Source: Methanocellales archaeon
GTDB taxonomy: Archaea; Halobacteriota; UBA148; JAUWXC01
DNA length: 64,000 nucleotides
Direction: 5' to 3'
Assembly: GCA_030610945.1 (NCBI GenBank)
Contig: JAUWQV010000004.1
Coordinates: forward strand, 1-64,000
Positions within the stretch are counted from its first letter, which is position 1. Every line of letters starts with the position of its first letter. Positions 1 to 64,000 of the stretch are shown here, piece by piece. The notes under the pieces are model-generated. The model was not told the DNA's origin, made no database searches, and was given only the letters and a program-made list of their open reading frames with translations. A program made the position numbers and the translations under genes.

Positions 1-1216
1 CAGATCAGCATCCGGATAAGGTTAGCGATCCATACACATGCTGGGAATGTCACAATGGTACGAGCAAGCCGTACGTGAACGTGAGCGATGCATTGAACGT
101 CACAGAGCACTTCACGTCTGGAGCTGACATTTATGCAGCCACTGCAGACAACGAGACCTGGTCGTGCCTGGCATGTCACAACAAGAGCGAGATGATGATG
201 TCTTATGAGGAGCCGGACATGACGAACACCACGTTGTCCCTTGTCTCTCACTATGGCAGGAATAGGACGGAGCTGAGAACTGGGCCAGATGGGAGCACCA
301 ATTGTTCTTATTGCCACCAGAACGCCTCTACGGCATTCACATCTGCCATGCTCAATCCGAGCTATAACGCAAGCATTGTCAACCATTCTGCCAGGACGAC
401 GAATCCTGATTGTACCAACTCGACCTGTCACGAGACAGGCTGGATACACAATGCCTCGTTACAGAGACCATCACTCCCAACGCCAAATTCGACCTATTGT
501 CAGGAGTGTCACGGTCCATCAGGCTGGGCATCCACCAAGGACAAGGAAATGCACAATGCCTCGGTGAACTGCACCACATGTCACGTCAACACGAGCTCGA
601 GCGACACCATCCATCCGATCAAATATCTGCTTCAAAATAACACCTATGGAACCTTGAACACCACTGCAGTCAACTGCACCACGTGCCATCAGAAGAGCGA
701 TGTCAATGATAAATTCGATCCCGATCCGCCCAAAGTGCTTGATCCGATGCATCACAGCGATGATGAATTGAATGGTTCAAAGTGGAACACGACTCCTGGA
801 TATTGGAATATCAGTGATGAAGTATACTCTCCCTGCCTGTACTGTCACAATGATACCACGCACAACGCCACAGCGATAGGCCCACACGTATCGGTAATTG
901 CATACGGTGATGTGAGCAACACGACGTACTTCATAGGAAGCAGGTGGTGTGCGGGCTGCCACTATCAAGGCGATGATAACTATACTGAGATGGTAGCATC
1001 GTTCGCGGACATCGGACTGAAGGTGCCGATCGAGATCACGGGGAATAAAACATATTCTACATGGAATGCATCTGCTGATGTGTATGATCCTGCTGTCGAT
1101 GATACACCATATTACAACCACTCTGGGCTTGGCATGGACGTCGCATCATGCAAGGGATGTCATGGAGGATTGCTTTCAGCTTCTCCTACAACGGCAGAAT
1201 TTGTGCATAATGTGGG
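1..1216 (+). repeat. Cytochrome internal duplication, copy 1
   Basis: This stretch of the cytochrome gene matches 2056-3211 in the same frame and order. Bases 1-79 are identical to 2056-2134. Bases 744-904 match 2763-2923 with two differences, and 1119-1216 match 3114-3211 with one. The offset falls from 2055 to 2019 to 1995, so small deletions have accumulated between conserved blocks. The unit is about 670-685 codons. A shorter, more diverged copy of the CWGCH...CWECH part lies at about 1230-1520. Confidence 0.9.
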
Positions 1217-4200
1217 GATGGGTGCTGGTCCAGACTGCATAGCCTGCCATGATGTCGGCCAAGACGCTCCTAAGAGGGTGAACGTCACTGACATGAACGT
1301 CTCTGTCCATGCCGATCTGAACGAGAATGCAAGTGCCACTGTCGATTCCGCCAACAAGAAATGCTGGGGATGTCACCAGACTGATGGGGCACAGCCGGAT
1401 GAAAATGAACATCCTGACAGGATCCGTGATCCGTACACATGTTGGGAATGTCACAATGGCACTTCCGCCTATGCCAATGTCAGCTCTGCACTTGGTGTGT
1501 TTGAGCACTTCGTGAACGGCACAGACATCAAAACGAAAACAGGTGCACCAGGCAGTGCACCAGACAATACAACCTCATGTCTAGAATGCCATAACCTGAC
1601 AGAGTTGAAGGTGAGCTATGTGGAGGACGATCCATATGGCAGTAACTTATCGTTCGTCTCCCACTATCCTGTCAACTACACCCCATTGGTAGAGCTGAGG
1701 AGCACGATCAACAGCACGGAATATTGCAGGTATTGTCACGACAATTATACCGTCTTCCTTGCCGATTTCATCCGTTCAAGCTGCCAGAACATCACCCATG
1801 GGGAGAATTGCAGTGCATGCCATGGTGCTGGCATGATCCATGATGGTGGGCTGAAGGCGGGTGAAGCGGGTCCTGATTGTATATACTGCCATGATGTCGG
1901 AAGGAGTGCAGAAAGGGTGAATGTCTCTGCGATGAATCAGTCTGGTGCGTCCATACATGCTGATCTAAACAGCAATGCGACCAATACCACTGGTGTTCCT
2001 GCAGACAACAAGATATGTTGGGGATGTCATCAGAGCGATGGTAGTCAGCCTGCTGCAGATCAGCATCCGGATAAGGTTAGCGATCCATACACATGCTGGG
2101 AATGTCACAATGGTACGAGCAAGCCGTACGTGAATGTGAGCGATGCGTTGAATGTCACAGAGCACTTCAAATCTGGTGAGAATATTACTGCAGTTTCTAG
2201 TGCGGATAACGACACGTGGTCATGTCTGGAGTGCCATAATAAGAGCGAGATGATGATGTCTTACACAGAGCCAGACACGACGAACACCACGTTATCTCTT
2301 ATCTCTCACTATGGCAGGAAAAGGACAGACCTGAGAACGGGTCCAGGTGGAAGTGTGAATTGTTCTTATTGCCACCAGAACACCAGCTCTGTGTTCAAGT
2401 CTGTGATGGTCAATGAGGGAAATGCCTCCATTGTCAATCACACTGACCAGAACAATCCTGATTGTACCAATTCGACATGTCATGATGTTGGCTGGATACA
2501 CAATTCAACACTGAAGAGGCCGACGACCGTGGATTATACGCTGTGTACCGATTGTCATGGAGGCAAGAGCAGGCATAACGATACTCTGGATTGCACAGAA
2601 TGTCACGGGAATGCCACGAACAAGATTCATCCGATTCTGTATCTGAACTACGATAACACCACATCGCCATGGGATAGCACCAATGCAGTGAACTGTACGT
2701 CATGCCATCAGAGCACTGCTGTGGATGGTTCGTTATCGTTGACGCCTCCGAGAGTTAACGCTCCGATGCATCACAGCGATGATGAATTGAATGGTTCAAA
2801 GTGGAATGCGACTCCTGGATATTGGAATATCAGTGATGAAGTATACTCTCCCTGCCTGTACTGTCACAATGATACCACGCACAACGCCACAGCGATAGGC
2901 CCACACGTATCGGTAATTGCATATGGCGATGTGAGTAATACAACGACGTTCATAGGAAGCATGTGGTGTGCGGGCTGTCACTATCAGAATGATGATAACT
3001 ATACTGAAACAGTGAGCTCATTCAAGGACGTTGGCAAGATAGTCCCGCCCGAGATCACTGGGAATGAGACGTATAAGTCAGGTACGGCTGCTGATGGGAC
3101 CGCTTATTATGATCACTCTGGGCTTGGCATGGACGTCGCATCATGCAAGGGATGTCATGGAGGATTGCTTTCTGCTTCTCCTACAACGGCAGAATTTGTG
3201 CATAATGTGGGAGAGGGAGCCGCAGGACCAGACTGCGTCCTGTGTCATGATATTGGCAAAACGGCACCTGTTCTGGTTGATGTCTCTGCGATGAATACGG
3301 CAAATTCAATGCACAAGGGTCTGAACAAGGATGCTAACACCACCCTGAATCCCGATAACAAGAGATGCTGGGCATGTCATGGAGATGGTAGCGAGCCAAC
3401 TGGACATCCATCGAATTACGATAATCCGCGTGCGTGTGAAGACTGTCATGTCGGCTATGTCAGATTCAACGCAACGAAGGTGTCCGAGCATTATGTTGGC
3501 GGAGAAGACATCAAAGCATACAAGCCATGCTGGGCATGTCATAAAATTGGTTATAACACGTATCTGTTGGAGATTAGGTTTAACAAAAGCATATCGGCCA
3601 GCGAGATTAACGAGAAAGTATCGCACTATGGTGAGCCCCTCTCAGAAACTTGTATCTCCTGTCATCAGAACACGACAGCAGAGGACTATGGCGTCACGAA
3701 ACTGGCCTACAAACACGCGAATAACTCGTGCACAGTCTGTCATGCGAGCGATAGTGTAAGGAGTCTGCACGATGAGAATCTGACCATTCCACTGCTGACG
3801 TGTAAAGATTGCCATACCAGCGAGTACAGAATGTTCCTGTACAACGGCCCGGGGCAGATTAAATCGCACTATCCGATGGCATCTTCTGGCAGGGGAAACA
3901 CGCTGTTAGATGGCTATACCTGCGAGTATTGCCACGGGTTGAGTACCACGCAGAAACTTCATTCAGATAGCCTTACTATCACCAAATGGGATTGCGTCGA
4001 CTGCCATTCCTCTACTGGATCGGGACCAACAGCAAGATATGTCACAAAGATCGACACCTATGCCCACTACGAATCTTATGTCAGCTGTGGATACAACTGT
4101 CATGCCGCTGATCAAGGATTCCATTATTCGACGTATGCACTGGGAGACGTCGTAGATCCCGGATGGAGCGGTTGGACGATTGGCACGCCTGTATCCTGTC

Positions 4201-5198
4201 CTGATTGCCATGTAACCCATGCTGGAGAGACTCCGTTCAACGCCCCACCTGATCATGGAACGATGAGACCCAGCTGCGAAGATTGTCACAGAAGCCCGGA
4301 GGCGGATACCTGGATCAAATTCGTACACAACGTCATCACGGCGGCTGGTCCAGACTGCGGGAGATGTCATGAGACAATGGTGGTCGTTATCGGAGGTAGC
4401 GTGCACGTAGAGTTAAACGTTGAAGCTCCCAACGAGACGGTTTTAACAGATCCGGCTGCAAAGGCGTGCTGGGCCTGTCATGGAAATGGAACCGAGCCAC
4501 TGGGCCATCCACCAGAATATAAAACCCCACTTGATTGTATAAGTTGCCATGTGACGTGTGGAGAGGAGGAGCCATACTACCCACCTGATATAAGCGAGCT
4601 GACCAAGGGGCAAGCAAGTTTGGAAGAGTGCTTGATCTGTCATAACGAGACGCACGTGGCATTAGCTGGTCGCAAGATGGGGGCACTGACCAAAGAGGTG
4701 GTGCTATCTCCAAGCCTGGCAATCTGGGGCGACCGCGTTGCATTAAATACCAAAATCGATGAGTACTTCTTGACCGTTAAGAAGGCGGAATACTTCATCG
4801 ATGTAGTGGGCGAACCAGGCACGGGAATTCCAATGAACGCTACTGACGGCGCCTTTGATGATGCCAGAGAGGATGCATGGGCAGTTATAGATACATACGA
4901 GTTAACGATCGGGGACCATATCATCTACGTTCACGCCATGGACTCTGCGGGCACATGGGGGCCGAGTTCATCAACCATATTAACGGTAAGAGGGAAAACA
5001 TTTATAGAATCATGCACGAGCGCTTGGAGATCTCTTGTTGGCATGTTCTATCAAACATATCTCCAGATTCTGCACAGGGCATACTGGATATATGAGTGGA
5101 TTCACGTTCAACGAGCACACTTTATAGTTTATAAAGAGCCATTATTAAATATCTATCCTGAGCCAATGACTACTATTCTGAGACACGTACTCACTTAG
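1..5198 (+). CDS. Giant multiheme c-type cytochrome, 5' end missing
   Basis: The reading frame is already open at base 3 and encodes a CWECH heme motif at 39-53, before the first ATG at 75, so the gene starts outside the window. In the visible part I count 44 heme-attachment motifs: 41 CXXCH, two CX4CH (CTNSTCH) and one CX3CH (CGYNCH). The last CXXCH is at 4629-4643. Many NxS/T sequons lie between the hemes, which suggests heavy surface glycosylation. After the hemes comes a beta-rich domain (about 4670-5000) of the kind seen on archaeal surface proteins, ending in an unusual aromatic and basic tail with no clear membrane anchor. The likely role is long-range electron conduction outside the cell membrane. 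A small membrane protein follows 8 bases downstream. The electron partner is not shown by the sequence. Confidence 0.95.
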   Translation, partial: DQHPDKVSDPYTCWECHNGTSKPYVNVSDALNVTEHFTSGADIYAATADNETWSCLACHNKSEMMMSYEEPDMTNTTLSLVSHYGRNRTELRTGPDGSTNCSYCHQNASTAFTSAMLNPSYNASIVNHSARTTNPDCTNSTCHETGWIHNASLQRPSLPTPNSTYCQECHGPSGWASTKDKEMHNASVNCTTCHVNTSSSDTIHPIKYLLQNNTYGTLNTTAVNCTTCHQKSDVNDKFDPDPPKVLDPMHHSDDELNGSKWNTTPGYWNISDEVYSPCLYCHNDTTHNATAIGPHVSVIAYGDVSNTTYFIGSRWCAGCHYQGDDNYTEMVASFADIGLKVPIEITGNKTYSTWNASADVYDPAVDDTPYYNHSGLGMDVASCKGCHGGLLSASPTTAEFVHNVGMGAGPDCIACHDVGQDAPKRVNVTDMNVSVHADLNENASATVDSANKKCWGCHQTDGAQPDENEHPDRIRDPYTCWECHNGTSAYANVSSALGVFEHFVNGTDIKTKTGAPGSAPDNTTSCLECHNLTELKVSYVEDDPYGSNLSFVSHYPVNYTPLVELRSTINSTEYCRYCHDNYTVFLADFIRSSCQNITHGENCSACHGAGMIHDGGLKAGEAGPDCIYCHDVGRSAERVNVSAMNQSGASIHADLNSNATNTTGVPADNKICWGCHQSDGSQPAADQHPDKVSDPYTCWECHNGTSKPYVNVSDALNVTEHFKSGENITAVSSADNDTWSCLECHNKSEMMMSYTEPDTTNTTLSLISHYGRKRTDLRTGPGGSVNCSYCHQNTSSVFKSVMVNEGNASIVNHTDQNNPDCTNSTCHDVGWIHNSTLKRPTTVDYTLCTDCHGGKSRHNDTLDCTECHGNATNKIHPILYLNYDNTTSPWDSTNAVNCTSCHQSTAVDGSLSLTPPRVNAPMHHSDDELNGSKWNATPGYWNISDEVYSPCLYCHNDTTHNATAIGPHVSVIAYGDVSNTTTFIGSMWCAGCHYQNDDNYTETVSSFKDVGKIVPPEITGNETYKSGTAADGTAYYDHSGLGMDVASCKGCHGGLLSASPTTAEFVHNVGEGAAGPDCVLCHDIGKTAPVLVDVSAMNTANSMHKGLNKDANTTLNPDNKRCWACHGDGSEPTGHPSNYDNPRACEDCHVGYVRFNATKVSEHYVGGEDIKAYKPCWACHKIGYNTYLLEIRFNKSISASEINEKVSHYGEPLSETCISCHQNTTAEDYGVTKLAYKHANNSCTVCHASDSVRSLHDENLTIPLLTCKDCHTSEYRMFLYNGPGQIKSHYPMASSGRGNTLLDGYTCEYCHGLSTTQKLHSDSLTITKWDCVDCHSSTGSGPTARYVTKIDTYAHYESYVSCGYNCHAADQGFHYSTYALGDVVDPGWSGWTIGTPVSCPDCHVTHAGETPFNAPPDHGTMRPSCEDCHRSPEADTWIKFVHNVITAAGPDCGRCHETMVVVIGGSVHVELNVEAPNETVLTDPAAKACWACHGNGTEPLGHPPEYKTPLDCISCHVTCGEEEPYYPPDISELTKGQASLEECLICHNETHVALAGRKMGALTKEVVLSPSLAIWGDRVALNTKIDEYFLTVKKAEYFIDVVGEPGTGIPMNATDGAFDDAREDAWAVIDTYELTIGDHIIYVHAMDSAGTWGPSSSTILTVRGKTFIESCTSAWRSLVGMFYQTYLQILHRAYWIYEWIHVQRAHFIVYKEPLLNIYPEPMTTILRHVLT
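2056..3211 (+). repeat. Cytochrome internal duplication, copy 2
   Basis: Second copy of the unit at 1-1216. Blocks of near-perfect nucleotide identity alternate with diverged linkers, which suggests either a recent duplication or ongoing gene conversion of the conserved heme blocks. Confidence 0.9.
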
Positions 5199-5206
5199 GT
5201 GGCAAA

Positions 5207-5671
5207 GTGACCAAAAAAGACGAAATAGAGGAGCTCGAAGAGAGAGTAGAACAACTAGAGGTTAGTGCCACCAAATCCAAGAAGGAGACTATAATTTATA
5301 TAAGTTTGACCCTTCTTCTGCTCGCACTCGTGGCAATCTTTGTTATGAGCCTACGAAATCCCGCAAACGTCGAGCTCATCGACCTGCAGGTGGCAGAAGT
5401 GAAGTGGGATGCTGAGCATAACTTTCACTCGAATATTATTCTGACAGTCCAAAATACTGGCAAAAGAACTGCAAGGAATGTAAAAGTATATCTGTACATC
5501 GAGAATGATTGCGGCGAGATTAGGTATACCGGGTACCAATATTTTCCAGACCTAACTGCTTTGCATACCAAATCAAGAATTGTGACAATTGAGCTAGAGG
5601 AGGGGGATAAAGGAATAACGGGAACGATTATAGTATACTGGGACAATAACTCCAACGTCTACAAATTTTAA
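5207..5671 (+). CDS. Single-pass membrane protein with exposed beta domain, cytochrome partner
   Basis: The 154-residue product starts at GTG, with AGGTGG just upstream at about 5198-5203, and lies 8 bases after the cytochrome stop, so the two are probably co-transcribed. Residues 5-20 are rich in Glu and Leu and could form a short coiled coil. Residues about 28-50 form one membrane helix. Residues 55-150 look like an extracellular beta-sandwich of the CARDB/FxLYD sort. The predicted topology is N-terminus inside. I do not recognise a named family. Context suggests a membrane link or accessory for the cytochrome, which itself lacks an obvious anchor. Confidence 0.75.
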   Translation: MTKKDEIEELEERVEQLEVSATKSKKETIIYISLTLLLLALVAIFVMSLRNPANVELIDLQVAEVKWDAEHNFHSNIILTVQNTGKRTARNVKVYLYIENDCGEIRYTGYQYFPDLTALHTKSRIVTIELEEGDKGITGTIIVYWDNNSNVYKF

Positions 5672-5860
5672 GGCTACGCACCGGCATGCCGATAGCGCTT
5701 TTGTAACTTTTTGATACAGCACATCCCGTCCTTTTAGAAATCCCCCATTAACGGCTTGTCAGCAGGGATAGATACGCCTTAAAGACAAAACCTTTTTCAC
5801 TACATAATTAAATGCAGAATAAGAGTTATAATAAGCCATATTTAGTGGAGCGGGAACGGA

Positions 5861-7321
5861 ATGAATGATATTTTACGGGGCCGGTTGAAATCTAGCATGA
5901 ACAAGGATATGGCGAGGTTTGTCTCCTCGATGAACATCGATGGATGGATTTTCACGCCAGATATACTTGTGAATAAAGCGCACGTCATGATGCTGTGTGA
6001 ACAGAACATCATTGTTAAGGAAGATTGTTTATCGATACTGAAAGCGCTTGACAGCATCAAAAAAGGAGGGTTCTCATCACTTGATACGACACATGAAGAT
6101 GTTCACGTCGCCATAGAATCAAAGGTAATTGAATTGGCAGGGGAAGTAGGAAGTAGAATGCACACCGCCAAGTCGCGCAACGATGAGGTTGCAACATGCA
6201 TCAGAATCGCGCTCAGGGGAGAGTTGCTGGAAATAATGCGCGAGTTGATCGCGCTGAGAAATTCTCTACTCAACCTAGCGGATAAACACATTAATACGAT
6301 AATGCCCGGCTTTACGCACCTTCAACATGCGCAGCCAACCACGCTTGCCCATCATCTAATCGCACATGCAGATGCGCTTAAAAGGGATTTTGATAGAATC
6401 GTAGATGCATACACACGCGTCAACCTGTGTCCTCTGGGAGCGGGGGCATTCGCCTCAACTGGATTTCCGATTAATAGGGAGAGAACGGCACAGCTGCTGG
6501 GCTTTGATGGCTTAATCGAGAATTCGATGGATGCAGTCAGCACAAGAGATTTCGCCATAGAATGTATCTCCGCCTTCGCAAACACGATGGTGGACCTAAG
6601 CAGGATGGCAGAAGAATTCATCCTCTGGAATACTCCCGAATTTGACTTCATTGAATTAGATGACAGATATTCTTCTGTAAGCAGCATTATGCCCCAGAAG
6701 AAGAATCCGGATGCACTGGAATTAATACGCGCCAGGACTGGTTCAGTCTACGGCGCTTTGCAATCCGTCCTCTCCATCTGCAAGGCGCTGCCGTATAGTT
6801 ACAACAGGGATTTGCAGGAGGCCACGCCACATTTGATACGTGCAACCTCAACATTGCATTCGTCCCTTAGGGTCATGAGTGGCATAGTTGATACAATGCA
6901 GGTTAAAAGTGATAGGATGGCCGCTGCAGCACATGTTGGCTTTATCACCGCAACCGAATTGGCAGATACCATTGTTAGAGATGCGGGCATTTCGTTCAGA
7001 ACGGCACATCAAATCGTTGGAACTCTTGCAAGAAACGGCCAAAAGCCAACGCTGGACCAAATCGATAGCATAGCGAATAGAATAATTGGAAAGAAGTTGA
7101 GTGAACTGGGACTTACGCAAGCATCGCTTGACAAAGCGCTTGACCCGGAGCAGAACATCCAAATAAGATGCATCAGAGGCGGACCTGCACCAAAGGAGAC
7201 GCTCAGGATGGCCAAGGACAGGATGAAGCAAGTTGATAGTGATACAAAATTCTTGGACCAAAAGGTTAACCAGATAAAGGCTGCGCTGAAGCAGATGGAC
7301 GCACCGGTGCGTGAAAGATGA
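5861..7321 (+). CDS. argH: Argininosuccinate lyase
   Basis: This enzyme cleaves argininosuccinate to arginine and fumarate, the last step of arginine synthesis, in the cytoplasm. The 486-residue protein shows HTAKSRND at about 101-108, HLQHAQP with the catalytic His at about 153-158, and the fumarase/aspartase signature SSIMPQKKN at about 274-282. The length is normal for the family. The ATG follows GGAG (5847-5850) by 10 bases. The stop overlaps the gatD start as ATGA, so it is translationally coupled to a tRNA amidotransferase gene. The pathways are unrelated, so this is probably a housekeeping operon. Confidence 0.97.
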
Positions 7322-8556
7322 AGGTCAAACGAGTCGAGGTTGAACGAGAAGGCATCACCCATACCGGGCTCCTGATGCCCAGTAGAGGGGCGTGCATTGT
7401 TCTAAAATTGGATAGCGGATACAATATCGGCCTGAAAAAGGATGCAAAGACGAAAGTCACAGTGCTCAAGGAGGGCGTAGTCATGCCGCATAAAAAGGTG
7501 TCGTCTCCATCACCAAATCCGGCTTTACCTACCATCTCAATACTATCCACCGGCGGCACGATTGCGAGCAAGGTGGACTACAGAACTGGCGCAGTGACGT
7601 CGCAATTCGACGTTGAGGACATACTCGGCGCGATACCAGAACTGACGGAAATTGCCAATTTTAGAGGCAAGGCTATCTATAACATCCTGAGCGAGAACAT
7701 GCGGATTAAGTACTGGCAAAAATTGGCAAGGGCTGCCGCAGATGAGATTAAGAAAGGCGCAGACGGGATAATGGTCACTCACGGCACAGATACCATGACA
7801 TATACCGCTGCTGCGTTATCATTCATGCTGAAGACGCCTGTGCCCATCGTGTTTGTGGGCTCGCAGCGTTCTGCGGACAGGCCGAGTAGCGATAACGTCG
7901 TGAATGCAGTCTGCGCTGCAAAAGTGGCGACCAGTGACATTGCTGAAGTTGCAGTTGTGATGCATGCAGGCATGTCAGACGATGAATGCCTGATACACAG
8001 AGGCACAAGAGTGCGGAAGATGCATACCTCGCGAAGGGATGCATTCCAATCAATTAATGCAAAGCCCATCGGCACAGTTGATTATAAAACGCGGAAGATT
8101 CACACCAGTGAAGAGTATCGCAAAAGGGGCGAACAGAAATTAGCCATAAATGATAAATTAGAGGCAAAATGCGCGCTGGTTAAATTCTCACCTGATGCCG
8201 AGCCCGACGTAATCAATTATTACACAGATAAGGGATACAAAGGGCTGGTAATCGAGGGTACAGGATTGGGGCATGTTTCCACAGAGTGGATACCGTCCAT
8301 TAAAAAAGCAGTTGATAATGGTGTGCATGTAGTGATGATGTCCCAGTGCCTCGGCGGCAGGGTTTGTGACAGGGTATACGACACGGGAAGAGACCTGCTC
8401 AAGGCGGGCGTCATTGAAGGAGAAGACATGTTGCCGGAGGTTGCACTCGTTAAACTGATGTGGGTACTCGCTCAGACCAAGAATTCTGCCGAAGTGCGCC
8501 AGTTGATGCAGACAAATATAGCAGGTGAACTCAGTGAAAGGTCAAAACAGGCTTGA
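7318..8556 (+). CDS. gatD: Glu-tRNA(Gln) amidotransferase subunit D
   Basis: GatD is the glutaminase half of the archaeal GatDE enzyme, which turns Glu-tRNA(Gln) into Gln-tRNA(Gln). The 412-residue protein has an N-terminal beta domain of about 60 residues, then an L-asparaginase-like domain with TGGTIAS (78-84) and HGTDTM (155-160), holding the nucleophile and triad residues. The start overlaps the argH stop by four bases, and gatE begins inside its 3' end. Its presence implies that this archaeon makes Gln-tRNA indirectly. Confidence 0.97.
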
Positions 8557-10438
8557 TTATCGGCAACTCGGCCTGAAAGCAGGGCTGGAGATTCACCAGC
8601 AATTGGACACAAAGACAAAATTGTTCTGCAACTGCCCTACCAGACTCAGGAATACAGACGAATCCACTTACGAGGTACGACGATATCTTCACCTGACTGA
8701 GAGTGAGCTGGGCGAGGTCGACAGAGCGGCATTGGAGGAGGCCAGAAGGAAGAGGCTGTTCATATACAAAGGGTATGACACCACATGTTTAATCGAGAAC
8801 GATGAGGAGCCTCCACAACCCTTGAACCAGGAGGCGCTGGATGTCGCACTCGAGGTTGCGCTGCTGTTAGGCATGACGCCAGTCGACGAAGTGCACACCA
8901 TGAGAAAAATCGTCATTGATGGTTCAAACACAGCTGGGTTTCAACGAACTGCTCTGGTCGCTTCTAATGGAAAAATAAGCATCCCAGAAGGAGATATTGG
9001 AATTGCAACTCTTTGCTTAGAGGAAGAAGCAGCACAAAAGGTAGCAGAGAGCATAAATAGCACAACATATTCGCTTGACCGACTTGGAATTCCACTGGTA
9101 GAAATTGCAACCATGGCAGATATCACAACGCCAGAACAGGCACGCATCGTTGCTGAGCATCTTGGTATGATGCTGCGCTCGACTGGCAAGGTAAAGAGGG
9201 GCATAGGCACAATACGCCAAGACATAAACATCTCAATTGCAAAAGGTGCCAGGACTGAGATAAAGGGCGTGCAAACTCTCAATTTAATCGAAACTATTGT
9301 AGAGCGCGAAGCGCTAAGGCAGGTAAATCTGCTGAAGATCCGGGACGAACTTAAAAAGAGAGGTGTCAAGCAGGTTGAAATGGAGATAATCGATGTGAGT
9401 GATGTCTTCGCTGCTACGAAGTGCAAAGTTATTAAAAATGCCCTCAAAAAGGGTGGTATTTTTGCAGTTTGCCTTCCCAAGTTTGGCGGTTTGGTAGGAC
9501 AGGAAATCCAGCCGGGTCGCAGATTTGGCGCTGAATTCGCGGATAGAGCGAAACGATTCAGCATAGGCGGCGTTTTTCATACGGATGAATTGCCAGGATA
9601 TGGAATAACTAGCGGGGAGGTATCAGCGCTCAAGAAGAGAACTTATGCAACCTCAGAGAATTGTATAATATTCGTCGCAGGGGAGAGGTCAAAAGCAACC
9701 CTTTCGTTAAAGGTGGTGGTCGAGAGGGTCAATATGGCGTTGAAGGGGGTGCCTGAAGAAACAAGAAGGGCGCTGGAGAATGGCAACTCGGCGTATATGA
9801 GGCCTTTGCCAGGAGCGGCACGAATGTACCCCGAGACGGATGTGCTGCCCGTATATATTCCCCCGGAGCGATTGGATCGAATTAAAAGCGCACTGCCTGA
9901 ATTGCTTCCAGAGCAGAGGGCACGATATATTAAAGAATATGGCTTAAGCGAGGAGTTTGCAGGGTTGATTGCCAGATCGAAGAGAGCACTCCTCTTTGAG
10001 CGCATAGTGGCATTGGGCATATCACCAACGTTGGTCGTCAGGACGTTGGAAGGCACTACATCTGAGCTCAGCAGAGAGGGAGTACCAGTTCAGCACCTTG
10101 CAGATGAGCATTTTATAGGTGTATTCAAATTGATAAAGGCGAAGAAAATAGCGAAAGAGGGGATTCCACAAGTGCTAAAAGGTCTGGCATCCAGTCCAAG
10201 CAAAAGCGCAGAAAAAGTAGCTGCAGAAATCGGGTTGCAAGCACCAAGTAAGGAAGATATCGAAAGTGTTATAGACAAAGTCGTGCAATCCAAGGAAGGC
10301 TTTATTAGGGAGCGAGGATTAGAAGCAACAAAGCCCCTCATGGGAGTAGTTATGAAGCAGCTCAGGGGCAGGGCGGATGGAAAACTTATTAACTCCATTC
10401 TCAAAGAAAAAATTACAGCGATTATGAGGGAAAAATAA
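8534..10438 (+). CDS. gatE: Glu-tRNA(Gln) amidotransferase subunit E
   Basis: GatE is the kinase and tRNA-binding subunit that works with GatD. The N-terminus ([15 protein letters not shown]) is typical of GatB/GatE. A GAD-type insertion of the archaeal and AspRS kind sits near residues 290-400, around [10 protein letters not shown], and a helical tail domain lies at the C-terminus. I chose the GTG at 8534 because GGTGA at 8524-8528 is well placed. A GTG at 8525 would add three residues. The gene overlaps gatD by 23 bases, so the two subunits are made together. Confidence 0.96.
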
Positions 10439-10439
10439 A

Positions 10440-10679
10440 ATGGGAAAAACTGGCAGTATTGAATGGGTTCAAATAAAGGGTAGAAAGGGGCAAACAAGGC
10501 TTGTCCCCAAGCGCGATGCTGCAGCCAAGAGGCCTGGGCCTGCGCAGAGATATGACTCGTCTGGTCGCATAAGAAGGCAAATCAAGCGGTCCGAAAAGGC
10601 CATACTTGGATCTAAAACTATCTCTAGGAGACCGGTGAAACCCACAGAGTCTGCGGAGTCCACAGAATCGACGGAATAG
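10440..10679 (+). CDS. Small basic archaeal protein downstream of gatE (possibly DUF5350)
   Basis: A 79-residue protein starting one base after the gatE stop. Its first 45 residues (MGKTGSIEWVQIKGRKGQ...) are strongly basic and look conserved. The tail is a Glu/Ser/Thr-rich repeat (TESAESTESTE). From memory it resembles the small archaeal family DUF5350, but that needs a profile search. The charge suggests RNA or ribosome binding. That is inference only. Confidence 0.7.
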   Translation: MGKTGSIEWVQIKGRKGQTRLVPKRDAAAKRPGPAQRYDSSGRIRRQIKRSEKAILGSKTISRRPVKPTESAESTESTE

Positions 10680-10681
10680 GC

Positions 10682-11314
10682 ATGGTAATACATCCAGTTT
10701 TGATGGTCACTGGACTAACTGTTTTAGCTATAGCGCTTATGTTATACCTGCTCATCGAGGCGTTCAAGAGCGTGGGGTTTACCGCCTACGAGACGCTTGT
10801 ATTGCTGCCTGGCTCGATTGTAGCATTCATATTTATCCCCAATATCCCAGTTTTTTCGCAGGGAAATGTAGTCCTTTGCCTTAACGTAGCTGGCTGTTTA
10901 ATACCGCTGTTCATTTCATGGAGAGTGCTGAAAACCGGCAGGGCATCACCTGCGGCATGTATCGTCGGAATTGTCATTGTATCAATCATGGCAAATCACC
11001 TCTCATCCTTCATACCTGGAAAAGGAGTAATCATCAGCGACATATATATACCCTCACTGGCAGCCTGTTTAACCAGCATCGCACTGTCAAGAAAATGGGA
11101 GCGCATAGGGCCTGTAGCCTATGTCTCGAGCTCAATGGGCATCTTGGTCGGCTGCGACCTGCTCCGTTTAAGGGAAATTCTTTCGTACCAGCCGCATACA
11201 ATGACCTACGTAACGATAGGCGGCGCTGGCATATTTGATGCGATATTCATTGCCGGGATTGCCGCCGTCATGATGGACATATTTGTCGCTACGGTTATGA
11301 AGGTGGGTGAGTAA
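10682..11314 (+). CDS. DUF1614-family integral membrane protein
   Basis: The 210-residue product is almost entirely hydrophobic, with about six or seven predicted membrane helices. The C-terminal GGAGIFDAIFIAGIAAV stretch matches what I recall of the DUF1614 family, found in archaea and some bacteria. No function is known for that family. It starts two bases after the preceding stop and probably ends the argH-gatDE transcription unit. Confidence 0.8.
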   Translation: MVIHPVLMVTGLTVLAIALMLYLLIEAFKSVGFTAYETLVLLPGSIVAFIFIPNIPVFSQGNVVLCLNVAGCLIPLFISWRVLKTGRASPAACIVGIVIVSIMANHLSSFIPGKGVIISDIYIPSLAACLTSIALSRKWERIGPVAYVSSSMGILVGCDLLRLREILSYQPHTMTYVTIGGAGIFDAIFIAGIAAVMMDIFVATVMKVGE

Positions 11315-11360
11315 GAGTCAGTGCAAAGTTTTTAAGGTGAAACAAACTTATACGCTTCTA

Positions 11361-11582
11361 ATGATGAAATTCAAAGTCCTAATCGAACGAGATGAGGATG
11401 GTTGGTATGTTGCAACCGTGCCCTCTCTGCCGGGCTGTATTTCTCAGGGTAAAACAGAGGTAGAAGCCAAGAAAAACATCAAAGAAGCCATCAAATTACA
11501 TTTAAGTGCCCTTGCTGAGGAGGGTATCCCCATTAAACCATCTAAGGAAGTTAAAGAAACGACTGTGGCTGTGATGATATAA
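11361..11582 (+). CDS. HicB-like antitoxin, N-terminal domain only
   Basis: A 73-residue protein beginning MMKFKVLIERDEDGWYVATV and containing PSLPGCISQG, the HicB partial-RNase-H fold. The usual C-terminal DNA-binding domain is absent, as in many short archaeal HicB proteins. An in-frame GTG lies upstream at 11307, but a TATA-like TTTTTAAG sits about 25-30 bases before the ATG at 11361, which favours a leaderless start there. It precedes the hicA-like gene by 37 bases. It probably binds and neutralises the toxin. Confidence 0.82.
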   Translation: MMKFKVLIERDEDGWYVATVPSLPGCISQGKTEVEAKKNIKEAIKLHLSALAEEGIPIKPSKEVKETTVAVMI

Positions 11583-11619
11583 ATACATAGGGAAGTTTTT
11601 CAGAAAAATTTAAACATCG

Positions 11620-11856
11620 ATGGAGGTTAGAGTCAACTTGACCAAACTCCCAGTTGTTTCTGGTAAAGAGGTTATCAAAGCCCTTTCTAAAATTGGCTAC
11701 TATGTGCGTGATCAGAAGAGTAGTCACGTACATTTGCGACATCCCCACCGAAAGCCATTGACGATTCCATATCACGATGAAATCGCAAGAGGCACTTTGA
11801 GGGCCATTATTAAAGAGGCTGATCTCACAGTGAAAGAATTCATGAGATTACTATAG
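11620..11856 (+). CDS. HicA-like mRNA interferase toxin
   Basis: The 78-residue protein has the HicA double-stranded-RNA-binding-like fold, with PVVSGKEVIKALSKIGY and a catalytic histidine in SSHVHLRHP, followed by TIPYHDEIARGTLRAIIKEA. Such proteins cleave mRNA when free of HicB. The ATG at 11620 is used here. A TTG at 11638, ten bases after GGAGGT, would give the more typical MTKLPVVSG start. The order is antitoxin first, toxin second. Confidence 0.85.
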   Translation: MEVRVNLTKLPVVSGKEVIKALSKIGYYVRDQKSSHVHLRHPHRKPLTIPYHDEIARGTLRAIIKEADLTVKEFMRLL

Positions 11857-11869
11857 TGATTGGAAGAAA

Positions 11870-12859
11870 TCACTTCTTCAACCAGGGCATCATGGCCCTG
11901 AGTTTTTTGCCGACCTTTTCGATTTGGTGCTCGGATTCCTGCTCGACCAGTGTAGTAAATATCGGACGCCCTGATTCATTCTCCCGGATCCATTCCTTTG
12001 CAAATTCGCCTTCTTGAATCTCCCTCAGGATTTCCCACATGGATTCTCTGGACTGCTGGTTAATGACCCTTTTTCCCCTGGTTAAGCCGCCATATTCTGC
12101 AGTATCCGATACAGAATGCCACATATTAGTCAGCCCGCCCTCATAGATCAAGTCAACGATTAGTTTGAGTTCGTGTAATGATTCAAAGTACGCAACCTCC
12201 GGCTGATACCCTGCCTCTACCAGCGTTTCAAACGTCGCCTTGATCATCTCGGTGACACCGCCGCACAAATCCACCTGCTCGCCGAACAAATCAGTTTCCG
12301 TTTCCTCTGCAAACGTGGTCCCTATAACGCCTGCTCTGGTGCATCCAATCCCCTTGGCATATGCAAGCCCCAACTGCTTTGCCGCCCCAGTAAAGTCCTG
12401 GTGAACTGCGAGCAATCCCGGTACGCCCTTGCCCTCTGTATACATTCTTCTGAGCAGGTGGCCAGGGCTCTTTGGTGCAACCATGAACACATCTACATCT
12501 TCTGGTGGCACAATTTGCTTGAAATGAATGCCAAATCCATGCGAAAAACCAAGTGCATTGCCGGTTTTCAATCCAGGCAAGATGTCGTCCCTATAAATTG
12601 CAGACTGTAAGTGGTCTGGCACAAGGATTTGAATAACATCTGCCCCTGTAGTAGCGTCCTTGACCGGTAGGACTTCCAAGCCATCTGCCTTTGCCCTATC
12701 CCATGATTTTCCCCTGCGAACTCCAACCACAACGTCCAATCCGGAATCATTTAAATTCTGTGCCTGCGCATGCCCCTGGCTGCCATAGCCAATGACTGCG
12801 ATCCTCTTATTCTTCAGCGGCGTCAAATCCGCATCTTTCTCATAGTAAATCTGCACCAT
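11870..12859 (-). CDS. ilvC: Ketol-acid reductoisomerase
   Basis: Second step of valine/isoleucine synthesis: isomerises and reduces acetolactate or acetohydroxybutyrate. The 329-residue length marks the short class I form. [13 protein letters not shown] (about 24-36) is the nucleotide-binding loop. Metal-ligand acidic residues appear in [11 protein letters not shown], with further glutamates in [11 protein letters not shown]. It is the last gene of the leuA/cimA-ilvB-ilvN-ilvC operon, 2 bases after ilvN. Confidence 0.97.
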
Positions 12860-12861
12860 AG

Positions 12862-13356
12862 TTATTCCTCTCTTGCTGCTTTTATGCCCCTTAGCATCGA
12901 GACTTTGCCAGTTCTCACCATTTCCTTAATCCCAAAGCGCCTCAATAAATCTGTCATTGCATTTATCTTGGACACGTCACCAGTAATTTCAATCACGAAA
13001 GTTTTCGTACCAACATCAATGATTTTAGCCCGGAAGATGTCGGCAATCTGCATGACTTCAGACCTCTCTTTAGGTCCTGCTTCTACTTTAATCAACGCAA
13101 GCTCCCTATCGATCGACGACTCTGGCTTAATATCTGAAACCTTGATTACATCTATGAGTTTATTTAACTGCTTGATTACCTGCTCCAAGATGCGGTCATC
13201 ACCCTCTACAACAATAGTCATTCTTGATATTTCGGGGTTTTCTGTGACACCCACCGCCAAGCTGTCGATATTGAAGCCCCTTCTAGAGAATAAGCCAGAG
13301 ACTCGTGCGAGCACGCCTGATTTATTTTCAACCAAGACAGAAAGTGTGTGCTTCAT
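12862..13356 (-). CDS. ilvN: Acetolactate synthase small (regulatory) subunit
   Basis: A 164-residue protein with an N-terminal ACT domain (residues about 3-76, [22 protein letters not shown]) that binds branched-chain amino acids and feeds back on the catalytic subunit, followed by the C-terminal ALS small-subunit domain. It overlaps ilvB by four bases (ATGA), consistent with equal production of the two subunits. Confidence 0.97.
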
Positions 13357-15041
13357 ATTTTTCCTCCGTAATCTATGACTTCATTTATAGCTGCTCCTGC
13401 TGGCACCATTGGAAATACGTTCTCCTCTGGAGTGACCTTGAAGTCAATTACCACCGGCTTGTCAGAGGCGAGCGCTTCCTTTATCGCATCTCGTACCTCG
13501 CCAGGTTTTGTCACCTCTATGCCGAGCGCGCCGTATGCCTCTGCCAACTTTGTGAAGTCCGGGCTCGTGTCCAAACGCGTAGCAGAATACCGCTTATCAT
13601 AGAACAGTTCCTGCCACTGCCTGACCATTCCCAAAAACTTGTTGTTGAGAATTGCTACCTTGACCGGAATGTCATTGATGACGGCGGTTGCCAGTTCCTG
13701 AGAATTCATCTGGAAACTACCATCGCCTGCAATGTCAATGACTGTCTTGTCAGGGCACCCAACTTTAGCGCCTATGGCAGCTGGGAATCCATATCCCATC
13801 GTGCCCAATCCGCCCGAGGTTATGAACGTGCGCGGCTTGGTATATTTGAAGTATTGAGCTGCCCACATCTGGTTCTGGCCAACTTCGGTGGTGATGATAG
13901 CATCTGGGCACATATCGTAAATTTGCTCGACCACATATTGCGGCTTGATCTCCTTGCTCTTCCTGTCGTATTCCAACGGAAATTCTTTTTGCCATTTTTC
14001 AATTTTTTCATTCCACTTCGATTTAGGCTTCCGCTTTATCTCTTTAATTAATTCTGTAAGGATATTCTTGGCATCTCCAACGATTGGTATGTGTGCGGCG
14101 ACATTCTTGCTGATCTCGGCTGCATCTATATCGATGTGAATTACCTTCGCATTGGGTGCGAAGCCATCAAGCCTGCCGGTCACCCTGTCATCAAATCTTG
14201 CTCCAACAGCGATAATCAAATCCGATTCTGTCATTGCATAATTTGCGTATTTCGTGCCGTGCATTCCGACCATTCCAAGCGACAAAGGATGCGTGCCCGG
14301 AAAGGCGCCGATGCCCAGCAATGTTGTGGTCACTGGAGCCATGAGAGTCTCTGCCAGAGCAAGAAGTTCTGCATGGGCTCCAGAAATTACAACTCCCCCG
14401 CCTGCATAGATGATGGGTCGTTCGGCCTCCATTATAGCCTTGGCAGCTCTCTTAATCTGTAGTGGATGTCCTTTTGACGTTGGCTTGTACCCCCTCAACT
14501 TGATGTTCTTGGGATACTCGAATGTAATTTCCTCTGTTTGAACGTCCTTTGGCAAATCCACCAGCACAGGACCTGGCCGCCCTGTTGAAGCGATATAGAA
14601 CGCTTCCCTCATGATATTGGGCAGCATCTTGGCATCTTTCACAAGATAATTGTGTTTGGTGATTGGAAGCGTGATGCCTGTGATGTTCGCCTCCTGAAAC
14701 GCGTCATTACCTATCATGGTTGTAGGAACCTGTCCTGTGAATGCGACCATAGGCACGGAATCCATGTACGCATTCGCCAGGCCCGTAACCAGATTCGTAG
14801 CTCCTGGACCAGAGGTCGCCATACACACGCCCACCCGTCCCGTCGCTCTTGCATAGCCGTCCGCAGCATGCGCCGCCGCCTGTTCGTGCCTCACAAGGAT
14901 GTGTCGTATGTCCGAATCATACAACTCATCATATACCGGCAGCACAGCCCCTCCCGGCAATCCGAAGATTACTTCCACGTGTTCCTTATTCAGACACTCG
15001 ACGAATGTCTCTGCCCCACTCATTTTCTGCTTCTTGGACAT
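13353..15041 (-). CDS. ilvB: Acetolactate synthase large (catalytic) subunit
   Basis: Thiamine-diphosphate enzyme joining two pyruvates, or pyruvate and 2-oxobutyrate. The 562-residue protein has the catalytic Glu at about 53 in [15 protein letters not shown], the central FAD-type domain, and the ThDP/Mg motif [12 protein letters not shown] in the C-terminal third. It lies 6 bases after the upstream synthase gene and is coupled to ilvN. Length and motifs are normal. Confidence 0.97.
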
Positions 15042-15047
15042 TTCATC

Positions 15048-16529
15048 TTACTCCATTAATCGATTGATTCCTTCTAATACGGCTTCCACAGATGCCATGA
15101 TGATGTCTTCTCTTGCCCCTCTTGCGGTAACCATCTTTCCGTCCTTGCTCAGTTTAACCCACACCTCGACAAGCGCATCCGTACCGCCAGTGATGGCTTC
15201 GACCCTGTATTCCTCCAACTGTATATCCGCTATACCTGATATTGCCCTGCGCAGCGCACTTATCGCTGCATCAACCGGCCCTACACCTGTGCCGGACTCT
15301 ATCACGTCCTTATTGTTCACTATCAATTTAACCGATGCGGTTGGCGTAACCTTGTTCCCAGATATGACAGTTAGCTCATCAAGTTTCACTTTTGCTTCTC
15401 GGCTGATACCCAATACCGCTTCTGCGATCGCCTGCAAATCTGCGTCCGTAACCCTTTTTCCCTTATCGCCCAACTCCTTGACCCGATTCGCGATTTCACC
15501 TACCTGCCCTTCAGTTGCCTCGAGTCCGAATTCTTTCAATGCCATCTTAACAGAGCTTTTTCCTGCATGCTTGCCGAGTATGATCTTTCTCGTCCTGCCA
15601 ACTTGTTCCGGCGCGATGGGTTCGTATGTCTCTGGAGACGCCAATATTCCGTGCGTGTGAATGCCTGACTCATGCGTGAACGCATAATCTCCAACGATGG
15701 CTTTGTTACGCGCAACCGGCACACCAGTTAATCTACTTACCAATCTGGATGTCGTATAAAGGTCTTTGGTATTTATGCCCGTATCACAGTCATACAGCGC
15801 TTCTAATGTCATCACAACTTCCTCCAGAGATGCATTGCCTGCCCTCTCGCCAAGACCGTTGATAGTCACATGCACTTGCTGTGCACCAGCACGCAGTGCT
15901 GCAATTGAGTTTGCCGTCGCCAACCCGAAGTCATCATGACAGTGTACGCTCACCGGCACAGGCAAGGTTTTCAACTTGGCAAATATCTTTTCAGTCTGCT
16001 CTGGGAGCAACACGCCGACAGTATCACAGAAGCATATTCTATCTGCACCTGCGGAGATACCCTCTTTGTATAACGACATAAGATAATCCAAATCCGCCCT
16101 CGAAGCATCCTCTCCACTTAACTCAACGATTAGGCCATGGTCCTTGGCATATTCCGTAACATCAACAGCCATCTGTTTTACCGTTTTCTTATCCTTCCTC
16201 AGCTTTTGTGTGATGTGCAAATCCGAAACCGGCACGACCAAGTGTACGGAATCCACGTCACATTTCAGGGCGAGGTCTATGTCTTTTTTTAATACTCTGG
16301 CAAAACTGCATATCTCTGCACGCAGACCTTCATTTGCAATAACCTTAATCGATGCCCTTTCGCCCTCTGAGGTAATCGCAGAGCCTGCCTCGATGACATG
16401 AACGCCTAACTCATCGAGTTTTTTGGCAATCCAGAGCTTCTCCTCTACCGTTAAAGACACGCCAGGCGTCTGCTCTCCGTCCCTAAGCGTGGTATCAAAA
16501 AATCTTACATCCTTAAATGAGGCGGTCAT
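15048..16529 (-). CDS. 2-isopropylmalate synthase or (R)-citramalate synthase
   Basis: A 493-residue DRE-TIM metallolyase family protein with [14 protein letters not shown] at the start, the metal-binding [14 protein letters not shown], and a C-terminal LeuA allosteric dimer domain after about residue 370. Being first in the ilvBNC operon, it feeds leucine (LeuA) or isoleucine through citramalate (CimA). The two paralogues cannot be told apart safely by eye, so no symbol is given. The ATG follows GGTG about 15 bases upstream. Confidence 0.93.
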
Positions 16530-16582
16530 CTATCTTCACACCGCACCTAAATCAATTTTACCAAATATCAAGTTTTGGGTGC

Positions 16583-18550
16583 TCAGACAAATAACGGAGC
16601 GAAGACCAGCGCAACGATGGACATCAGTTTGATTAAGATGTTTAATGACGGACCGGAGGTATCCTTGAACGGGTCGCCCACTGTATCACCCACCACCGCA
16701 GCCTTGTGCGTCTGAGAGCCTTTACCGCCCAAATTCCCAGCCTCAATATACTTCTTTGCATTGTCCCAAGCGCCGCCAGCGTTAGCCATCATAATCGCAA
16801 GCAAAAATCCCGTGACTATCGCGCCAGTCAACATACCACCCAGCGCTTCAGCACCAAGTGCCAGTCCCACGACAATCGGCACGGTAACGGCCAATATGCC
16901 AGGAACAACCATTTCCTTCAGGGCTGCGCTCGTGCTTATATCAATACATCTTGCATAATCCGGCTTTGCCTTGCCCTCCATCAGACCGGGGATCTCATCA
17001 AATTGCCTGCGCACCTCGTTGACGATTTGAAACGCTGCCGTCCCAACTGCCCTCATCGTAATCGAGGAGAATAAAAATGGCAGCAGACCGCCTATAAATA
17101 AACCCACGATAACCGTTGGACGGGTAATGTCAATGCTCTGGAGATTTGTTGCGACACAGTATGTTGCAAATAACGCCAGGGCTGTCAGCGCCGCAGAGCC
17201 AATGGCGAAGCCTTTTCCAATAGCAGCGGTTGTATTCCCCACCGCATCCAGCGCTTCGGCCCTCTCTCTTATCTCCTTTCCCATATGTGCCATCTCTGCA
17301 ATCCCTGCAGCATTGTCCGCCACAGGACCGTATGTGTCGGTAGCGAGCGTTATTCCCAATGTGGAAAGCATTCCCACTGCAGCAATGGCAATTCCATACA
17401 ATCCAGCGAAGTGGTGTGCAAGCAGGATGGTAGCACATACCACGACAATCGGCACTGCTGTGCTCTGCATACCGACCGCCAGTCCGCTGATGATGTTGGT
17501 CGCGGCACCTGTCTGTGCGGACTGTGCAATTGCTCTTGTTGGTGCACGTTCAGAAGACGTGTAGTACTCCGTGACTAGCCCAATCAAAATCCCTGCGATC
17601 AAACCGGCAAGCGTTGCATAAAATACGCCGACATCGCCAATGACAATCATAATCACAAAATATGCCATTACCGCCATCAGAACTGCGCTCGCAAATATGC
17701 CTTTGTTGAGTGCAGCATGTAAGTTATCTCTCTTGCCAACTCCCACGAAGAACGTTCCGATAATTGATGCAAAAATTCCCACAGCCGCCAACATCAGCGG
17801 AAGTTCTGCAGCCTTTAGTCCCATGCCGCCAGTATACGCAACGAGACCTATCGCCATCGCCGCGATGATGGAATCCACGTATGATTCGAACAGGTCTGCG
17901 CCCATGCCAGCTACGTCGCCAACATTATCCCCGACATTATCTGCAATGACAGCAGGATTCCGCGGATCATCCTCGGGAATGCCCGCCTCGATTTTTCCGA
18001 CCAGATCTGCGCCAACATCTGCCGCCTTGGTGTATATTCCTCCCCCAACCCTGGCGAAAAGCGCAATCGAACTGGCACCAAATCCAAACCCGAAAAGTAT
18101 GCCCGGGTCTCTGAAAACGTAATATAAAACACTCACACCCAGCAACCCAAGTCCTACGACAGATAACCCCATCACTGCACCACTTGAAAATGCAATCCTC
18201 AATCCATCGTTCAGTCCTTTCTTGCATGCATTAGCAGTTCTTGCATTGGACCTGGTAGCAACTCTCATACCTATATTTCCTGCCAATGCCGAGAGAAGTG
18301 CGCCGACAACGAACGTCAGTGCCGTCTCGGCATTTATGGTTGCAAAGATTACTGCCGCAACCACAATGACGAAAATCGCTATGGTCTTGTACTCCTTGTT
18401 TAGAAATGCCATCGCCCCTTCCTGAATCGCTTCAGAAATCTCCTTCATCTTGGGCGTTCCTACGTCTTCTTTAAGAATGCGCAGCGCTAAGAATGCAGCG
18501 AATATCAAACCTACTATACTAGTAATGGGTGCGAATAACGTTAATTGCAT
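16583..18550 (-). CDS. hppA: Membrane-bound K+-dependent pyrophosphatase, probably Na+-pumping
   Basis: This 655-residue protein of about 16 membrane helices couples pyrophosphate hydrolysis to ion pumping across the cytoplasmic membrane. The substrate loop [13 protein letters not shown]...[19 protein letters not shown] is intact. [10 protein letters not shown] carries alanine at the position that is lysine in K+-independent enzymes, so it should need K+. The glutamate in GADLFESY matches, from family knowledge, the one used by Na+-transporting members such as the Thermotoga enzyme. Na+ pumping is therefore inferred. It is preceded by AAGGAGG and a TATA box at 18597-18605. Confidence 0.95.
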
Positions 18551-18596
18551 TTGACGTCCTCCTTAAAATATACTGCACCGTCCTCTTGCTCTTCCT

Positions 18597-18605
18597 TTAT
18601 ATAAT
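18597..18605 (-). promoter_or_regulatory. TATA box for hppA
   Basis: TTATATAAA on the minus strand lies 47-55 bases before the hppA start, leaving room for a short leader that carries the ribosome site at about 18556-18563. Confidence 0.55.
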
Positions 18606-18615
18606 ATTTACCATC

Positions 18616-19668
18616 TTACGCTCTAAAATACTTGCCCACAGTCTCGAGGGCACGCGCCACCAATTCTGCACACCGGTCCAAGTCCTTTAGGCTGAGCACT
18701 TCGACAGGAGAATGTGCATACCTCATTGGCATGCTCAGGGTCCCAGAGGGAATGCCTGCTTTCGTAAGCTGAATCGCGGTCGCATCCGTCGTGCCTCCAT
18801 CAGAAACGTCTAATTGATAAGGAATCTTGTTCTTCTTTGCGGTCTCTTCCAACCATCTTAAAACAGGCGCTGGTGTGATAATACCCCGCCCTGCGGCATC
18901 CATCACCGTTATCGAGGGGCCTTTGCCAATCTCGATGGAGGAGTCTTTCTTCTCGATACCTGGGTGGTCGCCGGCGATTGTAATATCCGTTGCCAAGGCC
19001 ACATCTGGACTCAAGCCGAATGCAGACGTTTTTGCGCCCTTGAGCCCGACCTCTTCCTGGACTGTACCAACAGCATATATCGTTGATTTTGCCTTCGTTC
19101 GCTTTAGCGCCTCAATCATCATGACCAGTCCAGCCCTATTGTCAAATGCCTTGCCGGTGACCATATTATCTGTTAATGTACGGAACTCCCTGTCAATGGT
19201 TATTGGCACCCCGGGAATTGCACCCAGTTTCTCGGCATCTTTTTTGCTGGAAGCGCCAACATCGATAAACATGTCATCTGCTTTTACCACGCGTTTGGCC
19301 TCTTCTTCCTCCATCCTATGCGGCGGCTTGGAACCGATGACGCCGATCAAAGGTCCTTTTTTAGAATGTAGAATCACCCTCTGATTAAGCAACGTCTGGT
19401 CAAACCATCCACCAACCTTGACAAATCTGATGAAACCAGAATCTTCAACGCACTTGACCATTAGTCCAATCTCATCCATGTGGGCAGCGAGCATGACTGA
19501 AGGGCGTGATCCTTTTTTCGTGGCAATGAGATTCCCAAGTGAATCCACTCGGATCTCGTCAACATGCGCCTTCAATTCAGCCCTAACTAACTCGCAAATG
19601 TTACCCTCATGTCCTGAAATTCCATGAGCATTTGACAATTTTTCCAGCAAACTTCTCATTTTTTTCAT
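18616..19668 (-). CDS. M42-family metallo-aminopeptidase
   Basis: A 350-residue peptidase of the tetrahedral aminopeptidase/endoglucanase group (M42). Metal and catalytic residues are visible in AAHMDEIG, KAFDNRAG, QEEVGLKGA and ATDITIAGDHPG. Members form large cytosolic particles that trim peptides released by the proteasome. I start at the ATG at 19668 because GGAG lies 8 bases upstream. A GTG at 19677 would add three residues. It is last in the operon with the hexuloisomerase and endonuclease IV-like genes. Confidence 0.9.
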   Translation of the reverse strand: MKKMRSLLEKLSNAHGISGHEGNICELVRAELKAHVDEIRVDSLGNLIATKKGSRPSVMLAAHMDEIGLMVKCVEDSGFIRFVKVGGWFDQTLLNQRVILHSKKGPLIGVIGSKPPHRMEEEEAKRVVKADDMFIDVGASSKKDAEKLGAIPGVPITIDREFRTLTDNMVTGKAFDNRAGLVMMIEALKRTKAKSTIYAVGTVQEEVGLKGAKTSAFGLSPDVALATDITIAGDHPGIEKKDSSIEIGKGPSITVMDAAGRGIITPAPVLRWLEETAKKNKIPYQLDVSDGGTTDATAIQLTKAGIPSGTLSMPMRYAHSPVEVLSLKDLDRCAELVARALETVGKYFRA

Positions 19669-19673
19669 AATAC

Positions 19674-20282
19674 TCACTCCAAACTGGTGTGCCGCAATCT
19701 GAGATGCGTTTCATCCTTCTTAGTGATACTCATCAACCCTGAAATCACTCCATCTAGAAATACCATGCTCGTGGTTTCAAAGAGCGTTCCCAAAGGTGCC
19801 AAGCTGTAATATTCACCCCTCACCTGGCGCTCTAAATAATCAATCTTATCTATCTTGGTCCGCCCCTTAACCTCGATTGCTACATCCGATATTTTAGCCA
19901 GCGATGAGCTTGTGTTCGATATAATTGAAATCAATTTAGCCCCACACTGCTTGCCAACTCTGGCAAGTTCAACGATGGATTTCGTTTCTCCGGACCCAGA
20001 TATGATGACCAGAACATCACCCTGTTCTATGGCAGGCGTTACGGTCTCGCCAACCACGAATACCGGCAAATCAAGATGCATCAATCGCATGGCAAATGCC
20101 CTGCTAACCAAGCCAGACCGGCCAGCACCCATCACAAAAATTTTGTTAGCACGAAGAATCTGGTCGATCATCTCGCATACACTGGCATCTTGGATACTAT
20201 CTGCCGTCTTGGTGATATGTTTTCCTATCAGCTTCATCGCCAATCGGACGTTTCTCGTCGCCTTGCTCTCATCCTTGGACAT
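19674..20282 (-). CDS. 6-phospho-3-hexuloisomerase (SIS domain)
   Basis: A 202-residue single SIS-domain protein with VMGAGRSGLVSRAFAMRLMH and ISGSGETKSIVELA, the pattern of PHI enzymes that interconvert fructose-6-phosphate and hexulose-6-phosphate. In archaea without a full pentose phosphate pathway, this step with hexulose phosphate synthase yields ribulose-5-phosphate. The ATG at 20282 is 10 bases after GGAG. A TTG at 20288 is possible. No hexulose phosphate synthase gene is in the window. Confidence 0.88.
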   Translation of the reverse strand: MSKDESKATRNVRLAMKLIGKHITKTADSIQDASVCEMIDQILRANKIFVMGAGRSGLVSRAFAMRLMHLDLPVFVVGETVTPAIEQGDVLVIISGSGETKSIVELARVGKQCGAKLISIISNTSSSLAKISDVAIEVKGRTKIDKIDYLERQVRGEYYSLAPLGTLFETTSMVFLDGVISGLMSITKKDETHLRLRHTSLE

Positions 20283-21072
20283 CGACAATAATCTCCTTCA
20301 TCTTTAATGCGTCCCTCTCTAATAAAGGTGATTCACAGATTACCGTGGCGTCATATTCTTCCTCAACCAATACCTCCGCCAGATGCCTGAAGTTTAGTTC
20401 ATCATTTAATGGCATGTGCTTTTTCTCATTGCCATTTGAATACTCCACCCCGGTGAAATGAATATGGAACTTCGTTTGGTCGAATTTATCAAAGACGGTA
20501 CTAAAGTCTTCTTTTCGCCTCAACGAGCCGTTGCCCCTGGCATGGATGTGAGCAAAATCAAGCACTGGGATGACTTTATCTACATCAGTCATGAGACGTG
20601 CAATCTCGTCAAGGGTACCAAACTGGTTTTGCCTGCCGGTTGTCTCGATGCCAAGGCGGACGTCAGCGCTTATCTCATTCCCCATCTCCTCACAGGCGTC
20701 CCTGACCAATGCAAATGTGTCGTTCGTATCGTTCAAGTAATAGGCAGCATGAAATACGACGATAGTTGCACCCATCTTGCTTGCTATTTTTGCTGAATTG
20801 ATGATAAATTGCTTGCTCTTTTCGATTGTTTCCTTTTTCGTGGATGCAAGATTTATGTAGTAGGGTGCATGCACCGATAATTTAATACCTAACTTCTTCG
20901 CCAGCTGGCCAACTTTCTTCGCAGCAGCACTATCCATAAAAATGCCCCTGGTAAACTGGACCTCCATTGTATCCAGTCCAACATCAGATAGATACTGAAT
21001 TCCGGCTTCCATTCCCTTCCCCTTCTTTGCTAATGGGATTCCAGCTATGCCTACCCTAATCAAATCAATCAC
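20269..21072 (-). CDS. Endonuclease IV/sugar isomerase-like TIM-barrel protein
   Basis: The 267-residue protein is an AP-endonuclease-2-family TIM barrel. Likely metal ligands lie in SVHAPYY, VVFHAAYY, GIETTGR, LDFAHIHARG, HIHFTG and VICESP. Archaeal members are usually labelled deoxyribonuclease IV, acting on abasic sites, but the fold is shared with sugar isomerases and the neighbour here is a sugar-phosphate isomerase. I leave the reaction open. It overlaps both neighbouring genes. Confidence 0.82.
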   Translation of the reverse strand: MIDLIRVGIAGIPLAKKGKGMEAGIQYLSDVGLDTMEVQFTRGIFMDSAAAKKVGQLAKKLGIKLSVHAPYYINLASTKKETIEKSKQFIINSAKIASKMGATIVVFHAAYYLNDTNDTFALVRDACEEMGNEISADVRLGIETTGRQNQFGTLDEIARLMTDVDKVIPVLDFAHIHARGNGSLRRKEDFSTVFDKFDQTKFHIHFTGVEYSNGNEKKHMPLNDELNFRHLAEVLVEEEYDATVICESPLLERDALKMKEIIVDVQG

Positions 21073-21611
21073 TCGCCAGATGCCGTTATGTCCTTCCTGA
21101 AATCGACCTTCTTGATTCGCCAGCCATCGATACTACTTAACTCGTCGAAGAGCAGCATAATCTTTGCAGCACAACCGTCCCAGAAAAAATCCTTGTGAAT
21201 GGGGGCATGCTGAAGTTGCTCAAAGATGGCTCCAGCAAGATGTTCTAATGCCTCTCTTTTAGAGAACGGTATGTTAAATATCGCCCTGTAGCCGCCCCTG
21301 GCCTTTGCATATGAAACCAGAATGTATTCTTTGCCTTCGTATTTTTCAATATCGCTAAAATCGCAGATGACTTCCATTTCATGCGTCACAGAAGAGTCGA
21401 CGTTTGAGATTGCGGTTAAAATCCGGTTGACCTGGTTCTCTGGCGTCTTTTTCCCGAACCATATCGTTATCTTGCCCTGGGTACAGGTCATGGTGATGTC
21501 GTCTGTGCCCATCGCTATCGAGGATATCACCTGGTCAGCCTTAGAAAGATCAAACTTGGCGATATCTGGATAGCTGTCACCAAATTCTATGGACATCGGC
21601 ATAATCAACAT
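21069..21611 (-). CDS. Conserved archaeal protein of unknown function
   Basis: I do not recognise this 180-residue protein. It is soluble, of mixed alpha/beta composition, with no obvious catalytic motif. It heads the operon that continues with the endonuclease IV-like gene (four-base ATGA overlap). A TATA-like stretch about 30 bases before the first ATG suggests a short leader. ATGs at 21602 and 21596 are alternative starts. Predicted to be cytoplasmic. Confidence 0.7.
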   Translation of the reverse strand: MLIMPMSIEFGDSYPDIAKFDLSKADQVISSIAMGTDDITMTCTQGKITIWFGKKTPENQVNRILTAISNVDSSVTHEMEVICDFSDIEKYEGKEYILVSYAKARGGYRAIFNIPFSKREALEHLAGAIFEQLQHAPIHKDFFWDGCAAKIMLLFDELSSIDGWRIKKVDFRKDITASGE

Positions 21612-21684
21612 CGTATATTGAGTGTGTGATAAAACATATCTAATTCTTTTGTTATCAGACTCTATACCAGAATGTTTACCAAAA

Positions 21685-21695
21685 TTTTTTTAATG
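21685..21695 (+). promoter_or_regulatory. TATA-like promoter for the candidate RNA
   Basis: The T-rich box TTTTTTTAATG ends about 20 bases before the first paired base of the RNA (21715). That is the expected spacing of an archaeal TATA element from its transcription start. Confidence 0.45.
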
Positions 21696-21713
21696 TAACA
21701 GGACTATGCATAG

Positions 21714-21924
21714 TTGGCGAGATGAAGCCTGCGAAGAAAGCCAACTTGTCATCTACGGATGGCAACTGTTGTACATAAACCTGGGTTAACAACCAGGGAA
21801 GGGTGCAACTAAACGTCTTGGCAGTAAGACGTTGAAGCGAAACACGTAGGAAAAAGACCCAAAGGAAGAAAATCCGATAGATTATATCTAATCGATAAGT
21901 ATTCTCCGGGTCAAGTCTCGCCAC
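21714..21924 (+). ncRNA. Candidate structured non-coding RNA, unknown family
   Basis: This gap between two minus-strand genes folds into a closed multibranch structure on the plus strand. A closing stem TGGCGAGA/TCTCGCCA pairs 21715-21722 with 21916-21923. Inside it are a hairpin at 21746-21765 with 8 pairs capped by a cUACGg tetraloop, a CCTGG/CCAGG stem (21780-21797), a perfect 8-pair stem AACGTCTT/AAGACGTT (21812-21833), a GACCC/GGGTC helix (21856-21860 with 21908-21912), and within that a bulged hairpin at 21875-21894. One G-U pair and the UACG loop favour plus-strand transcription. It does not match RNase P, SRP or tRNA as I know them. It ends against the metG 3' end, so it does not lead into a gene. 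Confidence 0.7.
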
Positions 21925-21925
21925 T

Positions 21926-23593
21926 TCATTTTATGGATTCTAACTTGGCTTTTTGTTCTGCAATATCTTCGTCTTCAAGCATTTTGAACAGTGGTGTTAC
22001 ATCTTTTATGGACTGGAACTTAACGGGTTCTTTTGCAGAGTGCCACTGCTGCTCATGAACGGAGTCACCGTATCCCAGCATGTTCCAAAGTTTTTGCGCT
22101 GAAAAAGGCAGGAATGGTACCATCAAAATAGATAAAGCCTTCACGATGCATGCACTCACGTAAAGCGTACTCGCACCGGCGTTTTTATCAGCCTTCCAGG
22201 GCGCTTTCTCGTTGAAGTACTGGTTGCCAAGTGATGCCAAACCCATCACACCTGCCATTGCCTTTTTGAACTCACAGTTTTGGATGTGCATTCCAACGAT
22301 ATCCACTGTTGCACTGATTTCTTCCATTACGGATTTGTCCCTTTGGCCAAGGGTGCCTGGCTCTGGTATGGCGCCATCATAGAAGCGGCCAATAAACGTC
22401 AGCACCCTGTGCGCAAAATTGCCCAATGTTGACACGAGTTCCTCATTATTTCTACGTTGAAACTCGTCCCATGAAAAGTCAGCATCCTTGGACTCTGGCA
22501 TGTTAATAGACAAACAATATCGCAGTGGATCCGGGTCAAAATGCTCTAGATACTCGTTCAGCCAGACCGCGTAGCCCCTACTGGTAGAAAATTTGCCCCC
22601 TTCAAGGTTCAGGAATTCATTTGCAGGCACATTGGTCGGGAGATTTAATCCGCCATGACCTAACAGCATCGCCGGCCATATAATCGTATGAAAGGGGATG
22701 TTGTCCTTTCCGATGAAATAATATGTCTCAGTATCAGGAGATTTCCACCATTCAACCCATCCGTCCGGATCGCCTTTGTTGATGAAATATTCCTTCGTTG
22801 CAGAGATATAACCGATAACTGCTTCGAACCATACATATAGGACTTTGTCCTCTGCGCCCTTAATTGGTACAGAAACCCCCCACTCCAAATCACGTGTGAT
22901 GGGCCTGTCCTTCAACCCTTCTTTTAACCAGTTGATGGTAAATTGGTATACATTGGAGCGCCATATATCCTTCTTTGAGTCTATCCATTTTATGAGCCTA
23001 TCCTGAAACGCAGAGAGTTTAAAGAAGTAATGCGTCCGCTCCCGTATTTCCGGAGCTGACTCACAATGTTTGCAGCGCGGGTTTACGAGCTCTGTAGACT
23101 CAAGCGTCCTGCCGCAGGCATCGCACTGATCTCCTCTTGCTTCTTCGGCGCCGCATTTTGGGCATGTGCCCTCTACATACCTGTCAGGCAAAAATCTCCT
23201 GCACTTAGGACAGTAGAATAACTCCATGGCTTTTTCGTAGATGTAGCCGTTTTTTGATAACGTCAGAAAGAATTCCTGCGCTGTTTTGCGATGATTGTCC
23301 GTCGTTGTCCGCGTGAACAAATTGTATGAGCAGCCGATGTCCTCTAATGAGCGCTTGATGACCTTGTGATATTTGTCAACAATTTCTTTTGGCGGGCATC
23401 CCTCTTTGTCTGCCTGCACTGATATTGGCGTGCCGTGTTCGTCTGTTCCCGATACCATCAGTGTCTCGTTTCCAATCATCCTGTTATATCTGGCAAAGAT
23501 GTCTGCCGGCAGATAAGAGCCAGCCAGATGTCCCAAGTGCAGTGGACCATTGGCATAGGGCCATGCAGTCGTTACGAGAACTTTTTTGTGCAT
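21926..23593 (-). CDS. metG: Methionyl-tRNA synthetase
   Basis: Class I synthetase charging tRNA(Met). The 555-residue protein shows the HIGH box as HLGH (about 18-21), a zinc-binding connective region with CPKC...CPKCG...CDAC...CKHC, and the KMSKS loop as KFSTS. It lacks the C-terminal EMAPII-like tRNA-binding domain, which many archaea encode separately. It is divergently transcribed from the MNT gene, with 85 bases between them. Confidence 0.97.
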   Translation of the reverse strand: MHKKVLVTTAWPYANGPLHLGHLAGSYLPADIFARYNRMIGNETLMVSGTDEHGTPISVQADKEGCPPKEIVDKYHKVIKRSLEDIGCSYNLFTRTTTDNHRKTAQEFFLTLSKNGYIYEKAMELFYCPKCRRFLPDRYVEGTCPKCGAEEARGDQCDACGRTLESTELVNPRCKHCESAPEIRERTHYFFKLSAFQDRLIKWIDSKKDIWRSNVYQFTINWLKEGLKDRPITRDLEWGVSVPIKGAEDKVLYVWFEAVIGYISATKEYFINKGDPDGWVEWWKSPDTETYYFIGKDNIPFHTIIWPAMLLGHGGLNLPTNVPANEFLNLEGGKFSTSRGYAVWLNEYLEHFDPDPLRYCLSINMPESKDADFSWDEFQRRNNEELVSTLGNFAHRVLTFIGRFYDGAIPEPGTLGQRDKSVMEEISATVDIVGMHIQNCEFKKAMAGVMGLASLGNQYFNEKAPWKADKNAGASTLYVSACIVKALSILMVPFLPFSAQKLWNMLGYGDSVHEQQWHSAKEPVKFQSIKDVTPLFKMLEDEDIAEQKAKLESIK

Positions 23594-23648
23594 TGAAACT
23601 CACTTCGTAGTAGGTGCGGTTTGACATATAACTTTGTTTCAAAACCTA

Positions 23649-23677
23649 TTTATACTATTTTGTTTACTAAAGTAAAC
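23649..23677 (+). promoter_or_regulatory. Promoter and palindromic operator of the MNT/HEPN pair
   Basis: A TATA box TTTATACT at 23649-23656 is followed by the inverted repeat GTTTAC-TAAA-GTAAAC at 23662-23677, which ends one base before the ATG. An operator over the start site fits autorepression by the helix-turn-helix domain of the first gene. Confidence 0.6.
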
Positions 23678-23678
23678 G

Positions 23679-24218
23679 ATGATATTAGAAAATGTCTTGG
23701 GCAATAGATCCAAGATCAGAATACTCAAATCTTTATCTGAAAATGATGTCGAATCAATTTCAAAGTTAGCTGCGCTATGTGGCATGTCTAAAAAAGTGAT
23801 TTATGAAGGGGTGCTTGAATTAGAAAAACTTGGTGTTATTTCAATTGACAAAAGCATGAAAAACTGGAGGATAAGGATAAACAGGAAGCACCCAGCAGCT
23901 GCTCTCATCACCTCTACTATGGGGAGAGAAGAGGAAATAACAGCGAGGTTCATAGCAGAAAGATTGCCTAAGGAGTATATCGAAAAGATCGTCTGGTTTG
24001 GAAGTACTTACAAGGGAACGGCCAGACCAAACAGCGATATAGACATCTCTGTTATATCGAAATTATCAAAATATGCTACTTACAAGAAAATTACCAATAT
24101 TTTGTCTGAACTTGAGAAAATGATAAGCAGGGACATTCATCTAGAGGTGGTTCCCAAGAAGGATGTTGACCGTTCTAGGAGGTTTCTGCTAGAGGGAAAG
24201 ATATTGTATGGAGAATAG
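23679..24218 (+). CDS. HTH-MNT nucleotidyltransferase antitoxin
   Basis: A 179-residue protein with an N-terminal winged helix-turn-helix (about 8-68) fused to a minimal nucleotidyltransferase domain. The active-site pattern GS-x10-DxD is intact: G108, S109, D120 and D122 in FGSTYKGTARPNSDIDI. In MNT/HEPN pairs the MNT protein blocks the HEPN toxin, in studied cases by adding AMP to it. The HTH fusion and the palindrome just upstream suggest self-repression. It overlaps the HEPN gene by 11 bases. Confidence 0.85.
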   Translation: MILENVLGNRSKIRILKSLSENDVESISKLAALCGMSKKVIYEGVLELEKLGVISIDKSMKNWRIRINRKHPAAALITSTMGREEEITARFIAERLPKEYIEKIVWFGSTYKGTARPNSDIDISVISKLSKYATYKKITNILSELEKMISRDIHLEVVPKKDVDRSRRFLLEGKILYGE

Positions 24219-24567
24219 ATATATCAAAGCGGCCGAGGTATACTTAGACGATGCCATTAGACTTCGCCAGCATGGAGGATGCCCTGCCAGTATGATCTCT
24301 CAATGCTGGCTTGCAATATCAGAATGCATCCAAGCCCTGCTAGAAGAGAAAGGAATGCAAAAGATTTTTGATCATAAGCGAATTGGCGAATTATTCCTAC
24401 GCTCTTACCCATCTGAGATGATGCTTCTGGGCATTTATAACGATTTAAGGAGAATCCACAGAGATACCTACGATGACCCCCTTGCGCTGACCATGAAGGA
24501 TGCAGAGCTCGCAATGGAGGATGCAAAAGAGGCGATTAGAAGGACAAGGGAGATAGTGAAATCGTAG
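24208..24567 (+). CDS. HEPN-domain protein, putative toxin
   Basis: A 119-residue all-helical HEPN protein beginning MENRYIKAAEVYLDDAIRL, partner of the preceding MNT protein. The usual RNase motif R-x4-6-H is not clearly present. The nearest candidate is LRRIHRDTY, where arginines lie only two or three residues before the histidine. So it may be a variant or inactive HEPN protein, or a substrate-binding partner rather than an RNase. Confidence 0.78.
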   Translation: MENRYIKAAEVYLDDAIRLRQHGGCPASMISQCWLAISECIQALLEEKGMQKIFDHKRIGELFLRSYPSEMMLLGIYNDLRRIHRDTYDDPLALTMKDAELAMEDAKEAIRRTREIVKS

Positions 24568-24576
24568 TGTAGAATA

Positions 24577-25152
24577 TCACAGCATCCCTTTCGTACTGGG
24601 CACGTCTTTTCTTCGTGGATCGATCTGGGTAGCATTATCCAAGGCTAGTGCCAGCGCCTTGAACAGCGCCTCGCTCTTGTGGTGGTCGTTCTTTCCGTCC
24701 AGCAGTTTTGCGTGGAGGTTTATCCTGCACTCGGAAACGAGGGTTTCAAGGAAGTGAGGAATCATCTCAACGCTCAGACCTTCAATGCTCTTTCTCTTGA
24801 AGTGTATGTCCAAAACGCAGTGACTTCTGCCACCTATGTCCACTGAAGCCAACATAAGCACGTCATCCATGGGAATAATAGCATACCCAAACCGCCTTAT
24901 ACCCGCTTTGTCCTTCAAGGCTTTCTTAAAAGCATCCCCGAGTGAGATTGCAACGTCTTCAATGATGTGATGTTCGTTGTCTCCAGATGCCCGTATGTTC
25001 AAATCAAATAATCCGTGCTTGGCAAAACTTGAAAGCAGGTGATCAAAGAATTTTATGCTCGTGTCTATCTCATAATTTCCTTTTCCATCTAGATTCAAAG
25101 ATACTTTGATGTCCGTTTCCTTTGTCCGCCTTTCCACCTCAGCAGTTCTCAT
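24577..25152 (-). CDS. hisB: Imidazoleglycerol-phosphate dehydratase
   Basis: Histidine pathway dehydratase of 191 residues, the monofunctional archaeal length. Metal-binding histidines are seen in FFDHLLSSFAKHG and DNEHHIIEDVAISLG, and again in KNDHHKSEALFKALA. Last gene of hisG-hisA-hisB, overlapping hisA by four bases. Confidence 0.97.
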   Translation of the reverse strand: MRTAEVERRTKETDIKVSLNLDGKGNYEIDTSIKFFDHLLSSFAKHGLFDLNIRASGDNEHHIIEDVAISLGDAFKKALKDKAGIRRFGYAIIPMDDVLMLASVDIGGRSHCVLDIHFKRKSIEGLSVEMIPHFLETLVSECRINLHAKLLDGKNDHHKSEALFKALALALDNATQIDPRRKDVPSTKGML

Positions 25153-25871
25153 TTCACCACCTCTATTGTTTCCCTCAACGTAAAATTACCCTTATAAAGC
25201 GCGGTCCCCACAACTGCACCAGCCGCCCCAGCATCTTTGATAGCGGTCAAGTCATTCAAGGATGTAACGCCACCAGACGCGACGACCGGGATGCGCACAG
25301 CTTGAACCAGCGCCCTGATTGGCTCTAAGTCTACCCCGCGCAGTAATCCCTCAACATTTACATTGGTGAAGAGTATGGAGCCAACACCCAACTCTTCCAT
25401 CTGAGTGCCCAATGCTATCGGGTTCACACCCGCACCCCTCTTCCATCCTTCGATTACGACTTCATTGTTTCTCGTATCCAGAGCGGCCATAATGCGTTCC
25501 CCTCCAAAGTCACCTATCAGCCTTTTAACAAGTGCCTGGTCATTCATCGCTGCGGTGCCAAGAATGATTCTGTCAACGCCCATGTCGAGAAGGCTTGCCG
25601 CATCCTCATAGGAGCGTATCCCCCCTCCAACCTGGATTTGTATAGCGCACACCTCCACGATTTGTTTGACCAGATGTGCATTTTTTCGTTGTCCCTCGAA
25701 TGCACCATCTAAATCCACCAGATGCAGACGTTTGGCACCCTCTCCAACCCAGCGCTTGGCCACGCCCACTGGATCATCCAGGGAAATCGTCTCCGTACCG
25801 GGCATGCCCTGAACGAGTTGCACGCACTTGCCACCCTTTAGGTCAACGGCGGGAATGGCCTCGAAACTCAC
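25149..25871 (-). CDS. hisA: ProFAR isomerase (HisA)
   Basis: A 240-residue TIM-barrel isomerase of histidine synthesis. The N-terminal aspartate lies in PAVDLKGGKCVQL, and the phosphate-binding halves show IQVGGGIRS and VVASGGVTSLNDL. It overlaps both hisG and hisB by four bases, so the three proteins are translated from one message. Confidence 0.97.
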   Translation of the reverse strand: MSFEAIPAVDLKGGKCVQLVQGMPGTETISLDDPVGVAKRWVGEGAKRLHLVDLDGAFEGQRKNAHLVKQIVEVCAIQIQVGGGIRSYEDAASLLDMGVDRIILGTAAMNDQALVKRLIGDFGGERIMAALDTRNNEVVIEGWKRGAGVNPIALGTQMEELGVGSILFTNVNVEGLLRGVDLEPIRALVQAVRIPVVASGGVTSLNDLTAIKDAGAAGAVVGTALYKGNFTLRETIEVVK

Positions 25872-26722
25872 CGCACCATCCTCTCTATTGGCACAACTAG
25901 AATATCCTTTGCACCAGCCCCCTTAAGTGCATTTATTATAGCGAACACATCGCCTTCATTAACAACCGCATGCACCGCCACTGTTGACGCGCCAGATTCC
26001 ACCTGCATCACCGTCGGTCCTGCCAGTCCAGGCATTACTTTCTTTACTTTCTCGAGCGCTACTTTTGGCACATTCATCATGATATATCGTTTGCCTTCTG
26101 CCTGAATTACGCTTTCCAGAGCTGTTTGAATTTCCCCCATCTTCGCTTTATTTTTCTTCAGGCTTTCCTTGTTGGCGATTAACCTGACCGAAGTCAATAA
26201 TACGCGCTCAATTATCTGCAGTTGATTAACCGCTAACGTCGTGCCTGAGCTCGTTAAATCAATGATGGCTTCTGCAATGCCAACATGAGGTGTTATCTCG
26301 GTGGCGCCAGACACTTCCACGATTTTGACGTCAATCCCCTTCTCCTTGAAGAATTGGGTGGTAAGATTTGGGAACTGGGTTGCAACTCTCTTGCCCCTTA
26401 AATCGCCGGCAGCCTTGATTTTAGAGCCATTTGGCGCAGCTAATACCAGCTCCGCCACCCCAAATTTGAGGTCGAGCAATATCTCTACGTTAGCTTTTGC
26501 CTCCATGATTAAATCATAACCAGTTACGCCCAGGTCGGCAGCACCGTCCTGCACGTACTCAGGAATGTCCTGCGCCCTCGCAAACAGTATGTCTATTTCT
26601 GGGTCGAGCGTTTTTGCAAAGAGTCGTCTCATGCCAGCATTGATAGGGCGCAGCCCAGCCCGTTCAAACAATTGCATACACGGCTCATACAGTCGTCCCT
26701 TGTTAGGCAGTGCGATTTTCAT
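25868..26722 (-). CDS. hisG: ATP phosphoribosyltransferase, long form
   Basis: First enzyme of histidine synthesis, joining ATP and PRPP. At 284 residues it is the long, hexameric form, with a C-terminal regulatory ACT-like domain (from about residue 205) that binds histidine. The catalytic region contains DLGVTGYDLIMEA and the PRPP-binding stretch EVSGATEITPHVGIAEAIIDLTSSG. It heads the operon. Confidence 0.97.
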   Translation of the reverse strand: MKIALPNKGRLYEPCMQLFERAGLRPINAGMRRLFAKTLDPEIDILFARAQDIPEYVQDGAADLGVTGYDLIMEAKANVEILLDLKFGVAELVLAAPNGSKIKAAGDLRGKRVATQFPNLTTQFFKEKGIDVKIVEVSGATEITPHVGIAEAIIDLTSSGTTLAVNQLQIIERVLLTSVRLIANKESLKKNKAKMGEIQTALESVIQAEGKRYIMMNVPKVALEKVKKVMPGLAGPTVMQVESGASTVAVHAVVNEGDVFAIINALKGAGAKDILVVPIERMVR

Positions 26723-26768
26723 ATTATTCCCAATGTAACCTTTTAATCACATATGAAGTTTTGTTAAC

Positions 26769-26778
26769 TTTATATAAT
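26769..26778 (+). promoter_or_regulatory. TATA box for the MTA/SAH deaminase gene
   Basis: TTTATATAAT lies 28-37 bases before the ATG at 26806, a near-consensus archaeal box A. The transcript would have a very short leader. Confidence 0.7.
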
Positions 26779-26805
26779 CTTACATTATAGCTAAGTAGGG
26801 TTCGC

Positions 26806-28077
26806 ATGGTAGACATATCAATCAAAAATGGACGCATCCTGACGCCGAAGGGTTTTGTTGAAGGGTCATTGTTAATCGAAGACGGGATTATCACGAGCAT
26901 TGGCGAAAAAGAGGGCGCTGAACATGTAATAGATGCAAAGGGCAACATCGTGATGCCTGGATTGATTAATGCGCATACACACCTTGGCATGACGCTATTC
27001 AGGGGTTACGCGGACGACCTTCCATTGAAGGAGTGGCTCACCGAACACATATGGCCGATTGAAGCCAAACTGACAGAGGATGACGTGTATGCTGGGACGT
27101 TGCTTGGCTGCCTTGAAATGATAAAATCAGGCACAACTGCCTTTGCAGACATGTACATCAGGATGAATGGAGCTGCCAAAGCAGTGGAAGAATCCGGGCT
27201 CAGGGGCGTATTGTCCTATGGCATGATTGAGTTAGGAGATGAAGAGAGGGGTGAGAAAGAACTTAAGATTGGCAAGGAGTTCGTCAAGAAGTGGAACGGT
27301 ACCTCTAATGGTAGGATAACTGCAATGTACGGTCCGCACGCACCCAACACGTGCTCTTCAGAGTTTTTGATGTACGTAAGGGAGCATGCCGACGAAGACA
27401 AGGTAGGAATCCACATCCACGCATCTGAGACAAAAGCAGAGGTAGAACAAATAAAGGCGCAGTGTGGCATGAGTTCTGTTAAATTGTTGGACAGCCTCAA
27501 TTTCCTTGGACCTGATGTCCTGGCTGCGCATTGCATCTGGCTCTCGCCAGAGGATATCCAGATTCTGAAGAAGAAGGACGTCAAGATAGCGCACAATCCA
27601 ACCAGCAACATGAAACTTGCATCTGGAATTGCACCAGTTCCTGAACTGCTCGAGGCAGGGATTACCGTTGGATTGGGAACTGATGGATGCGCATCAAACA
27701 ACACCCTTGACATGTTTTATGAGATGAAAATGGCAGCATTGCTCAATAAAGTTCGTAAACTCGACCCTACTACAATACCCGCACCGAAAGCAGTAGAGAT
27801 GGCAACGGTTAATGGCGCTCGCTCTGTAGGACTCGATACGGGCGTTATCGCAGAGGGTAAAAAAGCCGATATCATCATCGTGGACATGAACAAGCCCCAT
27901 TTGACACCCAGACATGACCTGATTTCACATCTGGTCTACTGCACTAAAGGCAGCGATGTATCCACGACCATTGTCGATGGAAAAATATTGATGGAGAATT
28001 ACCAGGTCAAGATATTCGACGAGGCGGAGGTAATGGCCAGAGCAGAAGAAAGAGCAAAAGACCTGATGGGTTGCTGA
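26806..28077 (+). CDS. 5'-deoxyadenosine/MTA/S-adenosylhomocysteine deaminase
   Basis: A 423-residue amidohydrolase that deaminates adenosyl by-products of SAM enzymes. Metal ligands are seen in NAHTHLGM, HIHASET, AAHCIWL and GTDGCASNN. Methanogen homologues (DadD) turn SAH into S-inosylhomocysteine and also act on 5'-deoxyadenosine and MTA. The SAH hydrolase-family gene comes next, separated by a tiny membrane protein gene, which suggests the inosyl route of SAH recycling. Confidence 0.92.
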   Translation: MVDISIKNGRILTPKGFVEGSLLIEDGIITSIGEKEGAEHVIDAKGNIVMPGLINAHTHLGMTLFRGYADDLPLKEWLTEHIWPIEAKLTEDDVYAGTLLGCLEMIKSGTTAFADMYIRMNGAAKAVEESGLRGVLSYGMIELGDEERGEKELKIGKEFVKKWNGTSNGRITAMYGPHAPNTCSSEFLMYVREHADEDKVGIHIHASETKAEVEQIKAQCGMSSVKLLDSLNFLGPDVLAAHCIWLSPEDIQILKKKDVKIAHNPTSNMKLASGIAPVPELLEAGITVGLGTDGCASNNTLDMFYEMKMAALLNKVRKLDPTTIPAPKAVEMATVNGARSVGLDTGVIAEGKKADIIIVDMNKPHLTPRHDLISHLVYCTKGSDVSTTIVDGKILMENYQVKIFDEAEVMARAEERAKDLMGC

Positions 28078-28086
28078 GCGCTTAGG

Positions 28087-28095
28087 TTTTATATA
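28087..28095 (+). promoter_or_regulatory. TATA box for small membrane gene and SAH hydrolase
   Basis: TTTTATATA lies 31-39 bases before the ATG at 28126, with AAAGGTGG as ribosome site at about 28114-28121. Confidence 0.65.
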
Positions 28096-28125
28096 CTGCC
28101 ATCATATTTCCTTAAAGGTGGTTAG

Positions 28126-28278
28126 ATGTTAACATTCGTTGAACGCACAATCATATTATGCAAAAAGGTAAATTCGCTGGTTTCAATCACAATCTCGGCT
28201 TTGGCTGTGATAGTTGCGGTGTTGAAACTGATTGAGGCAATTGAATTCGTAAGGGAAGAGACGAAACATGAAGAGTGA
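28126..28278 (+). CDS. 50-residue single-span membrane protein
   Basis: A short open frame with its own TATA box and a strong ribosome site. It encodes 50 residues: a short charged N-terminus, one hydrophobic helix (about 16-37, rich in Ile, Val, Ala, Leu) and an acidic tail ending in EETKHEE. Its stop overlaps the first 11 bases of the SAH hydrolase gene, so the two are coupled. I know no named family. It may tether or regulate the hydrolase, or simply be a leader gene. Confidence 0.65.
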   Translation: MLTFVERTIILCKKVNSLVSITISALAVIVAVLKLIEAIEFVREETKHEE

Positions 28279-29500
28279 TGCCAGACAGGGCGACCTAAAA
28301 ATAGAGTGGGCAAGAGAGCATATGCCCGTTATCGGAGAGATACGCAAGCAGTTTGAGAAGGACAAAACCCTTAAAGGGCATACCATTGGAATGGCGCTTC
28401 ACGTTGAAGCGAAAACTGCCGTATTAGTCGAGACTCTGGCAGCAGGGGGCGCAAAGGTCGCCATCACAGGCTGCAATCCCCTGAGTACGCAGGATGATGT
28501 AGCCTTAGCGCTGCGCAAGAGGGGTATACAATGCTATGCAAAACACGGCTGTTCTACAGAGGAATATTATCGTGCCATCGATGCAGTGCTAAATTACAGA
28601 CCGGATGTCACCATCGATGATGGCGCTGACCTCATTTTCAGGATTCATGCCGACCGCAAAGAATTAATTCCAGAGATAATCGGTGCATGCGAAGAAACGA
28701 CGACCGGTGTACACCGCCTGAAGGCGATGCATGCTGATGGTGCACTGAAATTTCCGGTAATTGCAGTAAACGATGCCAAGACGAAATACCTGTTCGACAA
28801 CCGGTATGGCACTGGCCAGTCAGCGTTGGATGGAATTATCAGGACGACGAATTTGTTAATCGCAGGCAAGAATGTCGTCATAGCAGGATATGGGTGGTGC
28901 GGCAGGGGAGTCGCGATGAGGGCTAAAGGGCACGGCGCAAATGTGATAGTAACCGAGGTCGACTCTGTTAAAGCGTTAGAAGCAAGAATGGATGGGTACA
29001 GGGTAATGCCGATGGAAGAGAGTGCAAAAATCGGTGATATTTTCCTCACTACTACTGGCAATATAGACATCATCACAAAAGAACATTTCAAGCTCATGAA
29101 AAGTGGAGCTATATTGGCAAATGCAGGCCATTTCAATGTGGAAATTAACCTGAACCAACTCATGGAAATGGCAACTAATATTAAAGAGATTCGGACAAAC
29201 ATCGATGAATACGTGCTGGAGGGCAAGAAACTCTACGTTCTTGGAAAGGGGAGATTGGTCAATCTTGCAACAGGCGATGGCCATCCCGTCGAAGTCATGG
29301 ACATGAGTTTTGCCAATCAGGCGCTGTGTGTGAAGTACATCATTGAGCACGGAGGAGCGCTCGAAAATGGAGTTTATAACGTCCCGCAAGAGATCGACGA
29401 GTTAGTTGCACGCCTGAAGTTGAAATTCATGGGCGTTCAAATCGATGAAATGAGCGAAGAGCAAAAAAGATACGTATCTGGGTGGGAGCATGGAACATAA
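28268..29500 (+). CDS. ahcY: S-adenosylhomocysteine/S-inosylhomocysteine hydrolase
   Basis: A 410-residue NAD-containing hydrolase that frees homocysteine from the SAM by-product. The Rossmann motif GYGWCGRGVAMRAKG is intact, as are NAGHFN and the C-terminal SGWEHG end. The methanogen homologue in Methanocaldococcus prefers the inosyl substrate. Because a SAH deaminase gene lies directly upstream, the inosyl activity is likely here too. The symbol refers to the family. Confidence 0.93.
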   Translation: MKSDARQGDLKIEWAREHMPVIGEIRKQFEKDKTLKGHTIGMALHVEAKTAVLVETLAAGGAKVAITGCNPLSTQDDVALALRKRGIQCYAKHGCSTEEYYRAIDAVLNYRPDVTIDDGADLIFRIHADRKELIPEIIGACEETTTGVHRLKAMHADGALKFPVIAVNDAKTKYLFDNRYGTGQSALDGIIRTTNLLIAGKNVVIAGYGWCGRGVAMRAKGHGANVIVTEVDSVKALEARMDGYRVMPMEESAKIGDIFLTTTGNIDIITKEHFKLMKSGAILANAGHFNVEINLNQLMEMATNIKEIRTNIDEYVLEGKKLYVLGKGRLVNLATGDGHPVEVMDMSFANQALCVKYIIEHGGALENGVYNVPQEIDELVARLKLKFMGVQIDEMSEEQKRYVSGWEHGT

Positions 29501-29563
29501 TAAAGATATAATCTTAAGTAGTATTAATAAATAACAATCACCGTTATTCTTAATAGAGGATTC

Positions 29564-29926
29564 ATGACAACCATAGCGGATTTGGAAAAGGTACTAACTG
29601 ACTTGAGGCACACCGGTGACATAGAGGCCTCTGCGATTGTATCACGAGATGGACTTCTGATGGCATCTGATATTCACGAAAGCGTTCATGCCGAGACGTT
29701 TGCCGCGATGAGCGCTACCATGCTGGGTGCAGCCGAGACAGCGGTAGCAGAGTTGAAGAAGGGAATTCCAGACAGGCTCATCATCGAGTCAAAGAAGGGG
29801 AAGGTCATCACAACAGGAGCGGGTCCGAAGGCGTTGCTGGTGGTTCTGACATCTCCCGAGGCAGGGTTGGGGCTGATTCTCGTTGAAATGGAGAGGGCGA
29901 CTGATAAGCTCAAGGGGATGTTGTGA
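29564..29926 (+). CDS. Roadblock/LC7-domain protein
   Basis: A 120-residue protein covering one roadblock/LC7 domain, with GDIEASAIVSRDGLLMASD and ILVEMERATDKLKGML. In prokaryotes such proteins bind small GTPases of the MglA type or act in regulation. No GTPase gene is nearby. AT-rich sequence upstream with TTAATAAATA could be its promoter. It is followed directly by a universal stress protein gene. Confidence 0.85.
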   Translation: MTTIADLEKVLTDLRHTGDIEASAIVSRDGLLMASDIHESVHAETFAAMSATMLGAAETAVAELKKGIPDRLIIESKKGKVITTGAGPKALLVVLTSPEAGLGLILVEMERATDKLKGML

Positions 29927-30348
29927 TGGTGAAGAAGATACTGGTTCCAATAAATCCTTTAAAGACGAGCGGGGAACTCGTCGAAACGTCAATTAAGATG
30001 ACAAAGCGATTGGGTGCAAGCGCACATATCATCGTTTGTACTCTAAAGGATGATACCAAGAAGATCGTAGACACGAAACAGAGAGCGTTAGACGAATATA
30101 TTGAAACGTATCGCAAAGGGGGCATCAAAACTACTTGCGAGTTGATAGACTTTGATGGCGGGGATGATGAATTGCCGGAAAAAATCGTTGACGTGGCCAA
30201 TGGATACGACATGGTCATCATGGGGCATTATAGATTTAACAAGATGTACCGGTTCGTTCATCAGAGCACAGCCCAGGATGTAATCAACCTGGCAAAATGC
30301 CCAGTTTTGGTGGTCACAGAGGGAGATGTCAAGAAAAAGGTTCCGTAG
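29926..30348 (+). CDS. Universal stress protein (UspA family)
   Basis: A 140-residue UspA-fold protein (KKILVPINPLKTSGELVETSIKM). The usual ATP-binding G-2x-G-9x-G(S/T) pattern is altered: MGHYRFNKMYRFVHQSTAQDV takes its place, so nucleotide binding is uncertain. I start at the ATG at 29926, overlapping the roadblock stop by one base, rather than the GTG at 29923. Confidence 0.88.
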   Translation: MVKKILVPINPLKTSGELVETSIKMTKRLGASAHIIVCTLKDDTKKIVDTKQRALDEYIETYRKGGIKTTCELIDFDGGDDELPEKIVDVANGYDMVIMGHYRFNKMYRFVHQSTAQDVINLAKCPVLVVTEGDVKKKVP

Positions 30349-30355
30349 CACTTAG

Positions 30356-30775
30356 TCATTTAGATTTATCTACAATCTTTTTTATAATCTTGGCACTGCT
30401 ACATAGTGGAGATGTATTTACATATTCTATGCGCACCACCTGCGCCATTAACCCCTTTTTGCGCAACTCTGCCGTCAGCGCATCCTCATCAAACTGCTGG
30501 TCGTGACCCAAGACTATAAAATCTGGCTTAATATTTTTCACGGGCTCAAAAATGTCCTTTTCACTGCCCAAGAGGGCTTTATCCACGATTTTAAGCGCCC
30601 GCACCATCGCTAATCGCTGTTTTTCAGGGATGACTGGCTTTCGCTTGTGTTTAATCATTGAATCCCTGGCAATGATTACGATGAGTTCGTCGCCTAACTC
30701 CCTTGCTTTTTTCAGGTACGCAAGATGCCCGGGATGCAGTATCTCAAATGTTCCTGTGGCAAGCACCTTTCTCAT
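30356..30775 (-). CDS. ribL: Archaeal FAD synthase (RibL type)
   Basis: A 139-residue cytidylyltransferase-like protein that makes FAD from FMN and ATP in archaea. The nucleotide-binding HPGH motif (TFEILHPGHLAYLKKA) and the loop before VLGHDQQFDEDAL are visible. It is convergent with uspA and lies in the minus-strand cluster behind the JAMM protein gene, with no spacing. Confidence 0.9.
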   Translation of the reverse strand: MRKVLATGTFEILHPGHLAYLKKARELGDELIVIIARDSMIKHKRKPVIPEKQRLAMVRALKIVDKALLGSEKDIFEPVKNIKPDFIVLGHDQQFDEDALTAELRKKGLMAQVVRIEYVNTSPLCSSAKIIKKIVDKSK

Positions 30776-31183
30776 CTAATCCCCCCAAGCACCTAAATCG
30801 TCCTTAATTGATATATCTAACACCAGTAAATGTCTTTTCCTCCCTGCCGCGTCGTAGCATGCCCAACTCTGCTCTGTATAGGGATGGACCGCAATTATAT
30901 GGTAATCGCCAGTGCGCCCGAACATCATTAAATCCTCTTTCGACGGGGTTATGTTTGAAGATGGGTGGCTGTGAACAGAGCCAATACTGCCCACGCTCAT
31001 GGGCATCATGTACAGTCGCATGACTGCACTGACCTCGGATGACTGCGTACCCGGCAGCAGGAGTACATCAGTGATAATGTTCTCATTGGCCCTCAACATA
31101 CCAGCAAATTCTTTTGGATAGGAAGACCTGCTGACTTCCAGTATAAAGTGCAATGCATCCCTTGCTATTCCTTTAATCTTCAT
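30776..31183 (-). CDS. JAMM/MPN-domain metalloprotease
   Basis: A 135-residue Mov34/MPN/PAD-1 family protein. The zinc motif H-x-H-P-x6-S-x2-D is intact in HSHPSSNITPSKED. Archaeal members cleave isopeptide bonds of small archaeal modifier (SAMP) proteins or act in sulfur transfer. No SAMP or E1-like gene is nearby. It overlaps the deoxyhypusine synthase gene by four bases. Confidence 0.88.
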   Translation of the reverse strand: MKIKGIARDALHFILEVSRSSYPKEFAGMLRANENIITDVLLLPGTQSSEVSAVMRLYMMPMSVGSIGSVHSHPSSNITPSKEDLMMFGRTGDYHIIAVHPYTEQSWACYDAAGRKRHLLVLDISIKDDLGAWGD

Positions 31184-32112
31184 TTCCTCTCCAGACGTTC
31201 ACGGACGGTAGCAACAAGGATCGGCAGCGTTATCGTTGCATCAGCATAGACGGTGACTGCCCTTGCTTCCTCACCGACCTTGCCCCATGACTTCGCCTCA
31301 TCTAATGTCGCACCGGAAAGACCGCCGGTTTCAGGCCTATCTATGGTGAGCTGTATCGCATAGTCAAACCCGCCTTTTGGTGTTACAATCATGGACTGGA
31401 GTATAAAGTTCTTGGGAACTCCTCCGCCAACGAATAACGCCCCGGTCCTATTGGCGTTATAGCAAATATCCATAAACTCGTGCATATCCTTAAAAGTGTC
31501 AACGTTCAATTTATGCGTCTGTGTGTGCAACCACGCCTGCAATCCAATGGCAGAGTCCGCGATGGCAGGGCAGAAGATTGGGACATTCTTTCTCGCTGCA
31601 GCGCCTATAATTGAGTCTGCACCTACCCTGCGCCCGATTTGTGTCAGCAGTTCCCTAATGCTCATGTCTTTTGCATCTATCGCAGCAAAAACGTCCAAAA
31701 GCTTCTTTTCAAATGTGCTGAAATGTCCCTCTGGCAGGAACACGTCAAATATCCTGTTGATTTGCTGACGATGCAATTCGATGTCGTCTGCGACACTCGT
31801 GCCCCTGTAATGATGTCCTCCCCATACCTCTATCAAATCGTGTACGAGGTTTGCGCCGGTGGTGACAAGCACATCAATGTAGCCATCCTCGATTAGACCC
31901 ATAATGATTTTGCGCATTCCTGCGGGCACCATGGCTCCGGCGAGTCCGAAAAACTTCGTCGTATCATCGCGCAACATTGCCTCGTAAACGTCAAGCGCTT
32001 CTGCCAGTCTTCCCGCGCCAAACGCTGCACCGCCCATCTCTTTAACTAACTCATCAACGGTCATCTTGGCTTTGATATCCATCTGTTTAACCGGTCGTCG
32101 TAGTTCGCTCAT
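31180..32112 (-). CDS. dys: Deoxyhypusine synthase
   Basis: A 310-residue enzyme that modifies one lysine of eIF-5A. The catalytic lysine is expected in SWGKVGEEARAVTVYADATITLP near the C-terminus, and NAD-binding features appear in VTTGANLVHDL. The ATG at 32112 has GGGAG 8-12 bases upstream, inside the agmatinase gene, and the two genes overlap by 26 bases. eIF-5A itself is encoded 860 bases upstream in the same operon. Confidence 0.95.
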   Translation of the reverse strand: MSELRRPVKQMDIKAKMTVDELVKEMGGAAFGAGRLAEALDVYEAMLRDDTTKFFGLAGAMVPAGMRKIIMGLIEDGYIDVLVTTGANLVHDLIEVWGGHHYRGTSVADDIELHRQQINRIFDVFLPEGHFSTFEKKLLDVFAAIDAKDMSIRELLTQIGRRVGADSIIGAAARKNVPIFCPAIADSAIGLQAWLHTQTHKLNVDTFKDMHEFMDICYNANRTGALFVGGGVPKNFILQSMIVTPKGGFDYAIQLTIDRPETGGLSGATLDEAKSWGKVGEEARAVTVYADATITLPILVATVRERLERK

Positions 32113-32965
32113 TTTTAACGCTCCCTTTTACTACAATAAACTCTCTAATCAGTTTTGCCCCTAACAAAGACGTTTGCCCATGGTCATAATCGGGCGATAT
32201 TTCAACCAGATCAAATCCAACAACGCGTGGCGCAAGTGCCTGGAGGATATACCTGATGTCATCCGGAGTGAGCCCAAAAGGCTCAGGCGTTCCCACGGCT
32301 GGCGCGTATGCAGGGTCTATCACATCCATATCTATTGATAAATAAATTTTGCCTTTGCCCAGATATTTAATGAGGTCCTGTGTAATGTTAACGACGCCTT
32401 CTGACTGTACCTGCGTTGCACTGTAGAATCTGACCCCATTTTGCTTTGCAAAATCGTACTCCTCCCTGGCACCGCTCCTGATTCCAAGCGAGGCATAACT
32501 TTCAACACCAACCCTATCGAGTATTCGCCGTGAAACACAGGCATGACTCTGCCTTGTACCAGCATACTCATCCCTTAGGTCGAGGTGTGCGTCCAGCACA
32601 ACTACATTCACATCACTAAATGCCCTGACACACGCGCATGTAAGGGAGTGTTCACCCCCAATCATGATAGGAGTCTTACCATCGCCGATGATGCGCTTCA
32701 TTTCAGATTGAATAAAAGCAAGCGTTTCGTCAACCAGTGTACTTACGTCGATATCTCCAAGGTCACAAAATGATATATCTCCGAGGTCAATATCATACGC
32801 AGGGTAGTATAACTCGAAATTATAGGATGCCTTCCTTATGGCTAACGGCGCTCCTCTTGAGCCAGACCTGAAGCACGACGTTCCGTCAAAGGGTGCCCCA
32901 AATATTACGAACTCTGCATTTTCATAGCTGGCATTAGCATCTGCAAAGGTGAGCTTGGTGAACAA
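32087..32965 (-). CDS. speB: Agmatinase-family ureohydrolase
   Basis: A 292-residue arginase/agmatinase-fold enzyme with manganese ligands in IGGEHSLT, DAHLDLRDEY and SIDMDVIDPAYAP. It would release urea from agmatine to give putrescine. In Haloferax a homologue next to the hypusination genes acts on agmatine attached to eIF-5A. The gene sits between eif5A and dys here, which supports that role. The start is TTG with GGTGAT 7 bases upstream. Confidence 0.93.
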   Translation of the reverse strand: MFTKLTFADANASYENAEFVIFGAPFDGTSCFRSGSRGAPLAIRKASYNFELYYPAYDIDLGDISFCDLGDIDVSTLVDETLAFIQSEMKRIIGDGKTPIMIGGEHSLTCACVRAFSDVNVVVLDAHLDLRDEYAGTRQSHACVSRRILDRVGVESYASLGIRSGAREEYDFAKQNGVRFYSATQVQSEGVVNITQDLIKYLGKGKIYLSIDMDVIDPAYAPAVGTPEPFGLTPDDIRYILQALAPRVVGFDLVEISPDYDHGQTSLLGAKLIREFIVVKGSVKNERTTTTG

Positions 32966-32971
32966 AAATCA

Positions 32972-33358
32972 TCACCGCATATCTATTTTCTTCTTTCCCA
33001 TGCACTCAATATAGGTGAGTGTCTGCCCCTCTTTTAGTTTAGCCCTCAGCTCACTTGGGATGGCGAGTTCAAACGTAGAATAATCGTCCATGGACATCAG
33101 TTGCACGACGTTTTTTCCAGAGAAAGATAGCACCTGCGCAGTTTTCCGTTTAAGGATGGGCACATATATCTTTGCGCTAACAGGCTGCACGATGGACCGT
33201 TTCTGCCCATCAAATACGCCGATGGTGTCTATCCTCGCCTTGGCAGAGCCGTGTTTGCCTGGCTTGGATGTAGCAATGCTAACGATGGTGCAGGGTTCAC
33301 CATCTATAACCACATAACGCCCTTCTTTGAGAGCCTTGACTTCGGTTTGTTCTTTCAT
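32972..33358 (-). CDS. eif5A: Translation factor aIF-5A
   Basis: A 128-residue factor that helps ribosomes through difficult peptide bonds. The hypusine loop SKPGKHGSAK is intact, with the target lysine between PG and HG. An N-terminal SH3-like and a C-terminal OB domain are both present. The ATG at 33358 is 7 bases after GGAGGA. A TTG one codon earlier is unlikely. It leads the hypusine cluster. Confidence 0.97.
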   Translation of the reverse strand: MKEQTEVKALKEGRYVVIDGEPCTIVSIATSKPGKHGSAKARIDTIGVFDGQKRSIVQPVSAKIYVPILKRKTAQVLSFSGKNVVQLMSMDDYSTFELAIPSELRAKLKEGQTLTYIECMGKKKIDMR

Positions 33359-33442
33359 CAAAAATCCTCCAATATATTATTGTAGATACCTTGAATACAG
33401 ACACCACAATTTAAATGTATTTCGATAACATAAGATGATGCA

Positions 33443-34228
33443 ATGAGAAAACTCTGCGAAGATATCGCGAACTCGATTGAAAATGCCATTCGTGGATACA
33501 TTGGCGCTGACGATGGCGGGGAGATTCTGTATACAGGGGCAGATGGCACGCCGACCGCCAGGATAGATGACGTGGCTGAAAGGGCTGCCCTCCGTGTCCT
33601 GAAGAATGACGGGCGATCGGTCAGGCTGGTGAGTGAGGAGATGGGAGAGGTCGTGTTTGGGAGCAATCCTGAATTTACCATCGTGCTCGATCCACTGGAC
33701 GGCACGTATAACGCCCTCAGAGGCATACCATTCTACTCGGTTTCAATCGCAATTGGCAAGACCGACCTTTCGCAGATACATTATGGCTATGTGAAAAACC
33801 TGGTAACTGGAGACGTGTATGCCGCAGAAAGGGATAGGGGCGCATTGTTAAACGGAAAAAAGATTCGCGTGTCCACCAGGAAAGAGGCGGACCCATATTG
33901 TGCTTCCATATATGGGTGTGCATTTGCAGAACGGAACTTTTTGAATCAAAACGGCAAGAAGGTAAGACTTCTGGGCAGCGCAGCACTGGAATTATGCTAT
34001 GTGGCGGCTGGAAAGTTAGATGCATTCGTGGACGCACGAAACAGGCTGCGGATAAGTGATGTGGCGGCAGGAAAACTCATCGTCGAAGAAGCAGGGGGAG
34101 TAGTGACAGATGATTTTGGTGGAGTGTTGAGCAATCCGCTTATGATAAAAGAAAGGGTCAAAATCGTGGCATCTAATGGGCGCATCCATGATGACCTGCT
34201 CGTCAAGCTGAGGGAGTGGAACAAATGA
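33443..34228 (+). CDS. suhB: Bifunctional fructose-1,6-bisphosphatase/inositol monophosphatase
   Basis: A 261-residue class IV FBPase/IMPase of the archaeal kind. Metal-binding residues are in SEEMGE and LDPLDGTYNALRGIPFYSVSIA, and the second site lies in LRISDVAAGKLIVEEAGG. It may serve gluconeogenesis, inositol lipid synthesis, or both. It overlaps the NAD kinase gene by four bases, an arrangement known from other archaea. TTTAAATG about 25 bases upstream could be its TATA box. Confidence 0.93.
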   Translation: MRKLCEDIANSIENAIRGYIGADDGGEILYTGADGTPTARIDDVAERAALRVLKNDGRSVRLVSEEMGEVVFGSNPEFTIVLDPLDGTYNALRGIPFYSVSIAIGKTDLSQIHYGYVKNLVTGDVYAAERDRGALLNGKKIRVSTRKEADPYCASIYGCAFAERNFLNQNGKKVRLLGSAALELCYVAAGKLDAFVDARNRLRISDVAAGKLIVEEAGGVVTDDFGGVLSNPLMIKERVKIVASNGRIHDDLLVKLREWNK

Positions 34229-35043
34229 AGCCGAAGACACTTGGAATCATCTCGCGATGTGAAGCCGGCGACGTGAAGATGGTAAAAGAGATTATAAATG
34301 AGATACAGGATGCCGTGAAAATCGTCCTGGACCCGAGGACAGGGAGCAAGATTGGCGGGCATAAATCAATCCCTGTAGCAGAGATGGACGTGGATGTACT
34401 CGTCACCATAGGGGGAGATGGCACCATATTACGGTCTCTCCAGTTGCTGAGGAAACCAACGCCAATCCTCGGCATCGACATGGGCGAAATCGGATTTCTT
34501 GCGGATGTGAACCCGGAGAATGCCAGAGATGCAGTCAAAAAGGTGGTTGACGGGTTTGAAGTGGAGCAAAGAGCACGACTTGCTGTGCGTGTTAATGAAG
34601 AAACTCTGCCATCTGCGACCAACGAGGCGACAATCGTCACATCCATGCCCGCGAAGATTCTTCAGTTCAGGGTTCTGGTCGATGGAAAGGAGGTCGAAAC
34701 GATGAGGGCGGATGGCCTGATACTGGCAACGCCTACGGGTTCAACTGCATATGCCATGAGTGCTGGCGGCCCTATCGTTGATGCGAAAGTGGATGCGTTT
34801 GTGGTCGTCCCCCTTGCGCCATTCAAACTCTCAGCCAGGCCATGGGTCGTGCCGGCGAACAGCGAGATAACCGTGGAGTTATTGAGAGCGGGCAAGGAAG
34901 CGCTGCTCGTCATCGATGGACAGTACAAGCAAACGGTCACAAAGAAGGATGACATCAGGTTCACCAAGGCAAAGGCGCCAGCGCTGTTTGTCAAGACCGA
35001 CAGGGGTTTCTACGCCAAAATCAGGGATAAGTTAGTGAGTTGA
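34225..35043 (+). CDS. nadK: NAD kinase
   Basis: A 272-residue ATP/polyphosphate-NAD kinase making NADP. The GGDGT motif (TIGGDGTILRSL) and the substrate loop ATPTGSTAYAMSAGGPIV are intact. I use the ATG at 34225, 8 bases after GGAG, which overlaps the FBPase stop. A GTG at 34216 would add three residues. Confidence 0.96.
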   Translation: MKPKTLGIISRCEAGDVKMVKEIINEIQDAVKIVLDPRTGSKIGGHKSIPVAEMDVDVLVTIGGDGTILRSLQLLRKPTPILGIDMGEIGFLADVNPENARDAVKKVVDGFEVEQRARLAVRVNEETLPSATNEATIVTSMPAKILQFRVLVDGKEVETMRADGLILATPTGSTAYAMSAGGPIVDAKVDAFVVVPLAPFKLSARPWVVPANSEITVELLRAGKEALLVIDGQYKQTVTKKDDIRFTKAKAPALFVKTDRGFYAKIRDKLVS

Positions 35044-35295
35044 AAGTGGCCTAAAGCCACCCCTAATACCGCCTGAAATCCCCATCAAAATTGCTATTAA
35101 TAATACTATTTCTGCTGGATGAGGTACGTCTGGAAAAAGCAGGAGAATAACTGTTAAGAAAAATGCACAACTTAAAAGACAAAATATGATGCCCTTTCTT
35201 TGCCGAGACAACTTCACCCTCGTCGTTAGAACTAGGAATAATAGGATAGCGCAGAGAATTCCCAACAAAATCATAACAAACACATAGGTCATCAT
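35032..35295 (-). CDS. Small three-span membrane protein, unknown
   Basis: An 87-residue hydrophobic protein with three likely membrane helices and a glycine-rich end (GISGGIRGGF). Its ATG follows GAGGTG by 9 bases, and its 3' end overlaps nadK by 12 bases on the opposite strand. I see no family. It is the last of three minus-strand genes for small membrane proteins. Confidence 0.5.
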   Translation of the reverse strand: MMTYVFVMILLGILCAILLFLVLTTRVKLSRQRKGIIFCLLSCAFFLTVILLLFPDVPHPAEIVLLIAILMGISGGIRGGFRPLSTH

Positions 35296-35319
35296 TTTAG
35301 TTGCACCTCTTCATCATAA

Positions 35320-35547
35320 TCATCTCCTGTATTTATCAATTGAATATCCAACTATGGCACCGATTAGAACTCCAAAAATTGTTGACAACGACCAAACGAG
35401 ATAAAGTCCCATTGAGTACAAAGACGGAGCGGGAGGAATGAAACTTACAATGTACCCTCCACCATACCACCACAAAAGAGGAGCGTAAGGAACTGTTAAC
35501 CCTAAAATTCCACCAACCATTGCACCGATTTTCCATTTCTTCATCAT
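35320..35547 (-). CDS. Small membrane protein, tandem paralogue A
   Basis: A 75-residue protein beginning MMKKWKIGAMVGGILGL and ending GVLIGAIVGYSIDKYRR. Both ends match the neighbouring gene at 35550-35822, so the two arose by tandem duplication. Two or three membrane helices with GxxxG packing are likely. An ATG at 35562 would overlap the paralogue's end, but the paralogue's MNKWKIG start favours the ATG used here. Confidence 0.6.
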   Translation of the reverse strand: MMKKWKIGAMVGGILGLTVPYAPLLWWYGGGYIVSFIPPAPSLYSMGLYLVWSLSTIFGVLIGAIVGYSIDKYRR

Positions 35548-35549
35548 AA

Positions 35550-35822
35550 TTATCTTCTGCATTTATCAATTACAAATCCAACTCCTGCACCGATTAAAGC
35601 ACCGATGTGGGCTGCTAACAAGAAAAGTATGGTATGACTGACTGCGATAGTAAACCCGTGTGTTATAGCATTGAACCAATCCACACTCCCGAATGCAAGA
35701 GTGGTCGGCAAACCAAAGGTATATCTCATCAGAGGATTTAGCCAAAACCCTCCTGAAAGAGTTATAAGGCTTAGTAATCCCCAAATTGCTCCGATTATTG
35801 CACCTATTTTCCATTTATTCAT
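35550..35822 (-). CDS. Small membrane protein, tandem paralogue B
   Basis: A 90-residue protein, MNKWKIGAIIGAIWGLLSL at the start and GALIGAGVGFVIDKCRR at the end, homologous to the gene just downstream. The middle differs between the two (longer and less proline-rich here). The function is unknown. The ends suggest a membrane-spanning helix pair with a short basic cytoplasmic tail. Confidence 0.6.
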   Translation of the reverse strand: MNKWKIGAIIGAIWGLLSLITLSGGFWLNPLMRYTFGLPTTLAFGSVDWFNAITHGFTIAVSHTILFLLAAHIGALIGAGVGFVIDKCRR

Positions 35823-36126
35823 ATTAGACCCTTCGAAATTGTTATTTTTTTATTCCCCCCTCTCTCCGTTTAAGATAGTAATACGCCTGCCACGATGGCG
35901 ACTACTCCCTGCTATGACCTCCTTCGTGTGAGTTCTTTTCCCTCGGTTAATCGACGGGCAATGTATATTAAGTAGTTTGGAAGTAATAATATGATTTGAG
36001 TAACGGGAGTGGTTATGAGGAGAGATGCATCAAATCTTTTAGTTTTGGAGCATGGTGGCCATGGTTATCGGAATTATTAAACGAGTTATATCGGCTCTAA
36101 GGAACAAATTACGGGAGGTGTGTAAA
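35823..36126. other. 304-base gap with possible plus-strand leader
   Basis: No long gene. On the plus strand there is a possible TATA stretch (TGTATATTAAG, about 35959) and a 21-codon open frame starting at 36015 after GGGAGTGG and ending at 36080. The frame used at 36127 is also open upstream to an ATG at 36052, but without a good ribosome site. This may be the leader of the next gene. Confidence 0.4.
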
Positions 36127-36303
36127 GTGGCGTGTGAAACAAGAATAAAAGAGACATCAAAGATAGAAGTGCGTATAGATGGAACAAAACTGGACTATTC
36201 ACCACAGAGCAGTGTAGATGCTGTGGAAAAAGCGGTCAACAAAATCCTAGAGGGAGCAAAGAAAGCAGAGGTTGTAGAGCGAATTACGATCGAACGTAGG
36301 TAA
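36127..36303 (+). CDS. 58-residue alpha/beta protein, unknown
   Basis: The GTG at 36127 is chosen because GGGAGGTG lies 6 bases upstream (36113-36120), the best ribosome site in the area. The product MACETRIKETSKIEV...ITIERR looks like a compact beta-alpha-beta domain: two strands, a helix rich in Ala and Lys, then a strand. An upstream ATG at 36052 would add an amphipathic helix of 25 residues. I recognise no family. Confidence 0.6.
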   Translation: MACETRIKETSKIEVRIDGTKLDYSPQSSVDAVEKAVNKILEGAKKAEVVERITIERR

Positions 36304-36445
36304 ATCTAAATCGAACGTGAAGAGAAACCAACTGGAATACCGGCCGATTCTGGAATGGGCAAACCTGGTTGACTTAACGGAATGTTGAGGGAGAAGTACT
36401 CAGACTGCCGGAAGAGGTTAGGGTTAATGCGAGAGGTCGCATATC

Positions 36446-37963
36446 ATGGGAGAGCTCAGAGACAAGATTGAAGGAATTGGACCGGGATATGAGAAAAGGC
36501 TCGCGGAAGCAGGGATCAGGACCCTAGATGACCTGCGGTACATGAACGTGGACAATGTTCATGAGCAAACTGGCATTTCTATCAGGCTACTCAAAGTATG
36601 GCAGTCCATGGCCGTACTTCAGCGAGTTGAAGGCATCGACGCCCAGTTTTCAGAGGCTCTGGTGAAAATGGGAATAACCGATCTCGTGAAACTGGTAGGT
36701 GCCGACCCTGAGCAGATTTTTGCAGGAATTACGGAATTGCAGCAGAAGGGCACTATCCCGAACACCGCAACGCTTGAAGAAATCAAGGGGTGGCAGGATC
36801 AGGTCCTTCAAATATTGTTCGAAGATAGACTCTCCAAAACCCCTGACGAGGTGAAGATAGTCTGGGAGACGATGACGTGCCGGGGAATGCGTCATTGTTA
36901 CGAAAGATCAAATCACCCCTGCCGGTGGTTCTTCGAATACGGCCCCTTCCATGCATACGATATTGCCGTCGAGGATATGTGGCCCCTGGTGGAGACGGGC
37001 GAAATAGATTCCATTTACGTGGGGGAAAGATATCAAATACCAGAACTTCTCTCCGGGTGCAGAAAGTCACCCATAATGTCGGTGGGACTGAATCCAAATC
37101 TACGAGCGGTGACGCAGCCACGGAGGATCTACCCATATTTTGATGACGTTCAGCAGTATGCAAGGCATTTCAGGTACAGGACGACGTTCAAACACACCAT
37201 AGAAAAGGGATATTATGACGAACACCTCACAAACGGCACTGTGGAGTTTGAGGAAAACCAGCCCATCCCCCTTGTAAAGGCATACGTGTCCATGTACAGG
37301 GAATACGAAAAGATACTCCATGCCCTGCAGGAGAGAATGGGCATAACCGATAGCGAGCTCTCCTTGGGCGAGGACATATCCTATTATAATTTTGTGGCCT
37401 GCCACTCACCACGCTGGAACATGGACAGAGAGACTGAAAAGGGAATAATTGGAGAGTGCTACCACAAGCGGAGGTTCTTCCTCAAACAGTTCGTACAGAG
37501 CGTGCCAAAGGTAGTAATCCTCTTCGGAAAAGCGATTATGAAAAGCTTCGTCGCAAACTTTTACGGTGCGTTCGATGAGAATAATATTCCAGATCCTACG
37601 GAGACCTACCGTGACATCCTGAGCAAAAACAACTATACGATGAGAATTGGGGGGGAAAGGATAAGGGTCATCTTTTCCCCGCACCCCACAGGTGCTTTCG
37701 GTTTGTACCGTGAGCTGGACGCCCAGAACAAGATAGTAGATGCAATCTACGAGGAATATCTCAATGGGAACCTGATCTATGATGCGGACCTTAAACACTT
37801 CAAAAGGACAAAGGGGAGCTGTAAATTCTGCGATAATGACATCTATTTCATGGGAAGGTGCAAGTACAAAGGGTATTTCGAAAAAGAAGATACTAGGTCG
37901 ATCACGGAAATATCAGATGAAAGAAAGATCCTCGTTGATGAATTGGAAAGCTCTGCCCAATAG
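36446..37963 (+). CDS. HhH protein with uracil-DNA-glycosylase-like core and Cys clusters
   Basis: A 505-residue protein. The N-terminus (about 1-125) carries helix-hairpin-helix repeats such as GIGPGYEKRLAEAGI (10-24), resembling DUF4332. The core has three stretches in the order of UDG-superfamily motifs: SVGLNPN (about 212-218), VVILFGKA (356-363) and FSPHPTG (410-416). Cysteines cluster at 145, 151, 159 and again at 459, 462, 472, and C319 and C338 lie between, so an iron-sulfur or zinc site is possible, as in family 4/5 UDGs. The role could be DNA base excision or DNA sensing. I know no named family with this architecture. Confidence 0.7.
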   Translation: MGELRDKIEGIGPGYEKRLAEAGIRTLDDLRYMNVDNVHEQTGISIRLLKVWQSMAVLQRVEGIDAQFSEALVKMGITDLVKLVGADPEQIFAGITELQQKGTIPNTATLEEIKGWQDQVLQILFEDRLSKTPDEVKIVWETMTCRGMRHCYERSNHPCRWFFEYGPFHAYDIAVEDMWPLVETGEIDSIYVGERYQIPELLSGCRKSPIMSVGLNPNLRAVTQPRRIYPYFDDVQQYARHFRYRTTFKHTIEKGYYDEHLTNGTVEFEENQPIPLVKAYVSMYREYEKILHALQERMGITDSELSLGEDISYYNFVACHSPRWNMDRETEKGIIGECYHKRRFFLKQFVQSVPKVVILFGKAIMKSFVANFYGAFDENNIPDPTETYRDILSKNNYTMRIGGERIRVIFSPHPTGAFGLYRELDAQNKIVDAIYEEYLNGNLIYDADLKHFKRTKGSCKFCDNDIYFMGRCKYKGYFEKEDTRSITEISDERKILVDELESSAQ

Positions 37964-37985
37964 GATGCACTGAAGCCTACAACTT

Positions 37986-38038
37986 AATAAACTTCGCTTT
38001 AACTTCCAAAATAGAGGGTTAAACGAACAGAAAGTTCG
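37986..38038. repeat. Dispersed 53-base inverted-repeat element, copy A
   Basis: Closely matches 46493-46545. It contains CGCTTTAAC...GTTAAACG as imperfect arms and a small CGAAC/GTTCG hairpin at its 3' end. It lies between the UDG-like gene and the lysozyme-like gene. The shared ends and hairpins suggest a short mobile or RNA-processing element. Confidence 0.75.
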
Positions 38039-38087
38039 CAACTTTGAAAAAAGGTAAAAATATTTGAAAGGAAGGAGGCATAACATC

Positions 38088-39533
38088 ATGATAGCGTATA
38101 TTTTAATTATCATTTTGATTTTGTTGATATCAGTTGTTGCTTGGAAATACAAACTGGCTGATTTATTGGCCAAGAAATTTGTTGAAAGTATTAAGAAAGG
38201 GGAGCCTGTAAGTACCAGCATTGACGATGTTTTTCCGCACTTTAGGAGTGTCGAGGATTATTCGCCACAGCCGGTTTCAGATGAAGTAATGAATGAACTC
38301 GCGCAAAATGGAAAGGTAACCCTAGGGCCTGGAGTTTATGATTTTTACCTACAGAGTTTCTGCCTCGATGTCGGAAGACACGGACCTTCTTCTGATTCGG
38401 CTTACTTGGTTGCCCCTTTAAAAGGAAAACGGAGCAGCATTGTAAGAAACATACTCAAAAATTCGACAGGACAACCTGACATTCCTCAACATAAGATTCA
38501 AACCCTAATCTGGGCCATTTCATCAGATATAAAATATGGGGAGATGTCTCGCGACCTCCAACTTGTAGCTGATCACTTGTTAGCAGAGGATGACTTAAGG
38601 TCTTTAGGAAAGAGTTTTTTGAACAAAATACCAAAACCAATCCGAGATCGACTTTTGAGAGAATTAAAGAAAAGATTGCCTAAGGAGATTCTTCATATTT
38701 TGGATGCTACTGATAATATAAAATGGAAAATAGCAGATGCTCGTACTACTTATGAAGAACTGGAAAGAATCGCTATACGCCTTGGGAAGGCACCAATTCC
38801 CAAGGATATGCAGAAAATCGAAGTTGGTGAGTGGTCGTTGGTTCAGGGGAGCGGATACTATTTTGTGCGTGTTTTTCCGAAGGGTTATAGTTGTTCAAGG
38901 GTACAAGTTTATGTTCCTGATAAAAAATCAATTCCAGAATCAGTAAGCGCTTCTGTGGATAAGGTTCATGATTTTTTTAGTGATTCGGAAAATGCTCGAA
39001 TATTAATGCTAGAAACAGCAGCTGCAGAAAGTTTAATGGGCACATATAAAGGCAAATGGAATCCTGTTGCTAAAGGTATTTGGCAAGTAGAACCAAACAC
39101 AGCTAAGGATAATTACGTAAACTATCTAAAATATAGAACACAACTGCTTGAAAGAATAAAAAAGGAATTGGGCATTGATATCGCCAAAGAACACAAGGAA
39201 GGCTGGAAAAATTTAGAAAACCCTATTATTAATGCTTTAATGGCTAGAATTAAATATGCTAGAATTGAATATAAAGGAGCTTCATATTCTATCCCTGACA
39301 CCCTACAGGGAAGAGCTGAATATTGGGCTACTTATTATAACGCTAAATATAGGAAAGGAACGGAAGATTGGAAAGGAAGGGTGAATCACTATTTGAAAAA
39401 TGGTAATCTTTTTACAATCACAATCAGCCAAGACACATTAAAAATAAATTTTAACCCGAATAACTACATAGCCGTACCTGTTAATCCAAATGAACAACGC
39501 TTAGGATTCCGGGAGATAAAATGTGGAGGGTAG
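38088..39533 (+). CDS. Membrane-anchored protein with lysozyme/transglycosylase-like domain
   Basis: A 481-residue protein whose N-terminus is one strong membrane helix (residues 3-20). The ATG at 38088 follows AGGAGG by about 10 bases. Residues about 305-340 (TAAAESLMG...GIWQVEPNTA) resemble the catalytic Glu region of lytic transglycosylase or phage lysozyme-like folds. An earlier stretch (LVAPLKGKRSSIVRNIL, then IPQHKIQTLIWAI) recalls a domain in large bacterial secreted proteins. Archaea of this group lack murein, so the target could be pseudomurein-free envelope sugars or bacteria. That is inference. AT-richer than its neighbours, so transfer is possible. Confidence 0.65.
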   Translation: MIAYILIIILILLISVVAWKYKLADLLAKKFVESIKKGEPVSTSIDDVFPHFRSVEDYSPQPVSDEVMNELAQNGKVTLGPGVYDFYLQSFCLDVGRHGPSSDSAYLVAPLKGKRSSIVRNILKNSTGQPDIPQHKIQTLIWAISSDIKYGEMSRDLQLVADHLLAEDDLRSLGKSFLNKIPKPIRDRLLRELKKRLPKEILHILDATDNIKWKIADARTTYEELERIAIRLGKAPIPKDMQKIEVGEWSLVQGSGYYFVRVFPKGYSCSRVQVYVPDKKSIPESVSASVDKVHDFFSDSENARILMLETAAAESLMGTYKGKWNPVAKGIWQVEPNTAKDNYVNYLKYRTQLLERIKKELGIDIAKEHKEGWKNLENPIINALMARIKYARIEYKGASYSIPDTLQGRAEYWATYYNAKYRKGTEDWKGRVNHYLKNGNLFTITISQDTLKINFNPNNYIAVPVNPNEQRLGFREIKCGG

Positions 39534-39568
39534 GAAAAAATTAACAGGGTTCGTACAGATTACCCCTA

Positions 39569-39603
39569 CTGCCAACACGGATATACGAATATCCGTCAGG
39601 CAG
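39569..39603 (+). other. Strong intergenic stem-loop
   Basis: CTGCC/GGCAG arms enclose a perfect 8-pair stem ACGGATAT/ATATCCGT with an ACGA loop. It lies 36 bases after the lysozyme-like gene and before the Yip1 promoter. No T-run follows directly, so it may be a processing site or an element end rather than a simple terminator. Confidence 0.6.
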
Positions 39604-39628
39604 GGAGAACCCGTGACGCGTATAGATG

Positions 39629-39669
39629 ATATATAAGAGGTAAGTAAAGGTAATATAAAAAAAAGGTGA
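39629..39669 (+). promoter_or_regulatory. TATA box and ribosome site of the Yip1/ABC operon
   Basis: GATATATAAG at 39629-39638 is the TATA element. AGGTGA at 39664-39669 is the ribosome site 4 bases before the ATG. Confidence 0.6.
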
Positions 39670-39673
39670 AAAT

Positions 39674-40294
39674 ATGGAAAGAGTGTTGTTCAATCCCGAT
39701 TGGTTTTTTGGTGAAAAGTCAGAAGGAAAAGTCAGTTTGAAGATGCCGTTCCTGATAGTGCTGATAAACGGCATATTCGCTGTAGCATCAAGCATATTGA
39801 TAATGAATAAGGTTGTGGCATCGCTTCCACCAGATCTCGCTCCATTTATGGTTACTGGTGCCGCAATTGGCGCTGTCGGTGGTCTGATCGGCATGTTCTT
39901 GTATTGGTTGATATTAGCAGGAGTGTTCTACCTGATTTCGTGCCTGTTCGATTCGGAGGGGTCTTTCAAAAGAACGTTTGAATTCGTTGGCTATGGATTT
40001 TTGCCGATGATCTTCAGCTCTTTCGTTGCTTTGCTGGTGTTGTATAGCATACTGCCTTCAATAGTGTTCTCATTAGAAGATCCGCAATGGATGCAAATGA
40101 TGGTAAATAATCCATTTTCGTTAATGTCTCAGATAATCGGAATCTTCTGCGTCCTGTGGAGCGGATACATCTGGATTTTCGCAGTTAAAAATGCAAGAAA
40201 AATGACCACCAAGAACGCATCGATAGTCGTGGGAGTTCCTGTTGGCTTATATGTTCTATACACGATTTACAACTTCGTGAGCATGGCACTATGA
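39674..40294 (+). CDS. Yip1-domain membrane protein
   Basis: A 206-residue protein with about five membrane helices and the Yip1 pattern (FNPDWFF at the start, LFDSEGSFKRTFEFVGYGFLPMI in the middle). It overlaps the ABC ATPase gene by four bases. In methanogen-related archaea, Yip1 proteins commonly lead operons with a MacB-like exporter and a surface-domain protein, as here. Its exact job is unknown. Confidence 0.85.
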   Translation: MERVLFNPDWFFGEKSEGKVSLKMPFLIVLINGIFAVASSILIMNKVVASLPPDLAPFMVTGAAIGAVGGLIGMFLYWLILAGVFYLISCLFDSEGSFKRTFEFVGYGFLPMIFSSFVALLVLYSILPSIVFSLEDPQWMQMMVNNPFSLMSQIIGIFCVLWSGYIWIFAVKNARKMTTKNASIVVGVPVGLYVLYTIYNFVSMAL

Positions 40295-40977
40295 CAACCA
40301 TCGTGGATGTGGTCAATGTCGATAAGACGTACCGTATGGGGACTGTTGACGTGCCGGCATTGAGAGATGTGAATATCACAATAAATGATGGTGATTTCAT
40401 CTCGATAATGGGGCCGTCCGGCTCTGGAAAATCGACGCTGATGAATCTGATCGGGTGCCTAGATCGCCCAACAAGCGGCGATATCATCATCGGGGGCCGA
40501 AATGTCAACAAATTATCAGACAACGAGCTCGCACATTTAAGAGGGAAAGAAGTTGGATTTGTTTTTCAAACGTTCAATCTAATCCATAGGATGGATGCAC
40601 TTAGAAATGTTGAGTTGCCCATGATATATCAAGAGCTATCACGTGATGAACGTAAGGCGAAGGCAAAGAAACTGCTAATAGACGTAGGTCTCGGTGATAG
40701 GATGCATCACAAACCCATGGAACTATCTGGCGGAGAGCGTCAGAGGATTGCCATAGCGAGGGCACTGGCCAATGGTCCGACAATTCTTCTGGCGGACGAA
40801 CCCACTGGGAACCTTGATACTAAGACCGGTGCAGAGATACTGAGTTTATTCAAGAAGCTAAACGATGACGGGCGAACGATTATAACGATCACACACGACC
40901 CCGAGATTGCAGGATACAGCGAAAGAATCATAAGACTAAAAGACGGAAGAATCGTAGGAGGAAAGGATGAAAACTAG
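40291..40977 (+). CDS. MacB/LolD-type ABC transporter ATPase
   Basis: A 228-residue ATPase with Walker A GPSGSGKST (about 37-45), signature LSGGERQRIAIARAL, Walker B ILLADEPTGNLD and the switch ITHDPEIAG. It should power the FtsX-like permease encoded 1.1 kb downstream. It overlaps both adjacent genes. Such transporters usually move envelope substrates or act mechanically rather than importing nutrients. Confidence 0.95.
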   Translation: MTTIVDVVNVDKTYRMGTVDVPALRDVNITINDGDFISIMGPSGSGKSTLMNLIGCLDRPTSGDIIIGGRNVNKLSDNELAHLRGKEVGFVFQTFNLIHRMDALRNVELPMIYQELSRDERKAKAKKLLIDVGLGDRMHHKPMELSGGERQRIAIARALANGPTILLADEPTGNLDTKTGAEILSLFKKLNDDGRTIITITHDPEIAGYSERIIRLKDGRIVGGKDEN

Positions 40978-42103
40978 ATTGTTATGTATTTTGTTTGTAG
41001 GGATGCTCCTCATACCAGCGATTGTGGGTGCGGCAGACAGCCCCACAGTCATGGTTACAGATTACCAAGTCTCCCCAGAAGTGTTGATGCCCAGAGACGT
41101 CGGAACGGTCACGGTGACTATCAAAAATTCGGCATCTGACACCAGTGCAAATATTCAACAGGCTTATTTATTCACTCCCGAGCTGGAGGCGATAAGCGTA
41201 AGCTATGACCGCGTAGGACTGCTTGGACCAGGCGAAAGTGTAGACCTGACATTTGTATTTAGAGCCCCTCACAAGGAAGACACATATTTCCCAGAAGTTT
41301 GGATTGACGTCTCCGGTTCGCAGGGCGTTAGATATCCGATTCCTATCAGAGTCGACAGTTCCAGCGTTATCCTGGCGCTGGATGTTCCATCAACGATTCC
41401 ATGGGGAAGTGCAACTGAAATCGAATTGAACGTCGCAAATGCGAGACCGAATACGATTAACAGCGTACGTATCATCCCGAGAGCGGATGGAATTGAATTC
41501 AGTCCCAACGAGATCTTCATCGGCACGATGGAGCCAGATGAGACAAGAACCATTAACTTCACCTTAAATCCCATCTCCCCTGGTGCAAAGGACGTCTCTT
41601 TTGGATTAACCTACAAAAATGGTGGCAACCTACATTCTGAGAACTTAGTATCCTCCGTGAATGTGGGGGATAGTTCAGATGTCAGGGTGATAGTAGTTGA
41701 TGCACCAACCTCAATTTCAAAAGGCATAGCAGCATCGATCGTTTTAGATGTCGTCAATGTGGGATCGAACGATGTAACAGGTGTCAGCGTCATTCCGATC
41801 TCGGATGATGTCGACTTTAAACCCACAGAATACTACATAGGCACCCTGGGTTCCGGCGAGATGTTCACGATTCAGTTTGACCTTACTTCAAAAGATGTCA
41901 AAACCAGCGCAGATATTTCCTTTAAAGCGATCTACAAAGTCGGTAGCACGTGGTACGAGTCGGGGTTGAAAACGTTAACAATAGATACGTATTCACCACA
42001 ATCCTCTTCGTCTTCACCATATCCTGCGATCATCGGCATCATGACGATTTTCGTCGTCATCGCGGGGGCGTATTACCTTTATATGAAACGCAAGAGGGTC
42101 TGA
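40967..42103 (+). CDS. Secreted CARDB/S-layer-like protein with C-terminal anchor
   Basis: A 378-residue protein with a signal peptide (residues 1-22), three repeated beta-sandwich domains of the COG1361/NEW3 sort, and a C-terminal membrane helix (about 350-370) followed by KRKRV. The repeats share FSPNEIFIGTMEPDETRTINF and FKPTEYYIGTLGSGEMFTIQF. It probably acts as the extracellular partner of the ABC exporter, comparable to the adaptor in MacAB. Confidence 0.88.
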   Translation: MKTRLLCILFVGMLLIPAIVGAADSPTVMVTDYQVSPEVLMPRDVGTVTVTIKNSASDTSANIQQAYLFTPELEAISVSYDRVGLLGPGESVDLTFVFRAPHKEDTYFPEVWIDVSGSQGVRYPIPIRVDSSSVILALDVPSTIPWGSATEIELNVANARPNTINSVRIIPRADGIEFSPNEIFIGTMEPDETRTINFTLNPISPGAKDVSFGLTYKNGGNLHSENLVSSVNVGDSSDVRVIVVDAPTSISKGIAASIVLDVVNVGSNDVTGVSVIPISDDVDFKPTEYYIGTLGSGEMFTIQFDLTSKDVKTSADISFKAIYKVGSTWYESGLKTLTIDTYSPQSSSSSPYPAIIGIMTIFVVIAGAYYLYMKRKRV

Positions 42104-42106
42104 ACG

Positions 42107-43306
42107 GTGAAGCTGCCAGATGTTCTAGAGTACGTCATTCTGGACTACTCCAGCAGCAAGTTCAAAACGACGCTATCCAGCCTGGGCATCATCATCGGAG
42201 TTCTAGCAATAGTGGTGATGCTATCTGTGGGCGAGGGATTGCAGGCAGGCGTTTCTGGTGCATTCGGCGAGCTAGAATTAGACACCATAATCGTCATGCC
42301 CGGTGGTCAAATGGCCCATACTCAGAGGCAAGCAGTAAAGGCGCCGGCCAAGCTAACTGATAGGGACATAAACATAATAGAGAGTACCGCAGGCGTTAGG
42401 TCTGCAGCACCCAGAAATCAACTGTACGCTTCCATACAATACAGGGACAGGGGCAGCGGTGCAAGCATTGTCTCCATCTCGCCCACCAAAGAAGCCGTTC
42501 TCGCGGATTCGATAGAGAGTGGACGGTTTTTAATGAAGTCGGATGTGTATAGTGTTGTAGTCGGGCACGATGTAGCAGAGATTGCATTCGATGCAAAACT
42601 TCATCCCGGAATGCACTTAACATTATCCGAGGAATCGGGCAAAAAACAAGAATATACCATCGTTGGAATTCTGGAAGAACAGGGTCCAGGCTCGTTATTT
42701 GGAGACCCTGACAATCAGCTCTTCGTTACCCACGCAGGATTGCGAGGTTTGGCGGATTATGATTCATACTCACAGATTTTGGTAAAAGCGAACAGTGTTG
42801 AAAATGTGGAAGAGATCGCAAACAGTGTCGATAAAGCATTAAGTCGCATTCACAGGAACGAGGCATACACAATCCTAACTCTGAAATCCTTTTCCGAGGC
42901 CATCAGTGGTGTCTTTACGATGATCAAGTACACGCTAGCAGGAATTGGAGCGATTTCCCTCCTCGTAGGAGGGATTGGTATCGCCAACGTCATGATGCTA
43001 ACGGTGAAGGATAGGGTGAGAGAAATAGGCGTTATGAAGGCAGTAGGTGCCACTAGGACGGATGTGCGGCTAACATTCCTGCTCGAGTCAAGTTTACTTG
43101 GATTGGTAAGTGGAGTAATCGGCATCGCCTTAGGGGCGGGGATATCCCTTTTGATCGGACAGTTGGGAGACTTTCCGATAATGGTTACGTGGAGCACACT
43201 CCTATTGGGGCTCGCATTTGGTGTGTTAACCACAACCATCGCTGGCGTATATCCGGCAAATCAAGCATCCAAGCTGGATCCCATCGAGGCTTTAGGATAT
43301 GAATAA
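42107..43306 (+). CDS. MacB/FtsX-family ABC permease
   Basis: A 399-residue permease starting at GTG, 3 bases after the previous stop. One N-terminal membrane helix (about 22-42) is followed by a large extracellular MacB core domain (about 50-270), then three helices including MMLTVKDRVREIGVMKAVGAT, the FtsX signature. With the ATPase and the anchored beta protein it makes a complete exporter or mechanotransducer. Confidence 0.94.
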   Translation: MKLPDVLEYVILDYSSSKFKTTLSSLGIIIGVLAIVVMLSVGEGLQAGVSGAFGELELDTIIVMPGGQMAHTQRQAVKAPAKLTDRDINIIESTAGVRSAAPRNQLYASIQYRDRGSGASIVSISPTKEAVLADSIESGRFLMKSDVYSVVVGHDVAEIAFDAKLHPGMHLTLSEESGKKQEYTIVGILEEQGPGSLFGDPDNQLFVTHAGLRGLADYDSYSQILVKANSVENVEEIANSVDKALSRIHRNEAYTILTLKSFSEAISGVFTMIKYTLAGIGAISLLVGGIGIANVMMLTVKDRVREIGVMKAVGATRTDVRLTFLLESSLLGLVSGVIGIALGAGISLLIGQLGDFPIMVTWSTLLLGLAFGVLTTTIAGVYPANQASKLDPIEALGYE

Positions 43307-43356
43307 GTCAAGATAGTAAGGATGGCGCTCTTGTGATGGATCGACGCAGCCAACAG

Positions 43357-43470
43357 TCACTCCTCGCGCAACGCTTCGAACTTTTTCAAGATATTTTCAT
43401 CCGGCACTTTGCCGATCTTCCCGAGAATATCTTCCAGCCGTTTTAACTTCCGTTTTTCTATCATGCGCAT
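43357..43470 (-). CDS. 37-residue charged helical mini-protein
   Basis: A short open frame encoding MRMIEKRKLKRLEDILGKI followed by GKVPDENILKKFEALREE. A TATA box (TTTATATATA at 43501-43510 on this strand) lies 31-40 bases before the ATG. The charge pattern suggests one amphipathic helix pair. It could be a stand-alone small protein or the remnant of an antitoxin. It was found by reading the sequence directly. Confidence 0.45.
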   Translation of the reverse strand: MRMIEKRKLKRLEDILGKIGKVPDENILKKFEALREE

Positions 43471-43500
43471 CTAAATTTTGTATTCCGTTCATTGTGTTAA

Positions 43501-43510
43501 TATATATAAA
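43501..43510. promoter_or_regulatory. Bidirectional TATA-rich promoter
   Basis: TATATATAAA and flanking ATATTTATCC read as a TATA box on both strands. It could serve the minus-strand mini-gene at 43470 and a plus-strand transcript through the hairpin-rich stretch that follows. Confidence 0.5.
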
Positions 43511-43529
43511 TATTTATCCATACCCATCT

Positions 43530-43746
43530 TGATAAGTGGCTCTTAGACCGCTCGCGCCTACCTGCGAAGGTAACAACCGTCTCGGTTATGCCAAATCAAG
43601 GCCGCGACCCTTCGGGCACGCAACCATGATAAGGCATACCAGCGCTCCCTCCAAAGCATCTTATTCCAGGGAACCCAGCGCCGCGCTGATAGAATCAAGC
43701 GGAGCGCGGCGCAAGATAGCTGCGTTACTAAAAATTGGAGGTTAAA
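43530..43746 (+). other. Hairpin-rich untranslated stretch or RNA
   Basis: This GC-richer segment between a TATA region and the next gene has several hairpins: AACCG/CGGTT (43575-43587), TATGCC pairing GGCATA (43588 region with 43633 region), a CC-UUCG-GG loop near 43608, and a perfect 10-pair stem GCGCCGCGCT/AGCGCGGCGC (43678-43687 with 43703-43712). A 69-codon frame from GTG 43536 crosses it but looks non-coding. It may be a long structured leader of the next gene or a separate RNA. Confidence 0.5.
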
Positions 43747-44301
43747 ATGAAATTAAAATCAGGTACGTATCAGGTAAAGAAGAAGACCAGTCAAGACAGG
43801 AAGCGCGAAGCGCAAGACGCTGATGTCGCAGGACATCGAGCTGGCATATCAGCGCTGGAAGGATTTGAAGTGGAGGGGCTCAAAATGAGCGGACAAGACC
43901 CCTCTGTGAAACCTTCCCACATTCATGTTGAGCCATCAAACTCAGCGCAGAATGACCTAAATTCTATGCCTGAATCGAACCCCCTGAGCCGTTGCCAAAC
44001 AATCTCCAAAGAGATTTTTGAACAATTATTGCCCTGGCAGCAGCAACTCATCATTCTCAGCGGTCAGGCGCACCTCGAGACACGGGACGAGGAACTCGCT
44101 AAAGGCTTCGAGTTTACTGTCATGAAGATGGCCGAGCTCGTTGGCGATATGGAGAGGAAGATCGAAAACATGCACAAAATCATGGAATCCAGCATCGCCC
44201 AGCAGTCGGTGATTAACAATCTCATCCTCATGATCGCAAATGTCCAGCAACAGATCAATGAGGTCAGGGAGGTTCTCAAAGCAAAGAAGGAGGACGAATG
44301 A
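43747..44301 (+). CDS. Unknown protein with C-terminal coiled coil
   Basis: A 184-residue protein. The ATG at 43747 lies 4 bases after GGAGGT. The N-terminal half is basic and low in complexity. Residues about 90-180 are strongly helical, with heptad-like spacing (FEFTVMKMAELVGDMERKIENM, then NLILMIANVQQQINEVREVL). No family is recognised. A 38-base piece of its 3' end recurs at 46373-46410. Confidence 0.6.
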   Translation: MKLKSGTYQVKKKTSQDRKREAQDADVAGHRAGISALEGFEVEGLKMSGQDPSVKPSHIHVEPSNSAQNDLNSMPESNPLSRCQTISKEIFEQLLPWQQQLIILSGQAHLETRDEELAKGFEFTVMKMAELVGDMERKIENMHKIMESSIAQQSVINNLILMIANVQQQINEVREVLKAKKEDE

Positions 44302-44442
44302 CGTTCTTCTGCGCTTCTCGCTAAAGAAAGGGCACAGGAAAGAGCACCGCTGTAAGTATTTGATCGTATATCCGGATCTGAGTCAATGCTAAAATCAGAC
44401 CATAGTGGGATTGAAATGTTTTTATGGCGGTTCATTAAAAAG

Positions 44443-44497
44443 TGCAGGGGCGGGGATTTGAACTCGCCAGCGCGCGCGTCTAAGCGCAAATCCTCTT
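44443..44497 (-). pseudogene. Type II tRNA 3' fragment, possible integration scar
   Basis: Read on the minus strand, the end GTTCAAATCCCCGCCCCTGCA looks like a T-loop, T-stem and acceptor 3' strand with discriminator A, followed by a T5 run. Upstream is a GCGC/GCGC hairpin like the long variable arm of tRNA(Leu/Ser). No matching GCAGGGG 5' half occurs upstream, and the 5' strand of the T-stem does not pair well. So it is a fragment, as left by elements that integrate into tRNA genes. Confidence 0.4.
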
Positions 44498-44515
44498 GAT
44501 GTGGATACTCTTGAT

Positions 44516-44848
44516 TCAACATGATATTTTTCTCCAGCGCGTGCTCTTTTCAACTGCCGAATCGTCTTCAGGACCGACGTGGTAATCTTTCGGATCACCG
44601 CGTATGTAGAATTTTCTTTTCGGGTTTTTCTTGCATCTTTGTTGTTTAACTACGAAGTTTCTCTCTCTCAGTGTTTCTAACTCTTTTTCCATCACTTTGA
44701 ATGCTTTGGAAAAATCTTGTCCTACAAACCCGGCCTTCCTGAATAAACTATAGAAATTTCTTACAACTGTTTCAGTTGGATAATCAAGGCATCCTGAGAA
44801 CAAACTGTAAGTATGTCGATATAGAATGTCGAAATGGTCCTTTTCCAA
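44516..44848 (-). CDS. Hypothetical basic protein, possibly winged helix
   Basis: A 110-residue frame starting at TTG without a visible ribosome site. The composition is protein-like: VVRNFYSLFRKAGFVGQDF, then MEKELETLRERNFVV and a basic end. It may be a small winged-helix domain. It starts just after a terminator-like hairpin that ends the slipin gene, so it may be a truncated gene rather than an intact one. Confidence 0.4.
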   Translation of the reverse strand: MEKDHFDILYRHTYSLFSGCLDYPTETVVRNFYSLFRKAGFVGQDFSKAFKVMEKELETLRERNFVVKQQRCKKNPKRKFYIRGDPKDYHVGPEDDSAVEKSTRWRKISC

Positions 44849-44861
44849 GCAAGCGTAGTGA

Positions 44862-44895
44862 TAAAAAAAGGAGGGGGTTGTTAAAAAATCCCCCT
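44862..44895 (-). terminator. Terminator-like hairpin after slipin gene
   Basis: On the minus strand AGGGGG (44895-44890) pairs with CCCCCT (44877-44872), followed by a run of seven T. It lies 8 bases after the slipin stop. Confidence 0.65.
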
Positions 44896-44902
44896 AATGT
44901 GA

Positions 44903-45694
44903 TTATTTTTTGCTTGTCTTGTTCTCTTGTTGTAGGTGTGCTTGCCCCAATGCTGCCAATGCCAATGTTTGCCCTTTTCCAATGTCTGAGGGTATGACTA
45001 TCATCAGGGAGTTCTGCTCTGACCCTATCTCTTGCCATGTCTGTAGTTGCCTAAGCAATATGGAATGAGGGCTTTTTGCCAACTCTTCTGATGCTTGCCT
45101 GAATTTCTTTGATGCCTCGAATTCTCCGCTTGCCTTTGTTATTCTTGCTCGCTTTTCTCTGATTGCCTCTGCTTCCTTGGCCATCGCCCTTTCGAGTTCT
45201 TTGGGAATCTGCACGTCTTTGATTTCTACATTTTCTATCTTTATGCCCCATCTGTCTGTGTCTTTGTCAAGTCGTGTTTTTATGGCCTCTCCAACCTTGT
45301 CTTTTTGGGTTAGCAGTATGTCCAATGTAGATTTGCCTACAACATCCCTTAGCGTTGTTTGTGCCAATTTCACTGATGCGTCTTCCCAGTCCTCAACGTT
45401 GAGGATTGCTTTCTCTGTGTCTGTGATTTTATAGAATACAACTGCATCGACTTCTACCGTCACAGAGTCGCTTGTTATGATTGCTTGTGGTGGAACATCC
45501 ATGACCTGCGTTCTAGTGTCTACGCAGTATACCGCTTCAATTACCGGGATGATGAAGTACAGCCCTTTGTCTTGTAGCCTATGGAATCTGCCAAGCCTTA
45601 GAATCACCGATTTTTCCCAGTCTTTGTTCATCCTGATGGCGAGTGGTACTACGCAAATTATCGAGATTAAGAGCATCGCTATCAATGTTATCAA
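44903..45694 (-). CDS. SPFH-domain protein (slipin/stomatin-like)
   Basis: A 263-residue protein with one N-terminal membrane helix (1-20), then the SPFH/band-7 domain (about 25-200: VPPQAIITSDSVTVEVDAVVFYKI) and a helical, Ala/Glu-rich tail. Slipins oligomerise at the membrane and are often paired with NfeD proteases. Here the partner, overlapping by four bases, is a different secreted protein. No NfeD gene is near. Confidence 0.9.
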   Translation of the reverse strand: MITLIAMLLISIICVVPLAIRMNKDWEKSVILRLGRFHRLQDKGLYFIIPVIEAVYCVDTRTQVMDVPPQAIITSDSVTVEVDAVVFYKITDTEKAILNVEDWEDASVKLAQTTLRDVVGKSTLDILLTQKDKVGEAIKTRLDKDTDRWGIKIENVEIKDVQIPKELERAMAKEAEAIREKRARITKASGEFEASKKFRQASEELAKSPHSILLRQLQTWQEIGSEQNSLMIVIPSDIGKGQTLALAALGQAHLQQENKTSKK

Positions 45695-46098
45695 ATTTTG
45701 TCACCTCCTTTGTAATTAATAATTTGAAGCCACGTCTGGTAGCGTGGGACGGTTTTATAGTAAGTTCTTTCGATTTGAATCGTGCCGTTGTATAATGGCT
45801 TGTGTTCATCAGTCCATCTTCCTAGCTGCAGATCAGTAGTCACATTATAGCGAGTTCGAGTCTTATTTGTGGTATCATTTATATCGTACTGAACCTTGTT
45901 AAAATGTTCGGTACACCAAAAAACGATTGTTGCTCCTCCATCCATTTTTTGTGAAATTGGCGGTAGAGAGTAATCTGTCACATTTACAATAGTGGTTATG
46001 GGCAAATCTCCAGTAGTATCGATTTCCACACCTTGTATCGCATATACCGTGAATGCGACTAAAAGGGAGAGGATGATTGTGATCGTGATAATTCCCAC
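45691..46098 (-). CDS. Secreted or anchored protein upstream of slipin
   Basis: A 135-residue protein starting at GTG. Residues about 3-22 form a signal or anchor helix. The rest is extracellular, with several NxS/T sequons (IVNVTDYS, DINDTTNKTRTRYNVT, LYNGTIQ) and little helix. It overlaps the slipin gene by four bases, so the pair is co-made. I do not recognise it. Confidence 0.65.
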   Translation of the reverse strand: MGIITITIILSLLVAFTVYAIQGVEIDTTGDLPITTIVNVTDYSLPPISQKMDGGATIVFWCTEHFNKVQYDINDTTNKTRTRYNVTTDLQLGRWTDEHKPLYNGTIQIERTYYKTVPRYQTWLQIINYKGGDKI

Positions 46099-46350
46099 GA
46101 CTCATGATGATTCATGTCTTTTACATGCTCTCCATCATGCACCCATTCGTATCTCTTTGGCTTGCTCAAGCTAATATAATGACCGCCAGCACTGCTACAA
46201 TAAACATCTTGTGTTGCTATGCGGTTTCGTGCAGTCGTAAACGTGAGTGCTATTACGCTGATGTTTGATGCCTTTAAGACGTTTTCATATTTTGCAACGT
46301 TTCCGACCTGTTACGACCACTAATGATGCCAGATCATCTTTTACATTCAT
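46059..46350 (-). pseudogene. Frameshifted gene remnant
   Basis: Two minus-strand frames together look like one protein. The first starts at ATG 46350 (MNVKDDLASLVVVTG) and soon stops. The second, shifted frame starts after its own stop and continues without a usable start codon (NVAKYENVLKASNISVIAL, later GGHYISLSKPKRYEW) to TAG at 46059-46061. A single frameshift near 46305 would join them. The family is unknown. It overlaps the start of the secreted protein gene. Confidence 0.4.
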
Positions 46351-46372
46351 ATTCGACAGTCATTTAGGCCAC

Positions 46373-46410
46373 ATCCTCATGATCGCAAATGTCCAGCAGC
46401 GGATCAATGA
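46373..46410 (+). repeat. Partial copy of the coiled-coil gene 3' end
   Basis: Thirty-eight bases match 44224-44261, inside the gene at 43747-44301, with two differences. The match stops abruptly on both sides. It indicates a past duplication or recombination inside the island. Confidence 0.8.
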
Positions 46411-46420
46411 CTTCTAACTT

Positions 46421-46463
46421 CTTCCTTCACGCAGAGCGCTGGCGCTTAATCTTGCGCAGGAAG
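46421..46463. other. Long imperfect hairpin
   Basis: CTTCCT/AGGAAG outer arms (46421-46426 with 46458-46463), CGCA/TGCG inside, and an AGCG-CTGG-CGCT tip. It sits in the 567-base gap 46099-46665, which otherwise holds the gene remnant, the partial copy and the dispersed repeat. Confidence 0.5.
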
Positions 46464-46492
46464 GTAAGATGAATAAGGCGCATTATCCATTC

Positions 46493-46545
46493 AATAAAAC
46501 TTCGCTTTAACTCCCAAAACGAAAGGTTAAACGAATGAAGGTTCG
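46493..46545. repeat. Dispersed 53-base inverted-repeat element, copy B
   Basis: Second copy of the element at 37986-38038, with the CGCTTTAAC and GTTAAACG arms and terminal TTCG kept. It lies 120 bases before the RHH/RelE pair. Confidence 0.75.
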
Positions 46546-46630
46546 GTAAATAGTAGTTATACGCAATTCCCTTCGTGTCTGCTTCATTTTAGGTATGGAG
46601 TTTCCCCTTATTCATCCTGTAAACCAAAAA

Positions 46631-46662
46631 GCATATAAATTGTGTGTTACATGAGTAATACA
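46631..46662 (+). promoter_or_regulatory. TATA box and operator of the RHH/RelE pair
   Basis: GCATATAAAT at 46631-46640 is a TATA box. The inverted repeat TGTGTTAC-ATGA-GTAATACA (46643-46662, one mismatch) ends 3 bases before the ATG. That is where a ribbon-helix-helix antitoxin would bind to repress its own operon. Confidence 0.6.
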
Positions 46663-46665
46663 TAG

Positions 46666-46899
46666 ATGACCATGACAACAAAAACTAAAACATTAAATGT
46701 AAGAATTACAGAAGGTCAATATGGTATACTAGAAGACCTGGTGGGAAGGGGAGAATACACCTCTAAAGGTGAATTCATCAGAGAACTTTTAAGAGAAAAA
46801 TTCGATGAGTTTTCTGTTTACCTCTACAAAAAGGCAGAAAGGGATAGAGCAAAACACATCTCTCTTGAAGAATACGGTAAATCAAGATGTTTAGAATGA
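46666..46899 (+). CDS. Ribbon-helix-helix antitoxin (ParD/CopG-like)
   Basis: A 77-residue protein with an N-terminal ribbon-helix-helix (KTLNVRITEGQYGILEDLVGRGEYTS, residues about 7-45) and a charged C-terminal tail that would wrap the toxin. It overlaps the RelE-like toxin gene by four bases. A palindromic operator precedes it. Confidence 0.87.
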   Translation: MTMTTKTKTLNVRITEGQYGILEDLVGRGEYTSKGEFIRELLREKFDEFSVYLYKKAERDRAKHISLEEYGKSRCLE

Positions 46900-47156
46900 G
46901 CTATTCTGTTTTCCTTCATCCAGATGTGGAAAAGTACCTTGATTCACTTTCTGAAAGCGAAAAAAAGAGATGCTATAACGCCCTGAAAAAATTATCTGAA
47001 GATTCATATGAACCAAGGTCTGGTTGTGATATTAAGAAGATGACAGGGAGAGAACCATTTTACAGACTCCGAGTAGGAGATCATAGATTTCTATACGTTA
47101 TTAAGGAACAAGAAGTTCTTGTTGAAGAAGCTTTCAAGCGAGAAAAAGGTTATTAG
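46896..47156 (+). CDS. RelE/ParE-family toxin
   Basis: An 86-residue toxin of the RelE/ParE fold: MSYSVFLHPDVEKYLDSL at the start, then GREPFYRLRVGDHRFLYVI, the usual core. I use the ATG at 46896 because it overlaps the antitoxin stop as ATGA. An ATG at 46887 adds three residues. RelE members cut mRNA on the ribosome and ParE members act on gyrase. The exact target is not visible. Confidence 0.88.
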   Translation: MSYSVFLHPDVEKYLDSLSESEKKRCYNALKKLSEDSYEPRSGCDIKKMTGREPFYRLRVGDHRFLYVIKEQEVLVEEAFKREKGY

Positions 47157-47447
47157 CATACATGTCAAAAATTGACACGATGGGAACTCTTCGCCTTGCT
47201 CACGCAAGGCTTGTCTCTAACGAGAGCGTATAACATGCGGATAAACGGCTACGCTTCGCCCAAATTTGCCCCCTTCGGTCGCACGTCGTATATGCCGGGA
47301 ACGTTAATGGTCAAAAAATAATGAGTGATTTGGTCACACAAAAATATATATTTCAAGGCTCATCATTCGTGATTCTCTGTGCCTCCTCGCCTTGACTCGG
47401 GTGCCTTTTCAGAAAGATATTTAAGTAATCTTATGAAATTAACTCAT
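47157..47447. other. 291-base gap with serial hairpins
   Basis: Right after the toxin stop is TGTCAA-AAA-TTGACA (47163-47177). Next comes a perfect 7-pair hairpin GCCTTGC-TCAC-GCAAGGC (47193-47210), then CTCT-AACG-AGAG. Further on, a stretch bounded by TCTAACG and AACGTTA (about 47216-47312) is loosely like an integron attC site. A TATA stretch (AGATATTTAAG, about 47415) serves the next gene. No gene is visible. Confidence 0.45.
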
Positions 47448-48071
47448 ATGGACAAACGAATAACCATATTAAAAGATGTTATTAGACATCCTGTTACAGC
47501 GTTCAGAGAAATTGATAAAAATGGTAGAGAATATCTAACTGGTGCTGTATTCCTACTTCTTACAGTACCATTTCTATCTTGGGTTTTTTTACCTGAGTTT
47601 TTTACAGTTAGCGGAGCAATTGCAGGACTTGTTAATGTAATGGTCTGCATAGTTCTTACTTATTACATCGGTAGATTTCTTAAAGGAAAAGCAGAATTTA
47701 CAGGATTATTCTCTGCATTAGGATACTCTCATCTGCCCTCTGTTTTTTCCTCGATAATTTTTGGTATTGGTGGAAGATTAAACATGGGAACCATAAGACA
47801 AATTATTGATCTTTTTCAAGATTTTCAAGAACAAGTTGCTACAGAAGAGGTAGCAGAACAAGTTGCTACACAAATGCTTCCTTTATTCAAAGAATTATTT
47901 ACACCTATAAACATCTCTCTTGGTGTAATAGCTTTCTTAATCGGAATTTGGGGAGTTATATTAACTATACTCGCTTGTAGAGAAGCTCATAAATTCAGCA
48001 CAAAGAGAGCAGTTGGAACCTTTGTCATTGCAATGTTTGTTGGAGGAATGATAAATTCCTTACTCGTTTGA
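47448..48071 (+). CDS. Yip1-like membrane protein in the island
   Basis: A 207-residue protein with about five membrane helices, distantly like the Yip1 protein at 39674. I start at MDKRITILKDVIRHPVTAF (ATG 47448) because the TATA stretch about 25-30 bases upstream fits a leaderless start. The open frame continues upstream to 47379 without support. It contains an acidic helical loop with the repeat EQVAT. Unusually AT-rich compared with core genes. Confidence 0.7.
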   Translation: MDKRITILKDVIRHPVTAFREIDKNGREYLTGAVFLLLTVPFLSWVFLPEFFTVSGAIAGLVNVMVCIVLTYYIGRFLKGKAEFTGLFSALGYSHLPSVFSSIIFGIGGRLNMGTIRQIIDLFQDFQEQVATEEVAEQVATQMLPLFKELFTPINISLGVIAFLIGIWGVILTILACREAHKFSTKRAVGTFVIAMFVGGMINSLLV

Positions 48072-48284
48072 TAATAGGTTATTAAGTGTACCGCGCCCTT
48101 CGAGCGCAACGAGTGAAAAATACCAGGATAGCCCCCATTTGTAAATACCCATATCGGTTAATTGGTTCAGACGTGTTCAGAGTCCTTCTGAACGTTGCTT
48201 AGGGCACCAATAAGTCATTCTCCTGCCCTCCTCGTGCGATAAAAGAGGGAGATGAGGGGGCCCTTTCAAAGACTTTGGGATGGG
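48072..48284. other. 213-base gap with a hairpin
   Basis: No gene is seen. GTTCAGA/TCTGAAC (48175-48181 with 48187-48193) forms a clear stem, and a GTTCAGA copy lies just upstream. It separates the Yip1-like gene from the convergent PIN/AbrB pair, so termination in both directions is plausible. Confidence 0.4.
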
Positions 48285-48728
48285 TTAGATCTCAGAGGGC
48301 AGAACAACATGCATTACTCTCTCACCCATGGAGATCTTCTTAAACTCCAGCAATGATTTATCAAACGTTACCATCTTTTCAATACCATTTAATAGAAAAT
48401 TTGTCAGTATCAGTGAGTCCCTGCCTCCTAAAGCATGCCCCGTGCCAAGAGATAACCCTATCTTCGTGATTTCTTTCGTCTGATTCAAGAATAGCGTCGT
48501 ATCCAAGTCAATGTAATCGACCAAAACATCTGTTGCCTGCTTTCTGTCCCATTTTTGTGCATACACGAGGGTATGATAGGCTTCATGGATAATGGTGGGA
48601 TTGGTCGCGGTGTATGCGTCAATTAATCGCTTCACATCCTTGTGGTCAGGATGTTCAGCATCCAAGAATGACACCAACACGTTTGTGTCTACTCCCAGAT
48701 GCCCTTTATTTCTTCTGGTGTCGCCCAT
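48285..48728 (-). CDS. VapC-like PIN-domain toxin
   Basis: A 147-residue PIN-domain ribonuclease with the first acidic residue at D14 in GVDTNVLVSFLD and later ones in IIHEAYHTL, GGRDSLI and TFDKSLLEF. Its start lies 40 bases inside the antitoxin gene in another frame, a long overlap for this kind of pair. The antitoxin is the AbrB-like gene upstream. Confidence 0.88.
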   Translation of the reverse strand: MGDTRRNKGHLGVDTNVLVSFLDAEHPDHKDVKRLIDAYTATNPTIIHEAYHTLVYAQKWDRKQATDVLVDYIDLDTTLFLNQTKEITKIGLSLGTGHALGGRDSLILTNFLLNGIEKMVTFDKSLLEFKKISMGERVMHVVLPSEI

Positions 48729-48925
48729 CTTGGTTTCCCCGTTCTTTTTGGATAAATTCCCCTCAGCTCTTTCAGATTGATTCTCTTCTTCCGCGAGGGC
48801 TTGAGAATTAAGTCTCCATCTTTCCTCTCAAAAGATACTACCATGCCTTCCTTGATTCCACACTGCTTCCTGAAGGGCGCAGGAATCAATATTCTACCCT
48901 TGTCATCCACAACTGCTTCTGTCAT
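48689..48925 (-). CDS. AbrB/SpoVT-type antitoxin (VapB)
   Basis: A 78-residue protein with a swapped-hairpin AbrB domain at the N-terminus (VVDDKGRILIPAPFRKQCGIKEGMVV) and a basic-then-acidic tail for toxin binding. It precedes and overlaps the PIN toxin gene and probably represses the operon. Confidence 0.87.
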   Translation of the reverse strand: MTEAVVDDKGRILIPAPFRKQCGIKEGMVVSFERKDGDLILKPSRKKRINLKELRGIYPKRTGKPRWATPEEIKGIWE

Positions 48926-49060
48926 GATTTATTCCCATATCCCATGCGCATCCACAATATTTAAACATTCCCACATGGTAGTGGGAAGAAGATGAGTTTT
49001 ACGGTTCTGTAGAATCCTCCGGTTGACAAACGCTAGTTTCTACACCCAATCTTCGAAAGG

Positions 49061-49097
49061 TATATATAGGACCTCATCATTATCATCATTATGAGGT
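49061..49097 (+). promoter_or_regulatory. TATA box and inverted repeat before the DUF5371-like gene
   Basis: TATATATAGG begins at 49061. ACCTCAT (49071-49077) and ATGAGGT (49091-49097) form an inverted repeat across the expected start site and ribosome site, so it may be an operator or an RNA hairpin controlling translation. Confidence 0.55.
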
Positions 49098-49103
49098 GAG
49101 GTA

Positions 49104-49292
49104 ATGGTCAGAATAATATACGCGCAGACAGTGCTTACCGCTGAAGACCTGGACCGGTTAAAAAAGAAGACCGGTACGGATTCTACAAAGGAAGCACTTT
49201 CAACAGCAGTCCAACATTACCTCGAATGTGATAGCACAGAAGTGGGTGAGTTATGGCAAAGACGGTTAGAGCGCCTGACAGAAAGGACGTAA
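49104..49292 (+). CDS. DUF5371-like small protein
   Basis: A 62-residue protein MVRIIYAQTVLTAEDLDRL... with KTGTDSTKEALSTAVQHYLEC, much like a short methanogen family I know as DUF5371. The layout of a strand then two helices recalls ribbon-helix-helix antitoxins. No toxin gene follows. A pilin gene starts 75 bases downstream. Confidence 0.7.
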   Translation: MVRIIYAQTVLTAEDLDRLKKKTGTDSTKEALSTAVQHYLECDSTEVGELWQRRLERLTERT

Positions 49293-49367
49293 TAGTCGTC
49301 TTTAGCATCCGTCTGTGCTAAAAAGAACATAAGAGGTTTGGAAGAAGAACATAAGAGGTGAAAAGAA

Positions 49368-49862
49368 ATGAAAGCAAATGGGAAATTCAGAGCAGATGAG
49401 AAAGCAGTGAGTCCAGTCATTGGCGTCATTCTGATGGTCGCCATCACAGTCATTCTCGCAGCCATCATCGCAGCCTTCGTGTTCGGCATGGCACCCCCAG
49501 CAATGGCTCCAGTGGCGAGCATTAGGGGTACCGTTGTAGATGACCCTATTGGTGACGAGTTCAACGTCATAAGACTTGAACACCAAGGCGGAGATACGAT
49601 AACAGTAAGTGACTCAACTCTTACCCTCATGGTAGAGGGTGTTGCAGCCACGTATGATGGAGAAAGTCAGCAATTCTCAACTGGCCAATATGCATACATA
49701 TGGGATAAGGGCGGTGTATACTACTACAACGTGACCGATGTACAATCAGCGGCGAATAGCCCAAGCACCATTGATGCAATCGATTCTGGCGAATCACTCA
49801 ACATCAAGATCGTTGATGTCGAGAGCCAGCAGTTGATCGCAGACATACCCGTAAGGGGCTAA
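49368..49862 (+). CDS. Archaeal type IV pilin-like protein 1
   Basis: A 164-residue secreted protein with a class III signal peptide: a short charged N-terminus, then AVSPVIGVILMVAITVILAAIIAAF, the hydrophobic helix that packs into the filament core after prepilin peptidase cleavage before AVSP. The rest is a beta-rich head. It is paralogous to the next gene (both share FGMAP, IRLEHQGG and KIVDV...QLIADI). Confidence 0.88.
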   Translation: MKANGKFRADEKAVSPVIGVILMVAITVILAAIIAAFVFGMAPPAMAPVASIRGTVVDDPIGDEFNVIRLEHQGGDTITVSDSTLTLMVEGVAATYDGESQQFSTGQYAYIWDKGGVYYYNVTDVQSAANSPSTIDAIDSGESLNIKIVDVESQQLIADIPVRG

Positions 49863-49910
49863 ACTAACACTGCTAACACAAGCACAAGTGGTTAGAAACC
49901 TGCCAATGGG

Positions 49911-49945
49911 GGGCTGATTCACGTCAGCCCTTTCCTCCCTTTTTA
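49911..49945 (+). terminator. Terminator after pilin 1
   Basis: GGGCTGA-TTCACG-TCAGCCC (49911-49930) followed by a pyrimidine and T-rich run to about 49945. Confidence 0.65.
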
Positions 49946-49978
49946 TTTTGATTAGATTTTACTTATGGGGTATAGGCA

Positions 49979-50452
49979 ATGAAGAAGAACAACATCACCA
50001 ATAAATTCAGGGATGACAGAGCAGTATCCCCGGTCATCGGCGAGATTTTGATGGTCGCAGTCGTGGTGATTTTGGCTGCAGTCATCGCAGCATACATGTT
50101 CGGGATGGCTCCGATGGGCGTTGCGCCCCAGGCGAGCATCAGGGGTTCTGTGGAGCAGATTAATAATCATAATTGCATCAGGTTGGAGCATCAGGGTGGA
50201 GAGGAGATACCGTTAACAGGTGCTTCTATAAGGGTCATTGTCAATGGGACGGCAATAGAAGATTTCCCTGGTGGAAAGTTGACGGCCGGTGAGAGTTGTT
50301 ATATCTGGATGGAGGATGGAGTATATCATCTTAGCGAGGATAAACCAGTGAGTCCTAACTATCCATTGCCCGAAACCGGCAAAACCGCTACGGTCAAAAT
50401 CGTTGATGTCGCAAGTGAGCAGTTGATCGCGGATATACAGGTGCAGGGATAG
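49979..50452 (+). CDS. Archaeal type IV pilin-like protein 2
   Basis: A 157-residue pilin with the same processing site (RAVSPVIGEILMVAVVVILAAVIAAY). A glutamate follows VIG, at or near the E5 position used for assembly in other type IV pilins, and it is missing from paralogue 1. The pilus ATPase and platform genes lie 6-10 kb away at 56802-60337, so these may be their subunits. Confidence 0.88.
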   Translation: MKKNNITNKFRDDRAVSPVIGEILMVAVVVILAAVIAAYMFGMAPMGVAPQASIRGSVEQINNHNCIRLEHQGGEEIPLTGASIRVIVNGTAIEDFPGGKLTAGESCYIWMEDGVYHLSEDKPVSPNYPLPETGKTATVKIVDVASEQLIADIQVQG

Positions 50453-50549
50453 GTTATAACACAATAACAGAACTACTCTTTTTTATTTTTGATTACCTTT
50501 TTATACGTATGAACTAATGATGAAATGGTATATGGGGAGATGTTGCAAG

Positions 50550-50738
50550 ATGACAAAAACAATCGAGGTTGTTTATGAGAAAGGAGTCTTTAAACCTCTG
50601 GAGCCCGTGAAAATGAAGGAAGGAGAAAAGGTAAAGGTCGAAATAAAGAAGTTGCCGGAGGGACTTTTTGGGATTTTCCGTGGAAAGGATTTGTCGAAGC
50701 TCTTAGAGGAAACCGAAGATGAATGGGGTATTTATTGA
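50550..50738 (+). CDS. DUF104-type antitoxin
   Basis: A 62-residue protein MTKTIEVVYEKGVFKPLEPVKM..., the DUF104 fold used as antitoxin for PIN toxins in archaea. The TATA box TTTTTATAC (about 50491-50499) puts the transcript start near 50522, after the in-frame ATG at 50517, so the ATG at 50550 is preferred. It overlaps the toxin gene by 20 bases. Confidence 0.85.
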   Translation: MTKTIEVVYEKGVFKPLEPVKMKEGEKVKVEIKKLPEGLFGIFRGKDLSKLLEETEDEWGIY

Positions 50739-51144
50739 CTCAAACGTCTTTCTGGAATTCTTAAAAGGAAAAGAAAGAGCAAAAACACTTCTTGAGGACT
50801 ATTTAGATCTCGAGGGATGCATCAATGACATCGTCTTTTCGGAGGTCTTGTTCGTCTATATTAAAGCAGAAACGGGGAAGAAGTCCTATGAATTGAAGAG
50901 GCAACCTGAACTCGTGAAGTCCGTTGAACTCAATGACATCCTGGAGTTACTGGGAAGATATAGGATGCTTGAGGTCGGTGAGGCTGTCAAGAGTGAAGCG
51001 GAAGGAATCATCAAGGAATATGGGTTACTTCCAAACGATGCACTTATCGCTGCTACGTGCAAACATTATGATATAAAGAAAATAGCTACTTTCGATCCCG
51101 ATTTTAAGAGGGTTGATTTTTTAGAAGTAATCATGCTGGAATGA
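50719..51144 (+). CDS. PIN-domain toxin
   Basis: A 141-residue PIN ribonuclease with acidic site residues in FIDSNVFLEF (D7), FSEVLF, PNDALIAATC and TFDPDFKRV. It is paired with the DUF104 antitoxin upstream. Likely targets are tRNA or rRNA, but these are not shown. Confidence 0.88.
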   Translation: MNGVFIDSNVFLEFLKGKERAKTLLEDYLDLEGCINDIVFSEVLFVYIKAETGKKSYELKRQPELVKSVELNDILELLGRYRMLEVGEAVKSEAEGIIKEYGLLPNDALIAATCKHYDIKKIATFDPDFKRVDFLEVIMLE

Positions 51145-51483
51145 TTTTATTTTTTGATTAACCTTTTTACATGCATAATCGAGATGATTTTACTTCCAGC
51201 CGATCTCATAAAATGAGGATTGAAAGGTTGTAGAGAGTCACTCATAAACTACCTAGGTACTACCTAGGTGGATCTCTCATTTTCGATTGTCGTTGAGAGA
51301 AATAAAGTTCAAAAAGGATGTGTAGGCTTACTTGGAGCAGATTTATAATCTTTCAAACAGTCACATATCGAAGACTGGCCAAATCAACAGATTTAGACAG
51401 ACTCACAGATGTTTCATCTGTGACCTCTGTGAGAGTCGTAACCCTTATGGGGTTTTGACACGTCAAAATACTCGGAGTATCCT
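51145..51483. other. 339-base gap: hairpins, tandem palindromes, CRISPR-repeat-like motif
   Basis: No gene is seen. It holds a stretch at about 51201-51226 with a CTCAT-AAA-ATGAG stem ending in GGATTGAAAG, resembling archaeal CRISPR repeats but present once. It also has an exact 11-base tandem ACTACCTAGGT (51248-51258, 51259-51269), each with the palindrome ACCTAGGT, and a perfect 9-pair hairpin TCACAGATG-TTT-CATCTGTGA (51403-51423). Tandem palindromes are typical protein-binding sites. Confidence 0.5.
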
Positions 51484-51759
51484 ATGAGGTTCAAATTTGA
51501 CGTTGAAATCAATCGTAGAACAGAAGAACACATCACCAAGCATAATCTAACAAGAAACGATGTAATACATGCCCTCAGTGGAAGAGTTTATTTCCGAAAG
51601 ACTCTGATTGGTGGAGAGGAGTATTGGAGGTTAATTGCTGAGACTGAAGGTCGTGTGTTATTCATCGTGCTAAAACCTCTGAACGACAGACAAAGGCTCA
51701 TTACTGCAAGAGATGCTGAGGAGAGCGAAAAAAGATTATATAAGAAGAGGGGGAAGTGA
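51484..51759 (+). CDS. BrnT/DUF4258-like toxin
   Basis: A 91-residue protein with the RelE-like small toxin layout: FDVEINRRTEEHITKHNL at the start, ALSGRVYFRKTL, then RVLFIVLKPLNDRQRLITARDAEESEKRLYKK, close to the BrnT ending. The gene for its likely antitoxin follows. Confidence 0.65.
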   Translation: MRFKFDVEINRRTEEHITKHNLTRNDVIHALSGRVYFRKTLIGGEEYWRLIAETEGRVLFIVLKPLNDRQRLITARDAEESEKRLYKKRGK

Positions 51760-51764
51760 TTACT

Positions 51765-52004
51765 ATGCGAAAGGTTGAGATAAAGAGTGTCGAGGACATG
51801 AAAGCATTGCCATTCGATGAGTGGATGGAAGTTCCAGATGGTTTCGATATTGATTTTATAGATGTAGAAGATGACGTTCAAGTTCGTGATAACAAGATAC
51901 TCGTGACTCTACCAGTGAGCGTAACAAAGAAACTAAGGTTGAGCAAGAAGAACAAATTCACGGCGGTTTATTCCGATAGGAAGTTGATTATAGAGAAAGT
52001 GTAA
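51765..52004 (+). CDS. Putative antitoxin with AbrB-like end
   Basis: A 79-residue protein. The first half is acidic (DGFDIDFIDVEDDVQV). The second half, KILVTLPVSVTKKLRLSKKNKF, resembles an AbrB/MazE swapped hairpin, an unusual C-terminal position. A GTG at 51756 overlapping the toxin stop is the alternative start. Confidence 0.6.
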   Translation: MRKVEIKSVEDMKALPFDEWMEVPDGFDIDFIDVEDDVQVRDNKILVTLPVSVTKKLRLSKKNKFTAVYSDRKLIIEKV

Positions 52005-52109
52005 AAAAGCTCCCAGCCAAATTCATTGGGAAACCCGCATTCAATCTTTGACATTTGTGAAATTCTGCCAAATCTCTCAGCTACTACTTAATTTTTCAGC
52101 GTTTAACAA

Positions 52110-52496
52110 TCACTTCCTCTTATTAACCCAGTACCAGACCGTCTGTGCGGAGACTTTCTTGCCCACCTTCTTCGAGACGTGCCTGGCGATCTTTTCATAG
52201 CCCCAGCCCTTTTCGCGGAGCTTTCTCGCCTCTTTTACGAGCTTTGAGTCATACCTATTCGCATAGCCCACCAGCATCTTGATACCCTGCATGGCAAGGA
52301 GGCGCTCCATGAAAGGATGTAGAGCATCCACGATACTGGGCGGGAACTGTATCGCCTTCACGTTCTTCCTCGTTCGTATGATCTCGCCGATATCTTTGAA
52401 GAGGGCTATCTTATAGCAGATGTGGACGGTCTGCGCGTCTTCAGGTATTTTTGGGATGTCTTCTTTTTTGTAGACGATGAAATCTGCTTTGTTCAT
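52110..52496 (-). CDS. DUF1699-like protein with C-terminal helix-turn-helix
   Basis: A 128-residue protein. The N-terminal 85 residues (VHICYKIALFKDIGEII, KAIQFPPSIVDAL) match what I know of DUF1699, a Methanosarcinales-type family. The end (KLVKEARKLREKGWGYEKIARHVSKKVGKKVSAQTVWYWV) is a resolvase-style helix-turn-helix. It is probably a DNA-binding regulator. Confidence 0.75.
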   Translation of the reverse strand: MNKADFIVYKKEDIPKIPEDAQTVHICYKIALFKDIGEIIRTRKNVKAIQFPPSIVDALHPFMERLLAMQGIKMLVGYANRYDSKLVKEARKLREKGWGYEKIARHVSKKVGKKVSAQTVWYWVNKRK

Positions 52497-52594
52497 TTTA
52501 TGACCTCCCTGGACAGAATATGAATTCTTACTTTAAATGTATTTTGTCTTTTTACTAAATTTGTATGAAACGTTAAACCTAAATCTAGTTTTGC

Positions 52595-52661
52595 CCTACC
52601 CAAACTTCACGACGTCGACATTGGCCTGTTTTAAAAACTCCAGCGCCGCCATGTCTGAATG
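52595..52661 (-). pseudogene. Displaced 3' end of a dCMP deaminase gene
   Basis: On the minus strand this reads [19 protein letters not shown] and stop, against [19 protein letters not shown] and stop at the true end of the deaminase gene (54309-54374). The two copies differ at several bases, mostly silent. A 3'-end copy this far from its gene is what site-specific insertion into a gene end leaves behind. Confidence 0.85.
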
Positions 52662-52702
52662 ATAACAACTAAAGCGTCTTATCGGGGGCGTGACAACATT
52701 TA

Positions 52703-53137
52703 TTATTGCTTCATCGGATTTATGACCGTTAGCCATGGTATCTTTTTGAATCCGTCATCTTCTGTATAGATGTGCTGAACCTGGTGTTCTCTCATCGTCG
52801 CTGCGAGCAATGCATCCCAGTAATGAACCCCGTGCTCGGCGCTTATTTTGATCGCGGCCTGGATGGTGTGGGCGCCAAAATCGATCTTTTTCCAGCCCTG
52901 GAATTCGATGATGTCCTGCACGATTCCACCAGCGATATTCGCAGACAGAGGGTTTTCAATCTTTTCTGTAACGATCACGTAAAATTCGGACAAATTTTGT
53001 AAAGAAATCGCGAAGTCCTTTTTTAAGCTCCAGCACGCGTCCACTAATTTTTTACATACCCGGTGCTTCTCCCCTTCGCTGACATCATAGGCATACACCA
53101 GCAGGTTCGTATCAAGCAGACAAAGCTCATCGCTCAT
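52703..53137 (-). CDS. PIN-domain toxin in the cassette
   Basis: A 144-residue PIN protein with acidic site residues in LLDTNLLVYAYD (D9), NLSEFYV, HYWDALLAA and TEDDGFKK. The ATG at 53137 gives a standard start. The open frame also allows one 12 codons earlier. It overlaps the antitoxin gene by 11 bases. Confidence 0.87.
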   Translation of the reverse strand: MSDELCLLDTNLLVYAYDVSEGEKHRVCKKLVDACWSLKKDFAISLQNLSEFYVIVTEKIENPLSANIAGGIVQDIIEFQGWKKIDFGAHTIQAAIKISAEHGVHYWDALLAATMREHQVQHIYTEDDGFKKIPWLTVINPMKQ

Positions 53138-53366
53138 ATAGCTCGTCTCTCGATCTATACAATTTCTTGCCAAAATTGAAGCCCTTATCCAAAAGTTTTA
53201 GCTCCCTCTTGGCGATCTCTTTCTGCCTTTTCACATACACCCAATTTTGCATCGCCTCTGTGATCGCCCTGCCCAGAACTCCTTTTTTCCTTCCATAGAG
53301 GGTGCTGGCCGTCTCTCTGAAATCATCCTCGACTTCGTCTTTCACGTTCACTGTGATCGTTCCCAT
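53127..53366 (-). CDS. Antitoxin for the cassette PIN toxin
   Basis: A 79-residue charged protein MGTITVNVKDEVEDDFRET..., with a strand-helix-helix layout like a ribbon-helix-helix domain and a basic tail (KRQKEIAKRELKLLDKG). It is upstream of and overlaps the PIN gene. TTTAAATATAAC and repeated TCTAAA motifs lie just upstream and may be its promoter and operator. Confidence 0.8.
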   Translation of the reverse strand: MGTITVNVKDEVEDDFRETASTLYGRKKGVLGRAITEAMQNWVYVKRQKEIAKRELKLLDKGFNFGKKLYRSRDELYER

Positions 53367-53437
53367 ATATTCACCAATTACATTTAGATTTATGTTATAT
53401 TTAAATGTTTAGATTTTGTAAATATTTCTGTGAAAAA

Positions 53438-53530
53438 TCAGAGCTTTTCGTATAGCACACCAGGAAGGGCTGGAACATGCACTGAATAACCGCCGTCCTC
53501 TTCTTTTTCCAAAACGACCTTAAATTTCAT
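53438..53530 (-). pseudogene. Truncated HicB-type antitoxin gene
   Basis: A 30-codon frame reads MKFKVVLEKEEDGGYSVHVPALPG and then ends after VLYEKL. The match to the HicB N-terminus (compare PSLPGCISQG at 11361) is clear, but about 40 residues are missing. It starts 8 bases after the winged-helix gene stop and breaks off near the promoter of the PIN pair. Confidence 0.7.
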
Positions 53531-53538
53531 GATATCCC

Positions 53539-53910
53539 TCAAGCGGGAACGGCAACTTTTTGTTTCTCAATGTTTTTAATGATTTCTGCCAGTTTTTCAT
53601 CAGAGACGTTCATGGTTTCTTTTATGGTGATCATTTTATCGATCTTTATCAATTCTCTTGTTATCGGCGAGTCCATGTTTAATTGATACATTTTTGCCCT
53701 GCCGACATCTCTCGTTTTTTTGATGACACCTAGGTCTACCAGCTCCTCGAAAAACGTGTTTAATGTAACTCTGGACATTCCTGCACCCTTTGCTATTTCC
53801 GTTTTAGAATAGTCATATCCATAGTTATCTATGAAAAAATCTATGACCCTGAAAAAAGGGCTGGCTCCAAACCTTTTTATGAAGAATGATTCTTTCATTT
53901 TGCTCATCAC
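53539..53910 (-). CDS. Winged-helix transcription regulator
   Basis: A 123-residue protein typical of archaeal HTH regulators: FGASPFFRVIDFFIDN at the start, YSKTEIAKGAGMSRVTLNTFFEELVDLGVIKKT as the DNA-binding helix pair, and a C-terminal helix. In related archaea such genes often precede a HicB-like gene. Here that gene is broken. Confidence 0.85.
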   Translation of the reverse strand: MMSKMKESFFIKRFGASPFFRVIDFFIDNYGYDYSKTEIAKGAGMSRVTLNTFFEELVDLGVIKKTRDVGRAKMYQLNMDSPITRELIKIDKMITIKETMNVSDEKLAEIIKNIEKQKVAVPA

Positions 53911-53970
53911 CTAATTATAAGACAACCTTTAAATATTTTTGCGTTCAACGATAAGTAAACTTTACAATAG

Positions 53971-54243
53971 ATGATTTTCATGAAGGATGTAAAAGAACAG
54001 ATCATATGGAAATTGGTGAGAAAAGGTTACTGGGGAAATAGGTTAATCAATTTTGATGATATGTTCAAACACTTCAAAGGTATAAGAAGGAGAGATTTTG
54101 AAAAAATATTGAGAGAAATGCTAGACGAAGGTTTTCTGATAACAAAAACCGGCAAGTACGGAGCGAGATTCTCCCTTAATTCAAGTAAAAAGGCAGAGAT
54201 AATGGAAACCTATGGACGAATTTTAGAAGATAAGTTGAAGTAA
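53971..54243 (+). CDS. Small winged-helix-like protein
   Basis: A 90-residue protein with helices and the pattern RRRDFEKILREMLDEGFLITKTGKYGARFSLN, like a winged-helix domain. It is divergent from the regulator at 53910, sharing an AT-rich promoter region (TTTAAATATTTTTG). ATGs at 53971 and 53980 are both possible starts. The function is unknown. Confidence 0.6.
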   Translation: MIFMKDVKEQIIWKLVRKGYWGNRLINFDDMFKHFKGIRRRDFEKILREMLDEGFLITKTGKYGARFSLNSSKKAEIMETYGRILEDKLK

Positions 54244-54308
54244 ATGGTGGCCGGGAGACGTAATAATTACATAACATACACAAAAGAGATGTCGACAACG
54301 GCCTCGAT

Positions 54309-54749
54309 CTACCCAAACTTAACAACATCAACACTGGCCTGTTTTAAAAACTCGAGCGCCGCCGTGTCTGGATACTGGTTGGCGTACACGACCTTCTTGA
54401 TGCCTGCGTTGATCATCATCTTGGCGCAGAGAATGCAGGGCTGGTGCGTGCAGTACATGGTCGCGTTCTCAGTGCTCACGCCGTGAATGGCTGCCTGCAG
54501 AATCGCGTTCTGCTCGGCATGAACCGCCCTGCACAGCTCATGGCGCTCGCCTGAGGGGATATTGTTTTGCTCCCTGATGCACCCGATGTCCAGGCAATGC
54601 GGCAACCCCTTGGGCGCGCCATTGTATCCGGTTGCGATGATTCGTTTGTCTCTTACAATTACCGCCCCAACCTGATTCCTTAAACACGTGGACCTTTTTG
54701 CCACCACCGATGCAATTTCCATGAAATATTCGTCCACTGACGGCCTCAT
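54309..54749 (-). CDS. dCMP deaminase
   Basis: A 146-residue zinc enzyme making dUMP from dCMP for thymidylate synthesis. HAEQNAI and PCILCAKM hold the catalytic Glu and the zinc ligands. It overlaps larB by four bases. Its last 19 codons are duplicated at 52595-52661, so the present 3' end may have come with an inserted element and restored the frame. Confidence 0.94.
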
Positions 54750-55513
54750 TTTTTAGTCTCCCTTGCCTTGTTGGCGATTTTTGCAGCGAATGCCCCGGCG
54801 ACAAAACCGGCATCGATGTTCACCACCGAAAGCACCGAACACGACTGCAGCATTGACAGTAAAGCGGCTTCACCATTGCCGCCAGCACCATACCCCGTTG
54901 AAATAGGAAGCCCAATCACGGGAACATCTACAAGACCTGCCACCACTGCCGGCAGCGCTCCTTCCCTGCCCGCCGCAACCACGAGCGCGTCCACACCGGC
55001 ATCGACCATCCTGCTTAACTCAGGAAAGAGCCTGTGAATGCCCGCAACGCCCACATCGTATGCACTAATGACCCTGCAGCCCATTTCCTCGGCGATGATT
55101 TTTGCCTCCTCAGCAACCGGAATATCCGCGGTTCCTGCAGCGATGATGCCGACAACACCCCCCGTAGAGGATTTCTTCTTTTTCCTGAGAATCGCTATCC
55201 TTGCATGCGGATGCCACTCCACCCTGGATGCCTTTCGCAGCGCCTCCAGCTGCTCATCCGACACCCTCGTGATAATCGCCCTGCCCTCTGACTTCAATTG
55301 TGCCAGAGCTATGTCTACGAGGTCTTCTATCCTCTTCCCCTCTGCCAGAATCACCTCAGGAATCCCAACCCGTGCCATCCTGTTTGCGTCAAGTTTTGCG
55401 ACGTCGCCAACATTCTGGCACCCATAGAATCGTATCTGCTTCTCTGCCTCATCTGCGCTCATGCCACCTTTTTTTACCTTGTTGAGTAGGTCTCTTAGAT
55501 ACATTCCATCCAT
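54746..55513 (-). CDS. larB: LarB-like pyridinium dicarboxylate nucleotide synthase
   Basis: A 255-residue protein of the PurE-related LarB family, which carboxylates nicotinate adenine dinucleotide on the way to the nickel-pincer cofactor of lactate racemase. The PurE-like core shows [16 protein letters not shown] and [16 protein letters not shown]. LarC, LarE and a racemase are not in the window, so the cofactor's user is unknown. It shares an operon with dCMP deaminase. Confidence 0.88.
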
Positions 55514-55571
55514 ACTATACGCGACTCACTAATATGTTCTTTGGAAGAAGTATTAAATGATATACGTGTAG

Positions 55572-55597
55572 TTATAAATAGTGCCTTGCTGGAGTGA
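55572..55597 (+). promoter_or_regulatory. TATA box and ribosome site of hisS
   Basis: TTATAAATA at 55572-55580 and GGAGTGA at 55591-55597, 9 bases before the ATG at 55607. Confidence 0.65.
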
Positions 55598-55606
55598 TGA
55601 GATAAA

Positions 55607-56821
55607 ATGAAGGTCCAGAGACCGAGGGGGACACGCGATTTTTTACCCATGGATATGGCAAAGAGGCGCTTTATCGAATGCCAAATGCGAGAGATTGTGG
55701 AGCGCTGGGGATATCAAGAGGTTCAAACACCGACCTTTGAGGACCTGAAGTTGTTCACCATCAAGTCCGGCGATGCCATTGTAGAGGAGATTTATGCGTT
55801 CAAGGATAAAGGCGGAAGAGATCTGGCGCTTCGCCCTGAATTGACCGCGCCCATAGTTAGGATGTATGTGAACGAGTTTCAGAAAAAGCCAAAGCCGCTG
55901 AGATTTTACTATTTTGGAAATTGCTTCAGGTACGAGAGGCCGCAAAAGTCTCGGTTCAGGGAATTCTGGCACTTTGGAGCGGAGCTGATTGGCAGCAATA
56001 AACCAGAGGCGGACGCCGAGGTCATCGCACTTGCATCTGCCATATTAGATGAGATAGGGCTCGATGGGGACCTGCGTATCGGGCATCTGGGAGTGCTGAG
56101 AATACTTGTGCGCTCGCTGGCACCGGAAGTGCAACGCGCAGCCATGAGGTGCATCGATAAAAAGGACGTGCAGGGACTTGTGAAACTTCTGGAAGACTGC
56201 GATGCCACATTAAAGCAGAATATTCTCCACCTGATAAAGAGCAAGAGCACCAGCGATGCACGCGAAATCGTTGGGGATATCCCGGAATTGAGACAGTTCG
56301 AGGATATGTTAAACACACTGGATGCACTGGGGGTGCAGTACAGTGTCGACTTCGGCATTGCCAGGGGCCTGGAATATTATACCGGCATGGTATTCGAAAT
56401 ATATGCAAAAAATTTGGGCGCGCAAAATCAGATATGCGGTGGAGGGGCATATCGCCTGGCGCATCTGCTGGACGGAGAGGATGTGCCGTCTACGGGCTTC
56501 GCCTTCGGTTTTGATAGGGTCATCGAGGCGCTTGATATCAAAATGGCACCTCAAAAAAAGGTCGTTGTTATAACAAGAGACGAGACGAGAAAGGAGGCTC
56601 TTAAAATTGCAAACTCCCTGCGAAGGCATGTGCCAACACACGTCGACGTGATGGAGCGGAGCGTTACCGCCCAGATATCCTATGCCAATGCAATTGGCGC
56701 TTCCTATGCAGTCATCGTGGGCCCAAAGGAGTTGCAGGCAGGAAAGGTAACACTCAAAGACATGGAAACCGGAGAGCAGGAGTTGTTGGCGCTGGATGAC
56801 GTTATCCAACGTATGGCATGA
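55607..56821 (+). CDS. hisS: Histidyl-tRNA synthetase
   Basis: A 404-residue class II synthetase. Motif 2 is seen in YFGNCFRYERPQKSRFREFWHFG, the histidine-binding loop in GIARGLEYYTGMVFEIY, motif 3 in STGFAFGFDRVIEAL, and a C-terminal anticodon-binding domain follows. The 3' end overlaps the convergent TadC gene by 20 bases. Confidence 0.97.
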   Translation: MKVQRPRGTRDFLPMDMAKRRFIECQMREIVERWGYQEVQTPTFEDLKLFTIKSGDAIVEEIYAFKDKGGRDLALRPELTAPIVRMYVNEFQKKPKPLRFYYFGNCFRYERPQKSRFREFWHFGAELIGSNKPEADAEVIALASAILDEIGLDGDLRIGHLGVLRILVRSLAPEVQRAAMRCIDKKDVQGLVKLLEDCDATLKQNILHLIKSKSTSDAREIVGDIPELRQFEDMLNTLDALGVQYSVDFGIARGLEYYTGMVFEIYAKNLGAQNQICGGGAYRLAHLLDGEDVPSTGFAFGFDRVIEALDIKMAPQKKVVVITRDETRKEALKIANSLRRHVPTHVDVMERSVTAQISYANAIGASYAVIVGPKELQAGKVTLKDMETGEQELLALDDVIQRMA

Positions 56822-57671
56822 GCGCAAAGGCAGTGTATACGAGGAGCATGAGAATCACAGAATGTTTTAAGCCGGCAGTAATTTCTCCTTCCCCCATCTG
56901 ACCGGCAACGAGCCCTGATACGAAGGCTTGAATGATTGCCGTGTGGAAGAATAACCTCTCGTATAGTATTGGATCAAATGCCATGAGGAAAAATCCCCCT
57001 GTCTCTCCGATAGCTGCTCCTGCCTCGGACATGACCGGCAGGAAAAACGCTGATAGAATCATGATGACAAAAAGAAAGACAAAGGATGCCAGATAACATA
57101 TCGCAACGTATATGGCCATGCTGCCGCGCCGCTCATCGTCCATGGCTTTGATATCCCTGGCATCTTTTGCAGCCACCTCCAGGATAGTGGGAACGTTTGC
57201 CCCTGCCCTCTCTGCCTGGATAATCAATGAAACCGTTCGCCTGATTAACGGCGTTTTTACCCTTTTGGCAAACTCTTGTAGCGCCTCCTGGAATGGAATG
57301 CCCCATGACACCAGCGCATCCATCTTCTTTACCTCGCGAGTCAGGGCACCGTATTCGCCCCTTGCTACGGCCCTTAAGCCCCTGGGAAGTGTCATGCCGG
57401 AGCGTTTAATCTCGGCTAAATCTCGTATGAAATTTGGAAAGCTTTCTTCAATTTGCTTTATGCGCATATACCGGTAATATTGTGCAAAACCGGGCGGTGC
57501 TACTGCAATTAGCACAGCAAAAATGACTACGTCATCGACGAGGGGTGTGCCTCCATACACGTGCAGGCCAAAGAGAAGGAATATCATGGCAGCGGGCACG
57601 CTAAGAATCATCGCATAGATGGGCTTTTCCGTAGGAATTGCCCTTATTTTTTTAGTAAGATTGAAATTCAC
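56802..57671 (-). CDS. Pilus/secretion platform membrane protein (TadC/FlaJ-like), second
   Basis: A 289-residue type II secretion F-domain protein: membrane helices at the N-terminus, cytoplasmic helical domain (FPNFIRDLAEIKRSGMTLPRGLRAVA), then three or more C-terminal helices. With the preceding homologue it would form the inner-membrane platform of a type IV pilus-like machine. Last gene of the operon. Confidence 0.92.
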   Translation of the reverse strand: MNFNLTKKIRAIPTEKPIYAMILSVPAAMIFLLFGLHVYGGTPLVDDVVIFAVLIAVAPPGFAQYYRYMRIKQIEESFPNFIRDLAEIKRSGMTLPRGLRAVARGEYGALTREVKKMDALVSWGIPFQEALQEFAKRVKTPLIRRTVSLIIQAERAGANVPTILEVAAKDARDIKAMDDERRGSMAIYVAICYLASFVFLFVIMILSAFFLPVMSEAGAAIGETGGFFLMAFDPILYERLFFHTAIIQAFVSGLVAGQMGEGEITAGLKHSVILMLLVYTAFALMPYVG

Positions 57672-57675
57672 CTTA

Positions 57676-58542
57676 TCACGCCCTCGGAGTGGTCATCTTG
57701 GTTGCCAATATTGTGACTGCCCCGCCCAATGGGATGAGGAAATATGTAATTAAATACAATGGCCTAGGAGCGCCCCCGCTCAACATTAACATGACGGATA
57801 ACATAATGGTAAGGAGCAGGGGGCCTGCTACAAACGCCGCCACGTACATCTCGCCTATTAATCCCAGGGTTTCAATAAACTCTTTTTGGGCTAACCTGTT
57901 CTCGTTTGCATACACCTCTGCCTTGATTCTAAAATAGGGCTCAAGCTCGCCACCAGACGTGCTCGTCGTAATCACGCCATACAGAAACTCCTGCAACCGC
58001 ATGGATGGTGTGGTCGCAGCGACGTTCTTTACTGCAGTATTCAAATCACGCCCGAAGAGGTCAATGTCCCTGACGATGTATCTTGCTTCGACGGCGACGT
58101 CCCCATATATGTCCGCCTTTGCCAGCGAACGAAAGACATCTGCAGGGATTACCTTTGCCCCTGCCATGGCAGCGATGTAGTTGATGGCATATGGCAGCAC
58201 GGCATCAATACGCCTTTTGCGTCTAGCAGCCACTAAGGAAGGATATACCAAAAAGCCAAGGTATGTTAGCATGCAAAATCCAATGCCAATGAGGATGGAA
58301 AGACTAACAGTAATGACATTTAGAGAGCCAAAGACGTGCACAATTATAATGGCAATAATGGTGCCCAAAGCCCCGGCTAGAACAGCGCACACTAAAGTAG
58401 TGGCGAGATACATCTCGAATGTGGTTTCCATCCTTGTTTTTAACAGGTCTTGCCGAAGCCCATAGTACTTTTCCCTGTGCGATTTGAGCTGGTCGCCCAA
58501 GATGCCATATGCAAACGTTTGAAGGGCATTAACCACGCACAT
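57676..58542 (-). CDS. Pilus/secretion platform membrane protein (TadC/FlaJ-like), first
   Basis: A 288-residue F-domain protein with the same layout as the next gene (helices, a cytoplasmic domain with ALPYAINYIAAMAGAKVIPADVFRSLA, and more helices). Tandem platform genes are common in archaeal pilus operons. It overlaps the ATPase gene by 14 bases. Confidence 0.92.
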   Translation of the reverse strand: MCVVNALQTFAYGILGDQLKSHREKYYGLRQDLLKTRMETTFEMYLATTLVCAVLAGALGTIIAIIIVHVFGSLNVITVSLSILIGIGFCMLTYLGFLVYPSLVAARRKRRIDAVLPYAINYIAAMAGAKVIPADVFRSLAKADIYGDVAVEARYIVRDIDLFGRDLNTAVKNVAATTPSMRLQEFLYGVITTSTSGGELEPYFRIKAEVYANENRLAQKEFIETLGLIGEMYVAAFVAGPLLLTIMLSVMLMLSGGAPRPLYLITYFLIPLGGAVTILATKMTTPRA

Positions 58543-60337
58543 CCCGCCTGACCATTTTCATCAGTTTTTCGGGCTCCCTGTAATACATGACCACTATCTT
58601 TGCCACATCTTCATAGTGCGTTATGCCTTTTTTCCTCATATATTCTAATATATCCTGGCGTATTTTCAGTTCTTCCGCCATCCTTTTTTCATCCCAGGAA
58701 TGCTCATTCATTATGTCCTCCAAAACATAGGAGCGGCCGCTATATTCGAACGTATCGGATGATGGAACCCACTTGAAGATTTCGTTGGTTAGCAACTCGC
58801 CGGTTCTCGAATCCACACCGACAATCTCGGTGAGCGTTTTCATTCTCCGTACCCTCTTGCCACCGACCCTGGCTTGAAGCTGAATGGCGACCAGGTCCAG
58901 TGATTTGAGCAATATCCGCGGAATATTAATCGGTGGATTCTCCAGCCTGTGCACCACAGAGAGTATAGAATCTGCATGCATCGTCGAGAACGTGGTATGG
59001 CCGGTCGCCATTGCCTGAAACAGCACAGATGCTTCCTTCCCGCGCACTTCCCCTACAATTAAGAACTCAGGCCTTTGTCGCAATGCAGAACGAAGCAGTT
59101 CATACATGTCAATTTCACCTGCTCCCTCTCCAGCCACCTCCCTCGTAACACCTGGAATCCAATTCGGATGCGGCAGATTTAATTCCCTGGTATCTTCGAT
59201 TGAGACAATCTTCATCTCAGGGGGGATGAACAGCGCTATGGCATTAAGCGTAGATGTTTTGCCCGAAGCTGTGCCGCCAGCGAATATGATGCTTTTGCTG
59301 TGTTCTACAGCCAGCCAGAGGTGTGCAATCGCCCCAACTGGAAAAGTATGGAACTCGATGAGGTCTGGCGGAGTAAAAGGGCTTTCCCTGAATTTTCTGA
59401 CGGTAAACGTGCTTCCCTTGGTGGTGATTTCTTTGCCCAGCGTTAACTGTACCCTGGAACCATCTGGCAGCGTCCCGTCCAGCAGGGGGTCTGCGATGGA
59501 TATGTGCCTTCCGCAAATCTGGGCTAACTTGATGATAAAGGAATCCAAGTCATCCTCTTCTTCAAATATCACATTAGTTTCGATTGATTCGTACTTTTTA
59601 TGATACACAAAAATGGGGGTGCCCGGACCGTCGCAGGAGATGTCCTCAATCCCTGGATCTCTCATTATTGGATCGATTTTTCCATAATTCAGAAACTCGC
59701 GTATTAAATAGTACATAATCTTCTCTTTCGAGACGGAGCCAAGCTCTATGCGGTAATCCTTCAAAATCTTGTTCGTGCTATTTTTCAGATATAGAAGTGC
59801 GCCCTGTTCTTCGAATACCCTTAGGTCAACATCCAGCGCCTCGATTAATTTGGTTCGCATGTCCTTGAATAACTTTTGCTCGCTCCTACTCAACCTGGGC
59901 TCAAGAACCTGGTAACGATATTCATGTGTAGCCGGCTCATCTATAATCCGTATATAGGCATACGGCGCGTTAACGGGATATGTCTCAATCACTTTGTACG
60001 AAACGTCTTTTGGCGCACCCAAGTCAACCAGTGGGCCATGTTTTTTTAGATTATATGTCTCCTCTTTTGGCATCCCAAATAGGCGCTCACGTATATGCCA
60101 GAGCGGTGGCTTGCGCTCGATTTGTTCTGCCTTTTGCACTTTGACGGGGGGCGGGACCGGTTCTTTTTTGGCTATTTTGCCCTCTTTCACTGCCTTTTTC
60201 CATACTGCCTCAACCTCTTTGCCCACCTTGGCCCTTTTTGAAACTTTAACCTTTGGCGTTATTAACCGCTCCAATGTCTCCCTCGAGACGTCCGTTGCCT
60301 TTTTGCGCCTTTTCTTGGAGACTTTTTTCTTTACCAT
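58529..60337 (-). CDS. Type II/IV secretion ATPase (pilus assembly)
   Basis: A 602-residue hexameric ATPase of the GspE/TadA/FlaI kind. After a basic N-terminal 80 residues comes the N-domain, then Walker A GGTASGKTSTLNA, the Asp box (IVSIEDTRELNLPH) and Walker B/His box EFLIVGEVRGKEASVLFQAMATGHTTFSTMHAD. It powers filament assembly or secretion. The two pilins at 49368-50452 are possible substrates. Confidence 0.95.
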   Translation of the reverse strand: MVKKKVSKKRRKKATDVSRETLERLITPKVKVSKRAKVGKEVEAVWKKAVKEGKIAKKEPVPPPVKVQKAEQIERKPPLWHIRERLFGMPKEETYNLKKHGPLVDLGAPKDVSYKVIETYPVNAPYAYIRIIDEPATHEYRYQVLEPRLSRSEQKLFKDMRTKLIEALDVDLRVFEEQGALLYLKNSTNKILKDYRIELGSVSKEKIMYYLIREFLNYGKIDPIMRDPGIEDISCDGPGTPIFVYHKKYESIETNVIFEEEDDLDSFIIKLAQICGRHISIADPLLDGTLPDGSRVQLTLGKEITTKGSTFTVRKFRESPFTPPDLIEFHTFPVGAIAHLWLAVEHSKSIIFAGGTASGKTSTLNAIALFIPPEMKIVSIEDTRELNLPHPNWIPGVTREVAGEGAGEIDMYELLRSALRQRPEFLIVGEVRGKEASVLFQAMATGHTTFSTMHADSILSVVHRLENPPINIPRILLKSLDLVAIQLQARVGGKRVRRMKTLTEIVGVDSRTGELLTNEIFKWVPSSDTFEYSGRSYVLEDIMNEHSWDEKRMAEELKIRQDILEYMRKKGITHYEDVAKIVVMYYREPEKLMKMVRRDVRG

Positions 60338-60366
60338 CGCCCATCACCTAAATTACTAATAATATT

Positions 60367-61158
60367 TTAATAAAAGCGGGACATAAATGAGTCCTTGAAT
60401 TTTTCGATTAATCCCTTTTCTTCCAACTTGCCAAACCTCTCTTCAAACAAAGATGTAGCTAATCTATTAAATGCTTTAGCTGCGGGCGAGTTCGGTGCAT
60501 CACTCACCACGGGCGCCCTGAGTATGGATGCCTTCTTCACCTTTGAATCCTCAGGGATTACCTGCAGAATATCAAGGTCCAGCAGTTCTTCCACTTTCTC
60601 GACCGACAGTTCGTCCTTTTTGCCAACCCTGTTGAGAATTACGCCCCTTACCTCGCTGTCGTACCTCTCTGCCAACATCTTAATTTTCAGGGCATCCACA
60701 ATGGATGCCAGGTCAGGATTAACCACCAGGAATATGCCGTCCGCTACCCTTAGCGGCACCATGCACTCTTTACTCATTCCCGGCGGCGCGTCAATCAGTA
60801 CAAAATCGGCCATCTTGCGAAGTTGCCCGACAACACCTGGAAATCTCTTGAACGATGTCCGCGAGCCTTGCAATGAGATGCCGCTTGGCAGAACTTTTAC
60901 CCCGGCATACCCACCATATATCGCATTCGTTACATTTGCCTTGCCAGCCAACACCTCATGCAACGTAGGCATGCACTCTTCTAATCCAAGCACTAAACCC
61001 ATATTAGCCATGCCGATATCTGCATCCACCATGATGACTTTTGGCTCCCCGAGATGGCGAGAATATAGGGTTGCAAGTGCGACACCGAGATTTACCACGG
61101 TCGTCGTTTTTCCTGTACCGCCCTTGCCTGAAGCAATAGTATATACCTTTGATTTCAT
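60367..61158 (-). CDS. MinD/ParA-like ATPase
   Basis: A 263-residue deviant Walker ATPase: SGKGGTGKTTTVVNLGVALA, VMVDADIGMANMG-like second motif (IMVDADIGMAN) and DFVLIDAPPGMS. The end (GLIEKFKDSFMSRFY) could be an amphipathic membrane-targeting helix. As first gene of the pilus operon it may place the pilus machine in the cell, like FlhG or MinD4 relatives. Confidence 0.92.
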   Translation of the reverse strand: MKSKVYTIASGKGGTGKTTTVVNLGVALATLYSRHLGEPKVIMVDADIGMANMGLVLGLEECMPTLHEVLAGKANVTNAIYGGYAGVKVLPSGISLQGSRTSFKRFPGVVGQLRKMADFVLIDAPPGMSKECMVPLRVADGIFLVVNPDLASIVDALKIKMLAERYDSEVRGVILNRVGKKDELSVEKVEELLDLDILQVIPEDSKVKKASILRAPVVSDAPNSPAAKAFNRLATSLFEERFGKLEEKGLIEKFKDSFMSRFY

Positions 61159-61191
61159 GACACGCCCATTATGTTTTATTCAGCACATATA

Positions 61192-61466
61192 TTAAAACCT
61201 AATATCAAAACGGTCAAATTCACCAGTATATGGCTTCTGCATGACCTGCACATCCGTAACACGCGCCATAGGCGCCCCTTCTCGCAGCAACGAGACTAAG
61301 TCCTCAACCCTGCTTTCTACCCCCTCCACAACAACTTCGACACACCCGTCATCCAGATTTTTAACATACCCCTTCAAGCCCAAAGCAGACGCGTGCTGCG
61401 CCGTAAAGGAGCGAAAGCCCACCATTTGAACCTTGCCTGAGATGAGAATTTCAGCGCGTATTTTAG

Positions 61467-61470
<4 letters not shown>
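61192..61470 (-). CDS. acyP: Acylphosphatase
   Basis: A 92-residue enzyme hydrolysing acyl phosphates such as 1,3-bisphosphoglycerate. The active-site arginine lies in SGKVQMVGFRSF and the asparagine in GYVKNLDDGCVEV. The glycine usual in GxVQGVxFR is Met here (VQMVG). It overlaps the next gene upstream by four bases, in a chain that begins with GAPDH, which makes the same kind of acyl phosphate. Confidence 0.9.
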
Positions 61471-62929
<1,459 letters not shown>

Positions 62930-63012
62930 TTATATGTTAAAGAGTAATGATGTTGGTTTTCATAAACTCATCGGATTCTTCATCTGACAATTTCACTTAC
63001 GCACTTCGTGAA

Positions 63013-63876
63013 TTATATATGCAGGATTGCCACATTCCAGCCCTTTTTAATGCCAAGAGATGTGGCGATTGGCTCGCACTTTGCCCGAAGAAGATATGCA
63101 ATCGGCCCAAAATCGTATTCTGACAGCGCTTCGTAATTCGCCATGCCCTTGCTGATAATCAGCGAAGCATTTTTCAGTGCCTCTTTCAACTCGTTGGGCG
63201 CTTCATTTAGGTCAATACCTACGGCATTTGACCCGGTGGTCAATACCCGGTCCGCCTTTTTGCCGACCCCGGTCTCCTCTGCATCTTCCAGCGTGGCATC
63301 CGTGAGTATGGGAGCGCCCTTGACCGCTAATGTCACCTTTCCACCCAGTCCCTTAATCTGGTCCAGCACCAGTCCATCAAAGACGATTTCTCCACAGTTA
63401 TCTGTAAGATATAGAACGTCGTCCAAGAGCACCTTCATCTTATCCGTATCGTCAACGTCCAGCCCTTTTTTGAACATATCCATGAAGTAGGCATCAAATT
63501 GTTCTTCGGGCTCAAATCCGAGCACGCCAAAGTCAAACGTATTTCCAGCAATGGATGCGATGACACTTCTACGAAATGCATCATCTTTGGTTGACGTTAC
63601 CATTTCCTCCGCCATTGGAAGCAATTTCAGTGCGATTTCATTACTCATTTTCTTCTTTGTAACATATGGATCCTCATCGCCAAGAACCTCGTATGCCCTC
63701 CTGTGTATTTCGGTTGAGATATAGGTGGCTGGCGTGTTTATGGAAAAACTCTCATTCAACCACCGAATGCCTGCTTGAATAGCCCTCTGCTGAAGTTCCG
63801 GGTCATCTGTAGACAATGCTGCTTCATAATGCACCCTGGCCAGCAGGCAGGGCGCACATCTCGGGTGTGCTTTCAA
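63013..63876 (-). CDS. DUF89/ARMT1-family metal-dependent phosphatase
   Basis: A 287-residue DUF89 protein: KAHPRCAPCLLARVHYEA at the start with a Cys pair, LLYLTDNCGEIVFDGLVLDQI (metal site DNCGE), and KGMANYEALSEYD. Such enzymes remove damaged phosphometabolites. I start at the TTG 63876, just after GGTGAT, because known members begin close to the PxCxPCL motif. The open frame runs further upstream without support. Confidence 0.85.
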   Translation of the reverse strand: MKAHPRCAPCLLARVHYEAALSTDDPELQQRAIQAGIRWLNESFSINTPATYISTEIHRRAYEVLGDEDPYVTKKKMSNEIALKLLPMAEEMVTSTKDDAFRRSVIASIAGNTFDFGVLGFEPEEQFDAYFMDMFKKGLDVDDTDKMKVLLDDVLYLTDNCGEIVFDGLVLDQIKGLGGKVTLAVKGAPILTDATLEDAEETGVGKKADRVLTTGSNAVGIDLNEAPNELKEALKNASLIISKGMANYEALSEYDFGPIAYLLRAKCEPIATSLGIKKGWNVAILHI

Positions 63877-63933
63877 TAAATCACCGCACCGAAGTTTTAA
63901 TGTAATAGGACATAAAGATTGTTTGTGATTAAT

Positions 63934-64000
63934 ATGGCAGAAGAAAAAAGTCCGAAAGAAATGAAGTTGGATGAATTGAAAAATTATGTTGACCAAAAAT
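63934..64000 (+). CDS. Partial gene running off the window, unknown
   Basis: An ATG at 63934 opens a frame that stays open to the end: MAEEKSPKEMKLDELKNYV and on. TTTTAATG about 35 bases upstream could be its TATA box. The charged N-terminus gives no family. It is divergent from the DUF89 gene. Confidence 0.5.
   Translation, partial: MAEEKSPKEMKLDELKNYVDQK

Follow-up and report, generated by a model that had tools for sequence, protein, structure and literature searches.

The RNA gene and its surroundings

The analysed stretch of 64,000 nucleotides of archaeal DNA (hereafter, the window) contains, on its plus strand, a single-copy RNA gene of about 210 nt that lies in the intergenic region between a divergent orphan open reading frame (ORF) of 180 aa and metG (Table 1). 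The product of the 180-aa ORF has no Pfam match and is kept in two of three families. The minimum free energy calculated for the plus-strand RNA is -77.4, compared to a mean of -46.2 for shuffled sequences (z = -7.3; none of the 200 shuffles was as low), and the minus strand of the same region shows weaker folding (z = -3.5). When 1216 fragments from both strands of the window were scanned (mean z of -0.09, standard deviation of 1.2), the RNA region had the second-lowest z. ARAGORN predicted neither a tRNA nor a tmRNA in this region.

The lowest z in the scan (-5.7) belongs to a plus-strand segment at 51241-51451, and its part from roughly 51360 to 51455 is similar to a dispersed repeat that has about ten matches in the genome of Ca. 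Serpentinarchaeum aceticum Met12 (hereafter, Met12). A single copy of the sequence CTCATAAAATGAGGATTGAAAG (51205-51226, plus strand) is present in the window, some 60 nt beyond an ORF of 141 aa (50719-51144) whose product looks like a PIN/VapC toxin. This sequence is identical to the repeats, with a spacing of about 73 bp, of CRISPR-like arrays on two contigs (C24 and C39) of the genome G009; possibly, it is a CRISPR relic or a mini-CRISPR beside the toxin gene.

Table 1. Coordinates of the RNA gene, its helices and the flanking features in the window
Feature	Position	Strand	Remarks
Orphan ORF, 180 aa	21069-21611	-	divergent from the RNA gene
Upstream element TTATCAGACTCTATACCAGAATGTTTACCAAAA	21652-21684	+	kept in homologues; period-12 repeat
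TATA-like box TTTTTTTAA	21685-21693	+	from sequence; kept in relatives
RNA gene	21714-21923	+	covariance model match E 1e-68 to 1e-72 (own copy in training set); covariation
P1, 5' strand	21715-21723	+	9 pairs with 21915-21923, one U-G; 2 pairs with compensatory changes
P2, 5' strand	21728-21733	+	6 pairs with 21845-21850; 2 pairs with compensatory changes
P3a	21740-21741	+	2 pairs with 21837-21838; closes inner four-way junction
P3b hairpin	21746-21765	+	8 pairs, one U-G; compensatory changes in 5 of 8 pairs
P4	21768-21774/21803-21809	+	3 pairs with compensatory changes
P4b	21780-21784/21793-21797	+	loop GUURAYAA; 2 pairs with compensatory changes
P5 hairpin	21812-21833 (21812-21819/21826-21833)	+	perfect 8 pairs in window copy; 3 pairs with compensatory changes
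P2, 3' strand	21845-21850	+	partner of 21728-21733; from pair count
P6 domain	21856-21912	+	its pairs included in covariation count
P6	21856-21860/21908-21912	+	nearly invariant
P6b	21864-21866/21903-21905	+	within P6 domain
P7 hairpin	21875-21894	+	length-variable; within P6 domain
P1, 3' strand	21915-21923	+	partner of 21715-21723; from pair count
T-rich stretch CTTCATTTTATG	21924-21935	+	directly after the RNA
metG	21926-23593	-	convergent with the RNA gene

The first-pass annotation had noted a TATA-like box upstream of the candidate RNA, and this observation holds: the centre of TTTTTTTAA lies some 25 nt ahead of the start of the RNA, and the box is preceded directly by a BRE-like ACCAAAA and is kept in the relatives. 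The genes for the SRP and RNase P RNAs of the same order have BRE/TATA-like sites at similar distances. The element farther upstream, TTATCAGACTCTATACCAGAATGTTTACCAAAA, consists of approximately three TACCA-type units with a 12-bp spacing, the last of which doubles as the BRE-like ACCAAAA; G009 lacks one 12-bp unit, and another genome, G006, lacks the first. Copies of this element elsewhere in the genome showed no clear excess over a control pattern, and it was rejected as a regulon motif on these grounds. At the other end of the gene, the T-rich stretch CTTCATTTTATG is a possible transcription end; an identical 12-base sequence adjoins the RNA in Met12, despite a different downstream gene.

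The gene downstream of the RNA is metG in three genomes and fen1 in five, convergent with the RNA gene in each case; only in Met12 is the downstream gene co-directional, namely, a Tfx gene whose ATG follows the RNA by about 10 nt. The next gene is therefore convergent in eight of the nine genomes, so that the RNA is not a leader, as already proposed from the convergence with metG in the window. The gene upstream of the RNA likewise varies between families. In Met12 (locus L119, 6540-9673), the Tfx-type regulator adjoins genes whose products look like a tungstate/molybdate ABC transporter.

Secondary structure

The RNA is predicted to fold as a closed multibranch scaffold, in which P1 would enclose the P2 arm and the P6 domain, and the P2 arm would carry an inner four-way junction formed by P3a, P3b, P4 and P5. 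The closing stem P1 had been reported with 8 pairs; the stem is present but has 9, one of them U-G. All the inner helices seen at first pass, of which there were at least four, were recovered, including the perfect 8-pair stem (P5) and the stem capped by cUACGg (P3b), along with the further stems listed in Table 1. The UACG tetraloop of P3b is invariant in all nine full-length copies, and P3a carries a double change from G-C to C-G between the two sequence clusters described below. Within the P6 domain, a conserved GAAAA (21868-21872) lies opposite AAGUA (21897-21901), an arrangement whose sequence resembles the loop-E/sarcin-ricin module. A search for pseudoknots in the RNA yielded nothing but a weak 3-pair contact between the P4b and P5 loops.

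Covariation, conservation and strand

The comparative analysis is based on an alignment of nine full-length homologues that are 69-98% identical, with few indels. Standard pairs account for 97.4% of the predicted pair cells in these nine sequences. Covariation and conservation in relatives, named beforehand as one of the points on which the candidate might fail, turned out to be strong: 20 of the 58 pairs are changed on both sides, compared to a mean of 12.1 in shuffled alignments, with none of the 500 shuffles as high, a figure that is not a probability because the sequences are related and, moreover, form two main clusters, so that a change shared by descent within one cluster enters the count repeatedly. 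When the partners were slid by 1-3 columns, pairing fell to 33-42%; this is a better control than the shuffle, yet it is biased towards any structure inferred from those very sequences. Nine of the ten helices contain at least one double change; because the exception, P6, is nearly invariant, the case for this helix consists of conservation and folding energy. Given that the fold is preserved by matching double mutations, the molecule almost certainly acts as RNA. The strand also can be assigned: the nine full-length homologues contain 41 G-U cells against 8 A-C cells, which places the RNA on the plus strand.

Among the unpaired columns of the alignment, 55 of 99 are invariant, and among the paired columns, 53 of 116. 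The conserved single-stranded stretches (UGAAG, AAAAAGA, UAAA and GAAAA) are short and fall within internal loops or at junctions. None of the reading frames stays open in all nine homologues.

Distribution of the RNA

The archaea that carry the RNA form a small group, found in serpentinite springs and comparable habitats. Covariance models built across the related archaea, the check proposed with the original candidate, detected homologues in 10 of the 11 genomes searched from the same order (the Ca. Serpentinarchaeum group, UBA148 in GTDB), with one match per genome. The RNA is present in all six genomes of the order that are at least 90% complete, and the sole genome of the order that yielded no match is 63% complete. 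The carriers include Met12, Met33H (CP061209), UBA148 and related 'Methanocellales' metagenome-assembled genomes (MAGs). In one of the models (R2), P6b is one column off, with three weak pairs, and the matches to the other helices are unaffected.

A plain DNA search likewise found clear homologues confined to the order, and the covariance models gave no match at E <= 0.1 in 383 genomes searched from the rest of the phylum. With laxer filters applied to 35 genomes, a single match was obtained (L135), which was rejected given its E value of 0.48. Two further loci from outside the order, L068 and L070, matched the model weakly; both matches overlap a conserved ORF of 144 aa and were rejected as well, and pattern matches in bacterial genomes and viral contigs failed against the covariance model. 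There was no match to the RNA in phage and plasmid records. Homologues in more distant lineages may have diverged beyond the reach of the model.

A truncated copy is found in the MAG G006 (76% complete; JAJOKI010000078; locus L067, 1501-1720), in which the promoter and the first 70 nt or so of the RNA are intact and are followed by unrelated sequence that runs into a Tfx-like ORF. The RNA may have been lost in this organism, or the contig may be misassembled.

Function of the RNA and alternative explanations

The window thus carries a conserved, noncoding, free-standing structured RNA gene on the plus strand that is not linked to one downstream gene, is present across the order and falls outside the known families. 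We have little doubt that the RNA family itself is real and new. It appears probable, with a clear reservation as to the combination as a whole, that this is a free-standing, trans-acting structured RNA of about 200 nt, with its own promoter, that forms the core of a stable ribonucleoprotein (RNP) and is specific to the order. The RNA would be transcribed from its own promoter, as the conservation of that promoter suggests, and would act in trans as the core or scaffold of the RNP. This reading is suggested by two observations: conservation of the unpaired bases is no lower than that of the paired ones, a pattern that tertiary and protein contacts would produce, and the RNA is retained in reduced genomes of about 1 Mb.

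A trans-acting regulatory sRNA, which would control mRNAs by base pairing or sequester a regulator protein via the conserved single-stranded stretches, is the next explanation to be considered. Upstream of the RNA lies a predicted promoter of its own, whose conserved element with a 12-bp period is unusual and suggests regulation, and unpaired stretches are indeed conserved. However, a compact, mostly paired and wholly conserved fold is atypical of pairing sRNAs, and the brevity of the conserved stretches and their placement in junctions or internal loops further argue against such a role, which we consider unlikely.

The high conservation of bases in the junctions and internal loops, together with the complex multi-helix architecture, could also be accounted for by a catalytic or ligand-binding RNA, that is, a ribozyme or a free-standing aptamer, with the conserved junctions serving as the active or binding site. 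Yet, convergent genes lie downstream in eight of nine genomes and the RNA does not form the 5' leader of any particular class of genes, so that a usual riboswitch or other cis leader was rejected; nor does the RNA match any of the ribozymes or riboswitches in Rfam. A function of this kind is rather improbable.

That this is a known archaeal RNA (RNase P, SRP, 5S, H/ACA, C/D or the IS605-linked HgcC) in strongly diverged form, or a replacement for one, is harder still to reconcile with the data, although the size would suit a housekeeping RNA and the 5' end (UUGGCGGG in most relatives) is similar to the start of the SRP RNA in the same genome. The failure to place the RNA in a known class at first pass was borne out by searches at permissive E values: five loci, namely, the window copy and four homologues, gave nothing in Rfam up to E = 1; in the RNA region of the window, raising the limit to E = 10 brought up just two matches, both of them meaningless and located on the minus strand; and no family reached its gathering score anywhere in the window. 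RNase P RNA was rejected as a candidate given that there is no match to RF00373 and the true RNase P RNA is located elsewhere in every genome that is at least 90% complete. The same holds for SRP RNA (no match to RF01857, with the true one at another place, also in the genome to which the window belongs) and for 5S rRNA (no match to RF00001, found elsewhere in 8 of 8), whereas tRNA and tmRNA were dismissed for want of an ARAGORN prediction. The boxes required of modification guides are not at the required positions: there is no exact C box common to all copies, CUGA (D box) is absent from five copies and in the other four occurs only at about position 67, and no copy has an ANA near the 3' end, so that neither box C/D nor H/ACA sRNA is tenable. 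By-eye inspection of the alignment showed no consensus kink-turn of the kind that L7Ae binds. An IS605/HgcC-type RNA was rejected as well, considering that the RNA is single-copy and has no Rfam match, and that no TnpA, TnpB or other transposase gene was recognised next to it. Altogether, descent from a known RNA is very improbable.

Last, the fold might have arisen by chance, or the region might be an element acting at the DNA level or encode a small protein on the minus strand, where an 82-aa ORF overlaps the RNA in the window. These readings are scarcely credible in the face of the compensatory changes and the strand asymmetry of the G-U cells, as well as of the breakage of the reading frames in relatives by 1-nt indels and stops and the lack of a Pfam match for the 82-aa ORF.

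Returning to the order-specific RNP, we tentatively propose, as one plausible scenario among several, that the RNA is the core of a hitherto undescribed RNP, or else a ribozyme, that evolved in this order with reduced genomes and was kept as a housekeeping component. To our knowledge, few structured RNAs are known in archaea beyond RNase P, SRP, rRNA, tRNA and the modification guides. An order-wide RNA of about 200 nt that has an elaborate conserved fold and no known relative and is kept in metabolism-poor genomes of about 1 Mb would point to an unrecognised RNA-based function. Met12 has a circular genome of 1,067,436 bp (CP017966) without methanogenesis genes, in which the RNA occupies positions 68320-68529. 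Its total-RNA reads, from libraries in which rRNA was not depleted (SRX17443944, SRX17443945, SRX17443946 and SRX17428102), are public in SRA (PMC11176372), which makes the existence of the RNA immediately checkable.

Comparison with known RNAs

In the open-access papers that were searched, no RNA of this sort is described for the lineage. Among known archaeal RNAs, the HgcC-type orphan noncoding RNAs of Thermococcales are comparable in that both they and the RNA described here are structured, lineage-enriched and were first found by sequence analysis. HgcC is multicopy and often located in transposase genes (PMC4247193); in contrast, the RNA in the window is single-copy and intergenic, has its own predicted promoter and does not match any Rfam model. 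With archaeal SRP RNA (RF01857), it shares the organisation as a free-standing gene of a stable RNA, a BRE/TATA-like promoter of its own and similar first eight bases, and with archaeal RNase P RNA (RF00373), the multibranch fold and the free-standing gene. It differs from both in that it does not match the respective models and coexists with the true RNAs, the SRP RNA being found elsewhere in the same genome and the RNase P RNA elsewhere in the relatives.

The bacterial orphan structured RNAs OLE and raiA have a conserved elaborate fold and conserved junction bases and often form their own transcription unit. Compared with these via Rfam, the RNA described here belongs to a different domain of life and shows no similarity to their models. 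Free-standing orphan structured RNAs are thus already known as a general kind, and the novelty lies in the RNA family.
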